From Blastococcus sp. CT_GayMR19 (GTDB lineage: Bacteria > Actinomycetota > Actinomycetes > Mycobacteriales > Geodermatophilaceae), in assembly GCF_004570385.1 (NCBI RefSeq), contig NZ_SPQL01000004.1:248001-312000 (forward strand): a stretch of 64,000 bases of DNA, read 5' to 3'. Numbering within the stretch: the stretch's first letter is position 1; every line of letters begins with the position of its first letter. The translations under genes were made by a program, and so were the position numbers. Below are positions 1 to 64,000 of the stretch, piece by piece. The notes under the pieces were generated by a model that was not told the origin of the DNA, made no database searches, and saw nothing but the letters and a program-made list of their open reading frames with translations.

Positions 1-109
1 CGGTGCCACCGCAGCCGAGCTGCTGCAGTTCGCCGACCGCATCGTAGGGGCCGTCCGCGAGCAGTTCGGCGTAACCCTGGTCCCGGAACCTACGACGGTG
101 AGGCCGTAG
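1..109 (+). CDS. murB: UDP-N-acetylenolpyruvoylglucosamine reductase (MurB), C-terminal end only
   Basis: Only the last 35 codons are in the window, with the frame starting at base 2 and TAG at 107-109. The visible tail ([20 protein letters not shown], then [10 protein letters not shown]) matches the C-terminal helix and the closing ‘G-V-x-L-x-P-E’ strand of MurB. MurB is the FAD enzyme that reduces UDP-GlcNAc-enolpyruvate to UDP-MurNAc in cytoplasmic peptidoglycan precursor synthesis. The following order (SDR on the minus strand, then mshA) is the order found after murB in mycobacteria, which supports the call. A repeat with a hairpin follows the stop codon and probably ends the transcript. 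Confidence 0.8.
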
Positions 110-110
110 G

Positions 111-235
111 CCTGTCGGGCCGAGTGGGGCCCGAAGGGTCCCGCGCAGGCACGACGCAGCGGCTCGACGCGACCGGGGAACGGCACGTGGTCGCGGTGTC
201 GTCCGGAGGACGACAGCGTCATCGACAGCGTCATT
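111..235 (+). repeat. Dispersed intergenic repeat, copy A (body plus hairpin)
   Basis: This stretch lies between the convergent murB and SDR genes. It reads as a body (CCGAGTGGGGCCCGAAGGG, then CGCGCAGGC) followed by GGTCGCGGTGTCGTCC and a perfect 7-bp stem, GTCGTCC (198-204) and GGACGAC (208-214), closed by GGA. The same body-plus-hairpin layout recurs at 6949-7123, at 16870-16912 (partial) and, inverted, at 19136-19325. Its position suggests a shared bidirectional transcription terminator or a REP-like element. Confidence 0.75.
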
Positions 236-1016
236 GCTCCCGATGAACCTTGTGCTGGGCGGCCTGGGCGAGGGGGCGCACCACCATCAGGTCGATGTTC
301 ACGTGGTGCGGCCGGGTGACGGCCCAGCCGATGCAGTCGGCGATGTCCTCGGCGACCAGGGGCTCGCGCACTCCCCGGTAGATCGCCTCCGCAGCCTCCG
401 CCGACCCCAGCCGGTTGCGCGAGAACTCATCCGTCCGCACCATCCCCGGGGCGATCTCGATGACCCGCACCGGCTCGCCGTTGAGCTCCAGCCGCAGCGT
501 CTCCGCCAGGGTGTGCACGCCGTGCTTGGCCGCGGTGTAGGACGCCCCGCCCTCGTAGGAGATCAGCCCCGCCGTCGAGCCCACGAAGAGCACGTCCCCT
601 GCTCCCGAGGCGCGCAGTGCCGGCAGCAGTGCCTTGGTCAGCCGCACCGTGCCCAGCACGTTGACGTCGTAGGTGCGGGCCCACGAATCCAGGTCCGCCT
701 CGGCGACGGGCGCCATGTCGAAGGAGCCCCCGGCGTTGTTCACCAGCACGTCGACCCGGTCCAGGGCCGCGGCGAACGCGTCCACCGACGCCTGGTCGGT
801 GATGTCCAGCGGCAGCGCCCGCGCCCCGATCGATTCCGCCAGTGCCGCCAGCCGGTCCTGCCGCCGCGCCCCCACCACGACGTCGAAGCCGTCGGCGGCC
901 AGACGTGTGGCGGCGGCCGCCCCGATCCCGCTGGAGGCACCGGTGACGACGGCCGTGCGGCCGGCTCCGGGCAGCGCGGGAGAACCAGGGGCGTGGGCGG
1001 ACTCGGTACCGGGCAT
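231..1016 (-). CDS. Short-chain dehydrogenase/reductase (Rv0484c-like)
   Basis: A 261-residue classical SDR, probably an NAD(P)(H)-dependent oxidoreductase of unknown substrate. The Rossmann motif TGASSGIG lies near residues 23-30. NNAG is near residue 90, and an S-x-Y-x3-K catalytic set is visible as GSTAG followed by YTAAK. The C-terminal ‘PGMVRTDEF’ is typical of SDRs. The ATG at 1016 has AGG about 9 nt upstream; a second in-frame ATG lies three codons earlier (1025). It faces away from mshA, with which it shares a 90-bp divergent promoter region. The same pair is adjacent in mycobacteria. The family is certain but the substrate is not. Confidence 0.85.
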
Positions 1017-1106
1017 GAACCACATCCTGACGCTGTTGCAGGATTGAAGAACCGCCAGGGGCCCAGCAGCCCGAACCCGGAACGACCGAGCCGGAGGTCG
1101 CCGCAC

Positions 1107-2435
1107 GTGCACGTACGCCGATTTCCCCGCTCCGGGATGCCCCGGCGGGTGGCGACCCTCTCCGTGCACACCAGCCCGCTCGACCAGCCGGGCGCCGGCG
1201 ACGCGGGGGGCATGAACGTCTACATCGTCGAGGCCTCGAAGCGCCTGGCCGCCCGTGGCATCGCCGTCGACATCTTCACCCGCGCCACCTCCAGCGACCT
1301 CCCGCCGGTGGTCGAGATGGCGCCCGGGGTGACCGTGCGGCACGTCAGCGCCGGACCCTTCGAGGGCCTGGGCAAGGAGGAGTTGCCCGCCCAGCTCTGC
1401 GCCTTCACCGCCGCGGTGCTCCGCGAGGAGGCCCAGCACGAGCCGGGCTACTACGACGTCGTCCACTCGCACTACTGGCTCTCGGGTCAGGTGGGCTGGC
1501 TGGCCCGCGACCGGTGGAGCGTTCCGCTCGTGCACACCGCGCACACCCTCGCGAAGGTCAAGAACGAGGCGCTGGCCGACGGCGACCGCCCCGAGCCGCG
1601 GGCCCGGGTCATCGGCGAGGAGCAGGTGGTGAACGAGGCCGACCGCCTCATCGCCAACACCGAGGAGGAGGCCCGCCAGCTCATCCGCCTCTACGGGGCC
1701 GACCCGGCCCGCACGCTCGTCGTCCCGCCCGGCGTCGACCTCGACCGCTTCGCCCCCGGCAACCGGGCCGCCCGCCGCGCCGTGGGCGCACCCGAGGACG
1801 CCGTCGTCCTGCTCTTCGTCGGCCGGATCCAGCCGCTCAAGGCGCCGGACGTCGTCCTGCACGCCGCGGCGGAGCTGGTCGCCGACGACCCGGCGCTCCG
1901 CGCCCGTCTCCGCGTGCACGTCGTCGGCGCCCCCAGCGGATCGGGCCTGGACGCGCCCGAGCAGCTGCAGAAGCTGGCCGCCGACCTCGGCATCGCCGAC
2001 GTCGTCCACTTCTTCCCGCCGCAGCCGCCCGATCGCCTGGCCGACCTCTACCGCGCCGCCGACGTCACCGTCGTCCCCAGCCACAACGAGTCCTTCGGGC
2101 TGGTGGCCCTCGAGGCGCAGGCCTGCGGCACCCCCGTGGTCGCGGCGGCCGTCGGCGGACTGCCGACGGCGGTGCGCGACGGCATCTCGGGTGTGCTGGT
2201 CGACGGCCACGACCCCCGGAACTACGCCACCGCGGTCCGGGCGGTGCTCGCCCGGCGGGAGCTCCTCTCGGCCGGCGCGCGGCGGCACGCGGCGCAGTTC
2301 TCCTGGGACCGGACCGCCGACGCGCTCGTCGAGGCCTACGTCTCCGCCGCCGCGGAGATGGCGCGGGCGGCGCAACCCATGCGGCGGATGAGTGGCCCGC
2401 TGCGAGCCCTGCCCGGCGTCCGGGTGGCGCGATGA
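1107..2435 (+). CDS. mshA: D-inositol-3-phosphate glycosyltransferase, mycothiol synthesis
   Basis: MshA transfers GlcNAc from UDP-GlcNAc to 1L-myo-inositol-1-phosphate, the first step of mycothiol synthesis in the cytosol. The 442-residue product is a GT4/GT-B protein. The family signature VHTSP...[11 protein letters not shown] sits near residues 20-38, VPPGVD in the linker, and the E-x7-E retaining-enzyme motif ([16 protein letters not shown]) near residues 328-342. I chose GTG 1107 because GGAGG (1093-1097) lies 9 nt before it; ATG 1137 is the alternative. The stop overlaps the next start as ATGA, so ybjN and the exporter are co-transcribed. Confidence 0.93.
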
Positions 2436-2950
2436 GCACGGTCGCCGAGCTCGACGCCGTCATCGAGGCGACGCTGCGGGACGGCGACCTCACCCACGAG
2501 CACCCCGAGCCGGGCAGGTGGCTGGTCGACCTCCCCGGCACCAAGAAGCTGAAGACCGTCTGCGGCCTGATCGTGGGCGAGCACGCCCTCCGGGTCGAGG
2601 CGTTCGTCTGCCGGCAGCCCGACGAGAACCGCGAGCAGCTCTGGACCTTCCTGCTCCAGCACAACGCGCGCATGTACGGCGTCAGCTACTCGATCGACGG
2701 CGTCGGCGACGTCTACCTGACCGGGCGGCTGCCGCACGCCGCCGTCACCCCCGAGGAGCTCGACCGCATCCTCGGCGCGGTGCTCAGCTACGCCGACGAC
2801 CACTTCAACGCGATGCTCGAGATCGGCTTCGGGACGTCGATCCGCCGCGAGTGGGACTGGCGGGTCAAGCGCGGGGAGTCGCTCGCCAACCTCGAGGCCT
2901 TCGCCGCCTTCGCCGATCCCTCGCGGCGGCCCGCGGACGACGGGGCGTGA
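2432..2950 (+). CDS. YbjN domain-containing protein (Rv0487-like)
   Basis: A 172-residue soluble protein of the YbjN superfamily, which shares the type III secretion chaperone-like fold and has no agreed biochemical role in actinobacteria. The conserved core runs from W30 (GRWLVDLPG) through [14 protein letters not shown] to YLTGRLP and ends in a helix around [13 protein letters not shown]. There is no signal peptide and no membrane segment. It is start/stop coupled to mshA (ATGA) and to the next gene (GTGA), so translation of all three is probably linked. The same protein follows mshA in mycobacteria, suggesting a conserved but unexplained association with mycothiol synthesis. Confidence 0.85.
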
Positions 2951-4530
2951 CGACGGCCGATCCGACCGTCCGGGCCGAGGCTCCCGCCGAGCCGCCCGGC
3001 TATGCCCGGCGCTGGTGGGTGCTGGCCACCATGACCGTCTGCCTGCTCGTGGTGATCATGGGCAACACGATCCTCAACGTCGCCCTGCCCTCCGTCCAGC
3101 GCGAGCTCGGCGCCAGCCATGGCGAGCTCCAGTGGGCGGTCGACGCCTACATCCTCGTGTTCGCCGGGCTCCTCTTCTCGTGGGGCGTGATCGGCGACCG
3201 CATCGGCCGGCGCCGGGTGCTGCTCATCGGCCTGACGGTCTTCGCGGTCGGCTCGGTGCTCGCTGCCTCCAGCAGCAGCCCGCTCGAGCTGATCCTCTGG
3301 CGGGCGGTCATGGGCGTCGGCGGCGCGGCGGTCCAGCCGACGACCCTGGCCGTGATCAGCAACGTCTTCCCGCCCGCCGAACGCGGCCGGGCGATCGGCA
3401 TCTGGGCCGCGACCGCCGGCCTCGCCGTCGCGGGCGGCCCGCTGGCCGGCGGCGCCGTCCTCGAGCACTTCTGGTGGGGAGCGGTCTTCCTCATCGGCGT
3501 CCCGGTCGCCGTCCTCGGACTCGGCGGCACGCTGGCCGTCGTCCCCGAGTCCCGGGACCCCGACCCGGGCCGGCTCGACGTCCCCGGGGTGCTGCTGTCG
3601 ATCGTGGCCCTGGCCGGCCTCGTCTACGGGATCATCCGGGGCGGCTCCGGCGAGTCGTGGGCCTCGCCCGGCGTGCTCGTGCCGCTGCTCGGCGGCCTGG
3701 TGCTGCTCGGCCTCTTCGTCTGGCTGCAGCGCCGGTCGACCCACCCGGCCCTCGACGTCAGCCTGTTCCGCAATCCCGCCTTCTCCGCCGCGGCCGCGGC
3801 GCTGGGCCTGAACTTCTTCGCCCTGATGGGCGCGACCTTCTACCTCGTCTACTTCCTGCAGGGCCTGCGCGGGTACAGCCCCCTCCAGAGCGGGGCCGCG
3901 CTCATCCCCGTCGCGATCGCCATGGCCCTCATGGCGGCGCGGAGCTCTCGGCTGGCCGAGCGGTACGGCGCGAAGGCCGTCTGCGCGGCCGGGTTCCTGC
4001 TGATCACCCTGTCGTTCGCCGGGTTCCAGCTCCTCGACCAGACCTCGCCGCTGTGGCTGCTCATCGTCATCCTGTCGGTGCAGGGGCTCGGCATGGGCTC
4101 GGTCATGGCGCCGGCGACCGAGTCGATCATGTCGGTCGTGCCCCGCGAGAAGGCCGGTGCCGGGGCGGCGGTCAACAACTCGGTGCGCCAGATCGGCGGC
4201 GCGCTCGGGGTGGCCATCCTCGGCTCGGTGCTCGCCGCGACCTACTCGGCGCACCTCGGCCGCGCCGTGGACGTCCTGCCGGCCGACGCCCGGTCCGAGG
4301 CCCGCCAGTCGATCGTCGCCACCCTCGAGGCGGTGCGACTCGTCGAGGCGGGCGGCGACGCCGACGCCGCCCGGGAGGCCGCAACCGTCGTGGAGCCCGC
4401 TCGCGAGGCCTTCGTGGCCGCCATGCACGCGACCGCCGTCGGCACCGCCGGCGCGAGCCTGATCGCCGCGGTCGTGGTGCTCGTCTGGCTCCCCGGACGG
4501 CGACAGCGCGGGGAGCCGGTCACGCACTGA
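2947..4530 (+). CDS. MFS drug/solute exporter, DHA2 (14-TM, QacA/EmrB) family
   Basis: A 527-residue polytopic membrane protein. It has a short hydrophilic N-terminus and about 14 hydrophobic segments. The first ends in the DHA2 signature N-T-I-L-N-V-A-L-P, and the loop 2-3 motif GDRIGRRRVLL is intact. A glycine-rich TM5 antiporter region (AGGPLAGGAV) is also present. Members export drugs or metabolites using the proton gradient. The GTG overlaps the ybjN stop (GTGA). Rv0487-mshA neighbours in mycobacteria do not include this transporter, so it looks like a lineage-specific insertion. The substrate cannot be read from the sequence. Confidence 0.88.
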   Translation: MTTADPTVRAEAPAEPPGYARRWWVLATMTVCLLVVIMGNTILNVALPSVQRELGASHGELQWAVDAYILVFAGLLFSWGVIGDRIGRRRVLLIGLTVFAVGSVLAASSSSPLELILWRAVMGVGGAAVQPTTLAVISNVFPPAERGRAIGIWAATAGLAVAGGPLAGGAVLEHFWWGAVFLIGVPVAVLGLGGTLAVVPESRDPDPGRLDVPGVLLSIVALAGLVYGIIRGGSGESWASPGVLVPLLGGLVLLGLFVWLQRRSTHPALDVSLFRNPAFSAAAAALGLNFFALMGATFYLVYFLQGLRGYSPLQSGAALIPVAIAMALMAARSSRLAERYGAKAVCAAGFLLITLSFAGFQLLDQTSPLWLLIVILSVQGLGMGSVMAPATESIMSVVPREKAGAGAAVNNSVRQIGGALGVAILGSVLAATYSAHLGRAVDVLPADARSEARQSIVATLEAVRLVEAGGDADAAREAATVVEPAREAFVAAMHATAVGTAGASLIAAVVVLVWLPGRRQRGEPVTH

Positions 4531-4556
4531 CCCGTTCGGGCAACGCACGGTTGACC

Positions 4557-5810
4557 GTGGACGGGGTGCCGCAGAGGCTGGGCCTCGTGCTCCGCCGGGA
4601 TCCCTTCGCACCGCTGCTGGAGAACAGCCTCGCGGCGCTCTTCCGGCAGCACTCACGGGACGGCGCCGCGACGCACGCCGTCCCCACCGGCGGGGCACCG
4701 CAGCCGCTGACCCGCTACGACGACGGCCGCGAGCGGATCAACCTGGGCAGCAACAACTACCTCGGGCTCGCCGGCGACCCCCGCGTGATCGAGGCTGCCG
4801 TCGCGGCCGTCCGGAAGTACGGCTCCAGCACCTCCGGTAGCCGCGTGCTCAACGGGACGACGCGGCTGCACCTCCAGCTGGAGGACGAGCTGGCCGACCA
4901 CTACGGCGCCGAGGCGGCCGTGCTCACGTCGTCCGGGATCAACGCCAACGTCGCCCTGCTGTCCACGATCGGCGGCCCGGGCGACGTGCTGCTCGTCGAC
5001 GCGCACGCGCACGCCAGCGTGCACGCCGGCGCCGCGGCCAGCCGGGGAACCGTGAGCCGGTTCCGCCACAACGACCTGGACTCCCTCACCTCCCGGCTGC
5101 AACGGCTGGAGGAGCGGGCCGGCGCCGTGGTCGTCGTCGACGGCGTCTACTCCATGACCGGCGAGCTCGCCCCGCTGGCCGACATCGCCGCGCTCTGCGA
5201 CCGGTTCTCGGCCCGGCTCGTGGTCGACGAGGCCCACGGCCTCGGCGTGCTCGGTGCCGAGGGCCGCGGAGCCGCGGAGCAGGCCGGGGTGCTCGAGCGC
5301 GTGGACGCCGTGACGATCGCCTTCAGCAAGTCGCTGGCCAGCGTCGGGGGAGCGGTCATGACCTCGCGGGCCGCCGCCGAAGGCATCCGCGCCGCCGCGC
5401 TGCCGTACGTGTTCAGCGCCGCCAACGACCCCGCGTCGGTCGGCGCGGCGCTCACCTCGCTGCGGATCCTGCGCAGCGAGCCGGAACGCATGGCGCGCAC
5501 CCGCGAGAACGGGGAGCTGCTCCGCCGGTCGCTGGCCGCCGCGGGGGCTGCGCCGCTGCCGGGCCGGGGTGCGGTTCTCGCCGTCCCGACCGGCGAGGAG
5601 CACGTGACGGCGGCCGCCTGGCGGGCCGCCTTCGACGGCGGGGTGTACGTCAACGCCGTGGCCTATCCGGCGGTCCCCCGGGGGCAGGGTGTCCTCCGGC
5701 TGTCGGTCATGGCCACCCACACCGAGGAGCAGCTGCGCACGGCCGCCGGTGTCGTGGCGGCCGCGGTGCGCGCCGCGTTCGAGGACGCCCCCGCCCGAGC
5801 CGTGGCCTGA
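4557..5810 (+). CDS. PLP-dependent alpha-oxoamine synthase (BioF / KBL-like)
   Basis: A 417-residue type I-fold PLP enzyme that would condense an amino acid with an acyl thioester, as 8-amino-7-oxononanoate synthase and 2-amino-3-ketobutyrate CoA ligase do. The visible motifs are NLGSNNYLGLA near residue 62, GSSTSGSRVLNGT, VDEAHGLGVLG near residue 225 (PLP-binding Asp) and AFSKSLASVGG with the Schiff-base lysine near 258. No bio genes lie nearby, so it may make something other than biotin. The start is uncertain: GTG 4557 is used, with GTG 4566 and GTG 4590 as alternatives, and no strong ribosome binding site is seen. The spacing from the exporter is only 26 bp, consistent with co-transcription. 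Confidence 0.8.
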   Translation: MDGVPQRLGLVLRRDPFAPLLENSLAALFRQHSRDGAATHAVPTGGAPQPLTRYDDGRERINLGSNNYLGLAGDPRVIEAAVAAVRKYGSSTSGSRVLNGTTRLHLQLEDELADHYGAEAAVLTSSGINANVALLSTIGGPGDVLLVDAHAHASVHAGAAASRGTVSRFRHNDLDSLTSRLQRLEERAGAVVVVDGVYSMTGELAPLADIAALCDRFSARLVVDEAHGLGVLGAEGRGAAEQAGVLERVDAVTIAFSKSLASVGGAVMTSRAAAEGIRAAALPYVFSAANDPASVGAALTSLRILRSEPERMARTRENGELLRRSLAAAGAAPLPGRGAVLAVPTGEEHVTAAAWRAAFDGGVYVNAVAYPAVPRGQGVLRLSVMATHTEEQLRTAAGVVAAAVRAAFEDAPARAVA

Positions 5811-5822
5811 GCGCTGCCGGGT

Positions 5823-5828
5823 TAGCGT
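5823..5828 (+). promoter_or_regulatory. -10 element, leaderless promoter
   Basis: TAGCGT fits TANNNT and lies exactly 7 nt before ATG 5836, with no Shine-Dalgarno sequence in between. A transcript starting at the A of the ATG is expected. Confidence 0.55.
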
Positions 5829-5835
5829 TCTGGCG

Positions 5836-6138
5836 ATGCCCGACAGCCCGCCCGCGCACGCGCGCCGCGCCCGGGCGCTCATGGGGGTCGTCGCCGCCTC
5901 GGCCCTGGTCTATCCGCTCCTCGTGTGCGCCGTGCAGCTGGGGTTCGCCCAGCTGTTCGTCGTCGACCTGGCCGCGATCACGCTCTGGCTGGGGCTCGCC
6001 GTGCTGTGCAGCGTCGCGGTGGTGGCCGCGGTGCGCTGGGGTGCCGCGCGGCGGGTCCGCAGTCCCTGGCTGCTGCTCGGACTGGCCCCGCCCGCGCTCT
6101 ACGAGCTGTGGCTGGTCTGGCCGCTGCTCCCCGGATGA
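5836..6138 (+). CDS. Small three-helix membrane protein of unknown function
   Basis: A 100-residue protein that I do not recognise beyond ‘hypothetical membrane protein’. After a basic N-terminus ([10 protein letters not shown]) it has three hydrophobic helices, near residues 15-35, 40-65 and 75-95, with an Arg-rich cytoplasmic loop (RWGAARRVR) between the second and third. The TANNNT-7-ATG arrangement argues that it is a real, leaderless gene. Its TGA overlaps an ATG as ATGA, but the downstream gpmA more probably starts 24 nt further on. No enzymatic motif is present. Confidence 0.65.
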
Positions 6139-6161
6139 GCGCCGTCCGGCAGGATGGCGGC

Positions 6162-6920
6162 GTGACGACCTCCCCGGGAACCCTGGTGCTGCTCCGCCAC
6201 GGCGAGAGCGACTGGAACAAGGCCAACCTGTTCACCGGCTGGGTGGACGTCCCGCTGTCGGAGAAGGGGCGGGTCGAGGCGGCCCGCAGCGGCCAGCTGC
6301 TGGCCGAGAACGGCCTGCTCCCCGACGTCCTGCACACCTCGGTGCTCCGGCGGGCCATCGCGACGGCCGACCTGGCCCTGGCCGAGGCCGACCGGCAGTG
6401 GATCCCGGTCCGGCGGTCGTGGCGGCTCAACGAGCGGCACTACGGCGCGCTGCAGGGCAAGGACAAGGCCGCCACCCTCGCCGAGTACGGCGAGGAGCAG
6501 TTCATGCTCTGGCGCCGTTCCTACGACACCCCGCCGCCGCCGATAGAGCCCGGCAGCGAGTTCGCCCAGGACGGCGACGACCGCTACGCCTTCCTGCCGT
6601 CGGAGGCCCGCCCGACGACCGAGTGCCTCAAGGACGTCGTCGTCCGGATGCTGCCCTACTGGTACGACGCGATCGTCCCGGACCTGCGCAGCGGCGCGAC
6701 GGTCCTGGTCGCCGCCCACGGCAACAGCCTCCGCGCGCTGGTCAAGCACCTCGACGGCATGGGGGACGACGAGGTCGTCGGGCTGAACATCCCCACCGGC
6801 GTACCGCTGCGCTACGACCTCGACGACGACCTGAAGCCCGTCACGCCGGGCGGGCAGTACCTCGACCCCGAGGCCGCCGCCGCCGCCATCGAGGCCGTCA
6901 AGAACCAGGGCAAGAAGTAA
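6162..6920 (+). CDS. gpmA: 2,3-bisphosphoglycerate-dependent phosphoglycerate mutase
   Basis: A cytosolic glycolytic enzyme interconverting 3- and 2-phosphoglycerate. It is 252 residues, close to the mycobacterial Gpm1 (249). The phosphohistidine motif is LLRHGES with H13; [29 protein letters not shown] and the second catalytic [10 protein letters not shown] follow in the standard order. GTG 6162 is preferred to ATG 6135 because it has AGGA 7 nt upstream and matches the usual N-terminus. In mycobacteria gpm1 also precedes senX3-regX3. The last 20 bp are imperfectly duplicated just past the stop (6900-6939). Confidence 0.92.
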
Positions 6921-6948
6921 AGAACCAGGGCAGGAGTAGCTGCGCGGA

Positions 6949-7123
6949 CCCTGTCGCGCCGAGTGGGGCCCGGAGGGTCCCGCGCAGGCGCGACGCAACG
7001 GCTCAGCGGCGCTGGGGACGGCTCATGGCCGCGGTGTCGTCCGGAGGAGGACAGAGTCATCGCGTGTCGTCCGGAGGACGACGGTGTCATCACCCTGTCC
7101 TCCGGAGGAGGACAGGGTGATGG
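6949..7123 (+). repeat. Dispersed intergenic repeat, copy B with three hairpins
   Basis: A body almost identical to copy A (CCGAGTGGGGCCCGGAGGG, CGCGCAGGCGCGACGCA) is followed by three successive hairpin units. B1 (about 7035-7053) has one G-G mismatch. B2 (7066-7082) is the same perfect GTCGTCC/GGACGAC stem as copy A. B3 is longer and listed separately. It lies between the convergent genes gpmA and phoU. Confidence 0.78.
7089..7121. terminator. Bidirectional terminator: perfect 15-bp stem, GGA loop
   Basis: ATCACCCTGTCCTCC (7089-7103) is the exact reverse complement of 7107-7121, with a 3-nt GGA loop. It sits 9 bp from the phoU stop and 169 bp past gpmA, so it can serve both convergent transcripts. 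There is no U-tract, as is usual for actinobacterial terminators. Confidence 0.75.
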
Positions 7124-7129
7124 CAGAGA

Positions 7130-7780
7130 TCATGCAGGCATGTCCTTCTCGCCGGTGACCAGGTAGACCACGCGGCGGGCGACGCTGACGGCGTGGTCGG
7201 CGAAGCGCTCGTAGTACCGGCCGAGCAGCGTGATGTCGATCGCCGTCTCGACGCCGTAGGGCCAGTTGTCGGAGAGCAGCTCGCGGAACAGCCCGCGGTG
7301 GATCCGGTCCATCGCGTCGTCGTCGGTCTCGAGCTCGCGCGCGGCCTCGACGTCCCGCTTGGCGATCACCTGGCCGGTCTTGGCGACCAGCATCTCGGCG
7401 ACGTGGCCGGCCTCGAGGAACGCCGGCCGCACCTCCTGCGGAACGGCGTGGTCGGGGAAGCGCATCCGGGCGATCTTCGCGATGTGCTCGGCGAGGTCGC
7501 CCATGCGCTCGAGGTCGCTGACGATCCGCATCGCCGTGGTGATGGTGCGCAGGTCACCGGCCACCGGCTGCTGACGGGCCAGGAGGGTGAAGCAGCGCTG
7601 CTCGATGCTCTCCCGGGTGGCGTCGATGTCCTTGTCGCCGGCGATGACGAGGTCGGCCAGGGCGACGTCGGCGTCGAGCAGTGCCGTCGTCGCCGTGCTC
7701 ACGGCCGAGCCGACCGAGTTGGCCATCTCCACCAGGCAGTTGTTGATGTCGTCCAGTTCTTCGCGATAGCTGTCCCGCAC
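7130..7780 (-). CDS. phoU: Phosphate-specific transport system accessory protein PhoU
   Basis: A 216-residue all-helical cytosolic protein made of two PhoU repeats (roughly residues 15-100 and 120-205). The metal-cluster motifs are recognisable as SDLERMGDLAEHIAKIA in repeat 1 and RYYERFADHAVSVARRV in repeat 2. PhoU couples the Pst phosphate transporter to the PhoR-type kinase and dampens it when phosphate is ample. GTG 7780 is preceded by GGAGGA at 6-7 nt, which decides the start over longer in-frame options. It is divergent from senX3-regX3, the classical actinobacterial arrangement; a TAGGCT -10 is visible on the minus strand near 7845. Confidence 0.93.
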   Translation of the reverse strand: MRDSYREELDDINNCLVEMANSVGSAVSTATTALLDADVALADLVIAGDKDIDATRESIEQRCFTLLARQQPVAGDLRTITTAMRIVSDLERMGDLAEHIAKIARMRFPDHAVPQEVRPAFLEAGHVAEMLVAKTGQVIAKRDVEAARELETDDDAMDRIHRGLFRELLSDNWPYGVETAIDITLLGRYYERFADHAVSVARRVVYLVTGEKDMPA

Positions 7781-7876
7781 GGTCGTTCCTCCTCGTCGGG
7801 CGGCCCTCGCCGATCCGATTGCCGTTCCGTCTGCTCCCGAGCCTAGGACGCCGGAGGGCGGCTGCCATCGCCTCGC

Positions 7877-7905
7877 GGTGAACGGGTGCACACGCGGAGA
7901 TGAAC
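7877..7905 (-). promoter_or_regulatory. PHO-box-like direct repeats between phoU and senX3
   Basis: On the minus strand GTTCATC (7905-7899) and GTTCACC (7883-7877) are spaced by exactly 22 bp, twice the 11-bp period of actinobacterial PHO boxes (GTTCACC units). A weaker GTGCACC lies between. Binding by the response regulator encoded at 9152 would give autoregulation of both divergent genes; this is inference. Confidence 0.45.
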
Positions 7906-7964
7906 ACCTGACCCCTGCGAGCGGTCCCTCGGGCCACGGCGGCTGTTCCGGGGCATTTCCGACC

Positions 7965-7970
7965 TAGCAT
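7965..7970 (+). promoter_or_regulatory. -10 element, leaderless promoter of senX3
   Basis: TAGCAT fits TANNNT and lies 6 nt before GTG 7977; the sequence between holds no ribosome binding site well placed for that start. Confidence 0.5.
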
Positions 7971-7976
7971 CGAGGC

Positions 7977-9155
7977 GTGAGTCCGCTGGTCGCGCTGGTG
8001 GTCGGCCTCATCCTCGGTGGGGTGGCGGCCACCACGGTCATTCTCCGCTCCCGCCTGGATCCCGACGGTCCCGGTGCGGCCGCTGACGTGCCGCTGCTGC
8101 CCGAGGCGGCGTTGGCCCGCCGGCTCCTGGACCTCATGGACCCGCCCGTGGTCCTGGTGGACATCGACGACGCCGTGCTGCTGGCCAACCCCGCCGCCCG
8201 CGCGCTGGGCATCGTGCGGGGCCGGCGGCTGATGGTGCCCGAGCTGCTCGGCCTGGTCCACGACGTACGTGCCGGCGGCAACCGGCGCGCGGACGTCCGC
8301 CTGCCCGGCGACCTGGCCGGTACCGGCCCCCGCCTGGTCGGCGTGCACGGCGTCCGGCTGCACAGCGGCGCGCACCCACCACCCGCGCCGGTGGCCCTGG
8401 TGCTGCAGGACGTCACCGAGGCCCGGCGGGTCGAGGCGGTCCGCCGCGACTTCGTGGCCAACGTGGGGCACGAGCTCAAGACCCCGGTCGGCGCGCTCGC
8501 ACTGCTGGCCGAGGCGATCGAGGGGGCCGCCGACGACCCGGAGGCGGTGCAGCGGTTCGCGGGCCGCATCACTCATGAGGCCGACCGGCTCGCTCGCCTC
8601 GTGCGGGAGCTGATCGATCTGTCCCGCATCCAGGGCGGCGAACCGCTGCCCGAGCTCGTGCCCGTGGACATCGACACGGTGCTGGCCGAGGCAGCCGACC
8701 GGACCCGGACGGCGGCACGGGCCAAGAACCTGGAGATCGTCGTCGGCGGGCAGACGGGGCTCGTCGTGCGGGGTGTGGAGAGCCAGCTGGCCACCGCCGT
8801 CACCAACCTGCTGGCCAACGCCGTCGCCTACAGCGAGGGCTCGGACCGGATCGCCGTGGCCGCCCGGGCCCGGTCGGGGTTCGCCGAGATCGCCGTCACC
8901 GACAGCGGGATCGGCATCCCGCGCAAGGACCGCACGCGGGTCTTCGAGCGCTTCTACCGGGTGGACCAGTCGCGGGCCACCAGCACCGGAGGCACCGGCC
9001 TCGGGCTCGCGATCGTCAAGCACGTGGCCAGCAACCACGGCGGTTCGGTCAGTGTCTGGAGCGAGGAAGGCCTCGGCTCGACCTTCACCCTGCGGATCCC
9101 GCTGGCCCAGCCGGCACCCGCACCCGTCCAGAGTCTGGAGAAGCACCCCTCATGA
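7977..9155 (+). CDS. senX3: Sensor histidine kinase, phosphate-responsive (SenX3/PhoR)
   Basis: A 392-residue membrane kinase. A single N-terminal transmembrane helix (residues 1-23) is followed by a PAS-like sensor region (about 45-140) and HisKA with the phosphoacceptor H165 in NVGHELKTPVGAL. HATPase_c follows: N box NLLANAVAYSEG near 280, DSGIGIP near 312 and GGTGLGLAIVKH near 340. The two-helix topology of mycobacterial SenX3 is reduced here to one clear helix. With PhoU divergent and the response regulator overlapping by ATGA, this is the phosphate-starvation two-component system. Confidence 0.92.
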   Translation: MSPLVALVVGLILGGVAATTVILRSRLDPDGPGAAADVPLLPEAALARRLLDLMDPPVVLVDIDDAVLLANPAARALGIVRGRRLMVPELLGLVHDVRAGGNRRADVRLPGDLAGTGPRLVGVHGVRLHSGAHPPPAPVALVLQDVTEARRVEAVRRDFVANVGHELKTPVGALALLAEAIEGAADDPEAVQRFAGRITHEADRLARLVRELIDLSRIQGGEPLPELVPVDIDTVLAEAADRTRTAARAKNLEIVVGGQTGLVVRGVESQLATAVTNLLANAVAYSEGSDRIAVAARARSGFAEIAVTDSGIGIPRKDRTRVFERFYRVDQSRATSTGGTGLGLAIVKHVASNHGGSVSVWSEEGLGSTFTLRIPLAQPAPAPVQSLEKHPS

Positions 9156-9838
9156 CCCGTGTCCTGGTGGTGGAGGACGAGGAGTCCTTCTCCGACGCGC
9201 TGTCCTACATGCTGCGGCGGGAGGGGTTCGACGCGGTCGTCGCGGGCACCGGCCCGGACGCGCTGGCCGAGTTCGACCGCTCGGGCGCGGACATCGTGCT
9301 GCTCGACCTCATGCTCCCCGGCCTGCCGGGGACCGAGGTGTGCCGGGCGCTGCGGACGCGGAGCAACGTGCCGATCATCATGCTGACCGCCAAGGACAGC
9401 GAGATCGACAAGGTCGTCGGTCTCGAGCTGGGGGCCGACGACTACGTCACCAAGCCGTACTCGGCCAGGGAGCTCGTCGCCCGCATCCGGGCGGTCCTGC
9501 GCCGGCGGGTGGACGCCGTCGAGGCGCCTTCCGGGGACGGCGTGCTCGAGGCCGGCCGGGTGCGGATGGACGTCGAGCGGCACGTCGTCGCCGTGGACGG
9601 CGACCCGGTCCCACTGCCGCTGAAGGAGTTCGACCTCCTGGAGTACCTGCTGCGCAACGCCGGCCGGGTGCTCACCCGCGGTCAGCTGATCGACCGCGTC
9701 TGGGGCGCCGACTACGTGGGCGACACCAAGACCCTCGACGTCCACGTCAAGCGGCTGCGGGCCAAGCTCGAGCCCGACCCCGCGAACCCGACGTATCTCC
9801 TGACCGTCCGGGGGCTGGGCTACAAGCTCGAGGCCTAG
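9152..9838 (+). CDS. regX3: OmpR/PhoB-family response regulator (RegX3/PhoP)
   Basis: A 228-residue DNA-binding regulator. The receiver domain (residues 1-120) has the acidic pocket EDEES, phosphoacceptor D52 in VLLDLMLPG and the conserved Lys in MLTAKDSE. The winged helix (about 130-228) carries KEFDLLEYLLRNAGRVLTR and DVHVKRLRAKLEP. It receives phosphate from the kinase encoded just upstream (ATGA overlap) and would activate phosphate-acquisition genes through PHO boxes. Convergent with the DUF3072 gene 11 bp downstream. Confidence 0.94.
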   Translation: MTRVLVVEDEESFSDALSYMLRREGFDAVVAGTGPDALAEFDRSGADIVLLDLMLPGLPGTEVCRALRTRSNVPIIMLTAKDSEIDKVVGLELGADDYVTKPYSARELVARIRAVLRRRVDAVEAPSGDGVLEAGRVRMDVERHVVAVDGDPVPLPLKEFDLLEYLLRNAGRVLTRGQLIDRVWGADYVGDTKTLDVHVKRLRAKLEPDPANPTYLLTVRGLGYKLEA

Positions 9839-9849
9839 TGCCGGACCGT

Positions 9850-10050
9850 CTAGCTCTGCTTCAGCTCGTCGATCTTCTTCGACGCGTCGGCCTTCGTGAG
9901 GTCCTCGGAGACCTCCTCGTCGGTCTGCCGCGTGAGGGTCTCGAGGTAGCTCTTCTGCGCACCGGTGGCCGGTTCGTCGCCGGTCACCCAGTCGGACGGA
10001 TCCTTCTCGGGTGACGCGGCGGGCCGGACGTTCTCGTTCGATTCGCTCAT
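9850..10050 (-). CDS. DUF3072 domain-containing small protein
   Basis: A 66-residue acidic, soluble protein. The C-terminal two thirds match the DUF3072 pattern: P-A-T-x-x-Q-K-x-Y-L followed by DLTKADASKKIDELK, with a preceding disordered, Asp/Glu/Pro-rich N-terminus. The domain occurs in many actinobacterial small proteins and has no assigned function. The ATG at 10050 is supported by TAGGCT exactly 7 nt upstream (leaderless). It is convergent with regX3. Confidence 0.75.
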   Translation of the reverse strand: MSESNENVRPAASPEKDPSDWVTGDEPATGAQKSYLETLTRQTDEEVSEDLTKADASKKIDELKQS

Positions 10051-10057
10051 GTGTTCG

Positions 10058-10063
10058 AGCCTA
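10058..10063 (-). promoter_or_regulatory. -10 element, leaderless promoter of the DUF3072 gene
   Basis: On the minus strand TAGGCT ends 7 nt before ATG 10050 and no Shine-Dalgarno sequence is present. Confidence 0.5.
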
Positions 10064-10252
10064 GGCCGCGACGAGCTCCTCCGCGCGGCGTGCGGCGAGG
10101 TACTTCCGGCCGGTCCGGTGCTCGTGGAGGGCGCCACAGTCGGGGCACTCGACGTGCACGGCGATGTGCGTCGGGTGGTTGATCACCGACCGGATGCTGG
10201 TGAGGGAGACCAGGTGGTCGCTGCGGGTGACGGGGCACGTGATGAGGAACAT
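10061..10252 (-). CDS. Small protein with CxxC zinc-ribbon-like motif
   Basis: A 63-residue protein of a type common in actinobacteria. The first strand has one cysteine (LITC), and a later knuckle is ECPDCG with downstream His residues (HEH). It resembles a one- or two-knuckle zinc ribbon of the kind that begins MFLITCPV, but only three cysteines are present, so zinc binding is uncertain. It ends in a basic helix (RKYLAARRAEE). It is transcribed away from the GlxA-family regulator, sharing an 81-bp divergent region that carries a large inverted repeat. Confidence 0.6.
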   Translation of the reverse strand: MFLITCPVTRSDHLVSLTSIRSVINHPTHIAVHVECPDCGALHEHRTGRKYLAARRAEELVAA

Positions 10253-10288
10253 GACTACAGGCTGGCCCGGGTCCCTTCCGGAGACGAG

Positions 10289-10323
10289 TGGCAGAAATGA
10301 CCGCTACCGCAGTTTTTCTGCCA
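10289..10323. promoter_or_regulatory. Inverted repeat, probable operator of the GlxA-family regulator
   Basis: TGGCAGAAA (10289-10297) and TTTCTGCCA (10315-10323) are perfect 9-bp inverted copies separated by 17 bp. They end 10 bp before the ATG of the regulator, overlapping its promoter. AdpA-type AraC/DJ-1 regulators bind TGGC-containing half sites, so autoregulation is likely; this is inference from the family. Confidence 0.6.
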
Positions 10324-10333
10324 TAGTGTCCGC

Positions 10334-11401
10334 ATGGCAGAGAAGGACCGTCCCCTGGTGGTCAGCGTCGTCGTTGCCGACGGTCTCGTCGGCAGCTTCG
10401 GGCTCGGGGTCTGCGCCGAGGTGTTCGGCTACGACCGCCGGCACATGGGGCTGCCGCGGTTCGACTTCGCCCTGGTCGGCGAGGCGCCGGGGGTCATGCG
10501 CACCGACACCGGCATCCCGATCACGGTGGAGCACGGCCTGGAGCGCCTGTCCCGGTCCGACATCATCTCGATCACCGCATGGGAGCTCTTCGACCGGGTT
10601 CCCTCGCCGGCGCTGCTCGAGGCCTTCCGCGAGGCGCACGCCCGCGGGGCGACGATCGTCAGTCACTGCACGGGTGCCTTCGTGCTGGCCGCCGCCGGCC
10701 TGCTGGACGGCAAGCGGGTCACCACCCACTGGAAGTGGGCCGGTGAGCTCGCCGCCCGCTTCCCGGCCGTGCACGTCGATCCGTCGGTCCTCTACGTGGA
10801 CAACGGGCAGGTCCTCACCGGCGCCGGGACGGCGGCCGGCGTCGACACCCTCCTGCACCTGGTGCGCCGGGAGTGGGGCGCCGCCGCGGCGAACGCCCTG
10901 GCCCGCGAGATGGTCGTCCCGCCGCACCGTGACGGGGGGCAGGCCCAGTTCATCGACGCCCCCGTGCCGGCCTGCGAGGACGACCTGCTGGGCGCCGTCC
11001 TGGACTGGGCCGGCAGCCACCTGGCGGAGGACATCAGCGTCGACATCCTGGCCCGCCGGTCGCTGATGAGCCCGCGCAGCTTCGCCCGTCGCTTCAAGGC
11101 GACGACGGGGACGACGCCGCACGCCTGGCTGCTCGGCCGACGGCTCGCCGCCGCGGAGGCGCTGCTGGAGGAGAGCGACGCCCCGGTCGAGGAGATCGCC
11201 CGGCTGGTCGGCTTCGGTACCGCGGCCGGCCTGCGCGAGCAGTTCGCCCGCCGCCGCGGGGTCTCGCCCCGCGCCTACCGGCAGACGTTCCGCGCCGGAT
11301 CAGGCGCCGGGGCGCCGCCGGTGCAGCTCGACGGGCACCGGGCTGGCCGGGTGGGGCGCGATCAGTCCCTGATCCAGGCGGAGTTCGGTCAGCCGGCGTA
11401 G
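10334..11401 (+). CDS. GlxA/AdpA-family transcriptional regulator (DJ-1 domain + AraC HTH)
   Basis: A 355-residue regulator. Residues 10-185 form a DJ-1/PfpI-like amidotransferase fold; the nucleophile-elbow position reads [14 protein letters not shown], as in GlxA proteins. Residues 225-325 form a double AraC helix-turn-helix with [21 protein letters not shown] and the second-helix signature [22 protein letters not shown]. This is the architecture of AdpA, which controls differentiation and secondary metabolism in Streptomyces, but also of nitrogen- and amino-acid-responsive regulators. The final 34 residues run antisense through the 3' end of the next gene. Confidence 0.85.
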
Positions 11402-12118
11402 CTCTGCGTACGCCGGCCCGCCCAGCAGGGCGGTCAGCTCGGCGGCGTAGGTGTCCACCAGCGGCTCGTGTGCGACGTGGGCGGCCGGTGACCCGGTGCA
11501 CCACCAGTGCAGGTCGTGCCCGCCCGGTCCCCAGCCGCGGCGGTCGAACTCGCCGACGGTCGTCACCAGGACCCGCGTGCCGTCGGGCCGGTCGACGTGC
11601 TCCTGCGCGCGGCGCACCGGCAGCTGCCAGCAGACGTCGGGCTTGGTGGTAAGGGGATGCAGCCCGGTCCGCACGGCCATCCGGTGCAGTGCGCAGCCGC
11701 TCCCGCCCGCGAACCCCGGCCGGTTGAGGAAGACGCAGGCGCCGTCCACCACCCGGGTGCGCAGCGAGCGCTCCGGGGCCCCGTCCCCGGCCGGCTCGTC
11801 GTCCGCGGAGTCCTCCTCGGTCCAGGCACCCCGGCCCACCGGGGCGAGCTGCCAGTCCTCGTCCTCGAGGTCCGCGACGGCGGCGGTGACCCGGGCCAGG
11901 TCGTCACCGTCGGTGAAGAACGCCCCGTGGCTGCAGCAGCCGTCGTCCGGCCGCCCCTCGACGACACCGGCGCAGCCGCGGCCGAAGATGCAGGTCCAGG
12001 CCGAGGTCAGCCAGGTCAGATCCGCGCGGACCACGTGCTCCGGGTCGGCCGGGTCGGGGAACTCGATCCACTCTCGTGCGAAGTCGGGGGGCACCTCGGG
12101 CGGAGGGGCGTCGGGCAC
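11300..12118 (-). CDS. Cysteine-rich conserved protein (Rv0495c-like)
   Basis: A 272-residue soluble protein with a striking N-terminal cysteine cluster (C43, C49, C61, C62 and H64). Further cysteines lie in GSGCALH, DVCWQLP and HWWCTG; the pattern suggests metal or Fe-S binding. Its place directly before ppx, on the opposite strand, is that of mycobacterial Rv0495c, and I regard it as the orthologue; no reaction is established from sequence. The GTG start at 12118 is chosen because TACGCT lies 6 nt upstream (leaderless). Its 3' end overlaps the GlxA-family gene by 102 bp tail to tail. Confidence 0.75.
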
Positions 12119-12124
12119 GCGGCC

Positions 12125-12130
12125 AGCGTA
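12125..12130 (-). promoter_or_regulatory. -10 element, leaderless promoter of the Rv0495c-like gene
   Basis: Minus-strand TACGCT ends 6 nt before GTG 12118, with no ribosome binding site. Confidence 0.5.
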
Positions 12131-12257
12131 GGCCGTGGCAGCCTCTGCCCATGGCCACTCCCGACCCCGCCGCCGCCGGAGACGGTGGTGCGGTCGATCC
12201 TCGAGACGACGGCGGCCACGCGCGGGCCGATCTGCTGAACCCGGCAGACTGAGGCTC

Positions 12258-13202
12258 ATGCGCCTCGGGGTTCTTGACGTCGGTTCGAACACGGTGCACC
12301 TCCTGGTGGTCGACGCCCACCGCGGTGCGCATCCCACACCGATGCACGACGACCGGTCGGTGCTGCGGCTCTCCGAGCACGTGGGCCCCGACGACGTGTT
12401 GTCGAAGGCGGGGGAGAAGGCGCTGCTCCGGGCGGTGCAGGAGGCGTGCGCCCAGGCCGAGAAGCAGCGCTGCGACGAGTTCCTGGCGATGGTCACGTCC
12501 GCGATCCGGGAGGCGGTGAACGGCCTGGAGGTCCTGGACCGGATCCGCGAGCGCACCGGTGTCGACCTGCAGGTGCTCACCGGGGAGGAGGAGGCCCGCC
12601 TGACCTTCCTCGCCGTCCGCCGGTGGTTCGGCTGGAGCGCGGGCCGGCTGCTCATCCTCGACATCGGTGGCGGGTCCCTCGAGCTGGCCAGCGGCGTCGA
12701 CGAGGACCCCGACGTCGCGCTCTCCCTCCCGCTCGGCGCGGGGCGGATGACGCGGCGGTTCCTGCCGGAGGCGCAGGTGGGCGGGCGGCCCGATCTCGCC
12801 GCCCTGTCGAAGCTCGACTCCCATGCCGCCGACCTGCTCGCACCCGCTGCGAAGAAGCTGCGGGCGGCGGGCAAGCCGGATCTCGTGGCGGCCACCAGCA
12901 AGACGTTCCGGACACTGGCCCGGCTGACCGGCGCCGCCCCCTACTCCGCCGGACTGCAGGTCCCCCGGGAGCTGAACGCCGACGCGCTGGGGCAGCTGGT
13001 CGGCTTCGTGTCCCGGATCGAGTCCGCGGCGCTGGCCGAGCTGCGCGGCGTGTCGCCCGACCGCGCCCATCAGGTTCCAGCGGGCGCCGTGGTGGCTGCC
13101 GCAACTATGAGTGCGCTCGACGTACCGTGCGTCAGGATCTGCCCGTGGGCGCTGCGGGAGGGTGTCATCCTGCGCAGGCTGGACTCGCTGGGAGGATCGT
13201 GA
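12258..13202 (+). CDS. ppx: Exopolyphosphatase / guanosine pentaphosphate phosphatase family
   Basis: A 314-residue member of the Ppx/GppA branch of the ASKHA superfamily. The phosphate-1 loop is [12 protein letters not shown] near the N-terminus, and the phosphate-2 loop is [10 protein letters not shown] near residue 138; the catalytic Glu region is TSAIREA, then [10 protein letters not shown]. It lacks the C-terminal HD domain, as do the short actinobacterial enzymes (Rv0496). It would hydrolyse terminal phosphates of polyphosphate and/or pppGpp, which fits the phosphate-sensing genes nearby. CAGACT 7 nt before the ATG may be a weak -10. Start/stop overlap (TGATG) with the next gene. Confidence 0.9.
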
Positions 13203-14041
13203 TGGCCGAACCGGACTGGAATCCCGACACGGCTGGCCGCTCGCTCGCCGAGATCCTGCGGGAGGCCAACATCGAGTCGGCCACCCGCGCCGCCCGTCGC
13301 CGCTCCTGGGACGACCCGGAGGAGACCGGCATCCGGCAGCGCCGGGCGGAGGCGGCCGCCGCCGACCGAGCCGCCGGCTTCGGCCGGCGCAAGAGCGACC
13401 TGGACGACGCGCCCCCGCCGCGCGACCGGCCCGACTTCTCCCGTCCCGCCCCCGAGCCGCACACCGCGGCCATCCCGGGCCTGCGCCCCGACCGGAAGCC
13501 CGGCGTCCCGACGACGACGTCGGCGGAGACCGCGACCTCGGCGCCGGTCGCACCGGCCCGTGAGCGCCGGGCGCCCGCGCACTCCGCTCCCCAGCGCGCG
13601 GCCTCGCAGAAGGTCGCACAGCGCGGCGCCGACCGGCGCAGCGAGCGGCCCGTGCGGGTGGCGGACCATCCCAGCACCGGTCCGATCCCGGTGGTGCGCC
13701 CCGGCCGGTTCGACGAACCGGACATCGACGACGCAGGCGACCTCGACGCGACACCGCGGGAGAGCGCGCTCGCCTGGCTCCGGTTCGCCGGCGAGCTGGT
13801 CATCGCGCTGGCCGCGGGTGTGGGCGTCTACTTCGCGGCGACCGTCCTGTGGGAGACGATCCCGTACGTCGCGGCCCTGCTGGCGCCGCTCGCCGTCACG
13901 GGGCTCGTCGGCGGCGTCGGCGTGTGGCGGCACAAGCAGGGCCGGGAGCCCGTCGGCCCCCGGCTGCTCGCGACCCTCGTGTTCGCCGGGACCCTGCTGA
14001 CCATCTTCCCCGCGGCGGAGCTGCTCTCCCGCGGCTCCTGA
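13202..14041 (+). CDS. Conserved protein with disordered N-terminus and C-terminal membrane helices (Rv0497-like)
   Basis: A 279-residue protein. Residues 1-185 are hydrophilic, Arg/Pro/Ala-rich and probably disordered, with a helical start (SLAEILREANIESATRAARRR). Residues 190-275 contain two or three hydrophobic segments (ELVIALAAGVGVYFAATVLW, VAALLAPLAVTGLVGGVGVW, LLATLVFAGTLLTIFPAAEL). It is coupled to ppx by TGATG, and the same pair exists in mycobacteria. No catalytic motif is visible. The long charged cytoplasmic tail suggests a scaffold or regulatory role, but this is not shown. Confidence 0.78.
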   Translation: MAEPDWNPDTAGRSLAEILREANIESATRAARRRSWDDPEETGIRQRRAEAAAADRAAGFGRRKSDLDDAPPPRDRPDFSRPAPEPHTAAIPGLRPDRKPGVPTTTSAETATSAPVAPARERRAPAHSAPQRAASQKVAQRGADRRSERPVRVADHPSTGPIPVVRPGRFDEPDIDDAGDLDATPRESALAWLRFAGELVIALAAGVGVYFAATVLWETIPYVAALLAPLAVTGLVGGVGVWRHKQGREPVGPRLLATLVFAGTLLTIFPAAELLSRGS

Positions 14042-14051
14042 TCCCACCGGC

Positions 14052-14621
14052 TCAGTCGGAGGCCTCGCCCGGTACCTCCTCCTCGGCGGCGAACCGCTCG
14101 ACGATCGCCGCGCCGAACGCATCGAGGTCGTCGGGATTGCGACTGGTCACCAGGTTGCCGTCGACGACGACCTCCTCGTCCACCCAGTCGGCGCCGGCGT
14201 TGCGCAGGTCGGTCTGCAGCGACGGCCACGACGTCATCCGGCGGCCCTTCACCGCCCCGGCCTCGATGAGGACCCACGGACCGTGGCAGATGGCCGCCAC
14301 CGGCTTGCTGGCGTCGAAGAAGGACGAGACGAACGCCACCGCGTCGGCGTCGGCCCGGATGAAGTCGCCGTTGACCACACCGCCGGGCAGCACCAGGGCC
14401 GCGTAGGCGTCCGGGTCCGCCGAGCTGACGACGGCGTCGACCTTCCGCGAGTCCCCCTTGTCCAGGTGGTTCCAGGCCGTGATCTCGCCCCCGTCGAGCG
14501 AGACCAGCTCCGGCTCGGCACCGGCCTCCTCGAGGACCTGCCACGGCCGGTCGAGCTCGACCTGCTCCACGCCATCGGTGGCGAGCACCGCCACCTTCAT
14601 CCCGTCCAGTTCTCCAGCCAT
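14052..14621 (-). CDS. DJ-1/PfpI-family protein (type 1 glutamine amidotransferase-like)
   Basis: A 189-residue single-domain cytosolic protein. The nucleophile elbow is AAICHGPWVLIEA with C112, and the acidic partner lies in the VLPGGVVNGDF segment. PfpI-like members are described as intracellular proteases, deglycases or stress proteins; which applies here cannot be told. The ATG at 14621 is followed by a standard MKVAVLATDGVEQVE first strand. It stands alone on the minus strand, convergent with the Rv0497-like gene and divergent from the proline-dehydrogenase-like gene. Confidence 0.85.
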   Translation of the reverse strand: MAGELDGMKVAVLATDGVEQVELDRPWQVLEEAGAEPELVSLDGGEITAWNHLDKGDSRKVDAVVSSADPDAYAALVLPGGVVNGDFIRADADAVAFVSSFFDASKPVAAICHGPWVLIEAGAVKGRRMTSWPSLQTDLRNAGADWVDEEVVVDGNLVTSRNPDDLDAFGAAIVERFAAEEEVPGEASD

Positions 14622-14684
14622 GCAGGCGCGGCTACCCGGGCCCGGAGCAGGGCACACCCCGAGCGCCGCCTGCTCGGGGCGCAC

Positions 14685-14690
14685 TACGGT
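14685..14690 (+). promoter_or_regulatory. -10 element, leaderless promoter of the PRODH-like/proC operon
   Basis: TACGGT lies exactly 7 nt before GTG 14698 and no ribosome binding site is present. Confidence 0.5.
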
Positions 14691-14697
14691 TCCGGGC

Positions 14698-15333
14698 GTG
14701 CTCGCCCGTACCCGCCCCCGGACCGGGGACGCCCTGCGCCTGGCGGCGGAGCTCGTCGACGGTGGCTACCTCGTCGCGCTCGAGCACCCGCCCGGGGACG
14801 ACGCCGCGGCGGAGCTGGCCGACCTCTGCGGTCGCGTCGCCGACGCCGGCCTGAGCGCACACGTCGAGGTGACCGTGCCGGTGGATCGGCTGGGGGAGGA
14901 CACCGCGGTGGCGCTCGCGGACGTCGGCCCGGCGCTCGCCCTCTCCGGTTCGCCCCCGGCCGTGGCTGCGCTCGGCCCCCGGCTGCCGGCCGCCCGGATC
15001 GTCGTGCCCGCGGCCGGACCCGGGGCGGAGTCGTGGTGCCGGGACCTGGCCGGCGGCCGGGTGCGGCTGAGGGCGGGCCGCGGCGCCCGGGCCGACCTCG
15101 CCTTCGTGCGCTGTCTCAACGTCCTCATGGCCGGCGGCGGGCACCCCGCCGTCGCGACCGCCGATCCCCGTCTGGTCGCCATCACCGGTGAGCGGGCCGC
15201 CTGGAACGACCGCACCCCCGACAGCTGGGAGCACGTCATGCCCTATCGAGTCCGCCGCTACGACCGCCGGCGCCTGCTGGCGGCCGGATACCGGGTCCGC
15301 GTCGCCGTCGGCTCCCGGGGGGTCCGGCCGTGA
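14698..15333 (+). CDS. Truncated/divergent proline dehydrogenase-like protein
   Basis: A 211-residue protein that looks like a short relative of the FAD-dependent proline dehydrogenase TIM barrel. The best match is the C-terminal part: AFVRCLNVLMAGGGHPAVAT (substrate/FAD strand) followed by WEHVMPYRVRRYDRRRLLAAGYRVRV, where bona fide PRODHs have Q-M-L-Y-G-V and Y-x-R-x-Y-V-P-Y. The N-terminal third of a normal PRODH (about 300 residues) is missing. It is overlapped by proC (GTGA), so a catabolic-type fold is co-translated with a proline biosynthetic enzyme. Activity is doubtful. Confidence 0.6.
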   Translation: MLARTRPRTGDALRLAAELVDGGYLVALEHPPGDDAAAELADLCGRVADAGLSAHVEVTVPVDRLGEDTAVALADVGPALALSGSPPAVAALGPRLPAARIVVPAAGPGAESWCRDLAGGRVRLRAGRGARADLAFVRCLNVLMAGGGHPAVATADPRLVAITGERAAWNDRTPDSWEHVMPYRVRRYDRRRLLAAGYRVRVAVGSRGVRP

Positions 15334-16148
15334 CCGGAACCGGGCGCCGCGGCCTGGCGATCATCGGCGGCGGCAAGATCGGCGAGGCGCTGCTCTCGGG
15401 CCTCATCCGCCGGGGCGGCCCCGACGGGATCCTGGTGTGCGAACGCAGTCCCGAGCGGGCCGCCCAGCTCGCCGAGCGCTACGGGGTGCCCGCCGTCGAG
15501 CTCGCCGACGCCGCCGCGCGGGCCCGGGTGCTGCTGCTCGCCGTGAAGCCGCAGGACATCGACGTCCTGCTCGCCCGGCTGGCCGGCGTCGTCGACGAGG
15601 GGCACCTGGTGGTGTCCGTGGCCGCCGGCGTCCCGACGACGCGGATCGAGGCCGCGCTGCCGCCGGGGACCCCGGTCGTGCGGGTCATGCCCAACACCCC
15701 GGCCCTGGTGGACGAGGGGATGAGCGTGCTCTCCGCGGGTTCGAACGCGGGCGAGCCGCACCTGGACGAGGCCGAGGCGCTGCTGGCGGCGGTGGGCCGG
15801 GTGCGCCGGGTCCCGGAGAGCCAGCAGGACGCCGTCACGGCGCTGTCCGGCAGCGGTCCGGCGTACTTCTTCTACCTGGTCGAGGCGATGATCGACGCCG
15901 GCATCCTGCTGGGCCTGCCGCGGACGCTGGCGGCCGACCTCGTCGTCCAGACCGCGCTGGGAGCCGCGGTGATGATGCGGGACTCGGGGGAGCACCCGGT
16001 GCAGCTGCGCGAGGCCGTCTCCAGTCCCGGGGGCACGACCGTCGCCGCCATCCGGGAGCTGGAGCGGCACGGGGTCCGCGCGGCTCTCATGGCCGCGATC
16101 GAGGCGGCGCACGCCCGGTCCGAGGAGCTGGGGCGGGACAGTTCCTGA
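15330..16148 (+). CDS. proC: Pyrroline-5-carboxylate reductase
   Basis: A cytosolic enzyme that reduces P5C to proline with NAD(P)H, the last step of proline synthesis. It is 272 residues, the usual length. The Rossmann loop is IIGGGKIGEALLSGL near residues 11-25, with VMPNTPALVDEGMS in the middle. The C-terminal dimer and active-site signature is ALSGSGPAYFFYLVEAMIDAG, followed by SPGGTTVAAI. GTG 15330 overlaps the stop of the preceding gene. A 302-bp non-coding stretch follows. Confidence 0.95.
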   Translation: MTGTGRRGLAIIGGGKIGEALLSGLIRRGGPDGILVCERSPERAAQLAERYGVPAVELADAAARARVLLLAVKPQDIDVLLARLAGVVDEGHLVVSVAAGVPTTRIEAALPPGTPVVRVMPNTPALVDEGMSVLSAGSNAGEPHLDEAEALLAAVGRVRRVPESQQDAVTALSGSGPAYFFYLVEAMIDAGILLGLPRTLAADLVVQTALGAAVMMRDSGEHPVQLREAVSSPGGTTVAAIRELERHGVRAALMAAIEAAHARSEELGRDSS

Positions 16149-16450
16149 CGCGAGGGAGCCATGGGACGAGAGCGTCCGGTGCGACGGCGAGCCGGGCACC
16201 GTAACCCACATGTCGACACGACGCCAGCACTGTCTGTCATCGAATCATCACCGCGTCGCGAAACACGCCGCACAACAGTTCTCAGGCGTTACATACGTGT
16301 AGTTCTGCCTAGGACGGACCGGTCCGCCTGTTCGATTCATCCATCGCACCAGTCACGCCTGTCCCCTTACTGTCTGTACCAGCGCATGCGTGTTCAGTTG
16401 CCGGTGGGGAAGCCGGCGCCACGACATGAGCTAGGCCCGGAGACGAAATC
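16149..16450. other. 302-bp intergenic control region upstream of the BldC-like gene
   Basis: No open frame with coding character is present, and the composition is visibly less GC-rich than the flanks (runs such as GTTACATACGTGTAG). It contains the perfect 12-bp palindrome CGGACCGGTCCG at 16315-16326 and a strong purine-rich GGCCCGGAGACGAAATC just before ATG 16451. I read it as a long promoter/5' leader for the downstream regulator, with the palindrome as a candidate operator. Confidence 0.5.
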
Positions 16451-16792
16451 ATGACCATGCCCCAGCGCTCGATCGCTCCCACCATGACCCGTCCGGGCGT
16501 GCCCGGCCCCCGTCCGATCGGGCGCCCCATGGCCGCCACGATGGGCCGCCCCATCGGCGCCCAGCACCCCGCCGCCATGCCGGTCGGCCGCCCGAGCGTC
16601 CCGGTCCAGCGCCAGGCCGTGACCTTCCTGACCGTCGCCGAGGTCGCCTCGATGATGCGGGTCTCCAAGATGACCGTGTACCGCCTCGTCCACGCCGGTG
16701 AGCTCTCCGCCGTCCGCGTCGGCCGTTCGTTCCGCGTCCCGGAGCGGGCCGTGCAGGACTACCTGCGCGACGCGTACACCGACATCGCCTGA
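16451..16792 (+). CDS. BldC-like helix-turn-helix DNA-binding protein
   Basis: A 113-residue protein. Residues 55-110 are a MerR/excisionase-type winged HTH (FLTVAEVASMMRVSKMTVYRL, then GELSAVRVGRSFRVPERAVQDYL), closely resembling Streptomyces BldC and mycobacterial Rv0500A. Rv0500A lies between proC and the bS22 gene exactly as here. BldC itself is about 68 residues; the extra 50 N-terminal residues here are a low-complexity stretch rich in G-R-P-(M/I), probably disordered. BldC controls entry into development by cooperative binding to direct repeats. Later in-frame ATGs exist, so a shorter form is possible. Confidence 0.85.
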   Translation: MTMPQRSIAPTMTRPGVPGPRPIGRPMAATMGRPIGAQHPAAMPVGRPSVPVQRQAVTFLTVAEVASMMRVSKMTVYRLVHAGELSAVRVGRSFRVPERAVQDYLRDAYTDIA

Positions 16793-16869
16793 GAGAGGGC
16801 AAGGCGACAACGGCGTCGTCTGCGAGAAGGACAGCGAGAACGGCGAAGCGGCTCCTCCCGACATCGGTC

Positions 16870-16912
16870 GGCACGTGGTTGCGGTGTCGCCCGGAGGGCG
16901 ACGGTGTGATCG
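16870..16912 (+). repeat. Dispersed intergenic repeat, copy C (hairpin part only)
   Basis: GGCACGTGGTTGCGGTGTCGC aligns with 182-201 of copy A. The stem here is GTCGCCC (16886-16892) with GGGCGAC (16896-16902) around the same GGA loop. Relative to copies A and B both strands changed together (T-A to C-G), a compensatory change that preserves pairing. Unlike the others it lies between two co-directional genes. Confidence 0.7.
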
Positions 16913-17014
16913 CCGCGGGGCGGCCGGTACGCTCGGTCGCCGGGTGACGCCGGGCCTGCGGCCCGCGAGTCTTGCTCGAGCTGATCATCATCATCACGAC
17001 GTCGGGAGCACCAC

Positions 17015-17113
17015 GTGGGTTCGGTCATCAAGAAGCGGCGCAAGCGGATGGCGAAGAAGAAGCACCGCAAGCTGCTGAAGAAGACCCGCGTCCAGCGACG
17101 CAACAAGAAGTGA
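17015..17113 (+). CDS. Small ribosomal protein bS22 / AURKAIP1-COX24 domain protein
   Basis: A 32-residue, extremely basic peptide beginning at GTG 17015 ([12 protein letters not shown]) and ending VQRRNKK. It is nearly identical in pattern to mycobacterial Rv0500B, the 33-residue protein seen in mycobacterial 30S subunit structures and named bS22. GGGAG lies 7-8 nt before the GTG. Its place between the BldC-like gene and the epimerase-like gene is conserved in mycobacteria. It is too short for most automatic gene callers. No gene symbol is given because bS22 is also used for an unrelated E. coli protein. Confidence 0.9.
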
Positions 17114-17123
17114 GCTGACGCTC

Positions 17124-18230
17124 GTGCCGCCCGCGGTCGTGCTCGTCACCGGCGTGAGCCGGTGGCTGGGCGGCGCGTTGGCGGCTGAGCTCGCGGCGGA
17201 CCCGGCGATCGATCGCGTGATCGGCGTGGACACCGTCCCCCCGTCCCCGGACATGCTCCGGCGGCTCGGGCGCACCGAGTTCGTGCGGGCCGACATCCGC
17301 AATCCGCTGATCGGCAAGGTCATCGCGGCTGCGTCGGTCGACACCGTCGTGCACATGAACATCAGCTCGACCCCTGCCGGCTCCGGCGGGCGCGTGCCGA
17401 TGAAGGAACTCAACGTCATCGGCACGATGCAGCTGCTGGCGGCCTGCCAGCGGTCGCCGTCGGTGCGCCGGTTCGTGCTGAAGTCGACCAGTGCCGTCTA
17501 CGGCGCGTCCTCCCGTGACCCCGCGGTGTTCACCGAGGCCATGCAGGCCCGGCGAGTGCCCTCCGGCGGTTTCGCCAAGGACAGTCTCGACATCGAGGGC
17601 TACGTGCGCGCCTTCGCCCGCCGGCGTCCCGACGTCGAGGTCGCGGCCCTGCGGTTCACCAACTTCATCGGTCCGCGGATCGACTCCCTGCTCACCGGCT
17701 TCTTCCGCATGCCGGTCGTCCCCACGGCGCTGGGCTACGACGCGCGCGTGCAACTCCTGCACGAGGACGACGCCCTCGCCGTCCTGACCCGCGCCACGAC
17801 GGGCCCGTTCGTCGGCACGGTCAACGTCGGCGGACAGGGGACGCTGCTGCTGTCCCAGGCGATCCGCCGGTTGGGCCGCGTCGAGATCCCCATCCCGACG
17901 CCCGCGCTGGGTTCAGTCGGACGGCTCTCGCGCCGATTCGGTTTCGTGGACTACTCGCCGGAGCAGATGCGGTTCCTCAACTTCGGGCGCGTCGTCGACA
18001 CGACGGTCCTGCGCACGGAGTTCGGTTACACGCCGCGTTACACCACGGAAACGGCGCTGAACGATTACGCGCGTACGGTGCCGCCCGTGATCTCGCCACG
18101 GATCGTCGAGGCGACGACCTCCCGGGTCCGGAGCGTGCTCGAGCAGGTCGCCGTTGCGGCCACTGCGGTCGGCGACCGGCTCCACCCCGCTCCGCCGGCT
18201 CCCGGGCTCCGGGCGGTCCGCGATGCCTGA
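17124..18230 (+). CDS. NAD-dependent epimerase/dehydratase-like protein (extended SDR, Rv0501-like)
   Basis: A 368-residue extended SDR. The N-terminal Rossmann signature is VTGVSRWLGGALAAEL (TGxxxxLG), with the strand VIGVDTVPP and ADIRNPLIGK following. The region that should hold Y-x3-K reads GGFAKDSLDIEGY, so the catalytic tyrosine appears to be replaced by Phe. This raises doubt that it is a true UDP-glucose 4-epimerase although its mycobacterial counterpart is named galE2. GTG 17124 is the annotated start. It overlaps the acyltransferase gene by 8 bp, and this pair is conserved in mycobacteria (Rv0501-Rv0502). Confidence 0.8.
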   Translation: MPPAVVLVTGVSRWLGGALAAELAADPAIDRVIGVDTVPPSPDMLRRLGRTEFVRADIRNPLIGKVIAAASVDTVVHMNISSTPAGSGGRVPMKELNVIGTMQLLAACQRSPSVRRFVLKSTSAVYGASSRDPAVFTEAMQARRVPSGGFAKDSLDIEGYVRAFARRRPDVEVAALRFTNFIGPRIDSLLTGFFRMPVVPTALGYDARVQLLHEDDALAVLTRATTGPFVGTVNVGGQGTLLLSQAIRRLGRVEIPIPTPALGSVGRLSRRFGFVDYSPEQMRFLNFGRVVDTTVLRTEFGYTPRYTTETALNDYARTVPPVISPRIVEATTSRVRSVLEQVAVAATAVGDRLHPAPPAPGLRAVRDA

Positions 18231-19131
18231 GGCCCGGGTGATCCCGCTCCGGCCCGACGATGACGAGGCCTTCATCCCCACCCCCTCCCCGCCGGGCTGG
18301 GAGGAGCAGCTGGCCGACGCCGTGGAGTTCCTTCGCCGGCGCACGACGGGGGACTACGAGACCGACGAGTTCGGCTTCGACCCCGACCTGACCGATCACG
18401 CGTTCCTGCCGATCCTGCGGCCGCTCTTCCAGCGCTGGTTCCGGGTGGAGAGCCAGGGACTGAAGAACGTCCCCGACGTCGGGGGAGCGCTCGTCGTCGC
18501 GAACCACTCCGGGGCCATCCCGATCGACGCGCTGATGACCACGGTCGCCCTGCACGACGACCACCCGGCGCAGCGGCGCTTCCGACTGCTGGGTGCCGAC
18601 CTGGTCTTCGACATGCCGGTGATCGGCGCCATGGCCCGCAAGTTCGGCTCCACGCTGGCCTGCAACGAGGACGCCGAGCGGCTGCTCACGCAGGGCGAAC
18701 TGGTGGGCGTCTTCCCGGAGGGGTTCAAGGGCATCGGGAAGCCGTTCCGCGAGCGGTACACGCTGCAGCGGTTTGGTCGCGGCGGTTTCGTCACAGCGGC
18801 TCTGCGCACCGGGAAGCCGATCATCCCGTGCGCGATCGTGGGCGCCGAGGAGATCTACCCGATGATCGGCAACGCGAAGACCGTCGCGCGGCTCCTGGGG
18901 CTGCCGTACCTCCCGATCACGCCGACCTTTCCGCTCCTCGGGCCGCTGGGCCTGCTCCCGCTGCCCTCCAAGTGGCTGATCGCGTTCGGGGAGCCCATCG
19001 AGACGGCGTCCTACGGTCCGGCCGCCGCCGAGGACCCGATGCTCGTCTTCAACCTGACCGACCAGGTCCGGGAGACGATCCAGCACTCCCTCTACCAGCT
19101 GCTGCTGCAGCGCACGAGCGTGTTCTCGTAA
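18223..19131 (+). CDS. Lysophospholipid acyltransferase-family protein (PlsC-like, Rv0502-like)
   Basis: A 302-residue protein with a glycerophospholipid acyltransferase fold. The catalytic block is ANHSGAIPIDALM, where His and Asp are six residues apart rather than the four of the classic H-x4-D; this spacing is common to this actinobacterial subgroup as I recall it. The substrate-binding block is VGVFPEGFKGIGK and a later I-P-x-A-I-V-G-A-E-E follows. It has no clear transmembrane helix, so peripheral membrane attachment is likely. It probably acylates a glycerol-based or glycolipid acceptor. The ORF starts inside the preceding gene. Confidence 0.82.
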   Translation: MPEARVIPLRPDDDEAFIPTPSPPGWEEQLADAVEFLRRRTTGDYETDEFGFDPDLTDHAFLPILRPLFQRWFRVESQGLKNVPDVGGALVVANHSGAIPIDALMTTVALHDDHPAQRRFRLLGADLVFDMPVIGAMARKFGSTLACNEDAERLLTQGELVGVFPEGFKGIGKPFRERYTLQRFGRGGFVTAALRTGKPIIPCAIVGAEEIYPMIGNAKTVARLLGLPYLPITPTFPLLGPLGLLPLPSKWLIAFGEPIETASYGPAAAEDPMLVFNLTDQVRETIQHSLYQLLLQRTSVFS

Positions 19132-19135
19132 CACC

Positions 19136-19325
19136 GTCGTCCTCCGGACGACACCGCGGCCAATTGCCGTCCCCCTGTTGCGCTGAGCCGCTGCGCCGTG
19201 CCTGCGCGGGACCCTGCGGGCCCCACTCGGCACGACACCGCGGCCAATTGCCGTCCCCCTGTTGCGCTGAGCCGCTGCGCCGTGCCTGCGCGGGACCCTG
19301 CGGGCGCCACTCGGCGCGACAGGGC
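19136..19325 (-). repeat. Dispersed intergenic repeat, copy D, inverted and tandemly duplicated
   Basis: Between the convergent acyltransferase and HAD genes. The hairpin GTCGTCC/GGACGAC (19136-19142 with 19146-19152) is followed by two 84-bp units, 19148-19231 and 19232-19315, that differ at a single position near their ends. On the minus strand each unit reads like the body of copies A and B (GAGTGGC/GGCCCGCAGGGTCCCGCG, then GGCGC-rich stretch). The orientation is that of the HAD gene. Confidence 0.75.
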
Positions 19326-19332
19326 CACCCCG

Positions 19333-20247
19333 CTACCAGGGGAACTTGTTGCGGCGCCTGAGGGCGAGTGCGCCGCCGACCACGCCGCCCGACAGCGCCG
19401 CCACGGCCACTGTCGGGACGCCGATCTTCGCGGCCTTGCGGCCGGTCCGGAAGTCACGGACGGCCCACCCGCGCGCCCGGGCCACGGAACGCAGCTCGGT
19501 GTCGGGGTTGACCGCGACCGCCGTCCCGGTCAGCGACAGCATCGGCAGGTCGTTGGAGGAGTCGCTGTAGGCGGTGCACCGGGCAAGGTCGAGGCCCTCG
19601 CGCTCGGCCAGGGCCAGCACCGCCTCGGCCTTCGCCTCGCCGTGCATCATCTCGCCGACCAGCCGGCCCGTGTACTTGCCGTCGACGATCTCCGAGACCG
19701 TGCCCAGCGCGCCGGTCAGCCCGAGCCGGTGGGCGATGATCGACGCCAGCTCGATCGGGGTCGCCGTCACCAGCCAGACGCGCTGCCCGGCGTCCAGGTG
19801 CTGCTGGGCGAGCGCCCGCGTGCCCGACCAGATGCGGGCGGCCATCAGCTCGTCGTAGATCTCCCCGCTGGCCTGCACGATCTCGTCGACCGACCGCCCG
19901 GCGACGAACGCCAGGGCGTTCTCCCGGATGGCGTGCACGTCCTCGGGGGTGCCCTCGCTCCCGGCGATGCGGAACTTGGCCTGCTGCCAGACGAACCCGG
20001 CCATGTCCCGGGTCGTGAAGTACTTGCGGGAGGCCAGGCCGCGGGCGAACCAGAACAGCGAGGCGCCCATCATCATCGTGTTGTCCACGTCGAAGAACGC
20101 GGCCGCCGTGGGGTCCGGGGTGACCGACGGCGGTGGCGCGACGTCGGCGGCTGCGGCGGAGGCGGCACCGGCGACGTGGGCCCGCGTCGTCTGATCGACC
20201 ACCCCGGGGCGCGCGGACCGGCGCATGCGCGACAGCAGTCGCGGCAC
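19333..20247 (-). CDS. HAD-IB family phosphatase (SerB1-like) with C-terminal membrane helix
   Basis: A 304-residue haloacid dehalogenase-type hydrolase. Motif I is FFDVDNTMM near residues 51-59, motif II is WLVTATP near 150, and motif III/IV is [12 protein letters not shown]. These place it in the IB group with phosphoserine phosphatase. A hydrophobic stretch near the end ([20 protein letters not shown]) followed by RRRNKFPW looks like a tail anchor. The substrate may be phosphoserine or a lysophospholipid. GTG 20247 has GGAGG close upstream; an in-frame ATG lies seven codons later. The same gene neighbours the BldN-like locus in Streptomyces. Confidence 0.85.
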
Positions 20248-20299
20248 GAGACCTCCCCTGCCGTCGGAGCGCTCCCCGTTCGGGGAGCCGGCGTCCTCG

Positions 20300-20305
20300 A
20301 CCCTA
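20300..20305 (-). promoter_or_regulatory. -10 element upstream of the HAD phosphatase gene
   Basis: Minus-strand TAGGGT about 50 nt before GTG 20247; unlike the leaderless genes this one has a 5' leader with GGGGAGG. Confidence 0.4.
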
Positions 20306-20346
20306 GCGGGGAGGACGAGACCTGTTCCCGGTCCGGTCCGGACCGC

Positions 20347-21573
20347 TCAGCAGTCGCCGATCGCGACCGGTCCCAGACACGCTTCCGGGGTGTCCAGCGG
20401 GACCGCGGACGGGACCGGGATGCCCGTCGTGCCCGGCAGTCGCGGCACCGACACGGAGGGCAAGGGCAGCTTCGGGCTCGGGAGGACGTCGGTCGGCAGC
20501 GACGGCACGGCCGGCGTCGGCAGGATCCCGCCGCCCGCCGATCCGCCCGGGAGCCCGGGGACGGGGACCCCTGGAACGCCGGGGACCCCGGGGACCCCGG
20601 GCACGCCGCCGCCGGCCGACGGCGCCGAGGAGCCGGGCAGCGGTGTCGGAAGGGGGGCGGAGGTGGAGCCCGGCACCTCGGGGCCCGCGGTCGATCCGTC
20701 CCCGCCGGGGGCCGTGGTGGTCGACCCGTCGGTCAGGCACGTCGCCGGGATCGGACCCAGCTCGTCGACGCCGGCGACGGCCGGGCCGGCCCCGCAGTCC
20801 AGCGAGGAGTCCAGGGCGGTCACCCGGGTGGAGAGGTCCGCCAGGAGCAGGAGGGAGTCTGCGACCTCGTCCGCCGCCGCCACCGGGACGTCGTCCCGGA
20901 GCTCCGCCAGCCCCTCGGACTGCGTGGCCGTCCACGCCGCCAGCACCTCGAGCGGGCCGGCGTCCTCGGTGCGGACGGCGCGGTCGGTCAGCAGGGCGGC
21001 GCCCTCGGCGGTCTGGGCGTCCATGGCCTCGAGGGTCTCCACGACCAGCGCCTCGTCGGCGCCGGCGGCCAGCACCACGTCGTCGGCCGCGTCGTCGGAC
21101 CCGGACCCGGACCCGCCGGCGGCAGGCAGGGCGACCGGGCCGGTCTCGACGAGCGTGCGCACCTCGTCGAGGCGGGTGCTGGCGAGACCCAGCAGCTTCT
21201 CCCCGCGGGCGCTCCCGGCGAGCGCGAGCTGGGTCTGCTCGGTGCCCCGCTTGACGCCGTAGAGGACGTCGCCGGGACCCGCCTCGGAGGCGACGGCGAC
21301 CAGCGCCGCCGTGGCGGTGACGCTGAGCGCGGCTCCGGCGAGCCCCGCGGTCAGCCGGGTCCGCCAGCGCGCCGGTGCCGGCATCCCCTCGGCGAAGAGG
21401 CGGCGCAGCGGGGAGACGGGCGGGGCGGTAGGCGTACGGACGGCGGCCATCGCGACGAGGCGCGCGCGGGTGGCGGCCCGGAAAGCCGGGTCCGGCTCGC
21501 CGTCCAGGTGCGGGGCGAGTGCCTGCAGGTGGGCGATGACGGCGTCCTCGCGCTCGCGCACGCTCATCTCCAC
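20347..21573 (-). CDS. DUF5667-type membrane protein, probable anti-sigma factor (RsbN-like)
   Basis: A 408-residue protein in three parts. A cytoplasmic N-terminal helical region (residues 1-70, RERED...HLQALAPHLDG) resembles an anti-sigma domain. One transmembrane helix lies near residues 75-98 (LTAGLAGAALSVTATAALVA). The external region carries the DUF5667 fold (GDVLYGVKRGTEQTQLALAG) and ends in a Pro/Gly/Ser-rich tail with a G-V-P triplet repeat. It follows the sigma-factor gene in the same orientation, as RsbN follows BldN in Streptomyces. Start: ATG 21573, with ATG 21567 equally likely. Confidence 0.75.
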   Translation of the reverse strand: MEMSVREREDAVIAHLQALAPHLDGEPDPAFRAATRARLVAMAAVRTPTAPPVSPLRRLFAEGMPAPARWRTRLTAGLAGAALSVTATAALVAVASEAGPGDVLYGVKRGTEQTQLALAGSARGEKLLGLASTRLDEVRTLVETGPVALPAAGGSGSGSDDAADDVVLAAGADEALVVETLEAMDAQTAEGAALLTDRAVRTEDAGPLEVLAAWTATQSEGLAELRDDVPVAAADEVADSLLLLADLSTRVTALDSSLDCGAGPAVAGVDELGPIPATCLTDGSTTTAPGGDGSTAGPEVPGSTSAPLPTPLPGSSAPSAGGGVPGVPGVPGVPGVPVPGLPGGSAGGGILPTPAVPSLPTDVLPSPKLPLPSVSVPRLPGTTGIPVPSAVPLDTPEACLGPVAIGDC

Positions 21574-21679
21574 CCCCCGGACGTCCTCGGTGCGGAGATG
21601 CCGGTCGCCGGCGCACTCCGCTTTCCCTGATCCAACGACGACGCACCGGGTTCGGTTACGGCTCCGATCCTGGCGCGCG

Positions 21680-22435
21680 TCATCGCAGGCCCTCGGGAAG
21701 CAGGCCGGCGAGCCGCCGCACCGCCCGGTGCTGCAGCGCCTTGATGGCGCCGTCCTTCTTGCCCATGATCTCGGCGGTCTCCGACACCGACAGGCCGTGG
21801 ATGAACCGCAGCACGATGCACTCCTGCTGCTCGCTGCCCAGCTGCTGCACGCAGGCCAGCAGCTCCCGGTTCGCCAGGTGCGCGACCACCGCGTCCTCGG
21901 GGCCCTCGGTGGCCTGGTCGGCGTCGCGCATGTCGGCGGTGCTGACCTCGAGCCGGTAACGGCTGCTCTTCACGTGGTCGAGGACGATGTTGCGGGCGAT
22001 CGTGACCAGCCAGGCCCCGACGTCGCGGCCCTGGAAGGACAGCGAGTCGATCCGGCGCAGCGCGCGGACGAACGTCTCGCTGGTGACGTCCTCGGCCGTC
22101 GCCCGGTCACCGACCCGGTGGTAGACGTACCGGTGGACCATCGTCACGTAGTGGTCGTAGAGCTGCCCGAACGCCTCCGCGTCCCCGGCCTGGGCCCGGT
22201 GGACGAGCGCCCACACGTCGACGGCGCCGGGCTCTGCGGGCGGGGCGACGCCGGCGTCGGAGAGCTCGTCGGCCGCCGGCCCCGCCGGCATGGCCTCCGT
22301 GCTCGCCCTCGGCGCGGGCGTGGGGCGGATCCGGGCGGCGGGCGCCGGCTTCCCGGCGGGAACGGCGTCAGCAGCAGGTCCTGGCGGCGGCGGTGGCCCG
22401 GTGGCCGACCGTTCGGCGTCCAGGGGGTGCTGCAT
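21680..22435 (-). CDS. ECF-type sigma factor, BldN-like, with N-terminal extension
   Basis: A 251-residue sigma-70-family factor from ATG 22435, which has GGAGG about 12 nt upstream; ATG 22534 would add 33 residues. Residues 1-74 are a Pro/Ala-rich extension. Region 2 (about 75-150: AEAFGQLYDHYVTMVHRYVY, TSETFVRALRRI) and region 4 (about 185-245: QQECIVLRFIHGLSVSETAEIMG) are intact. Streptomyces BldN is also made with a long pro-region and lies beside rex-hemACD and rsbN, so this is probably its orthologue. BldN directs genes for aerial surface proteins and spore chain formation there. Confidence 0.8.
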   Translation of the reverse strand: MQHPLDAERSATGPPPPPGPAADAVPAGKPAPAARIRPTPAPRASTEAMPAGPAADELSDAGVAPPAEPGAVDVWALVHRAQAGDAEAFGQLYDHYVTMVHRYVYHRVGDRATAEDVTSETFVRALRRIDSLSFQGRDVGAWLVTIARNIVLDHVKSSRYRLEVSTADMRDADQATEGPEDAVVAHLANRELLACVQQLGSEQQECIVLRFIHGLSVSETAEIMGKKDGAIKALQHRAVRRLAGLLPEGLR

Positions 22436-22633
22436 GCGGGCGTACGACCTCCTCGTCGGCCCGCCAACCTGGACCGTCCCGTGCCCGGTGCGACCGCCGG
22501 GCGGCGGCCGCGTGTGCTGCGGGGCACGCTCCATGGTGACAACATCGCCCCAGCCCGTCCACGTCAGCGTGCCCCCACGCACCACCCGTCACTCCCCGAG
22601 GGGGGTGGAGCAGTTCCACCGGAGGAGATCCTC

Positions 22634-24211
22634 GTGACCGAGGCAGGTTCGTCGCTGTCGTCGCTCGTCCGGGCGGCGGCCCGTGCGCGGCCGGACGCCC
22701 CGGCCGTCGTCGAACGGCAGCAGCGCCTGACGTGGGCGGAGCTGGACGCCGAGGTGGACCGTGCCGCCGCGGGCTTCGCAGCGCACGGCCTCGCCCCCGG
22801 GGATCGCGTCGCGGTCCAGTTGCCCAACGGGCTGGACTGGCTGCGGGCGGCCGTCGGCGCGCTCCGTGCCGGTCTCGTCGTCGTCCCGGTGAACACCGCC
22901 TACACCGATCCCGAGCTCGACTACGTGCTGACGGACTCGGGTTCGTCCCTGCTGGTCGTGCCCGCGGACCGGGAGCCCGTGGCGGGTGTCCGGGTGTGCG
23001 CCGGCCCGCCGGAGGCCGACGGGCCGCTCCCCGACGTCGACGAGGACCCCGACGCACCCGCGTTCCTCTGCTACACCAGCGGCACGACCGGCCGGCCCCG
23101 CGGCGCGATCCTGACCTCGGTGGCCCTGCGCGCCAACCAGGAGCAGTGCCTGGCCATGCGGCCGCCACCGGTGCGGGCCGACGACCGCGTGCTCCTCGTC
23201 CTCCCGCTGTTCCACGTCTACGGCCTCAACGCCGGGTTCGGGCTCGTCGCGGCCACCGGGGCCTGCGCCGTCCTCGAGGAGACGTTCGACCCGGTGGCCT
23301 CGCTCCGGCTCATGGCCGAGGAGCACGTGACCGCGGTGCCCGGCGCCCCGCCGATGTACCAGGCCTGGCTCGCCGCCGCGGACGCCGCGGGCAGCGACGC
23401 CGAGCTGCGCCGCGGCTTCGCGGCGCTGCGCATCGCCTCCTGCGGCGCCGCCCCGCTGCCCGAGGACGTCTGGACGGCGATGCGCGACCGCGCCGCCGTC
23501 ACCGTGTGGGAGGGCTACGGCCTCACCGAGGCCGCGCCGGTCGTGGCGAGCACCCTGGCCACCGGGCGGGCCAAGCCGCACTGCATCGGCGGCCCGGTTC
23601 CGGGTGTCGAGCTCGCGCTGCGGGACACCGCCGCCACCGAGCCCCGGCCCGAGGACGACGAGACGCCAGCCGCCGGGCACGACGACCACCCCGCCGACGA
23701 GGTGGAGGAAGGGCCGGGGGAGATCTGGGTGCGCGGCGCCAACCTCTTCGCCGGCTACTGGCCCGACGGCGCGGACGGCCCGGACGCCAACGGCTGGCTG
23801 CGCACCGGCGACCTCGCCTACCGCGACGCCGACGGCGACCTGCACCTCGTCGACCGGCGGAGCGACCTGATCCTGGTCAGCGGCTTCAACGTCTACCCGG
23901 CCGAGGTGGAGCGGGTGCTGGACGCCCATCCCGCAGTCGCGGAGAGCGCCGTCATCGCCGCCCCCGATCCACGGACCGGGTCCGCCGTCCGGGCGGTCGT
24001 GGTCCTGGTGCCGGGGCAGACGCTGACCTTCGAGGAGCTGCAGGCGCACGCGGCCGGGTCGCTCGCCCGGTACAAGGTGCCGACGTCGGTGCACTTCCTG
24101 CCCGCGCTTCCGCACTCCCTGACCGGCAAGGTCAGCCGTGCGCGGCTGCGCGAGCTCGGCCTTCCCGGGCAGGAGGAGGCCGCCGAGCCGATCGAGGGCA
24201 TCGGTGCCTGA
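22634..24211 (+). CDS. AMP-dependent acyl-CoA synthetase/ligase
   Basis: A 525-residue ANL-superfamily enzyme that would activate a carboxylic acid as acyl-AMP and then acyl-CoA. The P-loop is CYTSGTTGRPRGAI, followed by WEGYGLTEAAPV, the hinge GWLRTGDLAYRDADGDL and the C-terminal catalytic Lys in SLTGKVSRARL. An acidic insertion around residues 335-360 (EPRPEDDETPAAGHDD, ADEVEEGPG) sits before the usual E-I-W-V-R-G strand. The start GTG 22634 has GGAGGAG at 6-7 nt. It is not MenE, which is encoded at 38959. The substrate is probably a medium or long fatty acid. Confidence 0.85.
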   Translation: MTEAGSSLSSLVRAAARARPDAPAVVERQQRLTWAELDAEVDRAAAGFAAHGLAPGDRVAVQLPNGLDWLRAAVGALRAGLVVVPVNTAYTDPELDYVLTDSGSSLLVVPADREPVAGVRVCAGPPEADGPLPDVDEDPDAPAFLCYTSGTTGRPRGAILTSVALRANQEQCLAMRPPPVRADDRVLLVLPLFHVYGLNAGFGLVAATGACAVLEETFDPVASLRLMAEEHVTAVPGAPPMYQAWLAAADAAGSDAELRRGFAALRIASCGAAPLPEDVWTAMRDRAAVTVWEGYGLTEAAPVVASTLATGRAKPHCIGGPVPGVELALRDTAATEPRPEDDETPAAGHDDHPADEVEEGPGEIWVRGANLFAGYWPDGADGPDANGWLRTGDLAYRDADGDLHLVDRRSDLILVSGFNVYPAEVERVLDAHPAVAESAVIAAPDPRTGSAVRAVVVLVPGQTLTFEELQAHAAGSLARYKVPTSVHFLPALPHSLTGKVSRARLRELGLPGQEEAAEPIEGIGA

Positions 24212-24449
24212 GGCGCGGCTGCAGCTGCTCACCCGCGCCGGCTGCCACCTCTGCGTCACGGCCGCGGAGACGCTGGCGCGGATCGGGGCGGAGGCCGGCC
24301 TCGTGCCGCAGGAGGTCGACGTGGACACCGACCCCGAACTGCGGGCCGAGTACGGCGACCGCGTCCCGGTCGTGCTGCTCGACGGCCGTGAGCACTCCTA
24401 CTTCACGGTGGACGTCGGCCGGCTGCGCGCCGATCTCGGTCTGCGCTGA
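24204..24449 (+). CDS. Glutaredoxin-like (DUF836) thiol protein
   Basis: An 81-residue thioredoxin-fold protein. The redox motif is AGCHLC, followed by helix VTAAETLARIG and the cis-Pro strand RVPVVLLDG. The start GTG 24204 overlaps the stop of the acyl-CoA synthetase gene, so it is co-translated. The equivalent small thiol protein (Rv0508) also sits just before hemA in mycobacteria. Function is likely disulfide exchange with mycothiol- or thioredoxin-linked partners. A hairpin follows immediately after the stop. Confidence 0.85.
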   Translation: MPEARLQLLTRAGCHLCVTAAETLARIGAEAGLVPQEVDVDTDPELRAEYGDRVPVVLLDGREHSYFTVDVGRLRADLGLR

Positions 24450-24450
24450 C

Positions 24451-24478
24451 CCGGACCCCCTCGTCGGGGGGTCTCCGG
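24451..24478 (+). terminator. Hairpin terminator after the glutaredoxin gene
   Basis: GACCCCC (24454-24460) pairs with GGGGGTC (24467-24473) directly after the TGA at 24447-24449. It separates this operon from the rex promoter. Confidence 0.55.
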
Positions 24479-24553
24479 GGCGTCGCTAGGGTGGCGTCCA
24501 CCACAGCGGGCCCCGTTCGGGCCGCTCAGCGCGTTGCGCCGTGCCCAGCGACT

Positions 24554-24582
24554 TTGTTCCTGCGTTCACAAGCGGTTACCGT
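24554..24582 (+). promoter_or_regulatory. rex promoter overlapped by a Rex operator
   Basis: TTGTTCCTGCGTTCACAA (24554-24571) matches the Rex operator TTGTGA-n6-TCACAA, with a perfect right half. The same bases give a -35 TTGTTC (24554-24559), a 17-bp spacer and a -10 TACCGT (24577-24582). Rex bound here would block its own transcription and that of the hem genes; NADH would relieve it. Confidence 0.75.
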
Positions 24583-24664
24583 GGCCGACGCGAGCGAGTT
24601 CCGCCCGCGTCCTAGTCCCTTGTCCCGCGCCCCGCCTGTGGCGCGCGACCGCTGTGGAGAGCAT

Positions 24665-25318
24665 GTGATCCAGCCGCGGCCCCGGACCATCCCGGAGGCC
24701 ACCGTCGCTCGCCTGGCTGTGTACCTCCGGGTGCTCAGCTCCCTGGCCGACGGCGGCCGGGGCACCGTGTCCTCCGGCGAGCTCGCCGCGGCCGCCGGGG
24801 TCAACCCGGCCGGCCTGCGCAAGGACCTCTCGCACCTCGGCCCGTGCGGGGTGCGCGGCGTGGGCTACGAGGTGGGCACCCTGCGGGACCGGATCGCCGG
24901 CGTCCTCGGGGTCGAGCGGTCCCGGGCCTGCGTGCTCGTGGGCATCGGCAACCTGGGGTCGGCCCTGGCCGACTACGCCGGGTTCGGCTCCCGCGGCTTC
25001 GAGTTCGTCGGCCTGTTCGACGTCGCCGTCGCCCGGATCGGCCAGCGCATCGGCGGCCACACGGTGCACCCGCTGGACGAGCTCGAGCAGGTCGTCGGCG
25101 CTGCGGGCGCGACCATCGGCGTCATCACGACACCGGCCGACGTGGCGCAGTCGGTGTGCGACCGGATGGCGGCTGCCGGCGTCCGCAGCATCCTGAACTT
25201 CGCGCCGGTGACGCTCACCGCCCCCGCGGGCGTCGACGTCCGCAAGGTCGACCTCTCCGTGGAGCTGCAGGTGCTCGCGTTCCTGGGCCAGCAGCGGCTG
25301 GTGGGTGAGCCGGCGTGA
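24665..25318 (+). CDS. rex: Redox-sensing transcriptional repressor Rex
   Basis: A 217-residue NADH-responsive repressor. The N-terminal winged helix (residues 5-70) includes IPEATVARLAVYLRVL and NPAGLRKDLSHLGPCGVRGVGY. The Rossmann domain starts at CVLVGIGNLGSALADY, and a C-terminal swapped helix (VDLSVELQVLAFLGQQ) follows. It binds target operators when NADH is low and releases them when NADH rises. GTG 24665 has GGAG 5-6 nt upstream. It is the first gene of rex-hemA-hemC-hemD-hemB, as in Streptomyces, and an operator lies over its promoter. Confidence 0.94.
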   Translation: MIQPRPRTIPEATVARLAVYLRVLSSLADGGRGTVSSGELAAAAGVNPAGLRKDLSHLGPCGVRGVGYEVGTLRDRIAGVLGVERSRACVLVGIGNLGSALADYAGFGSRGFEFVGLFDVAVARIGQRIGGHTVHPLDELEQVVGAAGATIGVITTPADVAQSVCDRMAAAGVRSILNFAPVTLTAPAGVDVRKVDLSVELQVLAFLGQQRLVGEPA

Positions 25319-26676
25319 GCCTCTTGGCGGTGGGCGTGAGCCACAAGACCGCACCCGTGGCGCTGCTGGAGCAGTTCGCGATGGGCGTCGAAGACCGGGT
25401 CAAGACCCTGCACGCGCTCGTCGGGAGCGATCACGTCAGCGAGGCGCTGGTGCTCGCCACGTGCAACCGGATCGAGGTCTTCGCCGAGGTCGAGCGCTTC
25501 CACGGCGGCGTCACCGACGTCAGCCGGGTCCTGGCCCGCCAGGCGGGTGCGACCGTCGAGGAGCTCTCCCCGTACGTCACCGTCCACTACGAGGACCAGG
25601 CCGTCAGCCACCTGTTCACCGTGGCCGCCGGCCTGGACTCGATGGTCGTCGGCGAGACCCAGGTGCTCGGCCAGCTGCGCGCCGCCTATGCCCTGGCCCG
25701 CGACGAGGGCACCGTGGGCCGGGCGCTGCACCCGGTGGCCCAGCGCGCCCTGCGCGTCGGCAAGCGGGTGCACACCGAGACCGGCATCGATCGCGCCGGG
25801 GCTTCGCTCGTGTCTGTCGCCCTCGACCGGGCCGAGGACCGCATCGGCAGCCTCGAGGGGCACCGCGTGCTCGTCGTCGGCGCGGGATCCATGGGCGCCC
25901 TGTCGGCCACGACGGTGGCGCGGCGCGGCGCGGACGTCGTCGTGAGCAGCCGGACGACGGCGCACGCGGCACGGCTGGCCACGGCAGTGGGCGGTCGCGC
26001 CGCCGGGATGTCCGCGCTGGCCGACGAACTCGCCGCCGCCGACGTCGTGGTCACCTGCACGGGCGCCACCGGGCTCGTCGTCCACACCGACGTCGTCGCC
26101 GCGGCGATGGCCGGCCGCTCCGGCCGGCCGCTGGTCGTCGTCGACCTGGCGCTGCCGCGGGACGTCGACCCCGGCGTCGCGGGCCTGCCCGGCGTGCACG
26201 TCGTCGACCTGGCACTCCTGCAGGGCGAGCGCGCCTCGACCCCCGGCCGCCCCACCGCCGGGCCGGTCGCGGCAGACGACATCACCGCCGCGCACACCCT
26301 CATCGAGGCCGAGACCGCCCTCCTCCGGGCCGAGCGGCAGGCGGCCGAGGTGGCCCCCACGGTCTCGGCGCTGCGCAGCCAGGCCGCGGGCGTCGTCGAC
26401 GCCGAGCTCCTGCGGCTGTCCACCCGGCTCCCGGACCTCGATGCGCGCGCCCGGGCCGAGATCGCGCGAACCGTGCGCCGCGTCGTCGACAAGCTGCTGC
26501 ACGAGCCGACCGTCCGCGTGAAGGAGCTGGCCGCGGCGCAGGGGGAGACCGACTACGCCGGCGCGCTCCGGGCCCTCTTCGGGCTGGGCATCGACGCGCA
26601 GGTGGAGGCCGTGGCCGGGTCGCTCGCCGAGGCGGTCACCGCCGACCCCGAGCTGCGGACGGGGGAGGCCTCGTGA
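25315..26676 (+). CDS. hemA: Glutamyl-tRNA reductase
   Basis: The first enzyme of the C5 haem pathway: it reduces glutamyl-tRNA(Glu) to glutamate-1-semialdehyde with NADPH. The 453-residue protein has the catalytic cysteine C50 in LATCNRIEVF, the substrate signature GLDSMVVGETQVLGQLR near residue 105, and the NADPH fold VLVVGAGSMGALSA near 183. The C-terminal dimerisation helices contain ELLRLSTRLPDLD. GTG 25315 overlaps the rex stop (GTGA), so Rex controls it directly. Confidence 0.96.
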   Translation: MSLLAVGVSHKTAPVALLEQFAMGVEDRVKTLHALVGSDHVSEALVLATCNRIEVFAEVERFHGGVTDVSRVLARQAGATVEELSPYVTVHYEDQAVSHLFTVAAGLDSMVVGETQVLGQLRAAYALARDEGTVGRALHPVAQRALRVGKRVHTETGIDRAGASLVSVALDRAEDRIGSLEGHRVLVVGAGSMGALSATTVARRGADVVVSSRTTAHAARLATAVGGRAAGMSALADELAAADVVVTCTGATGLVVHTDVVAAAMAGRSGRPLVVVDLALPRDVDPGVAGLPGVHVVDLALLQGERASTPGRPTAGPVAADDITAAHTLIEAETALLRAERQAAEVAPTVSALRSQAAGVVDAELLRLSTRLPDLDARARAEIARTVRRVVDKLLHEPTVRVKELAAAQGETDYAGALRALFGLGIDAQVEAVAGSLAEAVTADPELRTGEAS

Positions 26677-27632
26677 CCGCGACAGCTTCGGGCACCACGA
26701 CGGGCACGCTCCGGCTGGGCACCCGGGCGAGCGCGCTCGCGCGCGCCCAGAGCCAGACCGTCGCCGACGCCCTCACCGCGGTCACCGGGATCCCGGTGGA
26801 GCTGGTGCACATCGTCACCGAGGGCGACCGGTCCTCCGCCGCGATCGCGCAGCTCGGCGGCACCGGCGTCTTCGTCACCGCCATCCGCCGCGCCCTGCTG
26901 CAGGGCAGCATCGACCTCGCGGTGCACAGCTACAAGGACCTTCCCACCGCGGCCGAGCCGGGGCTGATCCTGGCCGCCGTCCCCGGTCGGGAGGACCCGC
27001 GCGATGCGCTCGTCGCCCGCGACGGGCTCACCCTCGGCGAGCTGCCTCCCGGATCCCGGATCGGCACCGGCGCGCCCCGCCGGGTCGCCCAGCTGCGCGC
27101 CCTCGGGCTCGGCCTGGACGTCGTCCCCATCCGCGGCAACGTGGACTCCCGCGTGGCGCGGGTGCTGGGGACGGACGGCGCCGACCTCGACGCCGTCGTC
27201 CTGGCGCGGGCCGGGCTGGCCCGGCTCGGCCGGCTCGACGCGATCACCGAGACCCTCGACCCGCTCCAGGTGCTCCCCGCCCCCGCGCAGGGGGCGCTCG
27301 CCCTGGAGTGCCGGACCAGCGACGCCCGCACCCGCGAGCTGCTCGGCCGGCTCGAGGACCCCGCGGCCCGCGCCTGCGTCGCCGCCGAGCGGAGCACCCT
27401 CGCCGCGCTCGAGGCCGGTTGCAGTGCGCCGGTCGCCGCCTACGCGGAGGTCGCCGAGGGCGACGACGGCCCCGAGCTGTTCCTCCGCGCCTCCGTGACC
27501 TCGATCGACGGCAGCGACGCCGTCCGTGGCTCCGCGACGGGGCCGCTCAGCGGCGCCGTCGCGCTCGGCCGCGAACTCGCCGCCGAGCTGCTCGACCGCG
27601 GCGCGGCCGCCCTGATGGCGGTCCGCGCATGA
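26673..27632 (+). CDS. hemC: Hydroxymethylbilane synthase (porphobilinogen deaminase)
   Basis: Polymerises four porphobilinogens into hydroxymethylbilane. It is 319 residues. LRLGTRASALARAQ opens domain 1, VHSYKDLPT carries the catalytic Asp region, IGTGAPRRVAQL and IRGNVDSRV bind the cofactor, and C250 in EAGCSAPVAAY is the thioether attachment site of the dipyrromethane cofactor. GTG 26673 overlaps the hemA stop. A 52-bp gap follows before hemD. Confidence 0.96.
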   Translation: MTATASGTTTGTLRLGTRASALARAQSQTVADALTAVTGIPVELVHIVTEGDRSSAAIAQLGGTGVFVTAIRRALLQGSIDLAVHSYKDLPTAAEPGLILAAVPGREDPRDALVARDGLTLGELPPGSRIGTGAPRRVAQLRALGLGLDVVPIRGNVDSRVARVLGTDGADLDAVVLARAGLARLGRLDAITETLDPLQVLPAPAQGALALECRTSDARTRELLGRLEDPAARACVAAERSTLAALEAGCSAPVAAYAEVAEGDDGPELFLRASVTSIDGSDAVRGSATGPLSGAVALGRELAAELLDRGAAALMAVRA

Positions 27633-27684
27633 CCACCCAGACCCCCGTAACAACGGCCCTCCGGGCCAGGATCAGGAGCACGCG

Positions 27685-29229
27685 ATGACGCGCTTCCGCA
27701 AGACCTCCGGCACGGCCGGCAGGATCGTCTTCGTCGGCGCAGGGCCCGGTGACCCGGGCATGCTCACCGCCCGCGCCTCCGCGGCGCTGGCCGAGGCCGG
27801 CGTCGTGCTGGTCGACCCCGACGTCTCACCCGCCGTCCAGGACGCCGTCCGCGACGCGCACCCCGGCACCGAGCTGAGCCCGGTCGAGGGTGACCCCGCC
27901 GAGGTGGCCAAGGCCGCCGTGGCCGCCGCCAAGAACGGTGCGGTCGTGGTGCGGCTCGTCGCCGGCGACCCCTACACCGCCGACTCCGTGGTGAAGGAGG
28001 TGCTGGCCGTCGGCCGCACGTCCGTGGCGTTCGACGTCGTCCCGGGCGTCGCCACCGCGACCGCCGTCCCGGCCTACGCGGGCGTGGCGCTGGGCAGCAC
28101 CGCGGTGACCGCCGACCTCCGCAGCGGCGTCGACCTGACCGCGCTCGCCGGCGCCGCCGCCTCGGCGGGCGGCACCCTGGTCCTGCAGGGCACCGCCGAG
28201 GAGCTCCCCGACGCGGCCGCCCGGCTGGTCGAGGGCGGCCTGTCCGGCAGCACCCCGGTCGTCGTCACCACCGGCGGCTCGGGCACGGCGCAGAAGAGCG
28301 TCGTCGCCAAGCTGGCCGCCGTCGCCGAGAAGACGGCGGGCCTGGACTCGTTCACCGGTCCGGTCGTCGCCACGGTCGGGACCGCCGTCGACAAGCGCGC
28401 CCGGCTGTCCTGGTGGGAGAGCCGGCCGCTCTTCGGCTGGCGGGTCCTGGTGCCGCGCACCAAGGACCAGGCCGGCGAGATGAGCGAGCGGCTGCGGGCC
28501 TATGGCGCCGTGCCGGTCGAGGTGCCGACCATCGCCGTCGAGCCGCCCCGCAGCCCCGCGCAGATGGACCGCGCGATCAAGGGCCTGGTGACCGGCCGGT
28601 ACGGCTGGATCGTGTTCACCTCGGTCAACGCGGTGAAGGCCGTGCGCGAGAAGTTCACCGAGCTGGGTCTCGACGCCCGCGCCTTCGCCGGGGTCAAGGT
28701 CGCCTGCGTCGGCGAGCAGACCGCCGACGCCATCCGCGCCTTCGGCATCGTGCCCGAGCTGGTGCCCTCGGGGCAGCAGTCGAGCGAGGGCCTGCTGGCC
28801 GACTTCCCGCCGTACGACGACGTCTTCGACCCGATCGACCGGGTACTGCTGCCCCGCGCCGACATCGCCACCGAGACGCTGGCCGCCGGGCTCAAGGAGC
28901 GCGGCTGGGAGATCGACGACGTCACCGCCTACCGGACCGTGCGCGCCGCCCCGCCGGCCGCCTCCGTGCGCGAGGCGATCAAGGGCGGCGGGTTCGACGC
29001 GGTGTGCTTCACCTCGTCGAGCACGGTGCGCAACCTCGTCGGCATCGCCGGCAAGCCGCACGCGAAGACCGTCGTCGCCGTCATCGGCCCCGCCACCGCC
29101 GGCAGCGCCACCGAGTTCGGCCTCCGGGTCGACGTGCAGCCCGAGACGGCCGCCGTCGGCCCGCTGGTCGACGCCCTCGCGGAGTTCGCCGCGGCCCGTC
29201 GCGCCGAGGAGGAAGGCGAGGGGCAGTGA
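27685..29229 (+). CDS. hemD: Fused SUMT-like methyltransferase / uroporphyrinogen-III synthase
   Basis: A 514-residue two-domain protein. The C-terminal half (about 255-510) is HemD, which closes hydroxymethylbilane to uroporphyrinogen III (GWRVLVPRTKDQAGEMS, IVFTSVNAVKAV, CFTSSSTVRNL). The N-terminal half resembles a CobA/CysG tetrapyrrole methyltransferase: the first loop VGAGPGDPGMLT is intact, but the G-D-P-x-x-(F/Y)-G-R motif reads AGDPYTADSVV, so SUMT activity is doubtful. ATG 27685 has AGGAG at 7 nt. Such fusions are usual in actinobacteria. Confidence 0.9.
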   Translation: MTRFRKTSGTAGRIVFVGAGPGDPGMLTARASAALAEAGVVLVDPDVSPAVQDAVRDAHPGTELSPVEGDPAEVAKAAVAAAKNGAVVVRLVAGDPYTADSVVKEVLAVGRTSVAFDVVPGVATATAVPAYAGVALGSTAVTADLRSGVDLTALAGAAASAGGTLVLQGTAEELPDAAARLVEGGLSGSTPVVVTTGGSGTAQKSVVAKLAAVAEKTAGLDSFTGPVVATVGTAVDKRARLSWWESRPLFGWRVLVPRTKDQAGEMSERLRAYGAVPVEVPTIAVEPPRSPAQMDRAIKGLVTGRYGWIVFTSVNAVKAVREKFTELGLDARAFAGVKVACVGEQTADAIRAFGIVPELVPSGQQSSEGLLADFPPYDDVFDPIDRVLLPRADIATETLAAGLKERGWEIDDVTAYRTVRAAPPAASVREAIKGGGFDAVCFTSSSTVRNLVGIAGKPHAKTVVAVIGPATAGSATEFGLRVDVQPETAAVGPLVDALAEFAAARRAEEEGEGQ

Positions 29230-30206
29230 CTCTTCCGTTCGCACGGGGGCGTCGGCTCCGGTCGACGCCCGCGCTGCGCCGGCTCACCGCGCAGACGCGG
29301 CTGTCGCCGGCCGACTTCGTGCTGCCGATGTTCGTCAAGCAGGGGATCGACGCGCCGGTCGCGATCGGCTCGATGCCCGGCGTCGTCCAGCACACCCTGG
29401 ACTCGCTCCGGAAGGCCGCGCACGAGGCGGCCGAGGCCGGCATCGGCGGGCTGATGCTCTTCGGCATCCCGGGTTCGAAGGACCCGGTCGGCTCGCAGGC
29501 CGACGCCGCCGACGGGATCGTCAACGTCGCGCTGCAGCAGCTGCGGGCCGACCTCGGGAACGACCTCGTGCTCATGGCCGACCTCTGCCTGTGCGAGTAC
29601 ACCGACCACGGGCACTGCGGCGTGGTCACCCCGGCCGGGGTCGTGGACAACGACCCGACGCTGGACCGCTACGCGGCCGTCGCGATCGCGCAGGCGCAGG
29701 CCGGCGCCCACCTGATCGCGCCCAGCGGGATGATGGACGGCCAGGTCGGGGCCATCCGCACGGCGCTGGACGGTGCGGGCTTCGCCGAGCTGCCGATCCT
29801 GGCCTACGCGGCCAAGTACGCCTCGGGCTTCTACGGACCGTTCCGCGAGGCGGCCGAGGGGGCACCGCAGTTCGGCGACCGCTCGACGTACCAGATGGAC
29901 CCGCCCAACGCCGACGAGGCGCTGCGCGAGGTCGCCCAGGACCTCGCCGAGGGCGCCGACGCCGTCATGGTGAAGCCGGCCCTGCCCTACCTCGACATCG
30001 TGGCCCGCGTGGCCGACGCCGTGCAGGTGCCGGTTGCCGCCTACCAGGTCAGCGGCGAGTACGCGATGGTCGAGGCGGCCGCGGCCAACGGCTGGATCGA
30101 CCGGGACCGGGCGATCCTCGAGACGCTCACCGCGATCCGGCGGGCCGGTGCGGGCACGGTCCTCACGTACTGGGCCGTCGAGGCCGCCCGGCTGCTCACC
30201 CGCTGA
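29226..30206 (+). CDS. hemB: Delta-aminolevulinic acid dehydratase (porphobilinogen synthase), zinc type
   Basis: Condenses two 5-aminolevulinates to porphobilinogen. It is 326 residues with both active-site lysines ([15 protein letters not shown] near 197 and [12 protein letters not shown] near 249). The metal site is the cysteine form: C121, C123 and C131 in [14 protein letters not shown], indicating the Zn-dependent class rather than the Asp-rich Mg class. GTG 29226 overlaps the hemD stop (GTGA). Confidence 0.96.
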
Positions 30207-30211
30207 CAGCG

Positions 30212-30673
30212 GTGGAGCGGTACGTCGAGCCCGGCGGGTCCTGGCGGCCGTTCTGGGTCGTCGCCGCCGCCATGGGGGCGTTCCTGGCGCTCGACCTGGT
30301 GCTGCCCGGGGGCGACCTGCCGCCGCTGATGTGGGCGATCGCACCGATGACGGTGCTCGGCATCGTCGCCGCGGGCTGCCGCTCCGCGCGCCGGATGTGG
30401 ACCGTCCGTGTGGACGACCACGCGCTCTCGGTCGGCCTCGAGCGGGTGCCGCTGTCCGACGTCGACGTCGAGCGCCTCCGGGCGGTCGAGTCGGGCGCCG
30501 ACGCCGGCGCCCAGGTGCTCGGCGGGGGCTGGTCCCTGCCTCGGGGGCGCACCGGCCTGCCGCTGCGGCTCGCCGGTGGCCGGTCGGTCCTCGTGCCGAC
30601 CCGCGACCCGGTCGGCCTGCGGTCCGCCCTCCTCGCCGCGCTGTCGGTCCCGCGAGGGACACTGGACCCGTGA
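30212..30673 (+). CDS. Small membrane protein between hemB and hemL
   Basis: A 153-residue protein I cannot name with certainty. After a hydrophilic start ([13 protein letters not shown]) it has two adjacent hydrophobic helices ([18 protein letters not shown] and [17 protein letters not shown]). A soluble beta-rich tail follows ([22 protein letters not shown] ... [21 protein letters not shown]), a layout like bacterial PH-domain or DUF3093 membrane proteins. It lies 5 bp after hemB and overlaps hemL (GTGA), so it is translated with haem enzymes, but no haem-related motif is visible. The GTG 30212 start lacks a clear ribosome binding site. Confidence 0.65.
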
Positions 30674-31998
30674 CCTCGCCGGACCCTTCGCCGTACCCCT
30701 ACGAGGCGCCCCTCTCGGCCGACCTCTTCGCCCGCGGCCAGAAGCTGACGCCCGGCGGGGTCAACAGCCCCGTCCGTGCCTTCCGCGCCGTCGGGGGCAC
30801 GCCGCGGTTCATGGCGCAGGGCTCGGGGCCTTGGCTCACCGACGCCGACGGACGGCGCTACGTCGACCTGGTCAGCTCGTGGGGGCCGATGATCCTCGGC
30901 CACGCGCACCCCGCCGTGGTCGAGGCCGTCACCGCCGCCGCCCGCCGCGGGCTGTCCTTCGGCGCCCCGACCGAGGGCGAGCTCGACCTGGCCGAGGAGA
31001 TCCGCGACCGGACGCCGGTCGAGCGGGTGCGCCTGGTCAACTCCGGCACCGAGGCCGTGCTCTCCGCCGTGCGGCTGGCCCGCGGCGCCACCGGCCGCCC
31101 CCTCGTCGTGAAGTTCGCCGGCTGCTACCACGGCCACGTCGACGCGCTGCTGGCCTCGGCCGGCTCCGGGGTCGCCACCCTCGGCCTGCCGGACACCCCC
31201 GGCGTCACCACCGGCGCGGCCGCCGACACCGTCGTGCTGCCCTACAACGACGTCGCGGCGGTCGAGGCGGTCTTCGCCGAGCGCGGCAGCCAGATCGCCT
31301 GCCTCATCACCGAGGCCGCGCCCGGCAACATGGGTGTCGTCCCGCCGGAGCCCGGGTTCAATGCCGCCCTGCGCCGGATCACCGCGGAGCACGGCGCGCT
31401 GCTGATCATGGACGAGGTGATGACCGGCTTCCGGGTCTCGCGCTCGGGCTGGTACGGGCTCGATCCCGTCGAGGCCGACCTGTTCACCTTCGGCAAGGTC
31501 ATGGGCGGCGGGCTGCCCGCCGCGGCCTTCGGCGGCCGGGCCGACCTGATGGAGCAACTGGCCCCGACCGGGCCCGTCTACCAGGCGGGCACGCTGTCGG
31601 GGAACCCCGTCGCGGTGGCCGCCGGGCTGGCCACGCTGCGCAACTGCACGGACGAGGTCTACAGCCACTGCGACGAGGTCTCCGCCCTCCTCCGTGGCGC
31701 CGCCAGCGCGGCGCTCTTCGCCGCGGGTGTCCCGCACCGTGTGCAGCAGGCCGGCTCGATGTTCTCGATCTTCTTCGTCCCCGACGAGCGCCAGGTGCGG
31801 AACTACGACGACGCCCGCACCCAGGACGCCGCCCGCTACACGGCCTTCTTCCACGCGCTGCTGGCCCGCGGGGTCTACCTGCCGCCGTCGGCCTTCGAGG
31901 CCTGGTTCGTCAGCGCCGCGCTCTCCGGCGAGGCGCTGGACCAGGTGCTCGCCGCGCTGCCCGCCGCGGCTCGCGCCGCCGCCGAGGTGGGCGCGTGA
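30670..31998 (+). CDS. hemL: Glutamate-1-semialdehyde 2,1-aminomutase
   Basis: A PLP enzyme converting glutamate-1-semialdehyde to 5-aminolevulinate, following HemA. It is 442 residues. [15 protein letters not shown] opens the fold, [16 protein letters not shown] and YHGHVDALL line the site, the PLP-binding Asp lies in [14 protein letters not shown], and the Schiff-base lysine is K276 in [16 protein letters not shown] 30670 overlaps the preceding stop. With hemA, C, D and B it completes precursor supply up to uroporphyrinogen III. Confidence 0.96.
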
Positions 31999-32627
31999 CC
32001 CGGACGGTCGTGCACCTGCTGCGGCACGGGGAGGTGCACAACCCCACCAAGGTCCTCTACGGCCGGCTGCCCGGCTTCCGCCTCTCGGCCGACGGCGAGG
32101 CGATGGCCGAGAAGGCCGCCGCCTGGTTCGCCGGCGGCGACATCACCCACCTGGTGTCCAGCCCGCTGGAGCGCGCCCAGCAGACGGCCCGGCCGCTGGC
32201 CGACGCCCTCGGCCTGCCGGTCGCCCTGGACGACCGGCTGATCGAGGCCGGCAACGCGTTCCAGGGGATGGTGGTCGGCGGCGGCGCCGGTGTGTTCGGC
32301 GCTCCCCGCAACTGGTGGAAGCTGCGGAACCCGTTCCAGCCCTCCTGGGGTGAGCCCTACGTCGAGATCGCCGCGCGCATGCTCGCCGCGGTCGAGGCCG
32401 CCCGCGACGCCGCGCGGGGGCACGAGGCCGTGCTGGTCAGCCACCAGCTGCCGATCTGGACGCTGCGCCTGCACGTCGAGGGACGCCGGTACGCGCACGA
32501 CCCGCGCCGGCGGCAGTGCGGCCTGGCCAGCGTGACGTCGGTGACCTACGACGGTGACCGCTTCGTGCGGGTGGAGTACGCCGAGCCGGCCGGTGCCACC
32601 GACCCCGACGCGGTGCCCGGCGCATGA
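31995..32627 (+). CDS. Histidine phosphatase-family protein (Rv0525-like)
   Basis: A 210-residue branch-1 histidine phosphatase. The catalytic motif is LLRHGEVHN near residue 10, with [14 protein letters not shown] and the second His in [13 protein letters not shown]. Unlike gpmA it lacks the mutase loop, so it is a phosphatase of unknown substrate. Translation is coupled on both sides (GTGA with hemL, ATGA with the thioredoxin gene). The hemL - phosphatase - thioredoxin - ccdA order is the same in mycobacteria (Rv0524-Rv0527), tying it to haem use or cytochrome c maturation. Confidence 0.85.
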
Positions 32628-33199
32628 GGAAGCTGGCTGCCGCACTCCTGGGCACGGTCCTGGTCGCCGGCTGCACGACCGGCGACGACGCGGTGGACGT
32701 CAACAACGGCGGCGAGTTCCGCTTCGTGCAGGGCACGCCGTCCGGGGAGGTCATCCCGGAGGACGAGCGCGCGTCGGCCCCGGCGTTCTCGGGCACCCTG
32801 TTGGAGACCGGGCGGGAATGGGACTCGTCCCTGCTCGTGGGCCAGGTCGGCGTGCTCAACTTCTGGGGCTCCTGGTGTGCGCCCTGCCGGGTGGAGACGC
32901 CGGAGTTCAGCGAGGTGGCCGCCGACCTCGCCGACGACGGCGTGCAGTTCGTCGGCGTCAACGTGAAGGAGCCGAGCGAGCAGTTCGCGCTGGCCTTCAT
33001 CGACCGCTTCGGGATCTCCTTCCCGTCGCTGTACGACCCGCGCGGCGAGATCGCCCTGGCGTTCCGCGACTACCCGGCGAACGCCGTCCCGTCCACGATC
33101 ATGCTCGACCCCGAGGGGCGGGTGGCCGCCGTGTACACCGGCGAGGTCGCCCAGGAGGACCTGCGCCGGGTCCTCGAGCGGCTGCTCGAGGAGGCCTGA
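32624..33199 (+). CDS. TlpA/ResA-like thioredoxin lipoprotein for cytochrome c maturation
   Basis: A 191-residue exported lipoprotein. The signal peptide ends in the lipobox LVAGC with lipidated C17. The thioredoxin fold has the redox pair C85 and C88 in SWCAPCR and the cis-Pro loop NAVPSTIMLD. It would keep the CXXCH cysteines of apocytochrome c reduced on the outer face of the membrane, receiving electrons from CcdA encoded next. Overlaps the upstream gene as ATGA; the downstream gene begins 2 bp after its stop. Confidence 0.9.
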   Translation: MRKLAAALLGTVLVAGCTTGDDAVDVNNGGEFRFVQGTPSGEVIPEDERASAPAFSGTLLETGREWDSSLLVGQVGVLNFWGSWCAPCRVETPEFSEVAADLADDGVQFVGVNVKEPSEQFALAFIDRFGISFPSLYDPRGEIALAFRDYPANAVPSTIMLDPEGRVAAVYTGEVAQEDLRRVLERLLEEA

Positions 33200-33200
33200 C

Positions 33201-34016
33201 GTGGGGGAGACCTTCGCCGGCCTGGTCGCCGACGGCCCGCTGCTCGTCGCTGCTGCCGTCGCGGCGCTGGTCGGGCTGATCAGCTTCGCCTCGCCCTGCG
33301 TGCTGCCGCTGGTGCCCGGCTACCTCTCCTACGTCGCCGGGCTGGTCGGCACGGGGGTTCCCGCGGCCGCCCCGATCCCCTCGGGGACGGGCGGGACGGC
33401 GACGGCGGTGCGCACCGACGAACGCTCCCCGCGGACGCGCATGGTGCTCGGCGCCCTGCTGTTCGTCCTCGGCTTCAGCGTGGTGTTCGTCGCCTTCGCG
33501 ACGGCGTTCGGCGGCCTCGGCCGGTTGGTCCTCCAGTACGCGCGGGTCGTCGACGTCGTCTTCGGCCTGGTGACCGTGCTGGTCGGGCTGGCGTTCCTCG
33601 GCCGGATCCCGCTGCTGCAGCGCACCAGGAAGCTCTCCTTCCGGCCCGCCGCCGGGCTGGCCGGGGCGCCGCTGCTCGGCATCGTGTTCGGGCTGGGCTG
33701 GACGCCGTGCCTGGGCCCCACCCTCGCCGCGGTCTACTCACTCGCCCTCACCGAGGCCACGGCCACCCGCGGAGCGGTGCTCGGCATCGCCTACTGCCTC
33801 GGGCTGGGGATCCCGTTCGTGCTGGTCGCGCTCGGAGCCCGATGGGCGATGGGCGCCACCGGCTTCCTGCGCCGCCACGCCGGCACCGTCACCCGGGTCG
33901 GCGGGGCCGTGCTGATCCTCGTCGGGCTGCTGCTCATCACCGGCGCCTGGGGCGAGCTGATGGCGTGGCTGCGGTCCTGGCTCGCGGCGACCGGCTTCGG
34001 GGAGTCGGCACTGTGA
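33201..34016 (+). CDS. ccdA: Cytochrome c biogenesis protein CcdA (thiol-disulfide electron carrier)
   Basis: A 271-residue polytopic membrane protein with six hydrophobic segments. The first conserved cysteine motif is LISFASPCVLPLVPGYLSY in TM1, and the second is GWTPCLGPTLAAVYS in TM4; these two cysteines carry reducing equivalents across the membrane. The loop after TM1 contains a Pro/Ala/Thr-rich insert (GTGVPAAAPIPSG). It is transcribed between the thioredoxin lipoprotein and ResB genes, the standard System II set. A 70-bp gap precedes resB. Confidence 0.92.
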   Translation: MGETFAGLVADGPLLVAAAVAALVGLISFASPCVLPLVPGYLSYVAGLVGTGVPAAAPIPSGTGGTATAVRTDERSPRTRMVLGALLFVLGFSVVFVAFATAFGGLGRLVLQYARVVDVVFGLVTVLVGLAFLGRIPLLQRTRKLSFRPAAGLAGAPLLGIVFGLGWTPCLGPTLAAVYSLALTEATATRGAVLGIAYCLGLGIPFVLVALGARWAMGATGFLRRHAGTVTRVGGAVLILVGLLLITGAWGELMAWLRSWLAATGFGESAL

Positions 34017-34086
34017 CCGAGCGTGCGAGGTCACCCATGGGCAGAGCGACCGGAACGGCACCGACGAGCGCCGGCGAGGAGGCGCA

Positions 34087-35691
34087 GTGACCGTCTCGGC
34101 GCCGCCGCGGGAGGCCGCGGCACCGCCTCCTCCCGCGCGCCCGTCGCTGGGCGCGAGAGCAGCCGCCCGGCTGCTCCGGGAGTGGCGGCGGCTGACCGCC
34201 ATGCGCACGGCGATCGTGCTGCTCTTCCTGCTGGCGCTGGCCGCGGTGCCGGGCTCCCTGCTGCCGCAGCGGTCGCTCTCGGCGAACAACGTCACGCTCT
34301 ACTTCCGGGAGCACCCCGACCTGGCGCCGGTCCTCGACCGGCTCTACCTCTTCGACGTCTTCAGCTCGCCGTGGTTCGCCGCCGTCTACCTGCTGCTCTT
34401 CGTCTCGCTGATCGGCTGCGTCCTGCCGCGCGCGATGGAGCACGCCCGCGCGGTGCGTGCGGCGCCGCCCGCGGCCCCGCGGCACCTGCTCCGCCTGCCC
34501 GACGCCGGCGAGCTGACCACCCCGCTGCCGGCCGGGACGGCGCTGGACGTCGTCGAGGAGGAGCTGCGGGTCCGGCGGTACCGCGTCGTCCGCCGGGAGG
34601 GCGAGCTCTCCGCCGAGAAGGGGCACCTGAAGGAGACCGGCAACCTGCTGTTCCACCTGTCGCTGGTGGCGCTCCTGCTCGGCCTGGCCGGCGGCAAGCT
34701 CTGGGGCTACGAGGGCAGCATCCTGGTCACCGAGGGACAGGGGTTCTGCAACTCCTTCCAGCAGTACGACACCTACTCCTCCGGCGCCCTCGTCGACAGC
34801 GGCGACCTCGCCCCCCTCTGCGTCGACCTGAGCGAGTTCCGCGCCGAGTACGAGCCGGACCTCACCGCGTCGTCGTTCACCGCCGACATCTCCTACGGGC
34901 CCCCGGGCGAGGAGGGGCGGGCCACCACGATCGGTGTCAACGACCCGCTCCGGGTGGACGGCGAGCGCGTCTATGTCACCGGCCACGGGTTCAGCCCCAC
35001 CTTCTCGGTGACCCGTCCCGGCGGCACCGCGATCACCGACGTCTCCGTGCCGTTCCTGCCGGCGGACCAGACCACGATGGCCAGCGAGGGCGCGCTCAAG
35101 CTGCCCGACCTGGGTACCGGCAGCGACGACCAGCTGGCGCTCGAGGGCTTCTTCGCGCCGACCGGGGTCGTGCAGGGCGGCGTCCTGACGTCCGTCGACC
35201 CGCGGCCGCTGGCCCCCCAGGTCGCGGTCGTCGTCTACGAGGGCTACCTGGGCCTCGACTCCGGCATCCCGCAGTCGGTCTACTCGCTCGACGCCGCGCA
35301 GATCGACCGCGGCCGGCTGACCGAGGCGGGCGCCGCCAACCTGTCCGTGGGGGAGTCGCTCACCCTGGACGACGGCACGACGGTCACCTTCACCGGCTAC
35401 CGCGAGTTCGCCGCGATGCAGTACTCGCACGACCCGGGCCAGGGCTGGGTGCTCGGGGCGGCGATCGCCCTGCTGCTGGGCCTGCTCGGGATGCTGCTGC
35501 TGCGCCGCGAGCGGGTGTTCGCCCGGGTGACTCCCCGCCCCGGGGACGGCGGTACCGTGCTGACGGTGGCCTCGCTGACGCGTGGCAGCGGCGAGAACGG
35601 GCTCCGGTTCGCGGCCCTCTCCGACGACCTGACCGGCGCCCTCGCCGCTCGAACTGCGAACGGACCGGAGGTCTCCCCGCGTGATCCCTGA
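34087..35691 (+). CDS. resB: Cytochrome c biogenesis protein ResB
   Basis: A 534-residue System II component that together with the CcsA-type protein transports haem and ligates it to apocytochrome c. A Pro-rich cytoplasmic start is followed by TM1 (TAIVLLFLLALAAVPGSLLPQ), TM2 (AAVYLLLFVSLIGCVLPRA), TM3 near residue 195 (LLFHLSLVALLLGLAGGKLW) and TM4 near 455. A large external domain lies between TM3 and TM4. The conserved R-T-x-x-x-L-F-L start of TM1 fits the family. GTG 34087 has GAGGAGG upstream; the last 11 bp overlap the next gene. Confidence 0.92.
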   Translation: MTVSAPPREAAAPPPPARPSLGARAAARLLREWRRLTAMRTAIVLLFLLALAAVPGSLLPQRSLSANNVTLYFREHPDLAPVLDRLYLFDVFSSPWFAAVYLLLFVSLIGCVLPRAMEHARAVRAAPPAAPRHLLRLPDAGELTTPLPAGTALDVVEEELRVRRYRVVRREGELSAEKGHLKETGNLLFHLSLVALLLGLAGGKLWGYEGSILVTEGQGFCNSFQQYDTYSSGALVDSGDLAPLCVDLSEFRAEYEPDLTASSFTADISYGPPGEEGRATTIGVNDPLRVDGERVYVTGHGFSPTFSVTRPGGTAITDVSVPFLPADQTTMASEGALKLPDLGTGSDDQLALEGFFAPTGVVQGGVLTSVDPRPLAPQVAVVVYEGYLGLDSGIPQSVYSLDAAQIDRGRLTEAGAANLSVGESLTLDDGTTVTFTGYREFAAMQYSHDPGQGWVLGAAIALLLGLLGMLLLRRERVFARVTPRPGDGGTVLTVASLTRGSGENGLRFAALSDDLTGALAARTANGPEVSPRDP

Positions 35692-36631
35692 CGCGTCGCT
35701 CGCCGCCCTGTCGGACACCTTCTTCTCGGTCAGCATCGCGCTGTACTCCCTCGCCGTGGTCGCGTTCGCCGCCCAGCTGGCGTTCGGCCGGCGCCCGGTG
35801 CGCACGCCGGAGCTGGTGGGCGCGGGCGCCGCGCCGGACCGGCCGGTCGCCGAACCGGAGCAGGGACGTCGCTGGGGGCTCGCCGCCCTGGCGCTCACGG
35901 CGCTGGGCGCCGGGGCGCACGCCGCGGTCCTGGTCACCCGCGGGCTCGCGACGGACCGGCTGCCGTGGGGCAACATGTACGAGTTCGCGACGGCGACCGT
36001 GCTGGTGGCCGTCGTCGCCTACGTGGTCCTGGCGGTCCGGTCGCCGGGGCTGCGGCACATCGGGTTGTTCGTCCTCGCGCCCGTGGTGCTCTCCCTCGTG
36101 CTCATCGGCCTCTACCTCTATGCGGAGGCGGGCCCGCTCGTCGCGGCGCTGCGCTCGAGTTGGCTGGCCGTGCATGTCACCACCGCGATCCTCGGCTTCG
36201 GGATCTTCTTCGTCAGCGGGATCGCCAGCCTGCTGTACCTCGTCCGGTCGCGGTACGAGTCCCGTGTCGCGGGCGGGGAGGCGGCGAACGATGCGGGTCT
36301 GCTCTCCCGGCTGCCCGACGCCACGGCCCTGGACCGGGTCGCCCACCGGACCGCCGTGTTCGGGTTCCCGATCTGGACCTTCGCGGTCATCGCCGGCGCC
36401 ATCTGGGCGGAGAGCGCCTGGGGCCGGTTCTGGGGCTGGGACCCGAAGGAGACCTGGGCGTTCATCGCCTGGGTGATCTACGCCGCGTACCTGCACGCCC
36501 GCACGACGGCGGGCTGGCGCGGGCGGCCCGCGGCCTGGGTCAACGTCGTCGGCCTGGTCGTGATGATCTTCAACCTGCTGTACGTCAACATGGTGTCGAC
36601 CGGGCTGCACAGCTACGGCGGGGTGAACTGA
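35681..36631 (+). CDS. ccsB: Cytochrome c biogenesis protein CcsA/CcsB-type (haem handling)
   Basis: A 316-residue membrane protein with about eight helices. The haem-binding tryptophan-rich motif is AWGRFWGWDPKETWAF near residue 248, flanked by conserved histidines (SWLAVHVTTAI and ARTTAG/AYLHAR). It is the partner of ResB in the System II cytochrome c synthetase. In this lineage the name ccsB is used for the CcsA homologue. GTG 35681 lies inside the end of resB, implying coupling. A clear hairpin follows the stop. Confidence 0.92.
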   Translation: MIPDASLAALSDTFFSVSIALYSLAVVAFAAQLAFGRRPVRTPELVGAGAAPDRPVAEPEQGRRWGLAALALTALGAGAHAAVLVTRGLATDRLPWGNMYEFATATVLVAVVAYVVLAVRSPGLRHIGLFVLAPVVLSLVLIGLYLYAEAGPLVAALRSSWLAVHVTTAILGFGIFFVSGIASLLYLVRSRYESRVAGGEAANDAGLLSRLPDATALDRVAHRTAVFGFPIWTFAVIAGAIWAESAWGRFWGWDPKETWAFIAWVIYAAYLHARTTAGWRGRPAAWVNVVGLVVMIFNLLYVNMVSTGLHSYGGVN

Positions 36632-36649
36632 GCGGACCGCATGGTCCGC
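36632..36649 (+). terminator. Hairpin terminator after ccsB
   Basis: GCGGACC (36632-36638) pairs with GGTCCGC (36643-36649) around GCAT, starting one base after the TGA of ccsB. It closes the haem/cytochrome c cluster. Confidence 0.6.
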
Positions 36650-36748
36650 CACCGATCGCGATGACGGATGTCGGACCGGCGTGCTTCCATGCCCGCATGA
36701 CCGTCCCCAGCACGCGCTGCGCCCGGCCGGCCCCGGAGAGGGCCTCCC

Positions 36749-37015
36749 GTGGGTAGGCATGCCGCCGGCAGCGGAGGCCCGCACCCGCTCGTCGCCGCCG
36801 CGCTCGCCCGGCGCCCTCCCGGGACCGGTGCCCGGCACGTCGAGAACACGGGCGGCCTAGGCTGGCCGGGCCCGACGTCCCCCGCGGGCGGCGGCATCGG
36901 TTGGCCGGGCGACGTGACCGGCGAGACCGAGGACGAGGCGTCGTCCACCGAGGAGCCTGCACCAGCGCTGCCGCGGCGGTGGCGTCGGCTCGGGCGCCTC
37001 GGCCGCGCCGCCTGA
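36749..37015 (+). CDS. Small hypothetical protein, Gly/Pro-rich
   Basis: An 88-residue protein starting at GTG 36749 (MGRHAAG, a start typical of actinobacterial hypotheticals). It has a Pro/Ala-rich head (VAAALARRPPG), two similar segments L-G-W-P-G-P and I-G-W-P-G-D, an acidic stretch (ETEDEASSTEEPAP) and a basic end (RRWRRLGRLGRAA). There is no membrane segment or known domain. GGAGAGGG upstream may serve as a ribosome binding site. It could be a non-coding frame; I keep it because of its start context and repeated GWPG motif. Confidence 0.45.
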   Translation: MGRHAAGSGGPHPLVAAALARRPPGTGARHVENTGGLGWPGPTSPAGGGIGWPGDVTGETEDEASSTEEPAPALPRRWRRLGRLGRAA

Positions 37016-37023
37016 CGCCCGGC

Positions 37024-37236
37024 TCAGGCCTTCGGGTTGTCGTCCCGGCGGGCGCGGCGCTCCAGCTCGCGCAGGAAGTCCGGGTCGTCGTCGGGAGCCA
37101 GCGGCGGGGCCACCCGGCGCGGCCGGCGCGGCGGCCGGGCCCGAGGCAGGCCCCGGCTCCGGCCGGAAGCGGCTGCGGCGCGCATCACCAGGACGACGAC
37201 CACCACCGCGATCACGAGCACGATCAGGTATGCCAC
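37024..37236 (-). CDS. Small single-helix membrane protein
   Basis: A 70-residue protein with one N-terminal transmembrane helix (YLIVLVIAVVVVVLVM, residues 3-18). A basic, Pro/Arg-rich cytoplasmic tail (RARPPRRPRRVAP) follows and ends in an acidic helix (DPDFLRELERRAR). GTG 37236 has a G-rich ribosome binding site upstream. No function is known; similar short anchors lie near menaquinone genes in related genomes as far as I recall. It is convergent with the preceding small gene and divergent from the Lrp-type regulator. Confidence 0.6.
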   Translation of the reverse strand: MAYLIVLVIAVVVVVLVMRAAAASGRSRGLPRARPPRRPRRVAPPLAPDDDPDFLRELERRARRDDNPKA

Positions 37237-37339
37237 GCCCCACCCCCCTCGTCGCCGCCCAGGGTACGTCCGCGGCGATACTCGGGGGTACGGCGGGATT
37301 CCGCCGCACCCCCGAGAGACGGAGAGCGCCATCGACGCG

Positions 37340-37768
37340 GTGGACCGGCAGCTGATCGACCTGCTGCGCGCCAACGGCCGCGCCAGCTACGCCGAACTGG
37401 CCCGGCAGGTGGGGCTGTCCTCCCCGGCCGTGCACGAGCGGGTGGGCAAGCTGGAGAGCGCCGGGGTGATCACCGCCTACCGTGCGGTCATCGACCCGAC
37501 CGCCGTCGGCCTGGGCGTCACGGCCCTGATCAGCGTCATCGAGAGCGACGCGGTGGACGACACCGGCGTCGAGGAGGGCCTGCGGGCGCTCCCCGAGGTG
37601 GAGGACTGCTGGCGGGTCGCCGGCAGCGAGGGGTACGTGCTCAAGGTGCGCGTCCCGGACATCCAGGCACTCGAGGCGACCATCGGCGCGTTGAACCGGA
37701 TCAGGGGTGTCGCGCGCACCCGTACGACCGTTGTCCTGAGCACCAAGTGGGAGGGCCGTCATGGCTGA
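37340..37768 (+). CDS. Lrp/AsnC-family transcriptional regulator
   Basis: A 142-residue regulator. The N-terminal HTH is LIDLLRANGRASYAELARQVGLSSPAVHERVGKLESAGVI (given here only as landmarks: residues 4-45), followed by a RAM domain (residues 60-140, GSEGYVLKVRVPDIQALEATI). It would bind DNA as an octamer responding to amino acids. The start is unsettled: GTG 37340 is the first standard start. GGAG lies 6 nt before an ATC (37331), and an in-frame ACG (37319) could be a degraded ATG. Overlaps the next gene. Confidence 0.82.
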   Translation: MDRQLIDLLRANGRASYAELARQVGLSSPAVHERVGKLESAGVITAYRAVIDPTAVGLGVTALISVIESDAVDDTGVEEGLRALPEVEDCWRVAGSEGYVLKVRVPDIQALEATIGALNRIRGVARTRTTVVLSTKWEGRHG

Positions 37769-38069
37769 GAGCAGTGCCGAAGCTCCGGCGGGCGGGCCGG
37801 CGACACCGCCGCGGGTCCTGCCCTGGCTGGTGATGCACACCGTCGGGCGCCTCGGCATCTTCGCCCTGGCGACCCTCGTGCTCTGGATGGCGGGACTGGA
37901 CTTCTGGTCCGGCCTCCTGTTCGGGCTGCTGCTGTCGATGCCGCTCGCCTACCTGCTGCTCCGCCGCTCGCGTGAGCGGCTCACGGCGGCGTTCGAGGCC
38001 CGCGGCCTGGCTCGCCGCGCAGCGAAGGAGGACCTCCGCACCCGGCTGAGCGGTACCGGGACCGAGTAG
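37761..38069 (+). CDS. DUF4229 domain-containing membrane protein
   Basis: A 102-residue protein with two transmembrane helices (LGIFALATLVLWMAGLDFW and GLLFGLLLSMPLAYLLL). A basic amphipathic tail (RRSRERLTAAFEARGLARRAAKEDLRTRL) follows. This matches the DUF4229 family, found next to menA in many actinobacteria, with no assigned role. The ATG lies 8 bp inside the Lrp-type gene. Its stop codon lies in the loop of a strong hairpin (38056-38079) and menA converges on it. Confidence 0.8.
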   Translation: MAESSAEAPAGGPATPPRVLPWLVMHTVGRLGIFALATLVLWMAGLDFWSGLLFGLLLSMPLAYLLLRRSRERLTAAFEARGLARRAAKEDLRTRLSGTGTE

Positions 38070-38079
38070 CCGGTCCCGG
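38056..38079. terminator. Hairpin spanning the DUF4229 stop codon
   Basis: CCGGGACCG (38056-38064) pairs perfectly with CGGTCCCGG (38071-38079); the TAG stop is in the 6-nt loop. It can terminate both this gene and the convergent menA, whose stop is 8 bp away. Confidence 0.6.
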
Positions 38080-38086
38080 CCGGGCG

Positions 38087-38959
38087 TCATCCGCTCAGCG
38101 CCAGGCCCGCGGCCAGGAGGACTCCGGTGGCCAGGGTCAGGAGGCCGATGCCCTGCAGCGCACCGATGAGGGCCGGTCCCCGCCCGCCGGTCAGCACCGT
38201 CCGGGCGGGGGAGACCGCCAGCGGCGTCCCGAGGAGCGCCAGCAGAACCCACGGTCGGGCGAGCCCGACCGCGGCGATGACGGCGAAGCTGACGACGATG
38301 AGCCCCACGAAGGCCAGCCGCGTGGTGCGCTCACCGATCAGCACCGCCAGCGTCCGCTTGCCGACCAGCGCATCCCCCTCGATGTCGCGCAGGTTGTTGA
38401 CCACCAGGATCGCCACGATCAGCAGGCCGACCGGCACGGCGACGGCGAACGCCAGACCGGGCAGCGTCCCGGTCTGGACGTAGGTCGTGCCCACGACGGC
38501 CACCAGGCCGAAGAAGACGAAGACGAAGACCTCGCCCAGCGCCCGGTACCCGTAGGGCAGCGGGCCGCCGGTGTAGGTCCAGGCGGCCGCGATGCACACC
38601 GCACCGACGGCGACCAGCCACCAGCTGGACAGCGCCGCGAGCCCGAGGCCCGCGACGGCGGCCACGGCGAACGCCAGCCCCGCGGCCACCAGCACCTGCC
38701 GGGGGGCCGCGGCGCCGGAGCCGACGAGCCGCATCGGGCCCACCCGGTCGGCGTCGGTGCCGCGCGTGCCGTCGGAGTAGTCGTTGGCGTAGTTGACCGC
38801 CACCTGGAGCGCGAGCGCGACGACGAGAGCCAGGAGCGCGGGCAAAGGGCGGAAGCCGTCCAGCGCGGCCGCCGCGCCGGTGCCCACGAGGACGGGCGCG
38901 AACGCCGCAGGCAGGGTCTTCGGTCGGGCGCCCGCCAGCCACTGCGCGGCGGTGGCCAT
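38087..38959 (-). CDS. menA: 1,4-dihydroxy-2-naphthoate polyprenyltransferase
   Basis: A 290-residue UbiA-family membrane enzyme attaching the polyprenyl chain to DHNA to form demethylmenaquinone. RPKTLPAAFAPVLVG starts the fold. The first Asp motif is NYANDYSDGTRGTD near residues 58-71, and the second is VVNNLRDIEGDALVGKRTL near 187-205; about eight hydrophobic helices are present. ATG 38959 overlaps the menE stop (TGATG), so menE-menA form one minus-strand operon. Confidence 0.94.
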   Translation of the reverse strand: MATAAQWLAGARPKTLPAAFAPVLVGTGAAAALDGFRPLPALLALVVALALQVAVNYANDYSDGTRGTDADRVGPMRLVGSGAAAPRQVLVAAGLAFAVAAVAGLGLAALSSWWLVAVGAVCIAAAWTYTGGPLPYGYRALGEVFVFVFFGLVAVVGTTYVQTGTLPGLAFAVAVPVGLLIVAILVVNNLRDIEGDALVGKRTLAVLIGERTTRLAFVGLIVVSFAVIAAVGLARPWVLLALLGTPLAVSPARTVLTGGRGPALIGALQGIGLLTLATGVLLAAGLALSG

Positions 38960-40095
38960 CAGCCGCCCACGCTCTCGGCGACCGCGCGCCGGTCGGGCTT
39001 GCCCGTGTGCAGCAGCGGGAAGGCGTCGACGACCTCCAGCGCGCGCGGGGCGGCGGGGGCGCCCAGCCGCTGGGTGACCCACGGGCGCAGCGCCTCCAGG
39101 GAGGGCGCCGCCCCGGCGGCCGGGACGACGGCGGCGACGACGCGCTGGCCCCACTCCGCGTCGGGCCGGCCGAAGACGACGGCGTCGGCGACGTCCGGGT
39201 GCTCGCGCAGTGCGGCCTCGACGGCGGCGGGAGCGACGTTCACCCCGCCACTGATGACCACGTCGTCCAGGCGTCCGTGCACGGTCAGCCGGCCGCCGTC
39301 GTCGAGCGTGCCGGCGTCGCGGGTGCGGAACCACCCGTCCCGGAACGCCTCGGCGGTGGCCGCGGGATCGAGGCGGTAACCCGACGCGAGCTGCGGCCCG
39401 GCGAGCTCGACGCAGTCGGTCACCCGCATCCCGACGCCCGCCAGGGGCCGCCCGTCGTACACGCACCCGCCGGCGGTCTCGGTCATGCCGTAGGTGGTCA
39501 CCACGGCGACGCCCTTGGCCCGTGCCCGGGCGAGCAGAGCGGGATCGGTGGCCGCGCCGCCGACCAGGATCGCGTCGAAGGCGCGCAGGGCACCGGGTTC
39601 GGCATCGAGGTAGCGACGCAGCTGGGTCGGGACGAGCGAGGTGTAGCGGCGTCCGCCGGGGAGGCGGGCGACCGCGGCGCCCAGCGTCTCGCCCGCCTGC
39701 AGGGTCGTGAGCGGCCCACCGGCCAGGAGGCTGCGGCACAGGACCTGCAGGCCGGCGATCGCCGAGACCGGCAGTGCGAGCAGCCAGCTCCCCGGCCCGC
39801 CGAGCCGTTCATGGGTGGCGGTCGCCGAGGCCCGCAGCGCGCCGGCCGACAGCAGCACCGCCCGGCCTGCACCGGTGGTCCCGGAGGTGGTCACGACCAC
39901 GTCGGCGCCGGGCTCGAGTGCTTCCTCCGGCCGCAGGACGGCGCGGGCGGCGTCCACCACCGCGGGCGGCCCGGTGGGCAGGACGGCGAGGGGGCGGATC
40001 CCGTCCAGCGCGGCGCGGACGTCGTCCCCGGAGAGATCAGCGGCGGCCACGAGGGTGAGGTGCCTGGCTCTGCCCCCGCCCGCCCGACCACCCAC
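38959..40095 (-). CDS. menE: o-Succinylbenzoate-CoA ligase
   Basis: A 378-residue ANL-superfamily enzyme activating o-succinylbenzoate to its CoA ester. Motifs: VTTSGTTGAGRAVLLS near 70, YGMTETAGGCVYDG near 205, DDGGRLTVHGRLDDVVISGG and the C-terminal Lys in LLHTGKPDRRAV. It is short for the superfamily, as actinobacterial MenE proteins are. GTG 40095 is preferred because TACCCT lies 8 nt upstream; TTG 40104 is the alternative. Divergent from menC. Confidence 0.92.
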   Translation of the reverse strand: MGGRAGGGRARHLTLVAAADLSGDDVRAALDGIRPLAVLPTGPPAVVDAARAVLRPEEALEPGADVVVTTSGTTGAGRAVLLSAGALRASATATHERLGGPGSWLLALPVSAIAGLQVLCRSLLAGGPLTTLQAGETLGAAVARLPGGRRYTSLVPTQLRRYLDAEPGALRAFDAILVGGAATDPALLARARAKGVAVVTTYGMTETAGGCVYDGRPLAGVGMRVTDCVELAGPQLASGYRLDPAATAEAFRDGWFRTRDAGTLDDGGRLTVHGRLDDVVISGGVNVAPAAVEAALREHPDVADAVVFGRPDAEWGQRVVAAVVPAAGAAPSLEALRPWVTQRLGAPAAPRALEVVDAFPLLHTGKPDRRAVAESVGG

Positions 40096-40103
40096 GAACG
40101 GCA

Positions 40104-40109
40104 AGGGTA
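40104..40109 (-). promoter_or_regulatory. -10 element of menE-menA
   Basis: Minus-strand TACCCT lies 8 nt before GTG 40095, back to back with the menC -10 only 14 bp away. Confidence 0.45.
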
Positions 40110-40123
40110 CGGCCCTGCCGATC

Positions 40124-40129
40124 TACGCT
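40124..40129 (+). promoter_or_regulatory. -10 element, leaderless promoter of menC-menD
   Basis: TACGCT lies exactly 7 nt before ATG 40137 with no ribosome binding site between. Confidence 0.55.
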
Positions 40130-40136
40130 GTCGGTC

Positions 40137-41090
40137 ATGATCACCGCCCCCGCCGGGCCGGTGCTGGAGGCGCGGGTCTACTCGGTGCCGCTGCGCACCC
40201 GTTTCCGCGGCATCGACGTCCGGGACGGCGTGCTCGTCCGCGGGCCGGCCGGTTGGGGTGAGTTCTCCCCGTTCTGGGACTACGGCGTCGCCGAGAGCCG
40301 GCGGTGGTGGGCCGCCGCGCTCGAGGGCGCCGTCGACGGCTGGCCGGCCCCCGTCCGCGACTCCGTACCGGTCAACGTCACCGTGCCGGCGGTCGATCCG
40401 GAACGGGCGCACGCGATCGTCACGGCGTCGGGCTGCCGGACGGCGAAGGTGAAGGTGGCCGAGCCCGGGCAGTCCGCGGCCGACGACCTCGCGCGCGTCG
40501 AGGCCGTCCGCGACGCGCTCGGCCCGTCGGGCGCGATCCGGGTGGACGCCAACGCGGCCTGGGACGTCGACACCGCGGTGGCGCGCATCGCCGAGCTGGA
40601 CCGGGTCGGCCTGGAGTACGTCGAGCAGCCCTGCGCCACGCTGGCCGAGCTGACCGCGCTGCGCCGTCGCATCGAGGTCCGGATCGCCGCCGACGAGGTG
40701 GTGCGGCGCGCGGCGGATCCGTTGAGGGTGGACCTGCGCGAGGCGTGCGACGTCGTCGTCCTCAAGGTGCAGCCGCTCGGGGGCGTGCGGGCGGCGCTGG
40801 AGGTGGCCGCGGCGCACGGGCTGCCGTGCGTCGTCTCGTCGGCACTGGAGAGCTCGGTGGGGATCGCGGCGGGCGTCGCGCTCGCCGCCGCCCTGCCGGA
40901 CCTGCCGTTCGCCTGCGGACTGGCCACGGTCGCCCTGTTCACCGACGACGTCAGCCGAACGCCCCTGCTGCCGGTCGACGGAGAGCTCCCGGTCCGCCGC
41001 CCCGCGCCGGACCGGCTCGACGAGGTCGCCGCGGATGCCGCCACCGCCGCGCGCTGGCGGGCCCGGATGGACGCGGTGCGGGCCGCATGA
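40137..41090 (+). CDS. menC: o-Succinylbenzoate synthase
   Basis: A 317-residue enolase-superfamily enzyme dehydrating SHCHC to o-succinylbenzoate. The N-terminal cap has LRTRFRGIDVRDGVLV. The barrel carries the K-x-K acid/base pair in TAKVKVAE, then metal ligands in VDANAAWDVDTA, YVEQPC and IAADEVVRRA, and the opposite lysine in VVLKVQPLGG. Overlaps menD as ATGA. Its promoter is leaderless and shared back to back with menE. Confidence 0.94.
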   Translation: MITAPAGPVLEARVYSVPLRTRFRGIDVRDGVLVRGPAGWGEFSPFWDYGVAESRRWWAAALEGAVDGWPAPVRDSVPVNVTVPAVDPERAHAIVTASGCRTAKVKVAEPGQSAADDLARVEAVRDALGPSGAIRVDANAAWDVDTAVARIAELDRVGLEYVEQPCATLAELTALRRRIEVRIAADEVVRRAADPLRVDLREACDVVVLKVQPLGGVRAALEVAAAHGLPCVVSSALESSVGIAAGVALAAALPDLPFACGLATVALFTDDVSRTPLLPVDGELPVRRPAPDRLDEVAADAATAARWRARMDAVRAA

Positions 41091-42778
41091 ACCCGTCCAC
41101 CGCCTTCGCCCGGGTGCTCGTCGACGAGCTCCTCCGGGGCGGGGTCACCGACGCCGTCCTCGCACCCGGCTCGCGGTCCGCGCCGGTTGCCCTGGCGCTG
41201 GCCGCCGCCGAGCGGACCGGCCGGCTGCGGCTGCACGTGCGCACCGACGAGCGGACGGCGGCGTTCCTCGCGCTGGGGCTGGCCAAGGCGAGCGGCCGCC
41301 CGGTGCCGGTGCTGACGACGTCGGGCACCGCGGCGGCGCACCTGCACGCGGCCGTGCTGGAGGCCGACGCGAGCGGCGTCCCGCTGCTGGCGCTCACCGC
41401 GGACCGGCCGCCCGAGATGCGGGCCACGGGGGCCAACCAGACCATCGAGCAGCCGGGCCTGTACGGCGGGGCCGTGCGGTGGGCCGCCGACGTCGGCGTG
41501 CCGGAGGCCGGCCGTGAGGCGGCGCAGAACCGCTACTGGCGGTCGATCGTGTCGAAGGCGCTGCTGACCGCCACGGGCGCGCTCGACCGGGATCCAGGCC
41601 CGGTGCACCTGAACCTCGCGCTGCGCGAGCCGCTGATGCCCGACGAGGAGCCGAGCGAGCTCGCCGGCGCCTGGGCCGGGCGGGCGGACGGCGCGCCGTG
41701 GACGAGTGCCCGCCCCATGCCGCCGGCGTCCTCCCGGACGACGGTGCGGCGGCAGCGGACCCTCGTGGTCGCCGGTGACGGATCGCCGTTCCGCGGCCGG
41801 ATCGCCGGGGACGACGCGGGCCGGGCGGGCTGGCCGGTGATCGCCGAGCCGAGCAGCGGCGCGTGGACCGAGGCGAGCCTGCGGGCCGGTGCGCTCCTGC
41901 TCGGGAGCCCCGACTGGCTGGCGCGGCACCGGCCCGACCGGGTCGTCGTCGTTGGCCGGCCGACGCTCTCGCGGCCGGTCTCCGCCCTGCTCGCCGACCC
42001 GGACGTGGAGGTCGAGACCGTGACGGTCGGCCCGCGGTGGCCGGACGCCGGGCGGTCGAGCGCGCAGGTCGGGTTCGGCTTCCCGGACGGGACGGGGGAG
42101 GGCGGCACGGTGGAGCCCGACTGGGCCCGCGCATGGCGGGCGGGCGCTGTGGCGGTGGGCGCGGCCGTCGACGCCGTGCTCGACGCTGCGCCCGGCCTGA
42201 CCGCGGCCCGGCTCGCACGGGACGTCGTCGCCGCGCTGCCCCTCGAATCCCTGCTCGTGCTCGGGTCCTCGACGCCGGTGCGCGACGTCGACCGGCTGGC
42301 GGCGCCGCGCGGGGACCTCACCGTCCTGGCCAACCGGGGGGTCGCCGGCATCGACGGCACGATCTCGACCGCGGTGGGCGCGGCGCTGGTGCACGGTCGG
42401 CCGGCGTTCGCGCTGATGGGCGACCTGACGTTCCTGCACGACCTGACCGGCCTGCTGCTCGGTGAGGGGGAGACGGCACCGGACCTCACGGTGCTCGTCC
42501 CGGACAACGACGGCGGTGGCATCTTCGCCCAGCTCGAACCGGGGGACGACCGGCACGCCAGGGACTACCGGCGCGTGTTCGGGACGCCGCACGGCCGGGA
42601 CCTGGTCGCCGTCGCCCGCGCGCTGGGCTGGGCAGCGACCGAGGTGACGGCACCGGACGGGCTCCCGGCAGCGCTCGGGCTCGGCGGACCGCGCGTCGTC
42701 GTCGTCCGCACCGATCAACGGGCCGAGGCGGACCTCGCCCGGCAGCTACGGCGGGCCGCGGAGCGTGCCCTGGCCTGA
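41087..42778 (+). CDS. menD: SEPHCHC synthase (2-succinyl-5-enolpyruvyl-6-hydroxy-3-cyclohexene-1-carboxylate synthase)
   Basis: A thiamine diphosphate enzyme combining isochorismate with 2-oxoglutarate, the first committed step of menaquinone synthesis. It is 563 residues. The Pyr domain has LAPGSRSAPVALALA and HVRTDERTAAFLALG, with TTSGTAAAHLHAAVLEA. The ThDP/Mg site is ALMGDLTFLHD followed by VPDNDGGGIFAQLE near residue 465-480. ATG 41087 overlaps the menC stop. Confidence 0.95.
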   Translation: MNPSTAFARVLVDELLRGGVTDAVLAPGSRSAPVALALAAAERTGRLRLHVRTDERTAAFLALGLAKASGRPVPVLTTSGTAAAHLHAAVLEADASGVPLLALTADRPPEMRATGANQTIEQPGLYGGAVRWAADVGVPEAGREAAQNRYWRSIVSKALLTATGALDRDPGPVHLNLALREPLMPDEEPSELAGAWAGRADGAPWTSARPMPPASSRTTVRRQRTLVVAGDGSPFRGRIAGDDAGRAGWPVIAEPSSGAWTEASLRAGALLLGSPDWLARHRPDRVVVVGRPTLSRPVSALLADPDVEVETVTVGPRWPDAGRSSAQVGFGFPDGTGEGGTVEPDWARAWRAGAVAVGAAVDAVLDAAPGLTAARLARDVVAALPLESLLVLGSSTPVRDVDRLAAPRGDLTVLANRGVAGIDGTISTAVGAALVHGRPAFALMGDLTFLHDLTGLLLGEGETAPDLTVLVPDNDGGGIFAQLEPGDDRHARDYRRVFGTPHGRDLVAVARALGWAATEVTAPDGLPAALGLGGPRVVVVRTDQRAEADLARQLRRAAERALA

Positions 42779-42790
42779 CCCGCCGTCTCC

Positions 42791-42898
42791 TTGCGCCTTT
42801 CTTGCGGTTGCCTGGCGGGGGGCCTGCGGAACGGCCCGCATCGTCGTCCTTGTCACCGGGACCCACCCGGTCCCGGCAAGTCAAGGAGAGACGACGAC
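42791..42898 (+). promoter_or_regulatory. Promoter/leader of the first exported protein (leader copy 1)
   Basis: This stretch aligns almost base for base with 43660-43762: TTGCGC, TTGCGGTT, GCCTGCGGA, GCATCGTCGT, CTTGTCACCGG and AGTCAAGGAG recur in the same order. It also contains an 8-bp stem CCGGGACC / GGTCCCGG (42857-42877). AAGGAG is the ribosome binding site. TTGCGC or TTGCGG may be a -35. The conservation points to a common regulator. Confidence 0.65.
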
Positions 42899-43558
42899 AT
42901 GAGCAACAGCATCACTTCCTTCCGCCGCCTCGCGGTGACGATCGCACTGTCCGGCGTCACCGCGATCGGCGCAGTGGCCCTCGCCCCCGGTGCGATGGCC
43001 GACGACACCGCCATCGTCGAGTCCGCTCCCGTGGCGGAGCCCGCTCCCGCGGTGGAGTCCGCTCCCGTGGTCGAGTCCGTGCCTCTGGTCGAGTCGTCCC
43101 CCGCGATCCCGTCCGCTCCCGTGGTGGAGTCGGTGCCCGTGGTCCCGTCCGCGCCCATGGTGGAGTCGGCCCCGGTGGCCCCGTCCGCTCCGGCGGCCGA
43201 GCCGGCCCCGGTCGTCGTCACGCCCCCGCCGGTCGGCGTCGACCAGAACGGCAAGGAGTACAAGCCGCCGAAGTTCTGCACGGTGAAGGACCTGGAGGAG
43301 ATCGCGAAGAAGGTCGCCAAGGCGACCAAGGAGGCGGCCGGCCTGACCAAGCTGGCCAACGCCGCCCGTCAGGCCGCGACCCTGCTGCGTGCCCAGGCCC
43401 CCAAGCTCAAGGGCTTCTCGGCCTACCTGGCGCTCGAGGTGGCCCGCGGGCTGGACTCCTCCGCGGCCAAGCTCCTCGACCAGGGCCAGAAGCTGATCGA
43501 CAAGGCCTCCGAGAAGAAGTGCATGGACGCCCCGGCGGTCGAGGGCGGTCGATTCTGA
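42899..43558 (+). CDS. Exported protein with hexapeptide Pro/Val/Glu repeat stalk and two cysteines
   Basis: A 219-residue secreted protein of unknown function. The signal peptide (RR at 9-10, hydrophobic 12-30) is probably cut after AMA34. Residues 40-105 are a hexad repeat of the type V-E-S-A-P-V (Glu or Pro at 41 + 6n), predicted as an extended stalk. Residues 127-208 are a Lys/Ala-rich helical domain bracketed by the only cysteines, C127 (PKFCTVKD) and C208 (KKCMDAP). AAGGAG lies 9 nt before the ATG. Its leader and signal peptide resemble those of the next gene. Confidence 0.82.
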   Translation: MSNSITSFRRLAVTIALSGVTAIGAVALAPGAMADDTAIVESAPVAEPAPAVESAPVVESVPLVESSPAIPSAPVVESVPVVPSAPMVESAPVAPSAPAAEPAPVVVTPPPVGVDQNGKEYKPPKFCTVKDLEEIAKKVAKATKEAAGLTKLANAARQAATLLRAQAPKLKGFSAYLALEVARGLDSSAAKLLDQGQKLIDKASEKKCMDAPAVEGGRF

Positions 43559-43585
43559 CCCCCTCCCTGCCTGTGACCGGATGAC

Positions 43586-43615
43586 CGGCGGCGCCTCCGG
43601 ACGGGGGCGCCGCCG
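43586..43615 (+). terminator. Hairpin terminator after the first exported protein
   Basis: CGGCGGCGCC (43586-43595) pairs perfectly with GGCGCCGCCG (43606-43615), with a 10-nt loop. It separates the two exported-protein genes so each has its own transcript. Confidence 0.6.
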
Positions 43616-43659
43616 CCGTCCGGACCACCCCCGACAGGACGTCGTGCCCGGCCTGTTTC

Positions 43660-43762
43660 TTGCGCTTATCCTGCGGTTTCCTCGAGGGAGCCCTGCGGAT
43701 CGCCCGGCATCGTCGTTCTTGTCACCGGAACCAACCAGGAACCGGCCAGTCAAGGAGACGAC
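43660..43762 (+). promoter_or_regulatory. Promoter/leader of the second exported protein (leader copy 2)
   Basis: Near-duplicate of 42791-42898, with the main difference that the 8-bp stem of copy 1 is not preserved (GGAACC direct repeats instead). AAGGAG lies 7 nt before ATG 43763. Confidence 0.65.
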
Positions 43763-44035
43763 ATGTACACCGAGATGGCTCTCACCGCCCGCCGCTTCGC
43801 CCTGACCTTCGCCGTGGCCGGCATCGCCGCGCTCGGCTCCGTCGCCCTCGCCCCCGCCGCCTCCGCGGCGCAGGACGTTCCGGGTGCGACCGTCGAGCAC
43901 ACGTCCCACGGCAACGGCCCGGACGCCTTCGTGCAGATGGAGCACCGCAAGCTGCCGGTCTTCTTCTGCGACGCGGACAAGCCGAAGCGGCACCACAAGG
44001 ACTGCATCGACCTGACCGCCCCCACCCGCTTCTGA
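43763..44035 (+). CDS. Small exported two-cysteine protein
   Basis: A 90-residue secreted peptide. The signal peptide (RR at 10-11, VAGIAALGSVALAPAASA) is probably cut after residue 35, leaving about 55 residues. The mature part has only two cysteines, C69 and C81 (LPVFFCDADKP and HHKDCIDLTAP), which could form a disulfide. Both the signal sequence and the C-x(n)-K-(K/D)-C-(M/I)-D ending echo the preceding exported protein, so the two look like diverged duplicates. The histidine-rich loop (KRHHK) could bind metal. No family name is known to me. Confidence 0.78.
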   Translation: MYTEMALTARRFALTFAVAGIAALGSVALAPAASAAQDVPGATVEHTSHGNGPDAFVQMEHRKLPVFFCDADKPKRHHKDCIDLTAPTRF

Positions 44036-44074
44036 GGCGGTCCGTCCTCCCAGCGCACACCGGCTCCGACCCAC

Positions 44075-44109
44075 CGGCGGCGCTCCCGGATCCCGGGAGC
44101 GCCGCCGGG
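44075..44109. terminator. Bidirectional terminator, perfect 16-bp stem
   Basis: CCGGCGGCGCTCCCGG (44075-44090) is exactly complementary to 44094-44109, with loop ATC. It lies between the convergent second exported-protein gene and menF. Confidence 0.75.
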
Positions 44110-44135
44110 GTGCGTCCCGGGCCCGGTGCCGGCGG

Positions 44136-45407
44136 TCAGCCCTCGAGTGCGGCCTGGAACGCGGCGAACTTGGCCTGCGTCTCGGCCAGCTCGGCCGCGG
44201 GGTCGGAACCCGCGACGATGCCGCAGCCGGCGAACAGCCGGGCACCGTCGTCCCCGGTGAGCTCGGCGCAGCGCAACGCGAGCCCGAACTCGCCGTCACC
44301 GCGGGCGTCCAGCCAGCCCACCGGCCCCGCATAGCGACCGCGGTCCATCCCCTCCAGCTCGCCGATCAGCGCGGCGGCGTCCGCCGTCGGCGTGCCGCAC
44401 ACGGCCGCGGTCGGGTGAACGGCCCCCACCAGCTCCAGCAGACCGGCCCGGCCGCGGGATCCGTGCCGCTGCTGCGTCCCGGTGACGTCACTGGCCAGGT
44501 GCCGCACGTTGGCCAGGGTGAGCAGTTCGGGCCCCTCGGGCGCCTCGAGCGTCGCGCAGTAGGGCTCCAGCGCCCGCACCAGCGAGTCGACGGCGAGGGC
44601 GTGCTCCACCCGGTCCTTGGCGGAGTCCATCAGCGCCGCGGCCAGCCGCTCGTCGGCGTCACCGGCGCCACGGGGCGCGGTGCCTGCCAGCACCCGAGCC
44701 GACAGCTGCCGCCCGCTCCGGCGCAGGAGCAGCTCGGGGGTCGCACCGAGGAGGCCGTCGACGGCGAAGGTCCAGCAGTCGGGGAAGCGGTCGGCCAGCC
44801 GGCGCAGCAGCCTGCGCGGGTCCAGGGGGCCGTCCGCGGAGACGAGCAGGTCTCGGGCCAGGACCACCTTGGCCAGGTCGCCCGCATCGATCCGGTCCAC
44901 GGCCGTCGCGACCGCCGCGCTCCACGTGGCCGGGTCCAGGGCTCCGTCGGCGTACCGCAGGCGGGGCGCCGGCCCGTCGGCCGGGCGCGGCACGGGCGGG
45001 AGCAGGGCATCGAGGGGGCCGTCGGCGCCGGCCGTCGTCACCCATCCGACGCCGTCCCTCCGGCCGACGACGGTCTCGGGGACGACGAACACCGACGTCC
45101 CCGCTGCCGGGTCGAAGGCGATGCTGGCGAACAGGACCGGGCCGGTGCCGGGAAGGTCGACCGCGTCGTCCACCTCGGCGTCGGCCGTCCAGTCCGACCA
45201 CCAGGCGGCCGCCTCGGCGAGCGCGTCCGGGCCGGACACCTCCAGCCGCGCGGCCTCGCCCCAGCCGACCAGTCCCTCGCCGTGGCGGACCCAGGACAGG
45301 GCACCCTCGGCCGGCGCGCGGTCGATGAGCGGTGCGTCGTCCTCGTACCGGACCGTCGTGACCGCGCGCAGGGCTGCCTCGGTAGAGGTCAGGGCGGCCG
45401 CTGTCAC
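44136..45407 (-). CDS. menF: Isochorismate synthase
   Basis: A 423-residue chorismate-utilising enzyme converting chorismate to isochorismate for MenD. The C-terminal catalytic half has [18 protein letters not shown], then [20 protein letters not shown] (active site), [18 protein letters not shown] and the closing [21 protein letters not shown]. An EntC/DhbC-type siderophore role is possible in principle, but the menaquinone context favours MenF. GTG 45407 has TACGCT 6 nt upstream. Divergent from menG. Confidence 0.9.
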
Positions 45408-45413
45408 GGCACC

Positions 45414-45419
45414 AGCGTA
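45414..45419 (-). promoter_or_regulatory. -10 element, leaderless promoter of menF
   Basis: Minus-strand TACGCT ends 6 nt before GTG 45407. Confidence 0.55.
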
Positions 45420-45429
45420 GGAGGCCTTG

Positions 45430-45435
45430 TAGCGT
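45430..45435 (+). promoter_or_regulatory. -10 element, leaderless promoter of menG
   Basis: TAGCGT lies 7 nt before GTG 45443; it is separated from the menF -10 by only 10 bp, so the two divergent promoters overlap. Confidence 0.55.
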
Positions 45436-45442
45436 CCCCGCC

Positions 45443-46162
45443 GTGGGAGACCGGCGAGAGGATGCGCACAGCGCGGGTCTGCGGGCCGGCCTGGACAAGC
45501 GACCGGCCGACGTCGCCGCGATGTTCGACCGGGTGGCGCGGCGCTACGACCTCACCAACACCGTGCTCTCGGGCGGCCGCGACGCCGCCTGGCGCCGGGC
45601 GACGCGGGCGGCGCTGGGCGCCCGCCCCGGCCAGACCGTGCTCGACGTCGCGGCCGGGACGGCGGTGTCCACCGTGGAGATCGCCGCGGACGGGGCGTAC
45701 GCGATCGCCTGCGACTTCTCGCAGGGGATGCTGCGCGCCGGTGCGGCGCGGTCGGTGCCGAAGGTGGCCGGCGACGCGATGGCGCTGCCCCTGGCCGACG
45801 AGAGCGTCGACGCCGTCACCATCTCCTTCGGGCTGCGCAACGTGGCCGACCCCGACGCCGTGCTCCGGGAGTTCCGCCGGGTCACCCGGCCCGGGGGCAC
45901 GCTGGTGATCTGCGAGTTCTCCAGCCCCACCTGGGCGCCCTTCCGGACCGTCTACACGGAGTACCTGATGAGGGCGCTGCCCCGGATCGCGCGGGCTGTC
46001 AGCAGCAATCCGGAGGCCTACGTCTACCTGGCCGAGTCGATCCGGGCGTGGCCGGACCAGGCGGCGCTGGCGGCCCGCGTCGGGGACGCGGGCTGGGACG
46101 ACGTGGCGTGGCAGAACCTCACCGGCGGGATCGTCGCGCTGCACCGCGCCCGCCGGGTCTGA
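45443..46162 (+). CDS. menG: Demethylmenaquinone methyltransferase (MenG/UbiE)
   Basis: A 239-residue SAM-dependent methyltransferase for the last step of menaquinone synthesis. The UbiE signature is present as [19 protein letters not shown] near residue 27. Motif I reads [16 protein letters not shown], and the second signature region is [21 protein letters not shown]. The end [15 protein letters not shown]-type tail ([16 protein letters not shown]) is typical. With menA, C, D, E and F it leaves only menB and the thioesterase (menI/menH) outside the window. Confidence 0.94.
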
Positions 46163-46165
46163 CCG

Positions 46166-46486
46166 TGCCGGTCCATCCGGCGAACTCGTCCGCGAGCACG
46201 GCTACGACACCGAGTACGCGATGCACGCGCTGCGTCTGGGCCTGCAGGGTGTGGAGCTGCTGACCACCGGCCGGATCAGCCTGCCCGTCTGCGAACCCGA
46301 CAGGGCCTACTTGCGTTCCGTGCGGCGGGGTGAGGTGCCGCTCCCGGAGGTGCTGGCGGCGACACCGACGCCGAGAATCGACTGACGGCGCTGCGCACGA
46401 GTTCCTCGGGGCCCGCCGAACCCGACCGTGCCTGGGTCGACGACTGGCTGCACCGCTCCTACCTGTCGTTCTGGTCCACGCTCTGA
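46166..46486 (+). pseudogene. Remnant of a nucleotidyltransferase-superfamily protein, truncated and frameshifted
   Basis: Translation from about 46186 gives the C-terminal part of a DNA polymerase beta-superfamily nucleotidyltransferase. It shows VREHGYDTEYAMHALRLGLQ, then GVELLTTGRISLPV and RSVRRGEVPLPEVLA, and then meets TGA at 46383-46385. The homology continues in another frame from about 46350 (DAENRLTALRT, then VDDWLHRSYLSFW) to TGA 46484. The N-terminal catalytic half is absent. It is thus 5'-truncated with at least one frameshift, directly after menG and beside the DUF222-HNH gene. Confidence 0.65.
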
Positions 46487-46621
46487 CCGTTCTGCTGAGC
46501 CGCGGCACCGTTGGCCGGCCCCCACGCTCCACAGCCGGCCCGCCCACGCCCCCCGCCGCGTAAGTCTGCAATCAGTTGCGTTCTGCCTGCTCAGCGGCAG
46601 GAAACTGTCGTACCCCGTGGC

Positions 46622-46627
46622 TAGGTT
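46622..46627 (+). promoter_or_regulatory. -10 element, leaderless promoter of the DUF222-HNH gene
   Basis: TAGGTT lies 6 nt before GTG 46634. Confidence 0.45.
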
Positions 46628-46633
46628 CGTGGT

Positions 46634-48163
46634 GTGTTCCGGGGTTGGGGTGTCGGTCTGACGGTCGCCGAGATGGGCGGTCGGTCGTGGTCGGAGGACC
46701 CGGTTCCCGAGGGCGTGGTGGCCCGGCCGTCCCGGTTGAGCGAGGTGCTGCCGGTGGCGGACCGCTCCGATGCGGAGATCGCGCTGGAGCTGGGTCGCAT
46801 CGTGGCGGTCGAGGCGGCGCTGGTGGCCTACAAGAGCGAGCTGGTGATGGGTCTGGCCGGCCATCGGCCGGACGCGCTGGATCCGGCCCCGGGGCAGCCG
46901 GGAGCCGGGGGCAATGCCGATGGGCCGATCCCGGGGACGAGTGAGTTCTTCGTCGACGAGCTGGCCCTGGTGCTCAACGGCACGGCGCGGGCGGCGGGCA
47001 CGCTGGCCCGGGACGCCTACGTGCTGACCGAGCGGCTGCCGGTGGTGTGGGCGGCGTTGGCCGACGGGCAGCTGGACTGGCCGCGGGCGCGAGTGTTCAT
47101 CGACGTGCTGTCGACGACGGCGGAGGGTGTGGCCGAGGCGGTGTCTCCCACGGTGCTGCCGGACGCGGTCGGGCTGTCACTGGGCAAGCTGCGAGCGCGG
47201 CTGACCAGGGAGGTGCTGGCCGTCGATGCGGACGCGGCCGACAAGCGCCGGCGGGACGCCGAGCGGGCAGCGGATGTGCGGGTGTACCCGACGTACGACG
47301 GCATGAGCGAGCTGCTGTCCGAGATGCCGTCGCCGGTCGCGGCGGCGTGTTGGTCGACGATCGACGAGCTGGCGTGGATGCGGAAGCACGACGGGGATCC
47401 CCGGCCGATCGGGCAGCTGCGGGCGCTCACCCACGCGGAGCTGATCCTGCGCCCGTGGGACACGTCCCGGCTGGCGGTGACCGCGGTGCTCGACGTGTCG
47501 GTGCCTCTGCCGTCGCTCACCGCGGCGGGGTCCGGGGTCGGCGCGGAACCGGGGGAGGTGAACGGGCAGCCGGTCACCGCCGCACACGTCCGGGAGCTGC
47601 TCGAGCAGCTGGACTCCGTGTGCACCGGCGGGCTGCAGGCGCCGACCGGTGGGTCACTGCAGATCTCTGTCACCGATGCCGACGGCGTCCTGCTGGCGAC
47701 CACCAGCCGCGCGGAGCTGGCGCGCATCGCCCGCGGCGGCTGCGACGAGCACCCGGGGAACGGCTCGATCGCCGACTGCGGCTGTGCGGTGCTGGAGCGT
47801 CCGCCGCCGGTCGACCGGTACACGCCGACCCCTGCGCAGCGCCGTTTCGCCAAGACCCGGGACAGGACCTGCCGTCATCCAGGATGCGGGCAGCCGGTCG
47901 CCCGGGTCGACCTCGACCACGTGGTCCCGTATCCCGAGGGAGCGACCGACTGCGACAACCTCTGCTGTCTGTGCCGCCGGCACCACCGGCTCAAGACGTT
48001 CGCGCCCGGGTGGCGGTTCTCCCTCACTCCCGACGGGCGACTGCAGGTGACCACCCCGAGCGGGGTCACCCGCACCACCCGGCCCCCAGGCCTGCGGAAC
48101 CGCATCGAGCAACGCGCCCTGCCGGCAGCACCCCCACCTCCCGAAGAGCCGCCGCCGTTCTGA
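46634..48163 (+). CDS. DUF222 / HNH endonuclease-signature protein (13E12 family)
   Basis: A 509-residue protein with an N-terminal DUF222 region (about 30-330) and a C-terminal HNH nuclease domain near residues 412-455. The HNH domain has CRHPGCGQPVARVDLDHVV, then NLCCLCRRHHRLKT, with paired zinc cysteines and the D-H-V-V-P catalytic strand. The family occurs in many paralogous copies in actinobacteria, including mycobacterial REP13E12 elements, and may move between sites, but no terminal repeats are seen here. The tail is Pro-rich (PAAPPPPEEPPPF). The cellular role is unknown. Confidence 0.88.
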   Translation: MFRGWGVGLTVAEMGGRSWSEDPVPEGVVARPSRLSEVLPVADRSDAEIALELGRIVAVEAALVAYKSELVMGLAGHRPDALDPAPGQPGAGGNADGPIPGTSEFFVDELALVLNGTARAAGTLARDAYVLTERLPVVWAALADGQLDWPRARVFIDVLSTTAEGVAEAVSPTVLPDAVGLSLGKLRARLTREVLAVDADAADKRRRDAERAADVRVYPTYDGMSELLSEMPSPVAAACWSTIDELAWMRKHDGDPRPIGQLRALTHAELILRPWDTSRLAVTAVLDVSVPLPSLTAAGSGVGAEPGEVNGQPVTAAHVRELLEQLDSVCTGGLQAPTGGSLQISVTDADGVLLATTSRAELARIARGGCDEHPGNGSIADCGCAVLERPPPVDRYTPTPAQRRFAKTRDRTCRHPGCGQPVARVDLDHVVPYPEGATDCDNLCCLCRRHHRLKTFAPGWRFSLTPDGRLQVTTPSGVTRTTRPPGLRNRIEQRALPAAPPPPEEPPPF

Positions 48164-48211
48164 GGCGGGCCCGTTCGGGATCGACGGCGAGGACTTCGGA
48201 AGGATGCCGGC

Positions 48212-48850
48212 ATGGCGACCAGGCTGCCGACCGGCGAAGCGCTCGTCGGGCGTTTCGTCCGCCTCGACCTGCTGACCCAGGCGGACCTGCCCGAGCTCTT
48301 CCCACTCCTCGCGGACCCCGAGATCTATGCGAGCGGCTACGTCATGCACCGGCGGCCGACGTCCGCTGCCGACGGCGTCGACCTCGCCGGGGAACGGTTC
48401 ATGACCGGACAGGAAGAGGCCGACGGCGCCGGTCGCGGACGCACCGCATACGCGATCCGGCTGGTGAGAGACAGCCCCCTCGGCGCGGCCGGGACCCTGG
48501 TCGGGACGTCGTCGCTGCTCGAGGCCACCGTCGTCCACGAGCACATCCACCTCGGCTCGACCCTGTACGGCCGGCGCTGGTGGGGCACCCAGGTCAACCC
48601 CGAGGCCAAGCTGCTGCTCCTGACGCATGCCTTCGAGGACTGCGGGTTCGGCCGCGTGAAGATCCAGACCGACGCGCTCAACACCCGGTCCCAGGCAGCG
48701 ATCGCCCGACTCGGCGCGACCCGGGAGGGCGTGCTCCGCCGGGACATGAAGCGGGAGGACGGGACCTTCCGCGACACGGTGGTGTTCAGCGTCCTCGGCG
48801 ACGAATGGGCCGTGGTGAAGGCAGGTCTCCTGGCGCGCCTGCGGGTCTAG
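48212..48850 (+). CDS. GNAT-family N-acetyltransferase
   Basis: A 212-residue cytosolic acetyltransferase of the RimJ/RimL-like type. Typical order: LVGRFVRLDLLTQADLPELF at the start, YAIRLVRDSP and LVGTSSLLE in the central sheet, then the W-G-T-x-x-N-P-E-A-K-x-L-L-L-x-x-A-F-E acceptor region (YGRRWWGTQVNPEAKLLLL) and F-x-R-V-x-x-x-T-D-x-x-N-x-x-S-x-x-A-I-x-R-L-G (residues about 150-172), the classic CoA-binding segment. Acceptor unknown. AGGATG upstream of the ATG may act as ribosome binding site. Confidence 0.9.
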   Translation: MATRLPTGEALVGRFVRLDLLTQADLPELFPLLADPEIYASGYVMHRRPTSAADGVDLAGERFMTGQEEADGAGRGRTAYAIRLVRDSPLGAAGTLVGTSSLLEATVVHEHIHLGSTLYGRRWWGTQVNPEAKLLLLTHAFEDCGFGRVKIQTDALNTRSQAAIARLGATREGVLRRDMKREDGTFRDTVVFSVLGDEWAVVKAGLLARLRV

Positions 48851-48853
48851 CGT
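48848..48853 (+). promoter_or_regulatory. -10 element upstream of the Pro-rich mini-protein
   Basis: TAGCGT overlaps the stop codon of the GNAT gene (TAG at 48848-48850) and lies 6 nt before ATG 48860. Confidence 0.4.
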
Positions 48854-48859
48854 CGGTGC

Positions 48860-49009
48860 ATGACCACCCCGCCGCCTCCGCCGCAGCCGCCGGGCCCCTC
48901 ACCCTCGCCCACCGACCCGATCCCGCCGCCCATGCCCGCGCCGTATCCGGTGCCGGACCCCTCGGACCCGACGGCGCCACCGCCCGCCCCGGCTCCCGAG
49001 CCGCTCTGA
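48860..49009 (+). CDS. 49-residue proline-rich mini-protein
   Basis: A short frame from ATG 48860 to TGA 49007-49009. About half of the residues are proline (MTTPPPPPQPPGPSPS, ending APAPEPL), with no charged clusters, signal peptide or membrane helix. It is translated, if at all, from a leaderless transcript (TAGCGT-6-ATG). Such peptides in actinobacteria are often the disordered ends of larger proteins, but no larger frame adjoins it. Function unknown. Confidence 0.4.
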   Translation: MTTPPPPPQPPGPSPSPTDPIPPPMPAPYPVPDPSDPTAPPPAPAPEPL

Positions 49010-49037
49010 CCGGCCGGCTGCCTCCCGGAGCCCCGTC

Positions 49038-49706
49038 ATGGCCGCGACGCGATTCGCCGACCGCCGTGCGGCCGGTCAGGCACTGGGCGAGCGGCTGAGC
49101 ACCACCGACGCCCGGCGGGGCGACACGGTCGTGCTCGGCCTCCCGCGGGGCGGGGTGCTCGTCGCCGCAGGGGTGGCAGCCGCACTGGGTGCGCCCATGG
49201 ACGTCCTCGTCGTCCGCAAGCTCGGCCTCCCCTGGCAGCCGGAGCTGGCCATGGGGGCCATCGCGGCGGTCGGCGACACCGTCGAGACGGTGCGTGTCGA
49301 GACCGTCCTCGCCGCGGCCCGGGTCGACCCGGAGACCTTCGAGACGGTCTGGCAGCAGGAGCTCGGAGAACTCCGTCGCAGGGAGGCCGCCTACCGCGAC
49401 GGCCGGCCGCCGATGGCGGTCGCGGGACGGACCGTGATCGTCGTGGACGACGGGCTCGCCACCGGCGCCACCATGCAGGCCGCGGTCGTCGCCGTCCGGC
49501 GCCAGTCCCCGCGAGGCATCACCGCCGCGGTTCCCGTCGGGTCACCGACCGCCTGTGCCGCGCTGGCGCACGTCGTCGACGAACTGGTCTGCCTCTCCGC
49601 CCCGCGCGGTTTCCGGGCGGTCGGCCAGGCCTATGCCGACTTCACGGCGACCTCCGACGCCGAGGTCCGTGCCGCCCTCGCCCACGCGGCGGGCACGTCG
49701 TCCTGA
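49038..49706 (+). CDS. Phosphoribosyltransferase-domain protein
   Basis: A 222-residue type I phosphoribosyltransferase fold. The PRPP loop is [17 protein letters not shown] near residues 131-147, preceded by [19 protein letters not shown] and [17 protein letters not shown]. This subgroup (ComF/erythromycin-esterase-linked ‘phosphoribosyltransferase’) is found as a stand-alone or fused stress-associated domain in actinobacteria; its substrate is unknown. A hairpin follows the stop. Confidence 0.88.
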
Positions 49707-49712
49707 CGCTGG

Positions 49713-49730
49713 TCGGCCGGTTCCGGCCGA
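49713..49730 (+). terminator. Hairpin terminator after the phosphoribosyltransferase gene
   Basis: TCGGCCGG (49713-49720) pairs with CCGGCCGA (49723-49730) around TT, 7 bp past the stop codon. Confidence 0.55.
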
Positions 49731-49787
49731 GGCCTCGGAGGGCCTGCTGTTCCCTGCCTCACAGGCGGGCCTAGACTCGTGAACCGC

Positions 49788-49813
49788 AGGCTTGTGAACC
49801 AGTTCACAAGCCT
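49788..49813. promoter_or_regulatory. Perfect Rex operator upstream of nuoA
   Basis: TTGTGAACCAGTTCACAA (49792-49809) is an ideal Rex site, and the palindrome extends to 12-bp arms (AGGCTTGTGAAC and GTTCACAAGCCT) around CA. A TANNNT element (TAGACT, 49772-49777) lies just upstream, so the operator would cover the transcription start region. The rex gene is at 24665 in this window. Confidence 0.8.
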
Positions 49814-49852
49814 GGATCCGGGGTTCGTGGAGGGCTGGGAGGAGGCGCCGAC

Positions 49853-49933
49853 GTGAGGGGGGCGACCACCGGGATGCCGCGGACCGCCGAACGGGCCGTC
49901 GACGTCCAGCTGCGCCTGGTGCGGGTGATCTGA
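49853..49933 (+). CDS. Possible 26-codon leader peptide upstream of nuoA
   Basis: GTG 49853 has GGGAGGAGG 8 nt upstream, a much better ribosome binding site than most genes here. The frame encodes VRGATTGMPRTAERAVDVQL and stops at TGA 49931. It lies between the Rex operator and the nuoA start. It may be a translated upstream ORF influencing nuo expression, or a chance frame; no conserved motif is visible. Confidence 0.3.
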   Translation: MRGATTGMPRTAERAVDVQLRLVRVI

Positions 49934-49995
49934 CGTGCCCCACATCACAGCCCGGGTCCACTCGGTGTCTGCACGGAACGTGATCGTCCTCACCG

Positions 49996-50001
49996 TAGGG
50001 T
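49996..50001 (+). promoter_or_regulatory. -10 element, leaderless promoter of nuoA
   Basis: TAGGGT lies exactly 7 nt before ATG 50009; no ribosome binding site precedes the start. It would be a second promoter about 190 bp downstream of the Rex operator. Confidence 0.5.
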
Positions 50002-50008
50002 GCCGCTG

Positions 50009-50371
50009 ATGCTCTCGAACTACGTCCCGATCGTCGGGCTCTTCGCGCTGGCCGCGGGGTTCGCCCTGTTCTCGGTCGCCGCGGCGCCCCTCATCGGCCC
50101 GCGGCGGCACAACCGGGCGAAGCTCGACGCCTACGAGTGCGGGATCGAGCCGGTTCACCAGCCGCTGACCGGAGGACGGTTCCCGGTCAAGTACTACCTG
50201 ACGGCGATGCTCTTCATCGTCTTCGACATCGAGATCGTCTTCCTCTACCCGTGGGCGGTCGACAACGACCGGCTCGGCGTCTTCGGGCTGGTCGAGATGG
50301 TCGTCTTCATCGGCACGGTGTTCATCGCGTACGCCTACGTGTGGCGTCGCGGCGGGCTCGAGTGGGACTAG
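50009..50371 (+). CDS. nuoA: NADH-quinone oxidoreductase subunit A
   Basis: A 120-residue membrane subunit of complex I (NADH to menaquinone electron transfer with proton pumping). It has three transmembrane helices (about 5-27, 62-82, 88-110) and the conserved loop YECGIEPV (cysteine near 44), followed by [22 protein letters not shown] 50009 is chosen over GTG 50000 because of the TANNNT-7-ATG arrangement and because this start matches the usual NuoA N-terminus. Confidence 0.95.
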
Positions 50372-50381
50372 GGGTGCTCTG

Positions 50382-51074
50382 ATGGGTCTCGAGGAGAAAC
50401 TGCCCAGCGGGGTCCTGCTGACCACCGTGGAGAAGCTGGTCAACTGGACGCGCAAGTCCTCGCTCTGGCCGGCGACGTTCGGCCTGGCCTGCTGCGCCAT
50501 CGAGATGATGGCCTCGGGCGCGGGCCGCTACGACATGGCCCGCTTCGGCATGGAGGTCTTCCGCGCCTCCCCGCGCCAGGCCGACCTGATGATCGTGGCC
50601 GGCCGGGTGAGCCAGAAGATGGCACCGGTCCTGCGCCAGATCTACGACCAGATGCCCGAGCCGCGCTGGGTCCTCGCGATGGGCGTCTGCGCGAGCTCCG
50701 GCGGCATGTTCAACAACTACGCGATCGTCCAGGGCGTCGACCACATCGTGCCGGTGGACATGTACCTGCCCGGCTGCCCGCCGCGGCCGGAGATGCTGAT
50801 GGACGCGATCCTCAAGCTGCACCACAAGATCCAGCACGAGCCGCTGGGCGCCAAGCGGGCCCGCCAGCTGGCCCGGGCCGAGGCCGACGGGACGGCGAAG
50901 GACCTGCACATCGAGATGCCCTCGACCGTTCGCGTCGACAAGGACGCCCGCCGCGCCTACGAGCAGGCCGCGGCCGAGGGTCGCACCGGCCAGTTCCTGA
51001 TCGAGCGGCGCGACGGCAACGCGGTGCTGCTCCCCGAGGAGCGGCCGGCGGGTCTCGGGAAGGCGTGGCGATGA
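50382..51074 (+). CDS. nuoB: NADH-quinone oxidoreductase subunit B (cluster N2)
   Basis: A 230-residue peripheral subunit holding the terminal [4Fe-4S] cluster N2. The cluster ligands are the tandem C37-C38 (LACCAIEMM), C103 ([10 protein letters not shown]) and C132 ([10 protein letters not shown]). The C-terminal 60 residues beyond the core are charged. Ten bases separate it from nuoA, with a weak ribosome binding site (GGGGTGCTCTG). A 157-bp spacer with repeats follows before nuoC. Confidence 0.96.
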
Positions 51075-51231
51075 GCGCCGCGAACACGACGGGCGAGCGA
51101 GCATCGCAGGGAGATGCCCGGAGCCGACAGGGAGTGAGCATCGCAGCGAGCGCCAGCGAGCGAGGAGCGGAGCGACCGCGGAGGCGACCGATGTCCTCGA
51201 CCGAGGAGCGGAACGAGTCCGGAGTGGAGCA
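51075..51231 (+). repeat. Repeat-rich spacer between nuoB and nuoC
   Basis: GAGCATCGCAG occurs at 51099-51109 and 51136-51146, 37 bp apart, amid many GCGAGCG and GAGCGGAGCGACC units on the same strand. No coding frame or clear hairpin is present. All other nuo genes here are nearly contiguous or overlapping, so this spacer stands out. GGAG at about 51221 serves as ribosome binding site for nuoC. Confidence 0.55.
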
Positions 51232-51981
51232 ATGAGCAACGACGGGGGAGAGGTCGTACCGGGCCGCGAGGAGGCCGGGTACGACGCGGCGACCGCGCCG
51301 AGCGGGGGGTTCCGCAAGGGCTCCTTCGGCGTCAGCGGCAGCGGCGACACCTCCGGCTTCGGCGGCCTGGTCCGCGTCGAGCCCGGTGGCGCGGTGGCCC
51401 TGCACACCACCGACCGGCCCTACGGCGGCTACTTCGACGAGGTGACCGACGCCCTGATCGAGGCCGTCGGCGAGGCGACGTACGCGGCCGCGGTGCAGCG
51501 GGTGCTGGTCGACCGCGGCGAGATCACCTACTTCGTCGCGCGCGAGCACCTGCTCACGCTGGTGCAGGCACTCCGGGACGACGAGGCGCTGCGCTTCGAG
51601 CTGTGCAGCAGCGTCTCCGGTGTCGACTACCTCGACAGCGGTGGCCCGGCCGCCACCCCGGAGCGGCCGCGGCTGCACGTCGTCTACCACCTGACGTCGA
51701 TGACCTACCGCCGCCGGATCCGGCTGGAGGTGGCCGTGACCGCCGAGGACCCGCACGTCCCGTCGGTGACCCGCACCTACCCGACCGCGGACTGGCACGA
51801 GCGCGAGGCGTTCGACATGTTCGGGATCGTCTTCGACGGCCACCCGGACCTGACGCGCATCCTCATGCCCGACGACTGGGACGGGCACCCGCAGCGCAAG
51901 GACTACCCGCTCGGCGGCGTCCCGGTGGAGTACCACGACGCGACGATCCCGCCGCCGGACACGCGGAGGGCGTACCGATGA
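51232..51981 (+). CDS. nuoC: NADH-quinone oxidoreductase subunit C
   Basis: A 249-residue peripheral-arm subunit. The first 60 residues are Gly/Ser-rich and specific to actinobacteria. The 30-kDa core contains [30 protein letters not shown] and the family signature [20 protein letters not shown], followed by [20 protein letters not shown]. The stop overlaps nuoD (ATGA). It is not fused to nuoD as in E. coli. Confidence 0.95.
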
Positions 51982-53306
51982 GCACCACCTACAACGAGGC
52001 CGACCCGTACGCCGGCTCGCGCGAGACCACCGAGGGCCGCGTCTACACCGTCACCGGTGGCGACTGGGACCTGACCTTCGCCGACCCGCACGGCGAGGAG
52101 CGCCTCGTCGTCAACATGGGGCCGCAGCACCCGTCGACGCACGGCGTCCTCCGGCTCGTCCTGGACCTCGAGGGCGAGACGGTCACGAAGGCGCGCGTGG
52201 TCATCGGCTACCTGCACACCGGCATCGAGAAGAACCTCGAGTACCGCAACTGGACGCAGGGCACGACCTTCGTGACCCGCATGGACTACCTGGCCCCGCT
52301 CTACAACGAGGCCGCGTACTGCATGGCGGTCGAGAAGCTGCTCGGGGTCGAGGTGCCGCAGCGGGCGCAGACCATCCGGCTGCTGGTCATGGAGCTCAAC
52401 CGGATCTCCTCGCACCTGGTCGCCCTGGCCACCTTCGGCATGGAGATGGGCGCCCTCACCGGCATGACCAACGGCTTCCGCGAGCGGGAGATGATCCTCG
52501 ACCTGCTCGAGGAGATCACCGGCCTGCGGATGAACCACGCCTACATCCGCCCCGGCGGGCTCGCGCAGGACCTGCCCGAGGGGGCGGTCGAGAACATCCG
52601 CGAGTTCCTCAAGATCATGCCCAAGCGGGTCGCCGACTTCCACCGGCTGCTCACCGGCCAGCCGATCTGGCAGGCCCGGCTCAAGGACGTCGGCTACCTC
52701 GACGTCACCGGGTGCATCGCGCTCGGCGTCACCGGCCCGATCCTGCGGGCCGCCGGCCTGCCCTGGGACCTGCGCAAGGTCGAGCCGTACCTGGGCTACG
52801 AGACCTACGACTTCGAGGTGCCGACCGCCGACACCGCCGACGCCTGGGGCCGCTACCTGGTGCGGATGGCGGAGGTGAACGAGTCGCTCAAGCTGATCGA
52901 GCAGGCACTGGCTCGCCTGGAGCCCGGCCCGGTCATGGTCGAGGACCGCAAGATCGCCTGGCCGGCGCAGCTGTCCCTCGGCGCCGACGGAATGGGCAAC
53001 TCCCTCGAGCACGTCCGGCACATCATGGGCCAGTCGATGGAGGCCCTGATCCACCACTTCAAGCTGGTCACCGAGGGCTTCCGCGTCCCGGCCGGGCAGG
53101 TGTACATGCCCATCGAGTCGCCCCGCGGAGAGCTCGGCTACCACGTGGTCAGCGACGGCAGCACCCGCCCGTGGCGCGTCCACGTGCGCGACCCAGGATT
53201 CGTGAACCTGCAGGCCACGGCGGCGATGAGCGAGGGCGGCATGATCGCCGACGTCATCGCCGCGATCGCTTCGATCGACCCCGTCATGGGGGGAGTGGAC
53301 CGCTGA
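51978..53306 (+). CDS. nuoD: NADH-quinone oxidoreductase subunit D
   Basis: A 442-residue 49-kDa subunit lining the quinone pocket. Conserved blocks: [56 protein letters not shown], and the C-terminal [14 protein letters not shown] with DPGFVNLQA. The H and Y that bind the quinone headgroup are in the first block and in the [11 protein letters not shown] region. TGATG overlap with nuoE. Confidence 0.96.
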
Positions 53307-54382
53307 TGAGTGCTCTTCCTGGTTCGGCCGAGGGGACGGCGGTGACGGGGCTGGACTCCAGCCCCGTCGACGCGTCGCCGGAGACCCTGGCCGCCCTGCC
53401 GCCGCTGACCGAGCAGACCCGGCTCGAGGCGCGGGAGATCATGGCCCGCTACCCCGTTCCGCGGTCGGCGCTCCTGCCGATGCTGCACCTCGTGCAGTCG
53501 GTGCAGGGCTACGTCTCGCCCGAGGGCGTGACCCTGTGCGCCGAGGAGCTGGGCCTGACCAAGGCCGAGGTCGGCGCGGTCGCGACCTTCTACACGATGT
53601 ACAAGCGCCGTCCGACCGGCCGGCACATCGTCAGCGTCTGCACCAACACGCTGTGCAGCGTGCTCGGCGGCCAGCGGATCATGGACGCGCTCAGCGCCGA
53701 CCTCGGCGTGCACCACGACGAGACCACGGCCGACGGCTCCATCACCCTCGAGCACGCCGAGTGCCTGGCGGCCTGCGACTACGCCCCGGTCGTCACCGTC
53801 GACTACGAGTTCTACGACCAGCAGGACGTCGACAGCGCCCGCGAGCTGGTCGCGGCCCTCCGCCGCGGCGAGAAGCCACTGCCCACGCGCGGCGCCCCGC
53901 TCACCGACTTCAAGGGCATCTCCCGGCAGCTGGCCGGCTTCTCCCAGCACGCCGATGCCGCCGCCGCGCGGGCCGCCGTGGACGCGCCGTCCGCCCTCGG
54001 CCCGACGCTCGTCGGCCTGAAGCTGGCCGAGGAGCGCGGGGAGTCGGCGCCGGCCATGCCGCGCCGGTCGGCTCCCGCGCCGGACACCCAGCAGCCTGCC
54101 GCCACCGTCGCGCCGTCCGGCCGGACCGGTGAGACGCCGGGCAAGGAAGCTGCCGACGCGCGCGTCGCCGCTGCCGACACCCCGGCCGAGCGCGCCGGTG
54201 CCGCGGCCTCGCACCCTGACGCGCCCGAGCCCGCCGGACGCCGGCTGCCCGACGGCCGCGAGGGCACCGACACCCCCGCCGGTCAGGAGCCGGGCACGAG
54301 CGGACAGGGCCCCGCCGGCCCGCCCCCCGCCGACACCGGTCGCCGCATCGAGGGCCGTACCCCGCCGAGACGGAAGGGCTGA
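53306..54382 (+). CDS. nuoE: NADH-quinone oxidoreductase subunit E with long disordered tail
   Basis: A 358-residue subunit. Residues 35-215 are the normal NuoE thioredoxin-like domain with the [2Fe-2S] N1a ligands C112, C117 (CTNTLC), C153 and C157 (CLAAC). Residues 215-358 form an Ala/Pro/Gly-rich, charged tail (APAPDTQQPAATVAPSG, ADTPAERAGAAASH, TPPRRKG) with no counterpart in E. coli NuoE (about 165 residues). The tail is probably disordered. nuoF starts 3 bp after the stop. Confidence 0.93.
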   Translation: MSALPGSAEGTAVTGLDSSPVDASPETLAALPPLTEQTRLEAREIMARYPVPRSALLPMLHLVQSVQGYVSPEGVTLCAEELGLTKAEVGAVATFYTMYKRRPTGRHIVSVCTNTLCSVLGGQRIMDALSADLGVHHDETTADGSITLEHAECLAACDYAPVVTVDYEFYDQQDVDSARELVAALRRGEKPLPTRGAPLTDFKGISRQLAGFSQHADAAAARAAVDAPSALGPTLVGLKLAEERGESAPAMPRRSAPAPDTQQPAATVAPSGRTGETPGKEAADARVAAADTPAERAGAAASHPDAPEPAGRRLPDGREGTDTPAGQEPGTSGQGPAGPPPADTGRRIEGRTPPRRKG

Positions 54383-54385
54383 ACG

Positions 54386-55714
54386 ATGCCCCTCACTCCT
54401 GTGCTCACGTCCCGCTGGGGCGCCGACCAGTCCTGGCGGCTGTCCACGTACGAGCGGCTCGAGGGCTACACCGCCCTGAGGACGGCGCTGCGCATGCAGC
54501 CCGACGCGCTCGTGACGATGGTCAAGGACTCCGGTCTGCGCGGCCGCGGTGGTGCCGGCTTCCCCACCGGCATGAAGTGGAGCTTCATCCCGCAGCCGAA
54601 GCCGGGGGAGACCCCGACCGGTCCCGCGGCCCTGCCCAAGTACCTCGTGGTCAACGCCGACGAGGGCGAGCCGGGCACGTGCAAGGACCTCCCGCTGATG
54701 ATGGTCGACCCGCACTCGCTCGTCGAAGGCGTGATCATCTCGGCGTACGCCATCCGCTCGCACTTCGCGGTCATCTACGTCCGCGGTGAGGCCGTGCACG
54801 CCCACCGCCGGCTGATGAGCGCCGTCGAGGAGGCCTACGCCGCCGGGTACCTCGGCACCGACATCCTGGGCTCCGGCTACGACCTGGAGCTGGTCGTGCA
54901 CGCCGGCGCGGGCGCCTACATCTGCGGCGAGGAAACGGCGCTGCTCGACTCGCTCGAGGGCTACCGGGGCCAGCCCCGGCTCAAGCCGCCGTTCCCCGCG
55001 GTGGCCGGCCTCTACGGTGCGCCGACCGTCATCAACAACGTCGAGACACTGGCCAGCGTGCCGTTCGTCGTCCGCGGCGGCGCCGACTGGTTCAAGGACT
55101 TCGGTCCGGAGAAGTCGCCCGGGCCCAAGATCTACTCGCTCTCGGGCCGCGTCGTTCGCCCCGGCCAGTACGAGGCCCCCATGGGGACGACGATGCGCGA
55201 GCTCCTGGAGATGGCCGGTGGCGTCCGCCCCGGGCACGAGCTGAAGTTCTGGACGCCGGGCGGCTCGTCGACGCCGTACTTCACCGCCGAGCACCTCGAC
55301 GTCCCGCTGGACTTCGACTCGGTCGCGGCGGCGGGCTCGATGCTCGGCACGACCGCGCTCATGGTGTTCGACGAGACCGACTCGATCGTCGAGGCCACCC
55401 TGCGGTTCACCGAGTTCTACGCCCACGAGAGCTGCGGCAAGTGCACCCCGTGCCGGGAGGGCACCTACTGGCTGGTCCAGATCCTGGAGCGGATCGCGCA
55501 CGGCCGCGGCACCGCCCAGGACCTCGACGTCCTGGTCGACACCTGCGACAACATCCTGGGCCGCTCGTTCTGCGCGCTCGGTGACGGTGCCACGAGCTGC
55601 ATCACCAGCTCGCTGAAGTACTTCAAGGACGACTACGTCGCCCTGCTGCCCCCGGAGGAGCAGGCCCGGCTCGGCCGCACCCTCCGCATCGAGCCCGTGA
55701 AGGTTGCCTCGTGA
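54386..55714 (+). CDS. nuoF: NADH-quinone oxidoreductase subunit F (NADH-binding)
   Basis: A 442-residue subunit carrying FMN and the [4Fe-4S] cluster N3; it oxidises [19 protein letters not shown] binds NADH/FMN, followed by [13 protein letters not shown] and [19 protein letters not shown]. The N3 ligands are in [15 protein letters not shown] with a fourth cysteine in [10 protein letters not shown]. Overlaps nuoG as GTGA. Confidence 0.96.
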
Positions 55715-58191
55715 CCCTCGTAACTCCCGGCCCGGCGCCGGCGGTGCCGCCCGGTACGCCCGGTCCGCACACGCCTCCGGACGCCGTCCACTGCACGATC
55801 GACGGGTTCGAGGTCGCCGTTCCGAAGGGCACGCTGATCATCCGGGCCGCCGAGCAGATCGGCGTCCAGATCCCGCGGTTCTGCGACCACCCGCTGCTCG
55901 AGCCCGTCGGCGCCTGCCGGCAGTGCCTGGTCGAGGTCGGGGGCCAGCGCAAGCCGGTCGCCTCCTGCACCATGCCGGTCACCGACGGCATGGTCGTGCA
56001 GACGCAGCTCACGAGCCCGCAGGCCGACAAGGCCCAGCAGGGCACCATGGAGCTGCTGCTCATCAACCACCCGCTCGACTGCCCGGTCTGCGACAAGGGT
56101 GGCGAGTGCCCGCTGCAGAACCAGGCGATGAGCAACGGCCGCACCGAGAGCCGGTTCGTCGACGTCAAGCGCACCTACCCGAAGCCGCTGCCGATCTCCT
56201 CCCAGGTCCTGCTGGACCGCGAGCGCTGCGTGCTCTGCGCCCGTTGCACCCGCTTCTCCCAGCAGGTCGCCGGCGACCCGTTCATCGAGCTGTTCGAGCG
56301 CGGCGCCCTGGAGCAGGTCGCGATCTACGAGGACGAGCCGTTCGAGTCCTACTTCTCGGGCAACACCACCCAGATCTGCCCGGTCGGCGCCCTGACCAGC
56401 GCCCAGTACCGCTTCCGCGCCCGCCCGTTCGACCTGCGCAGCGAGCCCAGCGTCTGCGAGCACTGCGCGTCCGGCTGCGCCCAGCGCACCGACTACCGCC
56501 GCGGCAAGGTCACCCGTCGGCTCGCCGGCGAGGACCCCGCGGTCAACGAGGAGTGGAACTGCGACAAGGGTCGCTACGCGTTCCGCTACGTCACCGCGAA
56601 CGCCCGGCTCACCACGCCGCTGGTCCGGCGGGACGGCGAGCTGCAGCCCGCGTCCTGGCCCGAGGCCTGGGCCGTCGCCGCGGCCGGCCTGCTCGCCGCG
56701 CGTGACGACGGCGGGGTCGGCGTCCTGCCCGGTGGCCGGCTGACCGTCGAGGACGCCTACGCCTACGCCAAGTTCGCGCGGGTGGCGCTGGGCACCAACG
56801 ACGTCGACGCGCGGGCCCGCGCGCACTCGGGCGAGGAGGCGGCGTTCCTCGCCGCCACGGTCGCCGGCACGAGCCCTGCCACCGGCGCGGTGACCTATGA
56901 CGACCTCTCGAACGCCTCCGCCGTCCTCCTGGCCGGCTTCGAGCCCGAGGAGGAGTCGCCGATCGTCTTCCTCCGGCTGCGCCGCGCGGTGCGCACGAAG
57001 GGACTGCCGGTCTTCGACCTCGCGCCGTTCCTCACGCGCGCCGGGGAGAAGCTGCAGGCCACCGTGCTGGCCACCCTGCCCGGTGCGGAGGCGCAGTCCC
57101 TGCGCGCGCTCGCGGACGGCAGCTGGGGCGGACCGGCCGTGGCGGCCCTGCGCCTGCCCGGCGCCGTGGTGCTCGCCGGCGAGCGGCTGGCCGAGGTGCC
57201 CGGCGCGTTCTCCGCCCTCCTGGCGCTCGCACGCGCGACCGGTGCCCGGGTGGCCTGGGTGCCGCGGCGGGCCGGGGAGCGCGGCGCCGTCGAGGCGGGC
57301 GCGCTGCCCAACCTGCTGCCCGGCGGCCGTGGTGTCGCCGACGCCACCGCCCGCGCCGACGTGGCCGCCCTGTGGAACCTGGACCCGACGGCCCTGCCCT
57401 CGGCCCCCGGCCGCGACACCACCGGCATCCTCACCGCCGTGCGCGACGGGCGGCTGTCCGGCCTCCTCGTGGGTGGCGTCGACCCCGCGGACCTGCCCGA
57501 CCCGTCCCTCGCCGAGGCGGCGCTGGCCTCGGCCGGCTTCGTGGTGAGCCTCGAGATGTTCCCGAGCGCGGTCACCGAGTGGGCCGACGTCGTCCTCCCG
57601 GTCGCCGCGGCCGCGGAGAAGGCCGGCAGCTACCTCGACTGGGAGGGCCGGGTGCGGTCCTTCGACGCCACGCTGCACGGCACCGGGCAGCTGCCCGACG
57701 GCCGGGTGCTCCAGGGCCTCGCCGACGAGATGGACGTCGACCTGCGCCTGCCGGCCCCCGAGGCCGCGCGGGCCGAGCTCGCCGCGCTCGGGGTGGTCCG
57801 CCGTCCCGGCGAGGGCGTCGGGCTGGACGTGGCGCCCGAGCCCGCGCCGTCCCTCCGCGACGACGAGGCCCTGCTCGCGACCTGGCGGCAGCTGCTCGAC
57901 TCCGGCACGCTCCAGCGCGACGAGCCCGAGCTCGCCGGCACCGCGCGGCCGCCGGTGGCCCGCCTCGGCGTCGAGGCGGCCGCCCGCCTCGGCCTCGTCG
58001 ACGGCGACCGGCTGACCGTGAGCGGTGAGATCGGGTCGGTCACCCTGCCGGTGCGGATCACCCCCATGCCCGACCGGGTGGTCTGGCTGCCGATGAGGTC
58101 ACCGGGCAGCGAGGTCCGCACCCACCTGGGCACCGGCCCGGGCGGCGTCGTGCGGCTCTCGGCCGCGACCCCGACCGGAGGTGCCGCGTGA
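55711..58191 (+). CDS. nuoG: NADH-quinone oxidoreductase subunit G
   Basis: An 826-residue iron-sulfur subunit. A Pro-rich N-terminal stretch precedes the [2Fe-2S] domain ([28 protein letters not shown]). The H-C3 [4Fe-4S] site is [20 protein letters not shown], followed by [12 protein letters not shown] and ICPVGAL. The molybdopterin-type fold follows, with the extra N7-type cysteines ([27 protein letters not shown]). No molybdenum is expected in this role. The C-terminal dimethylsulfoxide-reductase-like part is shortened and Ala-rich. Confidence 0.95.
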
Positions 58192-59660
58192 CCGTCCTCG
58201 CGACCGCGAACCAGCCGACGCTGGAGGACTTCGGGCACGACGTCTGGTGGATCGTGCTCATCAAGGTCGTCGGGATCTTCGCCGTCCTGGTGCTGCTGAC
58301 GCTGTTCGCCATCGTGTTCGAGCGCAAGGTCGTCGCCCGCATGCAGCAGCGGATCGGCCCCAACCGGGTCGGGCCGCGCGGCTACCTGCAGAGCCTGGCC
58401 GACGGGCTCAAGCTGGCGTTCAAGGAAGACATCATGCCGGCGCTGGCCGACAAGCCGGTGTACTTCCTGGCCCCGGTGATCGCCTGCATCCCGGCGTTCG
58501 TCGCCTTCTCGGTGATCCCGCTCGGGCCGACGGTCAGCATCTTCGGCGAGCGCACGCCGCTGCAGCTCACCGATGCCCCCATCGGCGTCCTGGTGATCCT
58601 CGCCTGCTCGGCGATGGGCGTGTACGGCATCGTGCTGGCCGGCTGGGCCTCGGGCTCGACGTACCCGCTGCTCGGCGGCCTGCGCAGCGCCGCGCAGATG
58701 GTCAGCTACGAGATCGCGATGGGCCTGTCGATCGTCGCGGTCTTCCTCTACTCGGGCTCGATGTCGACGTCGGAGATCGTGGCGGCGCAGGCCGACGGCA
58801 ACCAGCTGTCCTTCTTCGGCTGGGAGTTCACCGGCCCGAGCTGGTTCGCGGTGCTGCTGCCGGTCTCCTTCGTCATCTACGTGATCGCCGTGGTCGGCGA
58901 GACCAACCGCGCGCCCTTCGACCTCGCCGAGGCCGAGAGCGAGCTCGTCGGCGGGTTCCACACGGAGTACTCGTCGCTGAAGTTCGCGCTCTTCTTCCTG
59001 GCCGAGTACATCAACATGGTCACCGTCTCGGCGCTGGCCGCGACGCTCTTCCTCGGCGGCTGGCGCGCGCCGTGGCCGATCTCCATCTGGGACGGCGCGA
59101 ACACCGGCTGGTGGCCGCTGCTGTGGTTCTTCCTCAAGGTGGTCGTCGCGCTCTTCATCTTCATCTGGCTCCGCGGCACCCTGCCCCGGCTGCGCTACGA
59201 CCAGTTCATGCACTTCGGCTGGAAGGTGCTCGTCCCCGTCGCGCTGGTCTGGATCCTCGTCGTCGCGACGATGCGCACCGTGGCCCGGGAGGCCGAGCTC
59301 TCCACCGGTGAGGTGGCGCTCTACGTCGGCCTCCCGATCGCCGTGCTGGTGCTGCTCGGGTTGTTCCTCGCCGGCCGCGTCGCCCAGCGCGACACCCGGC
59401 TGGCCGCAGCCGAGGCCGCCGCCGGGTCCAACCACCCCACCCAGCCGGAGGTCGAGGTCCTGCCCGCCGCAGGTCCCCGTCACCGGCCCACCACCGGCCC
59501 GAGCCGGGCCGAGGGCGGGTTCCCCATCCCGCCGATGGACCTGAAGGTGCCGCCGTCCCCACGGCTGCGCGGGCGGGAACCGGTGGCTCCCTCCGGTGGC
59601 GTCGTCGGCACCGGCCGGCGCGGGTCCACCAGCACCCTCCAGGAGGACGGCGATGTCTGA
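58188..59660 (+). CDS. nuoH: NADH-quinone oxidoreductase subunit H
   Basis: A 490-residue membrane subunit linking the quinone site to the pump arm. It has eight helices and the conserved charged loops [29 protein letters not shown], and [20 protein letters not shown] with [17 protein letters not shown]. Residues 405-490 are a hydrophilic Pro/Arg-rich cytoplasmic tail not present in E. coli NuoH (325 residues). GTG 58188 overlaps the nuoG stop; the 3' end overlaps nuoI by 8 bp. Confidence 0.95.
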
Positions 59661-60273
59661 GAACACCCCCGCGCGCCGTTCGGGCGGAGAGGTCGAGCGG
59701 TCCCCGGGACGCGGCTCGCGGCCGGCCGTGCGGGACAGCCTGATGCCGACCGCGACGCAGGGCTTCGGCGTCACCTTCGCGCAGATCTTCCGCAAGGTGA
59801 CCACGGAGCAGTACCCGTTCGAACCCAAGGTGACCAAGCCGCGCTACCACGGCCGGCACGTGCTCAACCGGCATCCCGACGGGCTGGAGAAGTGCGTCGG
59901 CTGCGAGCTGTGCGCCTGGGCCTGCCCGGCCGACGCCATCTACGTGGAGGGCGGGGACAACACCGAGGACGCCCGGTACTCGCCCGGTGAGCGGTACGGC
60001 GCGGTCTACCAGATCAACTACCTGCGCTGCATCTTCTGCGGGCTGTGCATCGAGGCCTGCCCGACCCGCTCGCTGACGATGAGCAACGACTTCGAGCTCG
60101 CCGACGACAACCGCCGCGACCTGATCTACACCAAGGAGCAGCTCATGGCTCCGCTGCTGCCGGGCATGGAGGCCCCGCCGCACCCCATGCGGCTGGGGGA
60201 CGACGAGAAGGACTACTACCTGCGGGTGCCGGGCTCCTCGCCGGCCGAGCCGGTCACGGGGGAGCGGGTATGA
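59653..60273 (+). CDS. nuoI: NADH-quinone oxidoreductase subunit I
   Basis: A 206-residue ferredoxin-like subunit with two [4Fe-4S] clusters (N6a and N6b). The ligand sets are C81, C84, C87, C91 in [12 protein letters not shown] and C126, C129, C132, C136 in [12 protein letters not shown]. An N-terminal Arg/Ser-rich stretch of about 25 residues precedes [19 protein letters not shown]. It overlaps nuoH at the 5' end and nuoJ at the 3' end (ATGA). Confidence 0.96.
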
Positions 60274-61106
60274 GCCTGGTCGCCGCCGCGGCGGACACCA
60301 CCGTGCAGCTCAGCGGCGGGGAGACCGTCGTCTTCTGGGTGCTCGGGCCGCTCGCGCTCGCCGGTGCCCTCGGCATGGTCTTCAGCCGCAACGCGGTGCA
60401 CTCCGCGCTGTGGCTGGTCACCACGATGCTGTGCCTCGGCGTCTTCTACGTCGTCCAGGAGGCGCCGTTCCTCGGCGCGGTGCAGATCATCGTCTACACC
60501 GGCGCGATCATGATCCTCTTCCTCTTCGTGCTGATGCTGGTCGGCCGCGACTCGTCGGACTCGGTGGTCGAGACGCTGCGGGGGCAGCGGATCGCCGCCA
60601 CCGTCCTCGGCGTCGGCTTCGCCGCGCTGGTGGGCGCCGGCATCGCCCGGGCCACCCAGGACCTCCCGGTGATCGGTCTGGCCGGGGCGCAGGCCGAGGG
60701 CAACATCCCGGCCGTCTCCGAGCTCCTGTTCACCAAGTACCTGCTCGCCTTCGAGGTGACCAGCGCGCTGCTGATCACCGCCGCCGTCGGCGCCATGATC
60801 CTGGCCCACATCGAGCGCGAGCCCGGCACCCGGCGCACCCAGAAGGAGCTGTCGCGGGCCCGCTTCCTCACCGACCGGCCGCAGACCCATCCCGGGCCGG
60901 GCGTCTTCGCGCGGGCCAACTCGGTGGCCGCCCCTGCCCTGCGTCCCGACGGGTCGCTCGCCGAGTCCAGCTTCGCCACCGGCACCGAGGTCCAGCTGCC
61001 CGACCAGATGCCGCGCCCCACCGGCCGTGAGCAACTCGGCTCCCCGGACGCGGCGCTGGGCACGACCGACGGCACGCCCAGCGGCATCCCGGGAAGGCAG
61101 TCATGA
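60270..61106 (+). CDS. nuoJ: NADH-quinone oxidoreductase subunit J
   Basis: A 278-residue membrane subunit with five helices. The conserved [22 protein letters not shown] (read as landmarks in TM3, residues about 70-90) includes the pi-bulge glycine. A C-terminal soluble tail of about 85 residues ([20 protein letters not shown] onward) exceeds the usual length. ATGA overlap with nuoK. Confidence 0.94.
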
Positions 61107-61402
61107 CACTGACGTACTACCTGGTGCTGGCCGCGATCCTGTTCACCATCGGCGCGGTCGGCGTGCTCGTCCGCCGCAACGCCATCGTCGTGTTCATGTG
61201 CGTCGAGCTGATGCTCAACTCGGTGAACCTGACCCTGGTGACCTTCGCCCGGGCCACCGGCACCATCGACGGCCAGATCATGGCGTTCTTCGTCATGGTC
61301 GTCGCGGCGGCCGAGGTCGTCGTGGGCCTCGCCATCATCATGTCCATCTACCGGACCCGCCGGTCCGCGTCGATCGACGACGCCAACCTGCTCAAGTACT
61401 GA
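61103..61402 (+). CDS. nuoK: NADH-quinone oxidoreductase subunit K
   Basis: A 99-residue three-helix membrane subunit, homologous to an MrpC antiporter unit. The intramembrane glutamates of the proton path are present in [13 protein letters not shown] (TM2) and [11 protein letters not shown] (TM3). Start/stop overlap with nuoJ; nuoL starts 10 bp downstream. Confidence 0.96.
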
Positions 61403-61412
61403 CGGGGACTAC

Positions 61413-63320
61413 GTGTCTGAGACTCTTCCCGCCGAGGGGCTGCTCGGCTGGTCCTGGCTGCTGATCGCGCTGCCGCTCGCCGGCGCCGCGGTGCTGCTGC
61501 TGGGCGGCCGGCGCACCGACCGGTGGGGCCACCTGCTGGGCACCGCGACCGTGGTCGCCTCGTTCGTGGTCGGCCTGCTGTGCACCTTCCAGCTGGCCGG
61601 TCTGGACGAGAAGTCGGTGTCGGTCGACCTGTTCACCTTCATCTCCTCCGGCGACCTCGACATCCGGGCCGGGCTGCTCTACGACCCGCTGTCGGCCGCG
61701 TTCGTCCTGCTGATCACCGGCGTGGGCTCGCTGATCCACATCTACTCGATCGGCTACATGGCGCACGACGACGGCCGCCGCCGGTTCTTCGCCTACCTGA
61801 ACCTGTTCGTCGCGGCGATGCTGCTGCTGGTCCTCGGCAACAGCTTCGTGGCGCTCTACGTGGGCTGGGAGGGCGTCGGTCTCGCGTCGTACCTGCTGAT
61901 CGCGTTCTGGTACACCCGCCCGGCGGCCGCCACGGCGGCCAAGAAGGCGTTCATCATGAACCGGGTCGGCGACGTCGGCCTGGCCCTCGCGATCTTCCTG
62001 ATGTTCGCCCAGCTCGGGACGACGGACTACGCCGGCGTCTTCGGCGAGATCGGCACCGTGGCCGGCGGCACGGTCACCGCGATCGGGCTGCTGCTCCTGC
62101 TCGGCGCGTGCGGCAAGTCCGGTCAGTTCCCGCTGCAGGCGTGGCTGCCGGACGCCATGGAGGGCCCCACCCCCGTCTCCGCGCTCATCCACGCCGCGAC
62201 CATGGTCACCGCCGGCGTCTACCTCATCGCCCGTTGCTCGCCGATCTACGACGAGACGCCGACCGCGCGCACCGTCGTCCTGGCGGTCGGCGCGCTGACC
62301 CTGCTGATCGGGGCGATCGCCGGCTGCGCGTACGACGACATCAAGAAGGTGCTGGCGTACTCGACGGTCAGCCAGATCGGCTACATGTTCCTCGCCGTGG
62401 GTCTCGGCCCGGCCGGGTACGTGGCGGGCCTGGCGCACCTGTACGCGCACGGCTTCTTCAAGGCCGGCCTGTTCCTGGGCGCCGGGTCGGTCATGCACGC
62501 CATGAACGACCAGGTGGACATGCGCCGGTACGGCGGGCTCTGGAAGAAGATGCCGATCACGTTCGCGACGTTCGGCCTCGGCTACCTCGCGCTGATCGGG
62601 ATCTGGCCGTTGGCCGGTGCCTTCACCAAGGACGCCATCATCGAGGCGGCGCTGGACCGCCACGACACGTTCGGCTACCTGCTCGCCGGCATCGCGGTGC
62701 TGGGCGCCGGGCTGACCGCGTTCTACATGACCCGGCTGATGCTGATGACCTTCTTCGGCCGGCCGCGGTGGGAGGACGGCGTCCACCCGCACGAGTCGCC
62801 CGTGGTGATGACGCTGCCGATGATCGTGCTGGCCGTCGGCTCGGTGGCGTCCGGCTTCCTGCTCGTCTCGGCGTTCCCGCTGTCGGACTGGATGGCACCG
62901 GTGTTCGGGGAGCCGGAGGAGGCCGCGCACGTGATCGCCCCGGCCACCGTCCTGCTGATCGTGACGGTGGTGTCGCTGCTGGGCATCGCGCTCGCCTGGC
63001 TGTTCGTCGGCCGCCGCGAGATCCCGGTGACGGCGCCCGTGCGGGTCTCCCCGGTCACGCGGGCCGCGCGCAACGCGCTGTACGCCGACACGGTCAACGA
63101 ATCCCTGTTCATGCGCCCCGGCCAGTGGCTGACGCGCGCGCTGGTGTTCGTCGACAACCGCGGGGTGGACGGCGCGGTCAACGGGCTGGCGGCGACCCTC
63201 GGCGGTTCGTCGTCGCGGCTGGGCCGGGCCCAGACCGGCTTCGTCCGGTCCTACGCACTCGGGATGCTCGGCGGCGCCGTGCTGGTCGCCGGCGCCCTGC
63301 TGGCGGTGACGGCCGGATGA
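61413..63320 (+). CDS. nuoL: NADH-quinone oxidoreductase subunit L
   Basis: A 635-residue antiporter-like proton-pump subunit with about 16 helices, including the lateral helix near the C-terminus. Key features: GWEGVGLASYLLIAFWY (TM5 Glu), GACGKSGQFPLQAWLPDAM (TM7 Lys), ALIHAATMVTAGVYLIAR, and SKD-equivalent AFTKDAII. GTG 61413 is used. Thirty-seven bases separate it from nuoM. Confidence 0.95.
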   Translation: MSETLPAEGLLGWSWLLIALPLAGAAVLLLGGRRTDRWGHLLGTATVVASFVVGLLCTFQLAGLDEKSVSVDLFTFISSGDLDIRAGLLYDPLSAAFVLLITGVGSLIHIYSIGYMAHDDGRRRFFAYLNLFVAAMLLLVLGNSFVALYVGWEGVGLASYLLIAFWYTRPAAATAAKKAFIMNRVGDVGLALAIFLMFAQLGTTDYAGVFGEIGTVAGGTVTAIGLLLLLGACGKSGQFPLQAWLPDAMEGPTPVSALIHAATMVTAGVYLIARCSPIYDETPTARTVVLAVGALTLLIGAIAGCAYDDIKKVLAYSTVSQIGYMFLAVGLGPAGYVAGLAHLYAHGFFKAGLFLGAGSVMHAMNDQVDMRRYGGLWKKMPITFATFGLGYLALIGIWPLAGAFTKDAIIEAALDRHDTFGYLLAGIAVLGAGLTAFYMTRLMLMTFFGRPRWEDGVHPHESPVVMTLPMIVLAVGSVASGFLLVSAFPLSDWMAPVFGEPEEAAHVIAPATVLLIVTVVSLLGIALAWLFVGRREIPVTAPVRVSPVTRAARNALYADTVNESLFMRPGQWLTRALVFVDNRGVDGAVNGLAATLGGSSSRLGRAQTGFVRSYALGMLGGAVLVAGALLAVTAG

Positions 63321-63357
63321 GCACTTCCAACCTGTCGGGTCGAAAGGCGTGCTCCCT

Positions 63358-64000
63358 GTGACGGACTTCCCGTTCCTGCTGCTGATGATCGCGGTGCCCG
63401 CGATCGGCGCGGCCGTCGTCGCGGCGCTGCCGAAGGGCCGCGACCTCCTGGCGAAGCAGGTGTCCCTGGGGATCAGCCTGGTGGTGCTCCTGCTGGCGGT
63501 GCTGGCGACGGCGGCCTTCGACGTCGGCGGCGACCGGTTCCAGCTCGGCATGGCCGTGCCCTGGATCCCCGACTTCGGCGTGCAGTTCGCGCTCGGGGTG
63601 GACGGCATCGCCCTGGTGATGCTGCTGCTGATCGGCGTGCTCGTGCCGGTGGTCGTCGGCGCCTCGTGGCGTGACGAGCTGCCCGGCGGGCGGTCGATGA
63701 CGGCGTACTTCGCCTGGCTGCTGCTGCTCGAGGCGTTCATGGTGGGTGTCTTCGCCGCCACCGACGTCTTCCTCTTCTACGTCTTCTTCGAGGCGATGCT
63801 CGTCCCGATGTACTTCATCATCGGGAGCTTCGGCGGCCCGCGCCGGCAGTACGCCGCGGTGAAGTTCTTCCTCTACAGCCTGGTCGGCGGGCTAATCATG
63901 CTGGCCGCCGTCATCGGGCTGTACGTGGTGAGCAACAGCCAGCTCGGCGAGGGCACGTTCGCCTTCGACGCGCTGCGCGGGCTGGAGATCGACCCGGGCG
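63358..64000 (+). CDS. nuoM: NADH-quinone oxidoreductase subunit M, 5' part
   Basis: The first 214 residues are present; the gene runs off the window. GTG 63358 has GAAAGG upstream. The visible part contains five hydrophobic segments, FALGVDGIALVMLLL near residue 80 and the antiporter Glu in FYVFFEAMLVPMYFIIG near residue 145, as in MrpD-like subunits. nuoN is expected next. Confidence 0.95.
   Translation, partial: MTDFPFLLLMIAVPAIGAAVVAALPKGRDLLAKQVSLGISLVVLLLAVLATAAFDVGGDRFQLGMAVPWIPDFGVQFALGVDGIALVMLLLIGVLVPVVVGASWRDELPGGRSMTAYFAWLLLLEAFMVGVFAATDVFLFYVFFEAMLVPMYFIIGSFGGPRRQYAAVKFFLYSLVGGLIMLAAVIGLYVVSNSQLGEGTFAFDALRGLEIDPG

Follow-up and report, generated by a model that had tools for sequence, protein, structure and literature searches.

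We propose that two adjacent genes of Blastococcus sp. CT_GayMR19, designated gA and gB, are outliers, specific to Blastococcus, within a regulon of the Geodermatophilaceae and encode exported, disulfide-closed matrix or surface proteins that would be controlled together with TasA-like fibres; we assign this reading a probability of roughly 0.55. The sole tie between the two-cysteine and the TasA-like proteins is the promoter, and the sequence that they share there suggests co-regulation of gA and gB with the TasA-like genes. Both genes lie in a 64,000-nt stretch of DNA (the window, meaning the whole stretch analysed) of a 4.57-Mb genome (label G000), whose genus NCBI assigns to the Geodermatophilaceae. 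The initial annotation had taken them for an expandable family of co-regulated surface or secreted factors without a name. This stands in part: further leader copies exist and no family cut-off is passed, the proposed K-x-C-x-D mark falls, and 'expandable' applies partly. It did not see that most copies of the promoter module precede other genes, with TasA/camelysin-like genes foremost.

Among the open reading frames of the window, gA and gB are the two genes between the frames that the initial annotation named menD and menF, and each has its own upstream block, Shine-Dalgarno sequence and downstream inverted repeat. All features described here are on the plus strand except menF. The slot is bordered upstream by an open frame of 40304..42778 that ends as menD and downstream by the menF ORF (44136..45407, minus strand). 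The gA promoter module (42791..42844), matching the pattern given below with 0 mismatches, consists of four 11-bp repeats beginning at 42791, 42802, 42813 and 42824 and a -10-like CATCGT at 42839-42844, as placed by the pattern and the consensus of 66 sites. It is followed by a leader hairpin, CCGGGACC...GGTCCCGG (42856..42876, from pairing across 10 leaders), by a Shine-Dalgarno AAGGAG (42883..42888, in invariant columns of leader alignment A5) and by the open reading frame of a 219-aa two-cysteine protein (42899..43558). The start of gA is the ATG at 42899 and not the TTG at 42791 given in the ORF list. Behind the signal peptide (aa 1-34, 42899-43000, judged by eye) the repeat search located a Pro/Val/Glu/Ser stalk with 18-bp repeats in its DNA (window 42980-43231); the C-terminal domain, from aa 111 onward (from 43229), carries C127 (43277-43279) and C208 (43520-43522), and the translation ends in GGRF. 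A GC-rich inverted repeat without a T run, possibly a terminator, lies 3′ of gA at 43586-43615.

The gB module, again four 11-bp repeats with a -10-like hexamer and 0 mismatches to the pattern, occupies 43660..43713, with CATCGT at 43708-43713. Its leader hairpin (43725..43745) has two inner pairs disrupted, and the Shine-Dalgarno AAGGAG at 43752..43757 falls in the same invariant columns of alignment A5. The open reading frame (43763..44035) encodes a 90-aa two-cysteine protein with a signal peptide judged by eye to cover aa 1-35, cysteines C69 (43967-43969) and C81 (44003-44005) and a translated C-terminus TRF; a perfect 16-bp inverted repeat at 44074-44108 is a possible terminator. Scanning of the gA/gB region detected no T-tailed terminator and no sigma-70 promoter by consensus. 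GC content at the three codon positions is 0.70/0.52/0.93 for gA, 0.67/0.51/0.96 for gB and 0.81/0.57/0.93 for menF. Every sequence element quoted in the initial annotation was found in the window, and its description of the pair was borne out: the near-identical upstream blocks share 79% identity over 114 nt (82% over the aligned 100 nt), the matching signal peptides are encoded by DNA 79% identical over 68 nt, C127/C208 are the only cysteines of gA and C69/C81 the only ones of gB, and the second cysteine stands in KKCMD in gA and KDCID in gB. The four-fold, 11-bp repeat nature of the upstream block, the shared Arg-Phe ends and the GC-rich inverted repeats 3′ of both genes were absent from it.

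Comparison of the relatives' leaders defined the module as TTGCGNNNNNC-YTGCGGNNNNC-NNGNNGNNNNC-YTGCGG in 11-bp steps, then 9 bp and a CANNGT-like hexamer, which is ~50 nt from the ATG, the short leader included. Counting the repeat as a heptamer shortens the gap between the final CTGCGG and the hexamer to 8 bp; a recognisable -35 element is absent. Over 66 distinct sites there is almost no variation in repeats 1, 2 and 4 or in the hexamer's A, G and T, and repeat 3 is weaker; part of this constancy is by construction, since the sites were chosen with the pattern at ≤3 mismatches. The 54-nt spaced pattern has 2 matches in the window at 0 mismatches, and 0/100 shuffles match at ≤3; the fit of the gA and gB sites is by construction because the pattern was built partly from them, and the independent evidence for the module is therefore the scan of other genomes. 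From four head-to-tail 11-bp sites joined to a CANNGT-type -10-like hexamer without a -35, we infer an activator-dependent promoter. The module bears a likeness to OmpR/PhoB-type promoters (PhoB), and it resembles SARP/AfsR promoters in having 11-bp direct repeats, a short gap to a weak CANNGT-type -10 and no recognisable -35. According to passages of PMC10936776, the direct repeats of SARP promoters are spaced by 11 or 22 bp and 8 bp separate the 3′ one from the -10, AfsR is a SARP activator, and the afsS -10 is CACTGT. With its 11-bp steps and 8-9 bp to the putative -10, the module agrees with the SARP spacing rule at the level of sequence; unlike the afs box, which has two repeats, it has four, in a rigid 54-nt unit.

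The further leader copies for which the initial annotation had proposed a search do exist, with 5 sites in the source genome at ≤3 mismatches and copies in 74 of 112 Geodermatophilaceae genomes at ≤2 mismatches; the reversed-pattern control gave 0 in the family scan. The pattern was found in 26/61 relatives at ≤3 mismatches, against 1 match overall for the reversed control. A draw of 397 genomes of the order yielded 50 positives at ≤2 mismatches (reversed control 0), and when the rows were counted by hand all 50 fell among the 75 Geodermatophilaceae, leaving 0/322 outside the family. BLAST with the leader only undercounts the module, returning 2 copies in the source genome and hits in 11/61 relatives. 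The 3-mismatch match in G052, a simple tandem repeat, was judged to be due to chance. The source genome also holds a zero-mismatch site at C26:151582 (L077:2083) with a second TasA-like gene, ~18 kb from the cluster site described below.

We read the genes behind 66 distinct sites in the fetched loci, a subset of the 89 matches from the 26 relatives and the scan of the source genome, taking the first ATG and preferring, where present, one with a Shine-Dalgarno-like stretch. The ORF start lies 98-115 nt from repeat 1 at 62 of these sites. About 31 sites precede TasA/camelysin-like proteins of ~200 aa (28 by regular expression and 3, L056, L068 and L085, by eye). Two-cysteine genes follow 10 sites, one being truncated at a contig end and one (L005) recognised as gB-type by reading, and a different two-cysteine ORF follows 1 site (L100). 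Small proteins with a DLHDADLD-like motif follow 13 sites, 63-65 aa proteins with a TGARL motif follow 4, and single sites precede another small protein of 62 aa (L041), a small secreted companion (L086:4818), a receiver-Hpt-like protein (L064) and a SipW-like peptidase (L112); this last resembles the SipW-like protein of the source genome, and Pfam gives it no peptidase match. No convincing downstream gene was seen at 3/66 sites (L067, L071, L087).

The commonest targets thus resemble the TasA/camelysin family (PF12389, Peptidase_M73), which in Bacillus is accompanied by SipW. The TasA-like protein L053 passes PF12389 (35.7 bits, cut-off 22.5) and scores far under the TasA equivalog model NF046066 (15.2, cut-off 450), and L068 matches no Pfam family at E ≤0.1, so the class is held together mainly by a common N-terminal pattern and length. 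A peptidase adjoining one TasA-like target scores 62.6 with TIGR02228, the model for archaeal-type signal peptidase I, and so passes its cut-off of 51.85; it scores 55.4 with the SipW model, whose cut-off is 190.

Several smaller observations concern these loci. The DLHDADLD-motif family (L078:3072-3362 and 12 further sites) comprises proteins of 59-96 aa, probably cytosolic, and its motif resembles by eye REIDDLHEQDIDADLD in the receiver-Hpt protein of the cluster (L076:4776-5453). The TGARL...LAGLGAFG proteins of 63-65 aa (L081, L091, L104, L109) have N-termini like those of truncated TasA-like proteins; L104, the one tested, has no Pfam match. Along with the SipW-like gene, the TasA cluster holds genes for small two-cysteine proteins whose N-termini look signal-like (L076:4354-4782 and 5498-5944); these have no Pfam match either. 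The clusters of L138 (G033 C7) and L086 (G016 C48) each contain two TasA-like genes, and near each gene there is a four-repeat site of its own.

In the source genome, the TasA-like gene behind the site at C26:133959 belongs to a cluster. A PAS histidine kinase, this TasA-like protein, a SipW-like protein, a small protein and a receiver-Hpt protein are followed there by a second small protein, another receiver-Hpt-like frame and, in convergent orientation, an OmpR-type response regulator. This order recurs with variations in several other genera among the loci read; in G029 the cluster site precedes a receiver-Hpt-like gene. The cluster regulator, at L076:6636-7361, passes PF00072 with 97.8 bits (cut-off 30.2) and PF00486 with 87.8 bits (cut-off 26.2); Pfam lists Response_reg and Trans_reg_C only, and no BTAD domain. 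It was detected in 29/61 relatives (67-92% identity, >280 bits) and in 25 of the 26 that bear sites, and in 23 of the 25 genomes with both it is convergent with a site and ≤4.1 kb from it; G005 and G015, assembled in 200 and 440 contigs, have it on a different contig from the site. The association of regulator and site has a Fisher p of 6e-12 over the 61 relatives, with related genomes counted as independent. Four relatives have the regulator and no site at threshold: G019 and G036 show no TasA-like or SipW-like match in the stretch read near the regulator, and in G028 and G035 a TasA-like gene is present with upstream repeats that look degenerate by eye. The region that corresponds to the recognition helix of the family, VEAHMSNLRRKL, is identical in 14 aligned regulators, the copy of the source genome included and G028 left out; it does not discriminate, since it is identical also in genomes without sites.

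We infer that this OmpR-type response regulator is the likely activator of the four-repeat promoters. By analogy with the SARP rule of 11-bp repeats near a -10, the geometry of the module would fit its binding, although the proposed activator differs from SARPs in being a response regulator without BTAD. The same regulon could be served by another activator, either a SARP with a BTAD domain or another OmpR-type regulator, with the cluster regulator linked for other reasons. The rule of 11-bp repeats with the 3′ one 8 bp from the -10, as stated in part of PMC10936776, speaks for a SARP, and the source genome holds 6 BTAD and 18 Trans_reg_C matches (17 besides the candidate), whose products could also bind such repeats. 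However, no BTAD match lies on contig C26, which carries the TasA cluster, or on C34, which carries gA and gB, and the close company of cluster regulator and sites described above, in a comparison that assessed the cluster regulator alone, argues against this alternative, which we consider unlikely.

The two-cysteine proteins themselves form a family confined to Blastococcus within the 112 Geodermatophilaceae genomes, where 7 of the 16 from Blastococcus carry 10 such genes (9 complete). In that scan a weak match in G073 (E 4.5e-5, profile positions 7-54) was left uncounted, as it covers the signal-peptide part. A scan of a genome-contig collection gave three loci, all in Blastococcus, and a protein search with gB at E ≤1 returned mostly signal-peptide noise. 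Each of the 9 complete proteins, the window pair included, contains two cysteines and no more, and its last two residues are Arg-Phe (8) or Arg-Trp (1). In the A-type (gA and 5 others) the stalk varies in length; the type has a CT-x-x-DL start and a GGRF-like end, with 79-81 residues between the cysteines in 6/6 complete proteins and 14 of 110 columns invariant across five gA-type domains. The B-type (gB and proteins of G005 and G002) is marked by PVFFC and a PT-x-RF-like end; 11, 11 and 98 residues, respectively, lie between its cysteines, and the insert of the G002 protein is rich in Ala, Lys and Glu. The K-x-C-x-D signature proposed as the family mark does not extend to the relatives, KxC occurring in 5/9 and CxD in 2/9 complete proteins (gA and gB). 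The idea of an expandable family holds for the B-type spacing and for stalk length and fails for the fixed spacing of the A-type. The stalk DNA of gA contains 11 overlapping 72-nt copies from an array of the 18-bp unit, and since it is coded by such repeats, slippage could alter its length. In the stalk region of the G010 homologue ten Asp follow one another.

In support of a family without a name, neither mature part of gA or gB passes a Pfam or NCBIfam cut-off, and two relatives pass none either. At E ≤10, neither PF12389 nor a chaplin-type profile (Pfam, NCBIfam) is listed for gA or gB. By eye, neither protein has a SipW-type signal peptide, a wall anchor or a lipobox; the cleavage site is of the AxA type. 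No sipW gene stands beside them, the neighbours being the menD and menF frames. Both are probably secreted. Alignment A1 of the two-cysteine proteins contains an invariant RR. Tat export was considered and rejected: the residues after RR, VGA in G001 and LGA in G002, do not fit the Tat signal pattern, and because of this misfit Sec is preferred. Six sequences were run with AlphaFold. For gA, helices 129-169 and 173-203 were modelled mostly with pLDDT >90 and the stalk with low confidence; gB gave no confident fold. As the modelled hairpin has a cysteine on either side of its open end, a disulfide staple in gA is likely. The best neighbours in a structure search were generic helical hairpins; secreted proteins of this kind include FadA (chain 3etw).

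Results for the slot between menD and menF differ among strains. We found menF in 15 of 16 Blastococcus genomes, and 8/15 (G000, G001, G002, G005, G006, G008, G009, G010) have a site and a two-cysteine ORF between the two genes. In G003, G011, G012, G013 and G014 the gap is 47-484 bp and contains no four-repeat site at ≤5 mismatches; in G004 and G007 the contig ends. The ORF of G006 and G009 encodes a different protein, which ends in IFS and whose two cysteines are separated by 14 and 16 residues; the product thus changes from strain to strain, and the slot and its control, where they occur, are retained. The G006 slot (L154) has an additional ORF that resembles by eye the small companion of the TasA cluster.

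The two-cysteine proteins might alternatively be secreted factors of antagonism or communication, bacteriocin-like, with a diversifying mature part, and not parts of a matrix. Conserved promoter, leader and signal set against divergent mature parts in one slot would agree with this, as would the patchy presence of the genes, found in 7/16 Blastococcus genomes with a different two-cysteine ORF in 2 more. Yet our ORF rule finds no immunity or maturation candidate in the slot, save the companion-like ORF of G006, and a structural role is suggested by the repeats of the stalk and the Ala/Lys-rich hairpin; we regard this alternative as improbable. Equally improbable is that gA and gB are housekeeping proteins of the cell envelope, wall spacers or linkers under a general strong promoter with an incidental TasA link: the P/V/E/S stalk may resemble wall-spanning spacers and the genes adjoin menaquinone genes, but a promoter with 5 sites in 4.57 Mb is not general, nearly half of the sites read (~31/66) precede TasA-like proteins, and in 5/15 menF genomes the gap is short and no site lies in it.

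Regulation through the leader was also considered. The hairpin has 90% of its cells paired over 10 two-cysteine leaders, in which no compensatory change in the helix was seen; as it is conserved but lacks covariation, leader regulation of gA and gB is not supported. A stem between the 5′ leader end and the Shine-Dalgarno was rejected, no pair being changed on both sides in the ten leaders, and an alternative outer stem has one two-sided change, equalled by 128/500 shuffles. In an arm-swapping test, a few rows of which had a wrongly placed Shine-Dalgarno window, the observed fit was reached in 1549 of 5000 permutations for two-cysteine leaders, 2592 for DLHD, 98 for TasA and 11 for the pooled set. 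Rfam gave nine matches at E ≤10 on 42700-44150 and none at gathering score, and with no covariation besides, an RNA switch for gA and gB was rejected. In TasA-class leaders (L045, L050, L059 and others) pairing is possible between TCTCCCTGT, at the predicted 5′ end of the mRNA, and ACAGGGAGA in the Shine-Dalgarno region.

Returning to gA and gB as outlying members of a TasA-like regulon, we propose the following course of events. The OmpR-type regulator encoded beside the TasA-like and SipW-like genes would receive its input from the PAS histidine kinase and the receiver-Hpt proteins encoded nearby. Once phosphorylated, it would occupy the four sites of an activator-dependent promoter and, substituting for a -35 element, touch RNA polymerase, switching on TasA/camelysin-like proteins, the SipW-like peptidase, small companions and two-cysteine proteins together. 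The products of gA and gB would be exported and cleaved after AxA by ordinary signal peptidase, and a bond is predicted between their two cysteines; in gA it would act as a staple across the open end of the helical hairpin, which a flexible Pro-rich stalk carries. Both may then join the TasA-like fibres as accessory components of an extracellular matrix or cell surface, which is the weakest step. The menD-menF gap would act as a cassette slot in which promoter, leader and export signal are kept and the mature part varies with the strain. A more far-reaching version, which we consider rather doubtful, is a modular secreted system with a fixed promoter, leader and export cassette and exchanged mature parts (an A-type stapled hairpin of fixed size with variable stalk, a B-type cysteine loop of 11 or 98 residues), a C-terminal Arg-Phe/Trp recognition motif, a dedicated phosphorelay and a new four-site promoter, switched together with the TasA-like fibres.

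Geodermatophilaceae live on stone, desert soil and monuments, and Blastococcus in soil and on stone; TasA is a biofilm-fibre protein. In contrast to the commonest targets, gA and gB lack TasA similarity and are located elsewhere in the genome. TasA, SipW, OmpR-type regulators and 11-bp-repeat promoters are already known kinds. In the open-access literature we found no description of a four-repeat Geodermatophilaceae regulon, of the two-cysteine family or of the control of a protein matrix in Geodermatophilaceae, a silence that is weak evidence of absence since only open-access publications were covered; TasA does not occur in the main text of a comparative paper on the family, as far as that part of the source extends (PMC9686282). 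The 54-nt signature, found in none of the 322 genomes outside the family, provides a ready list of candidate co-controlled genes. It points to a candidate kinase-regulator pair and ties in an otherwise unclassified, putatively secreted protein family, and the shared promoter sequence thus points to what may be an undescribed set of co-controlled surface proteins in the Geodermatophilaceae.
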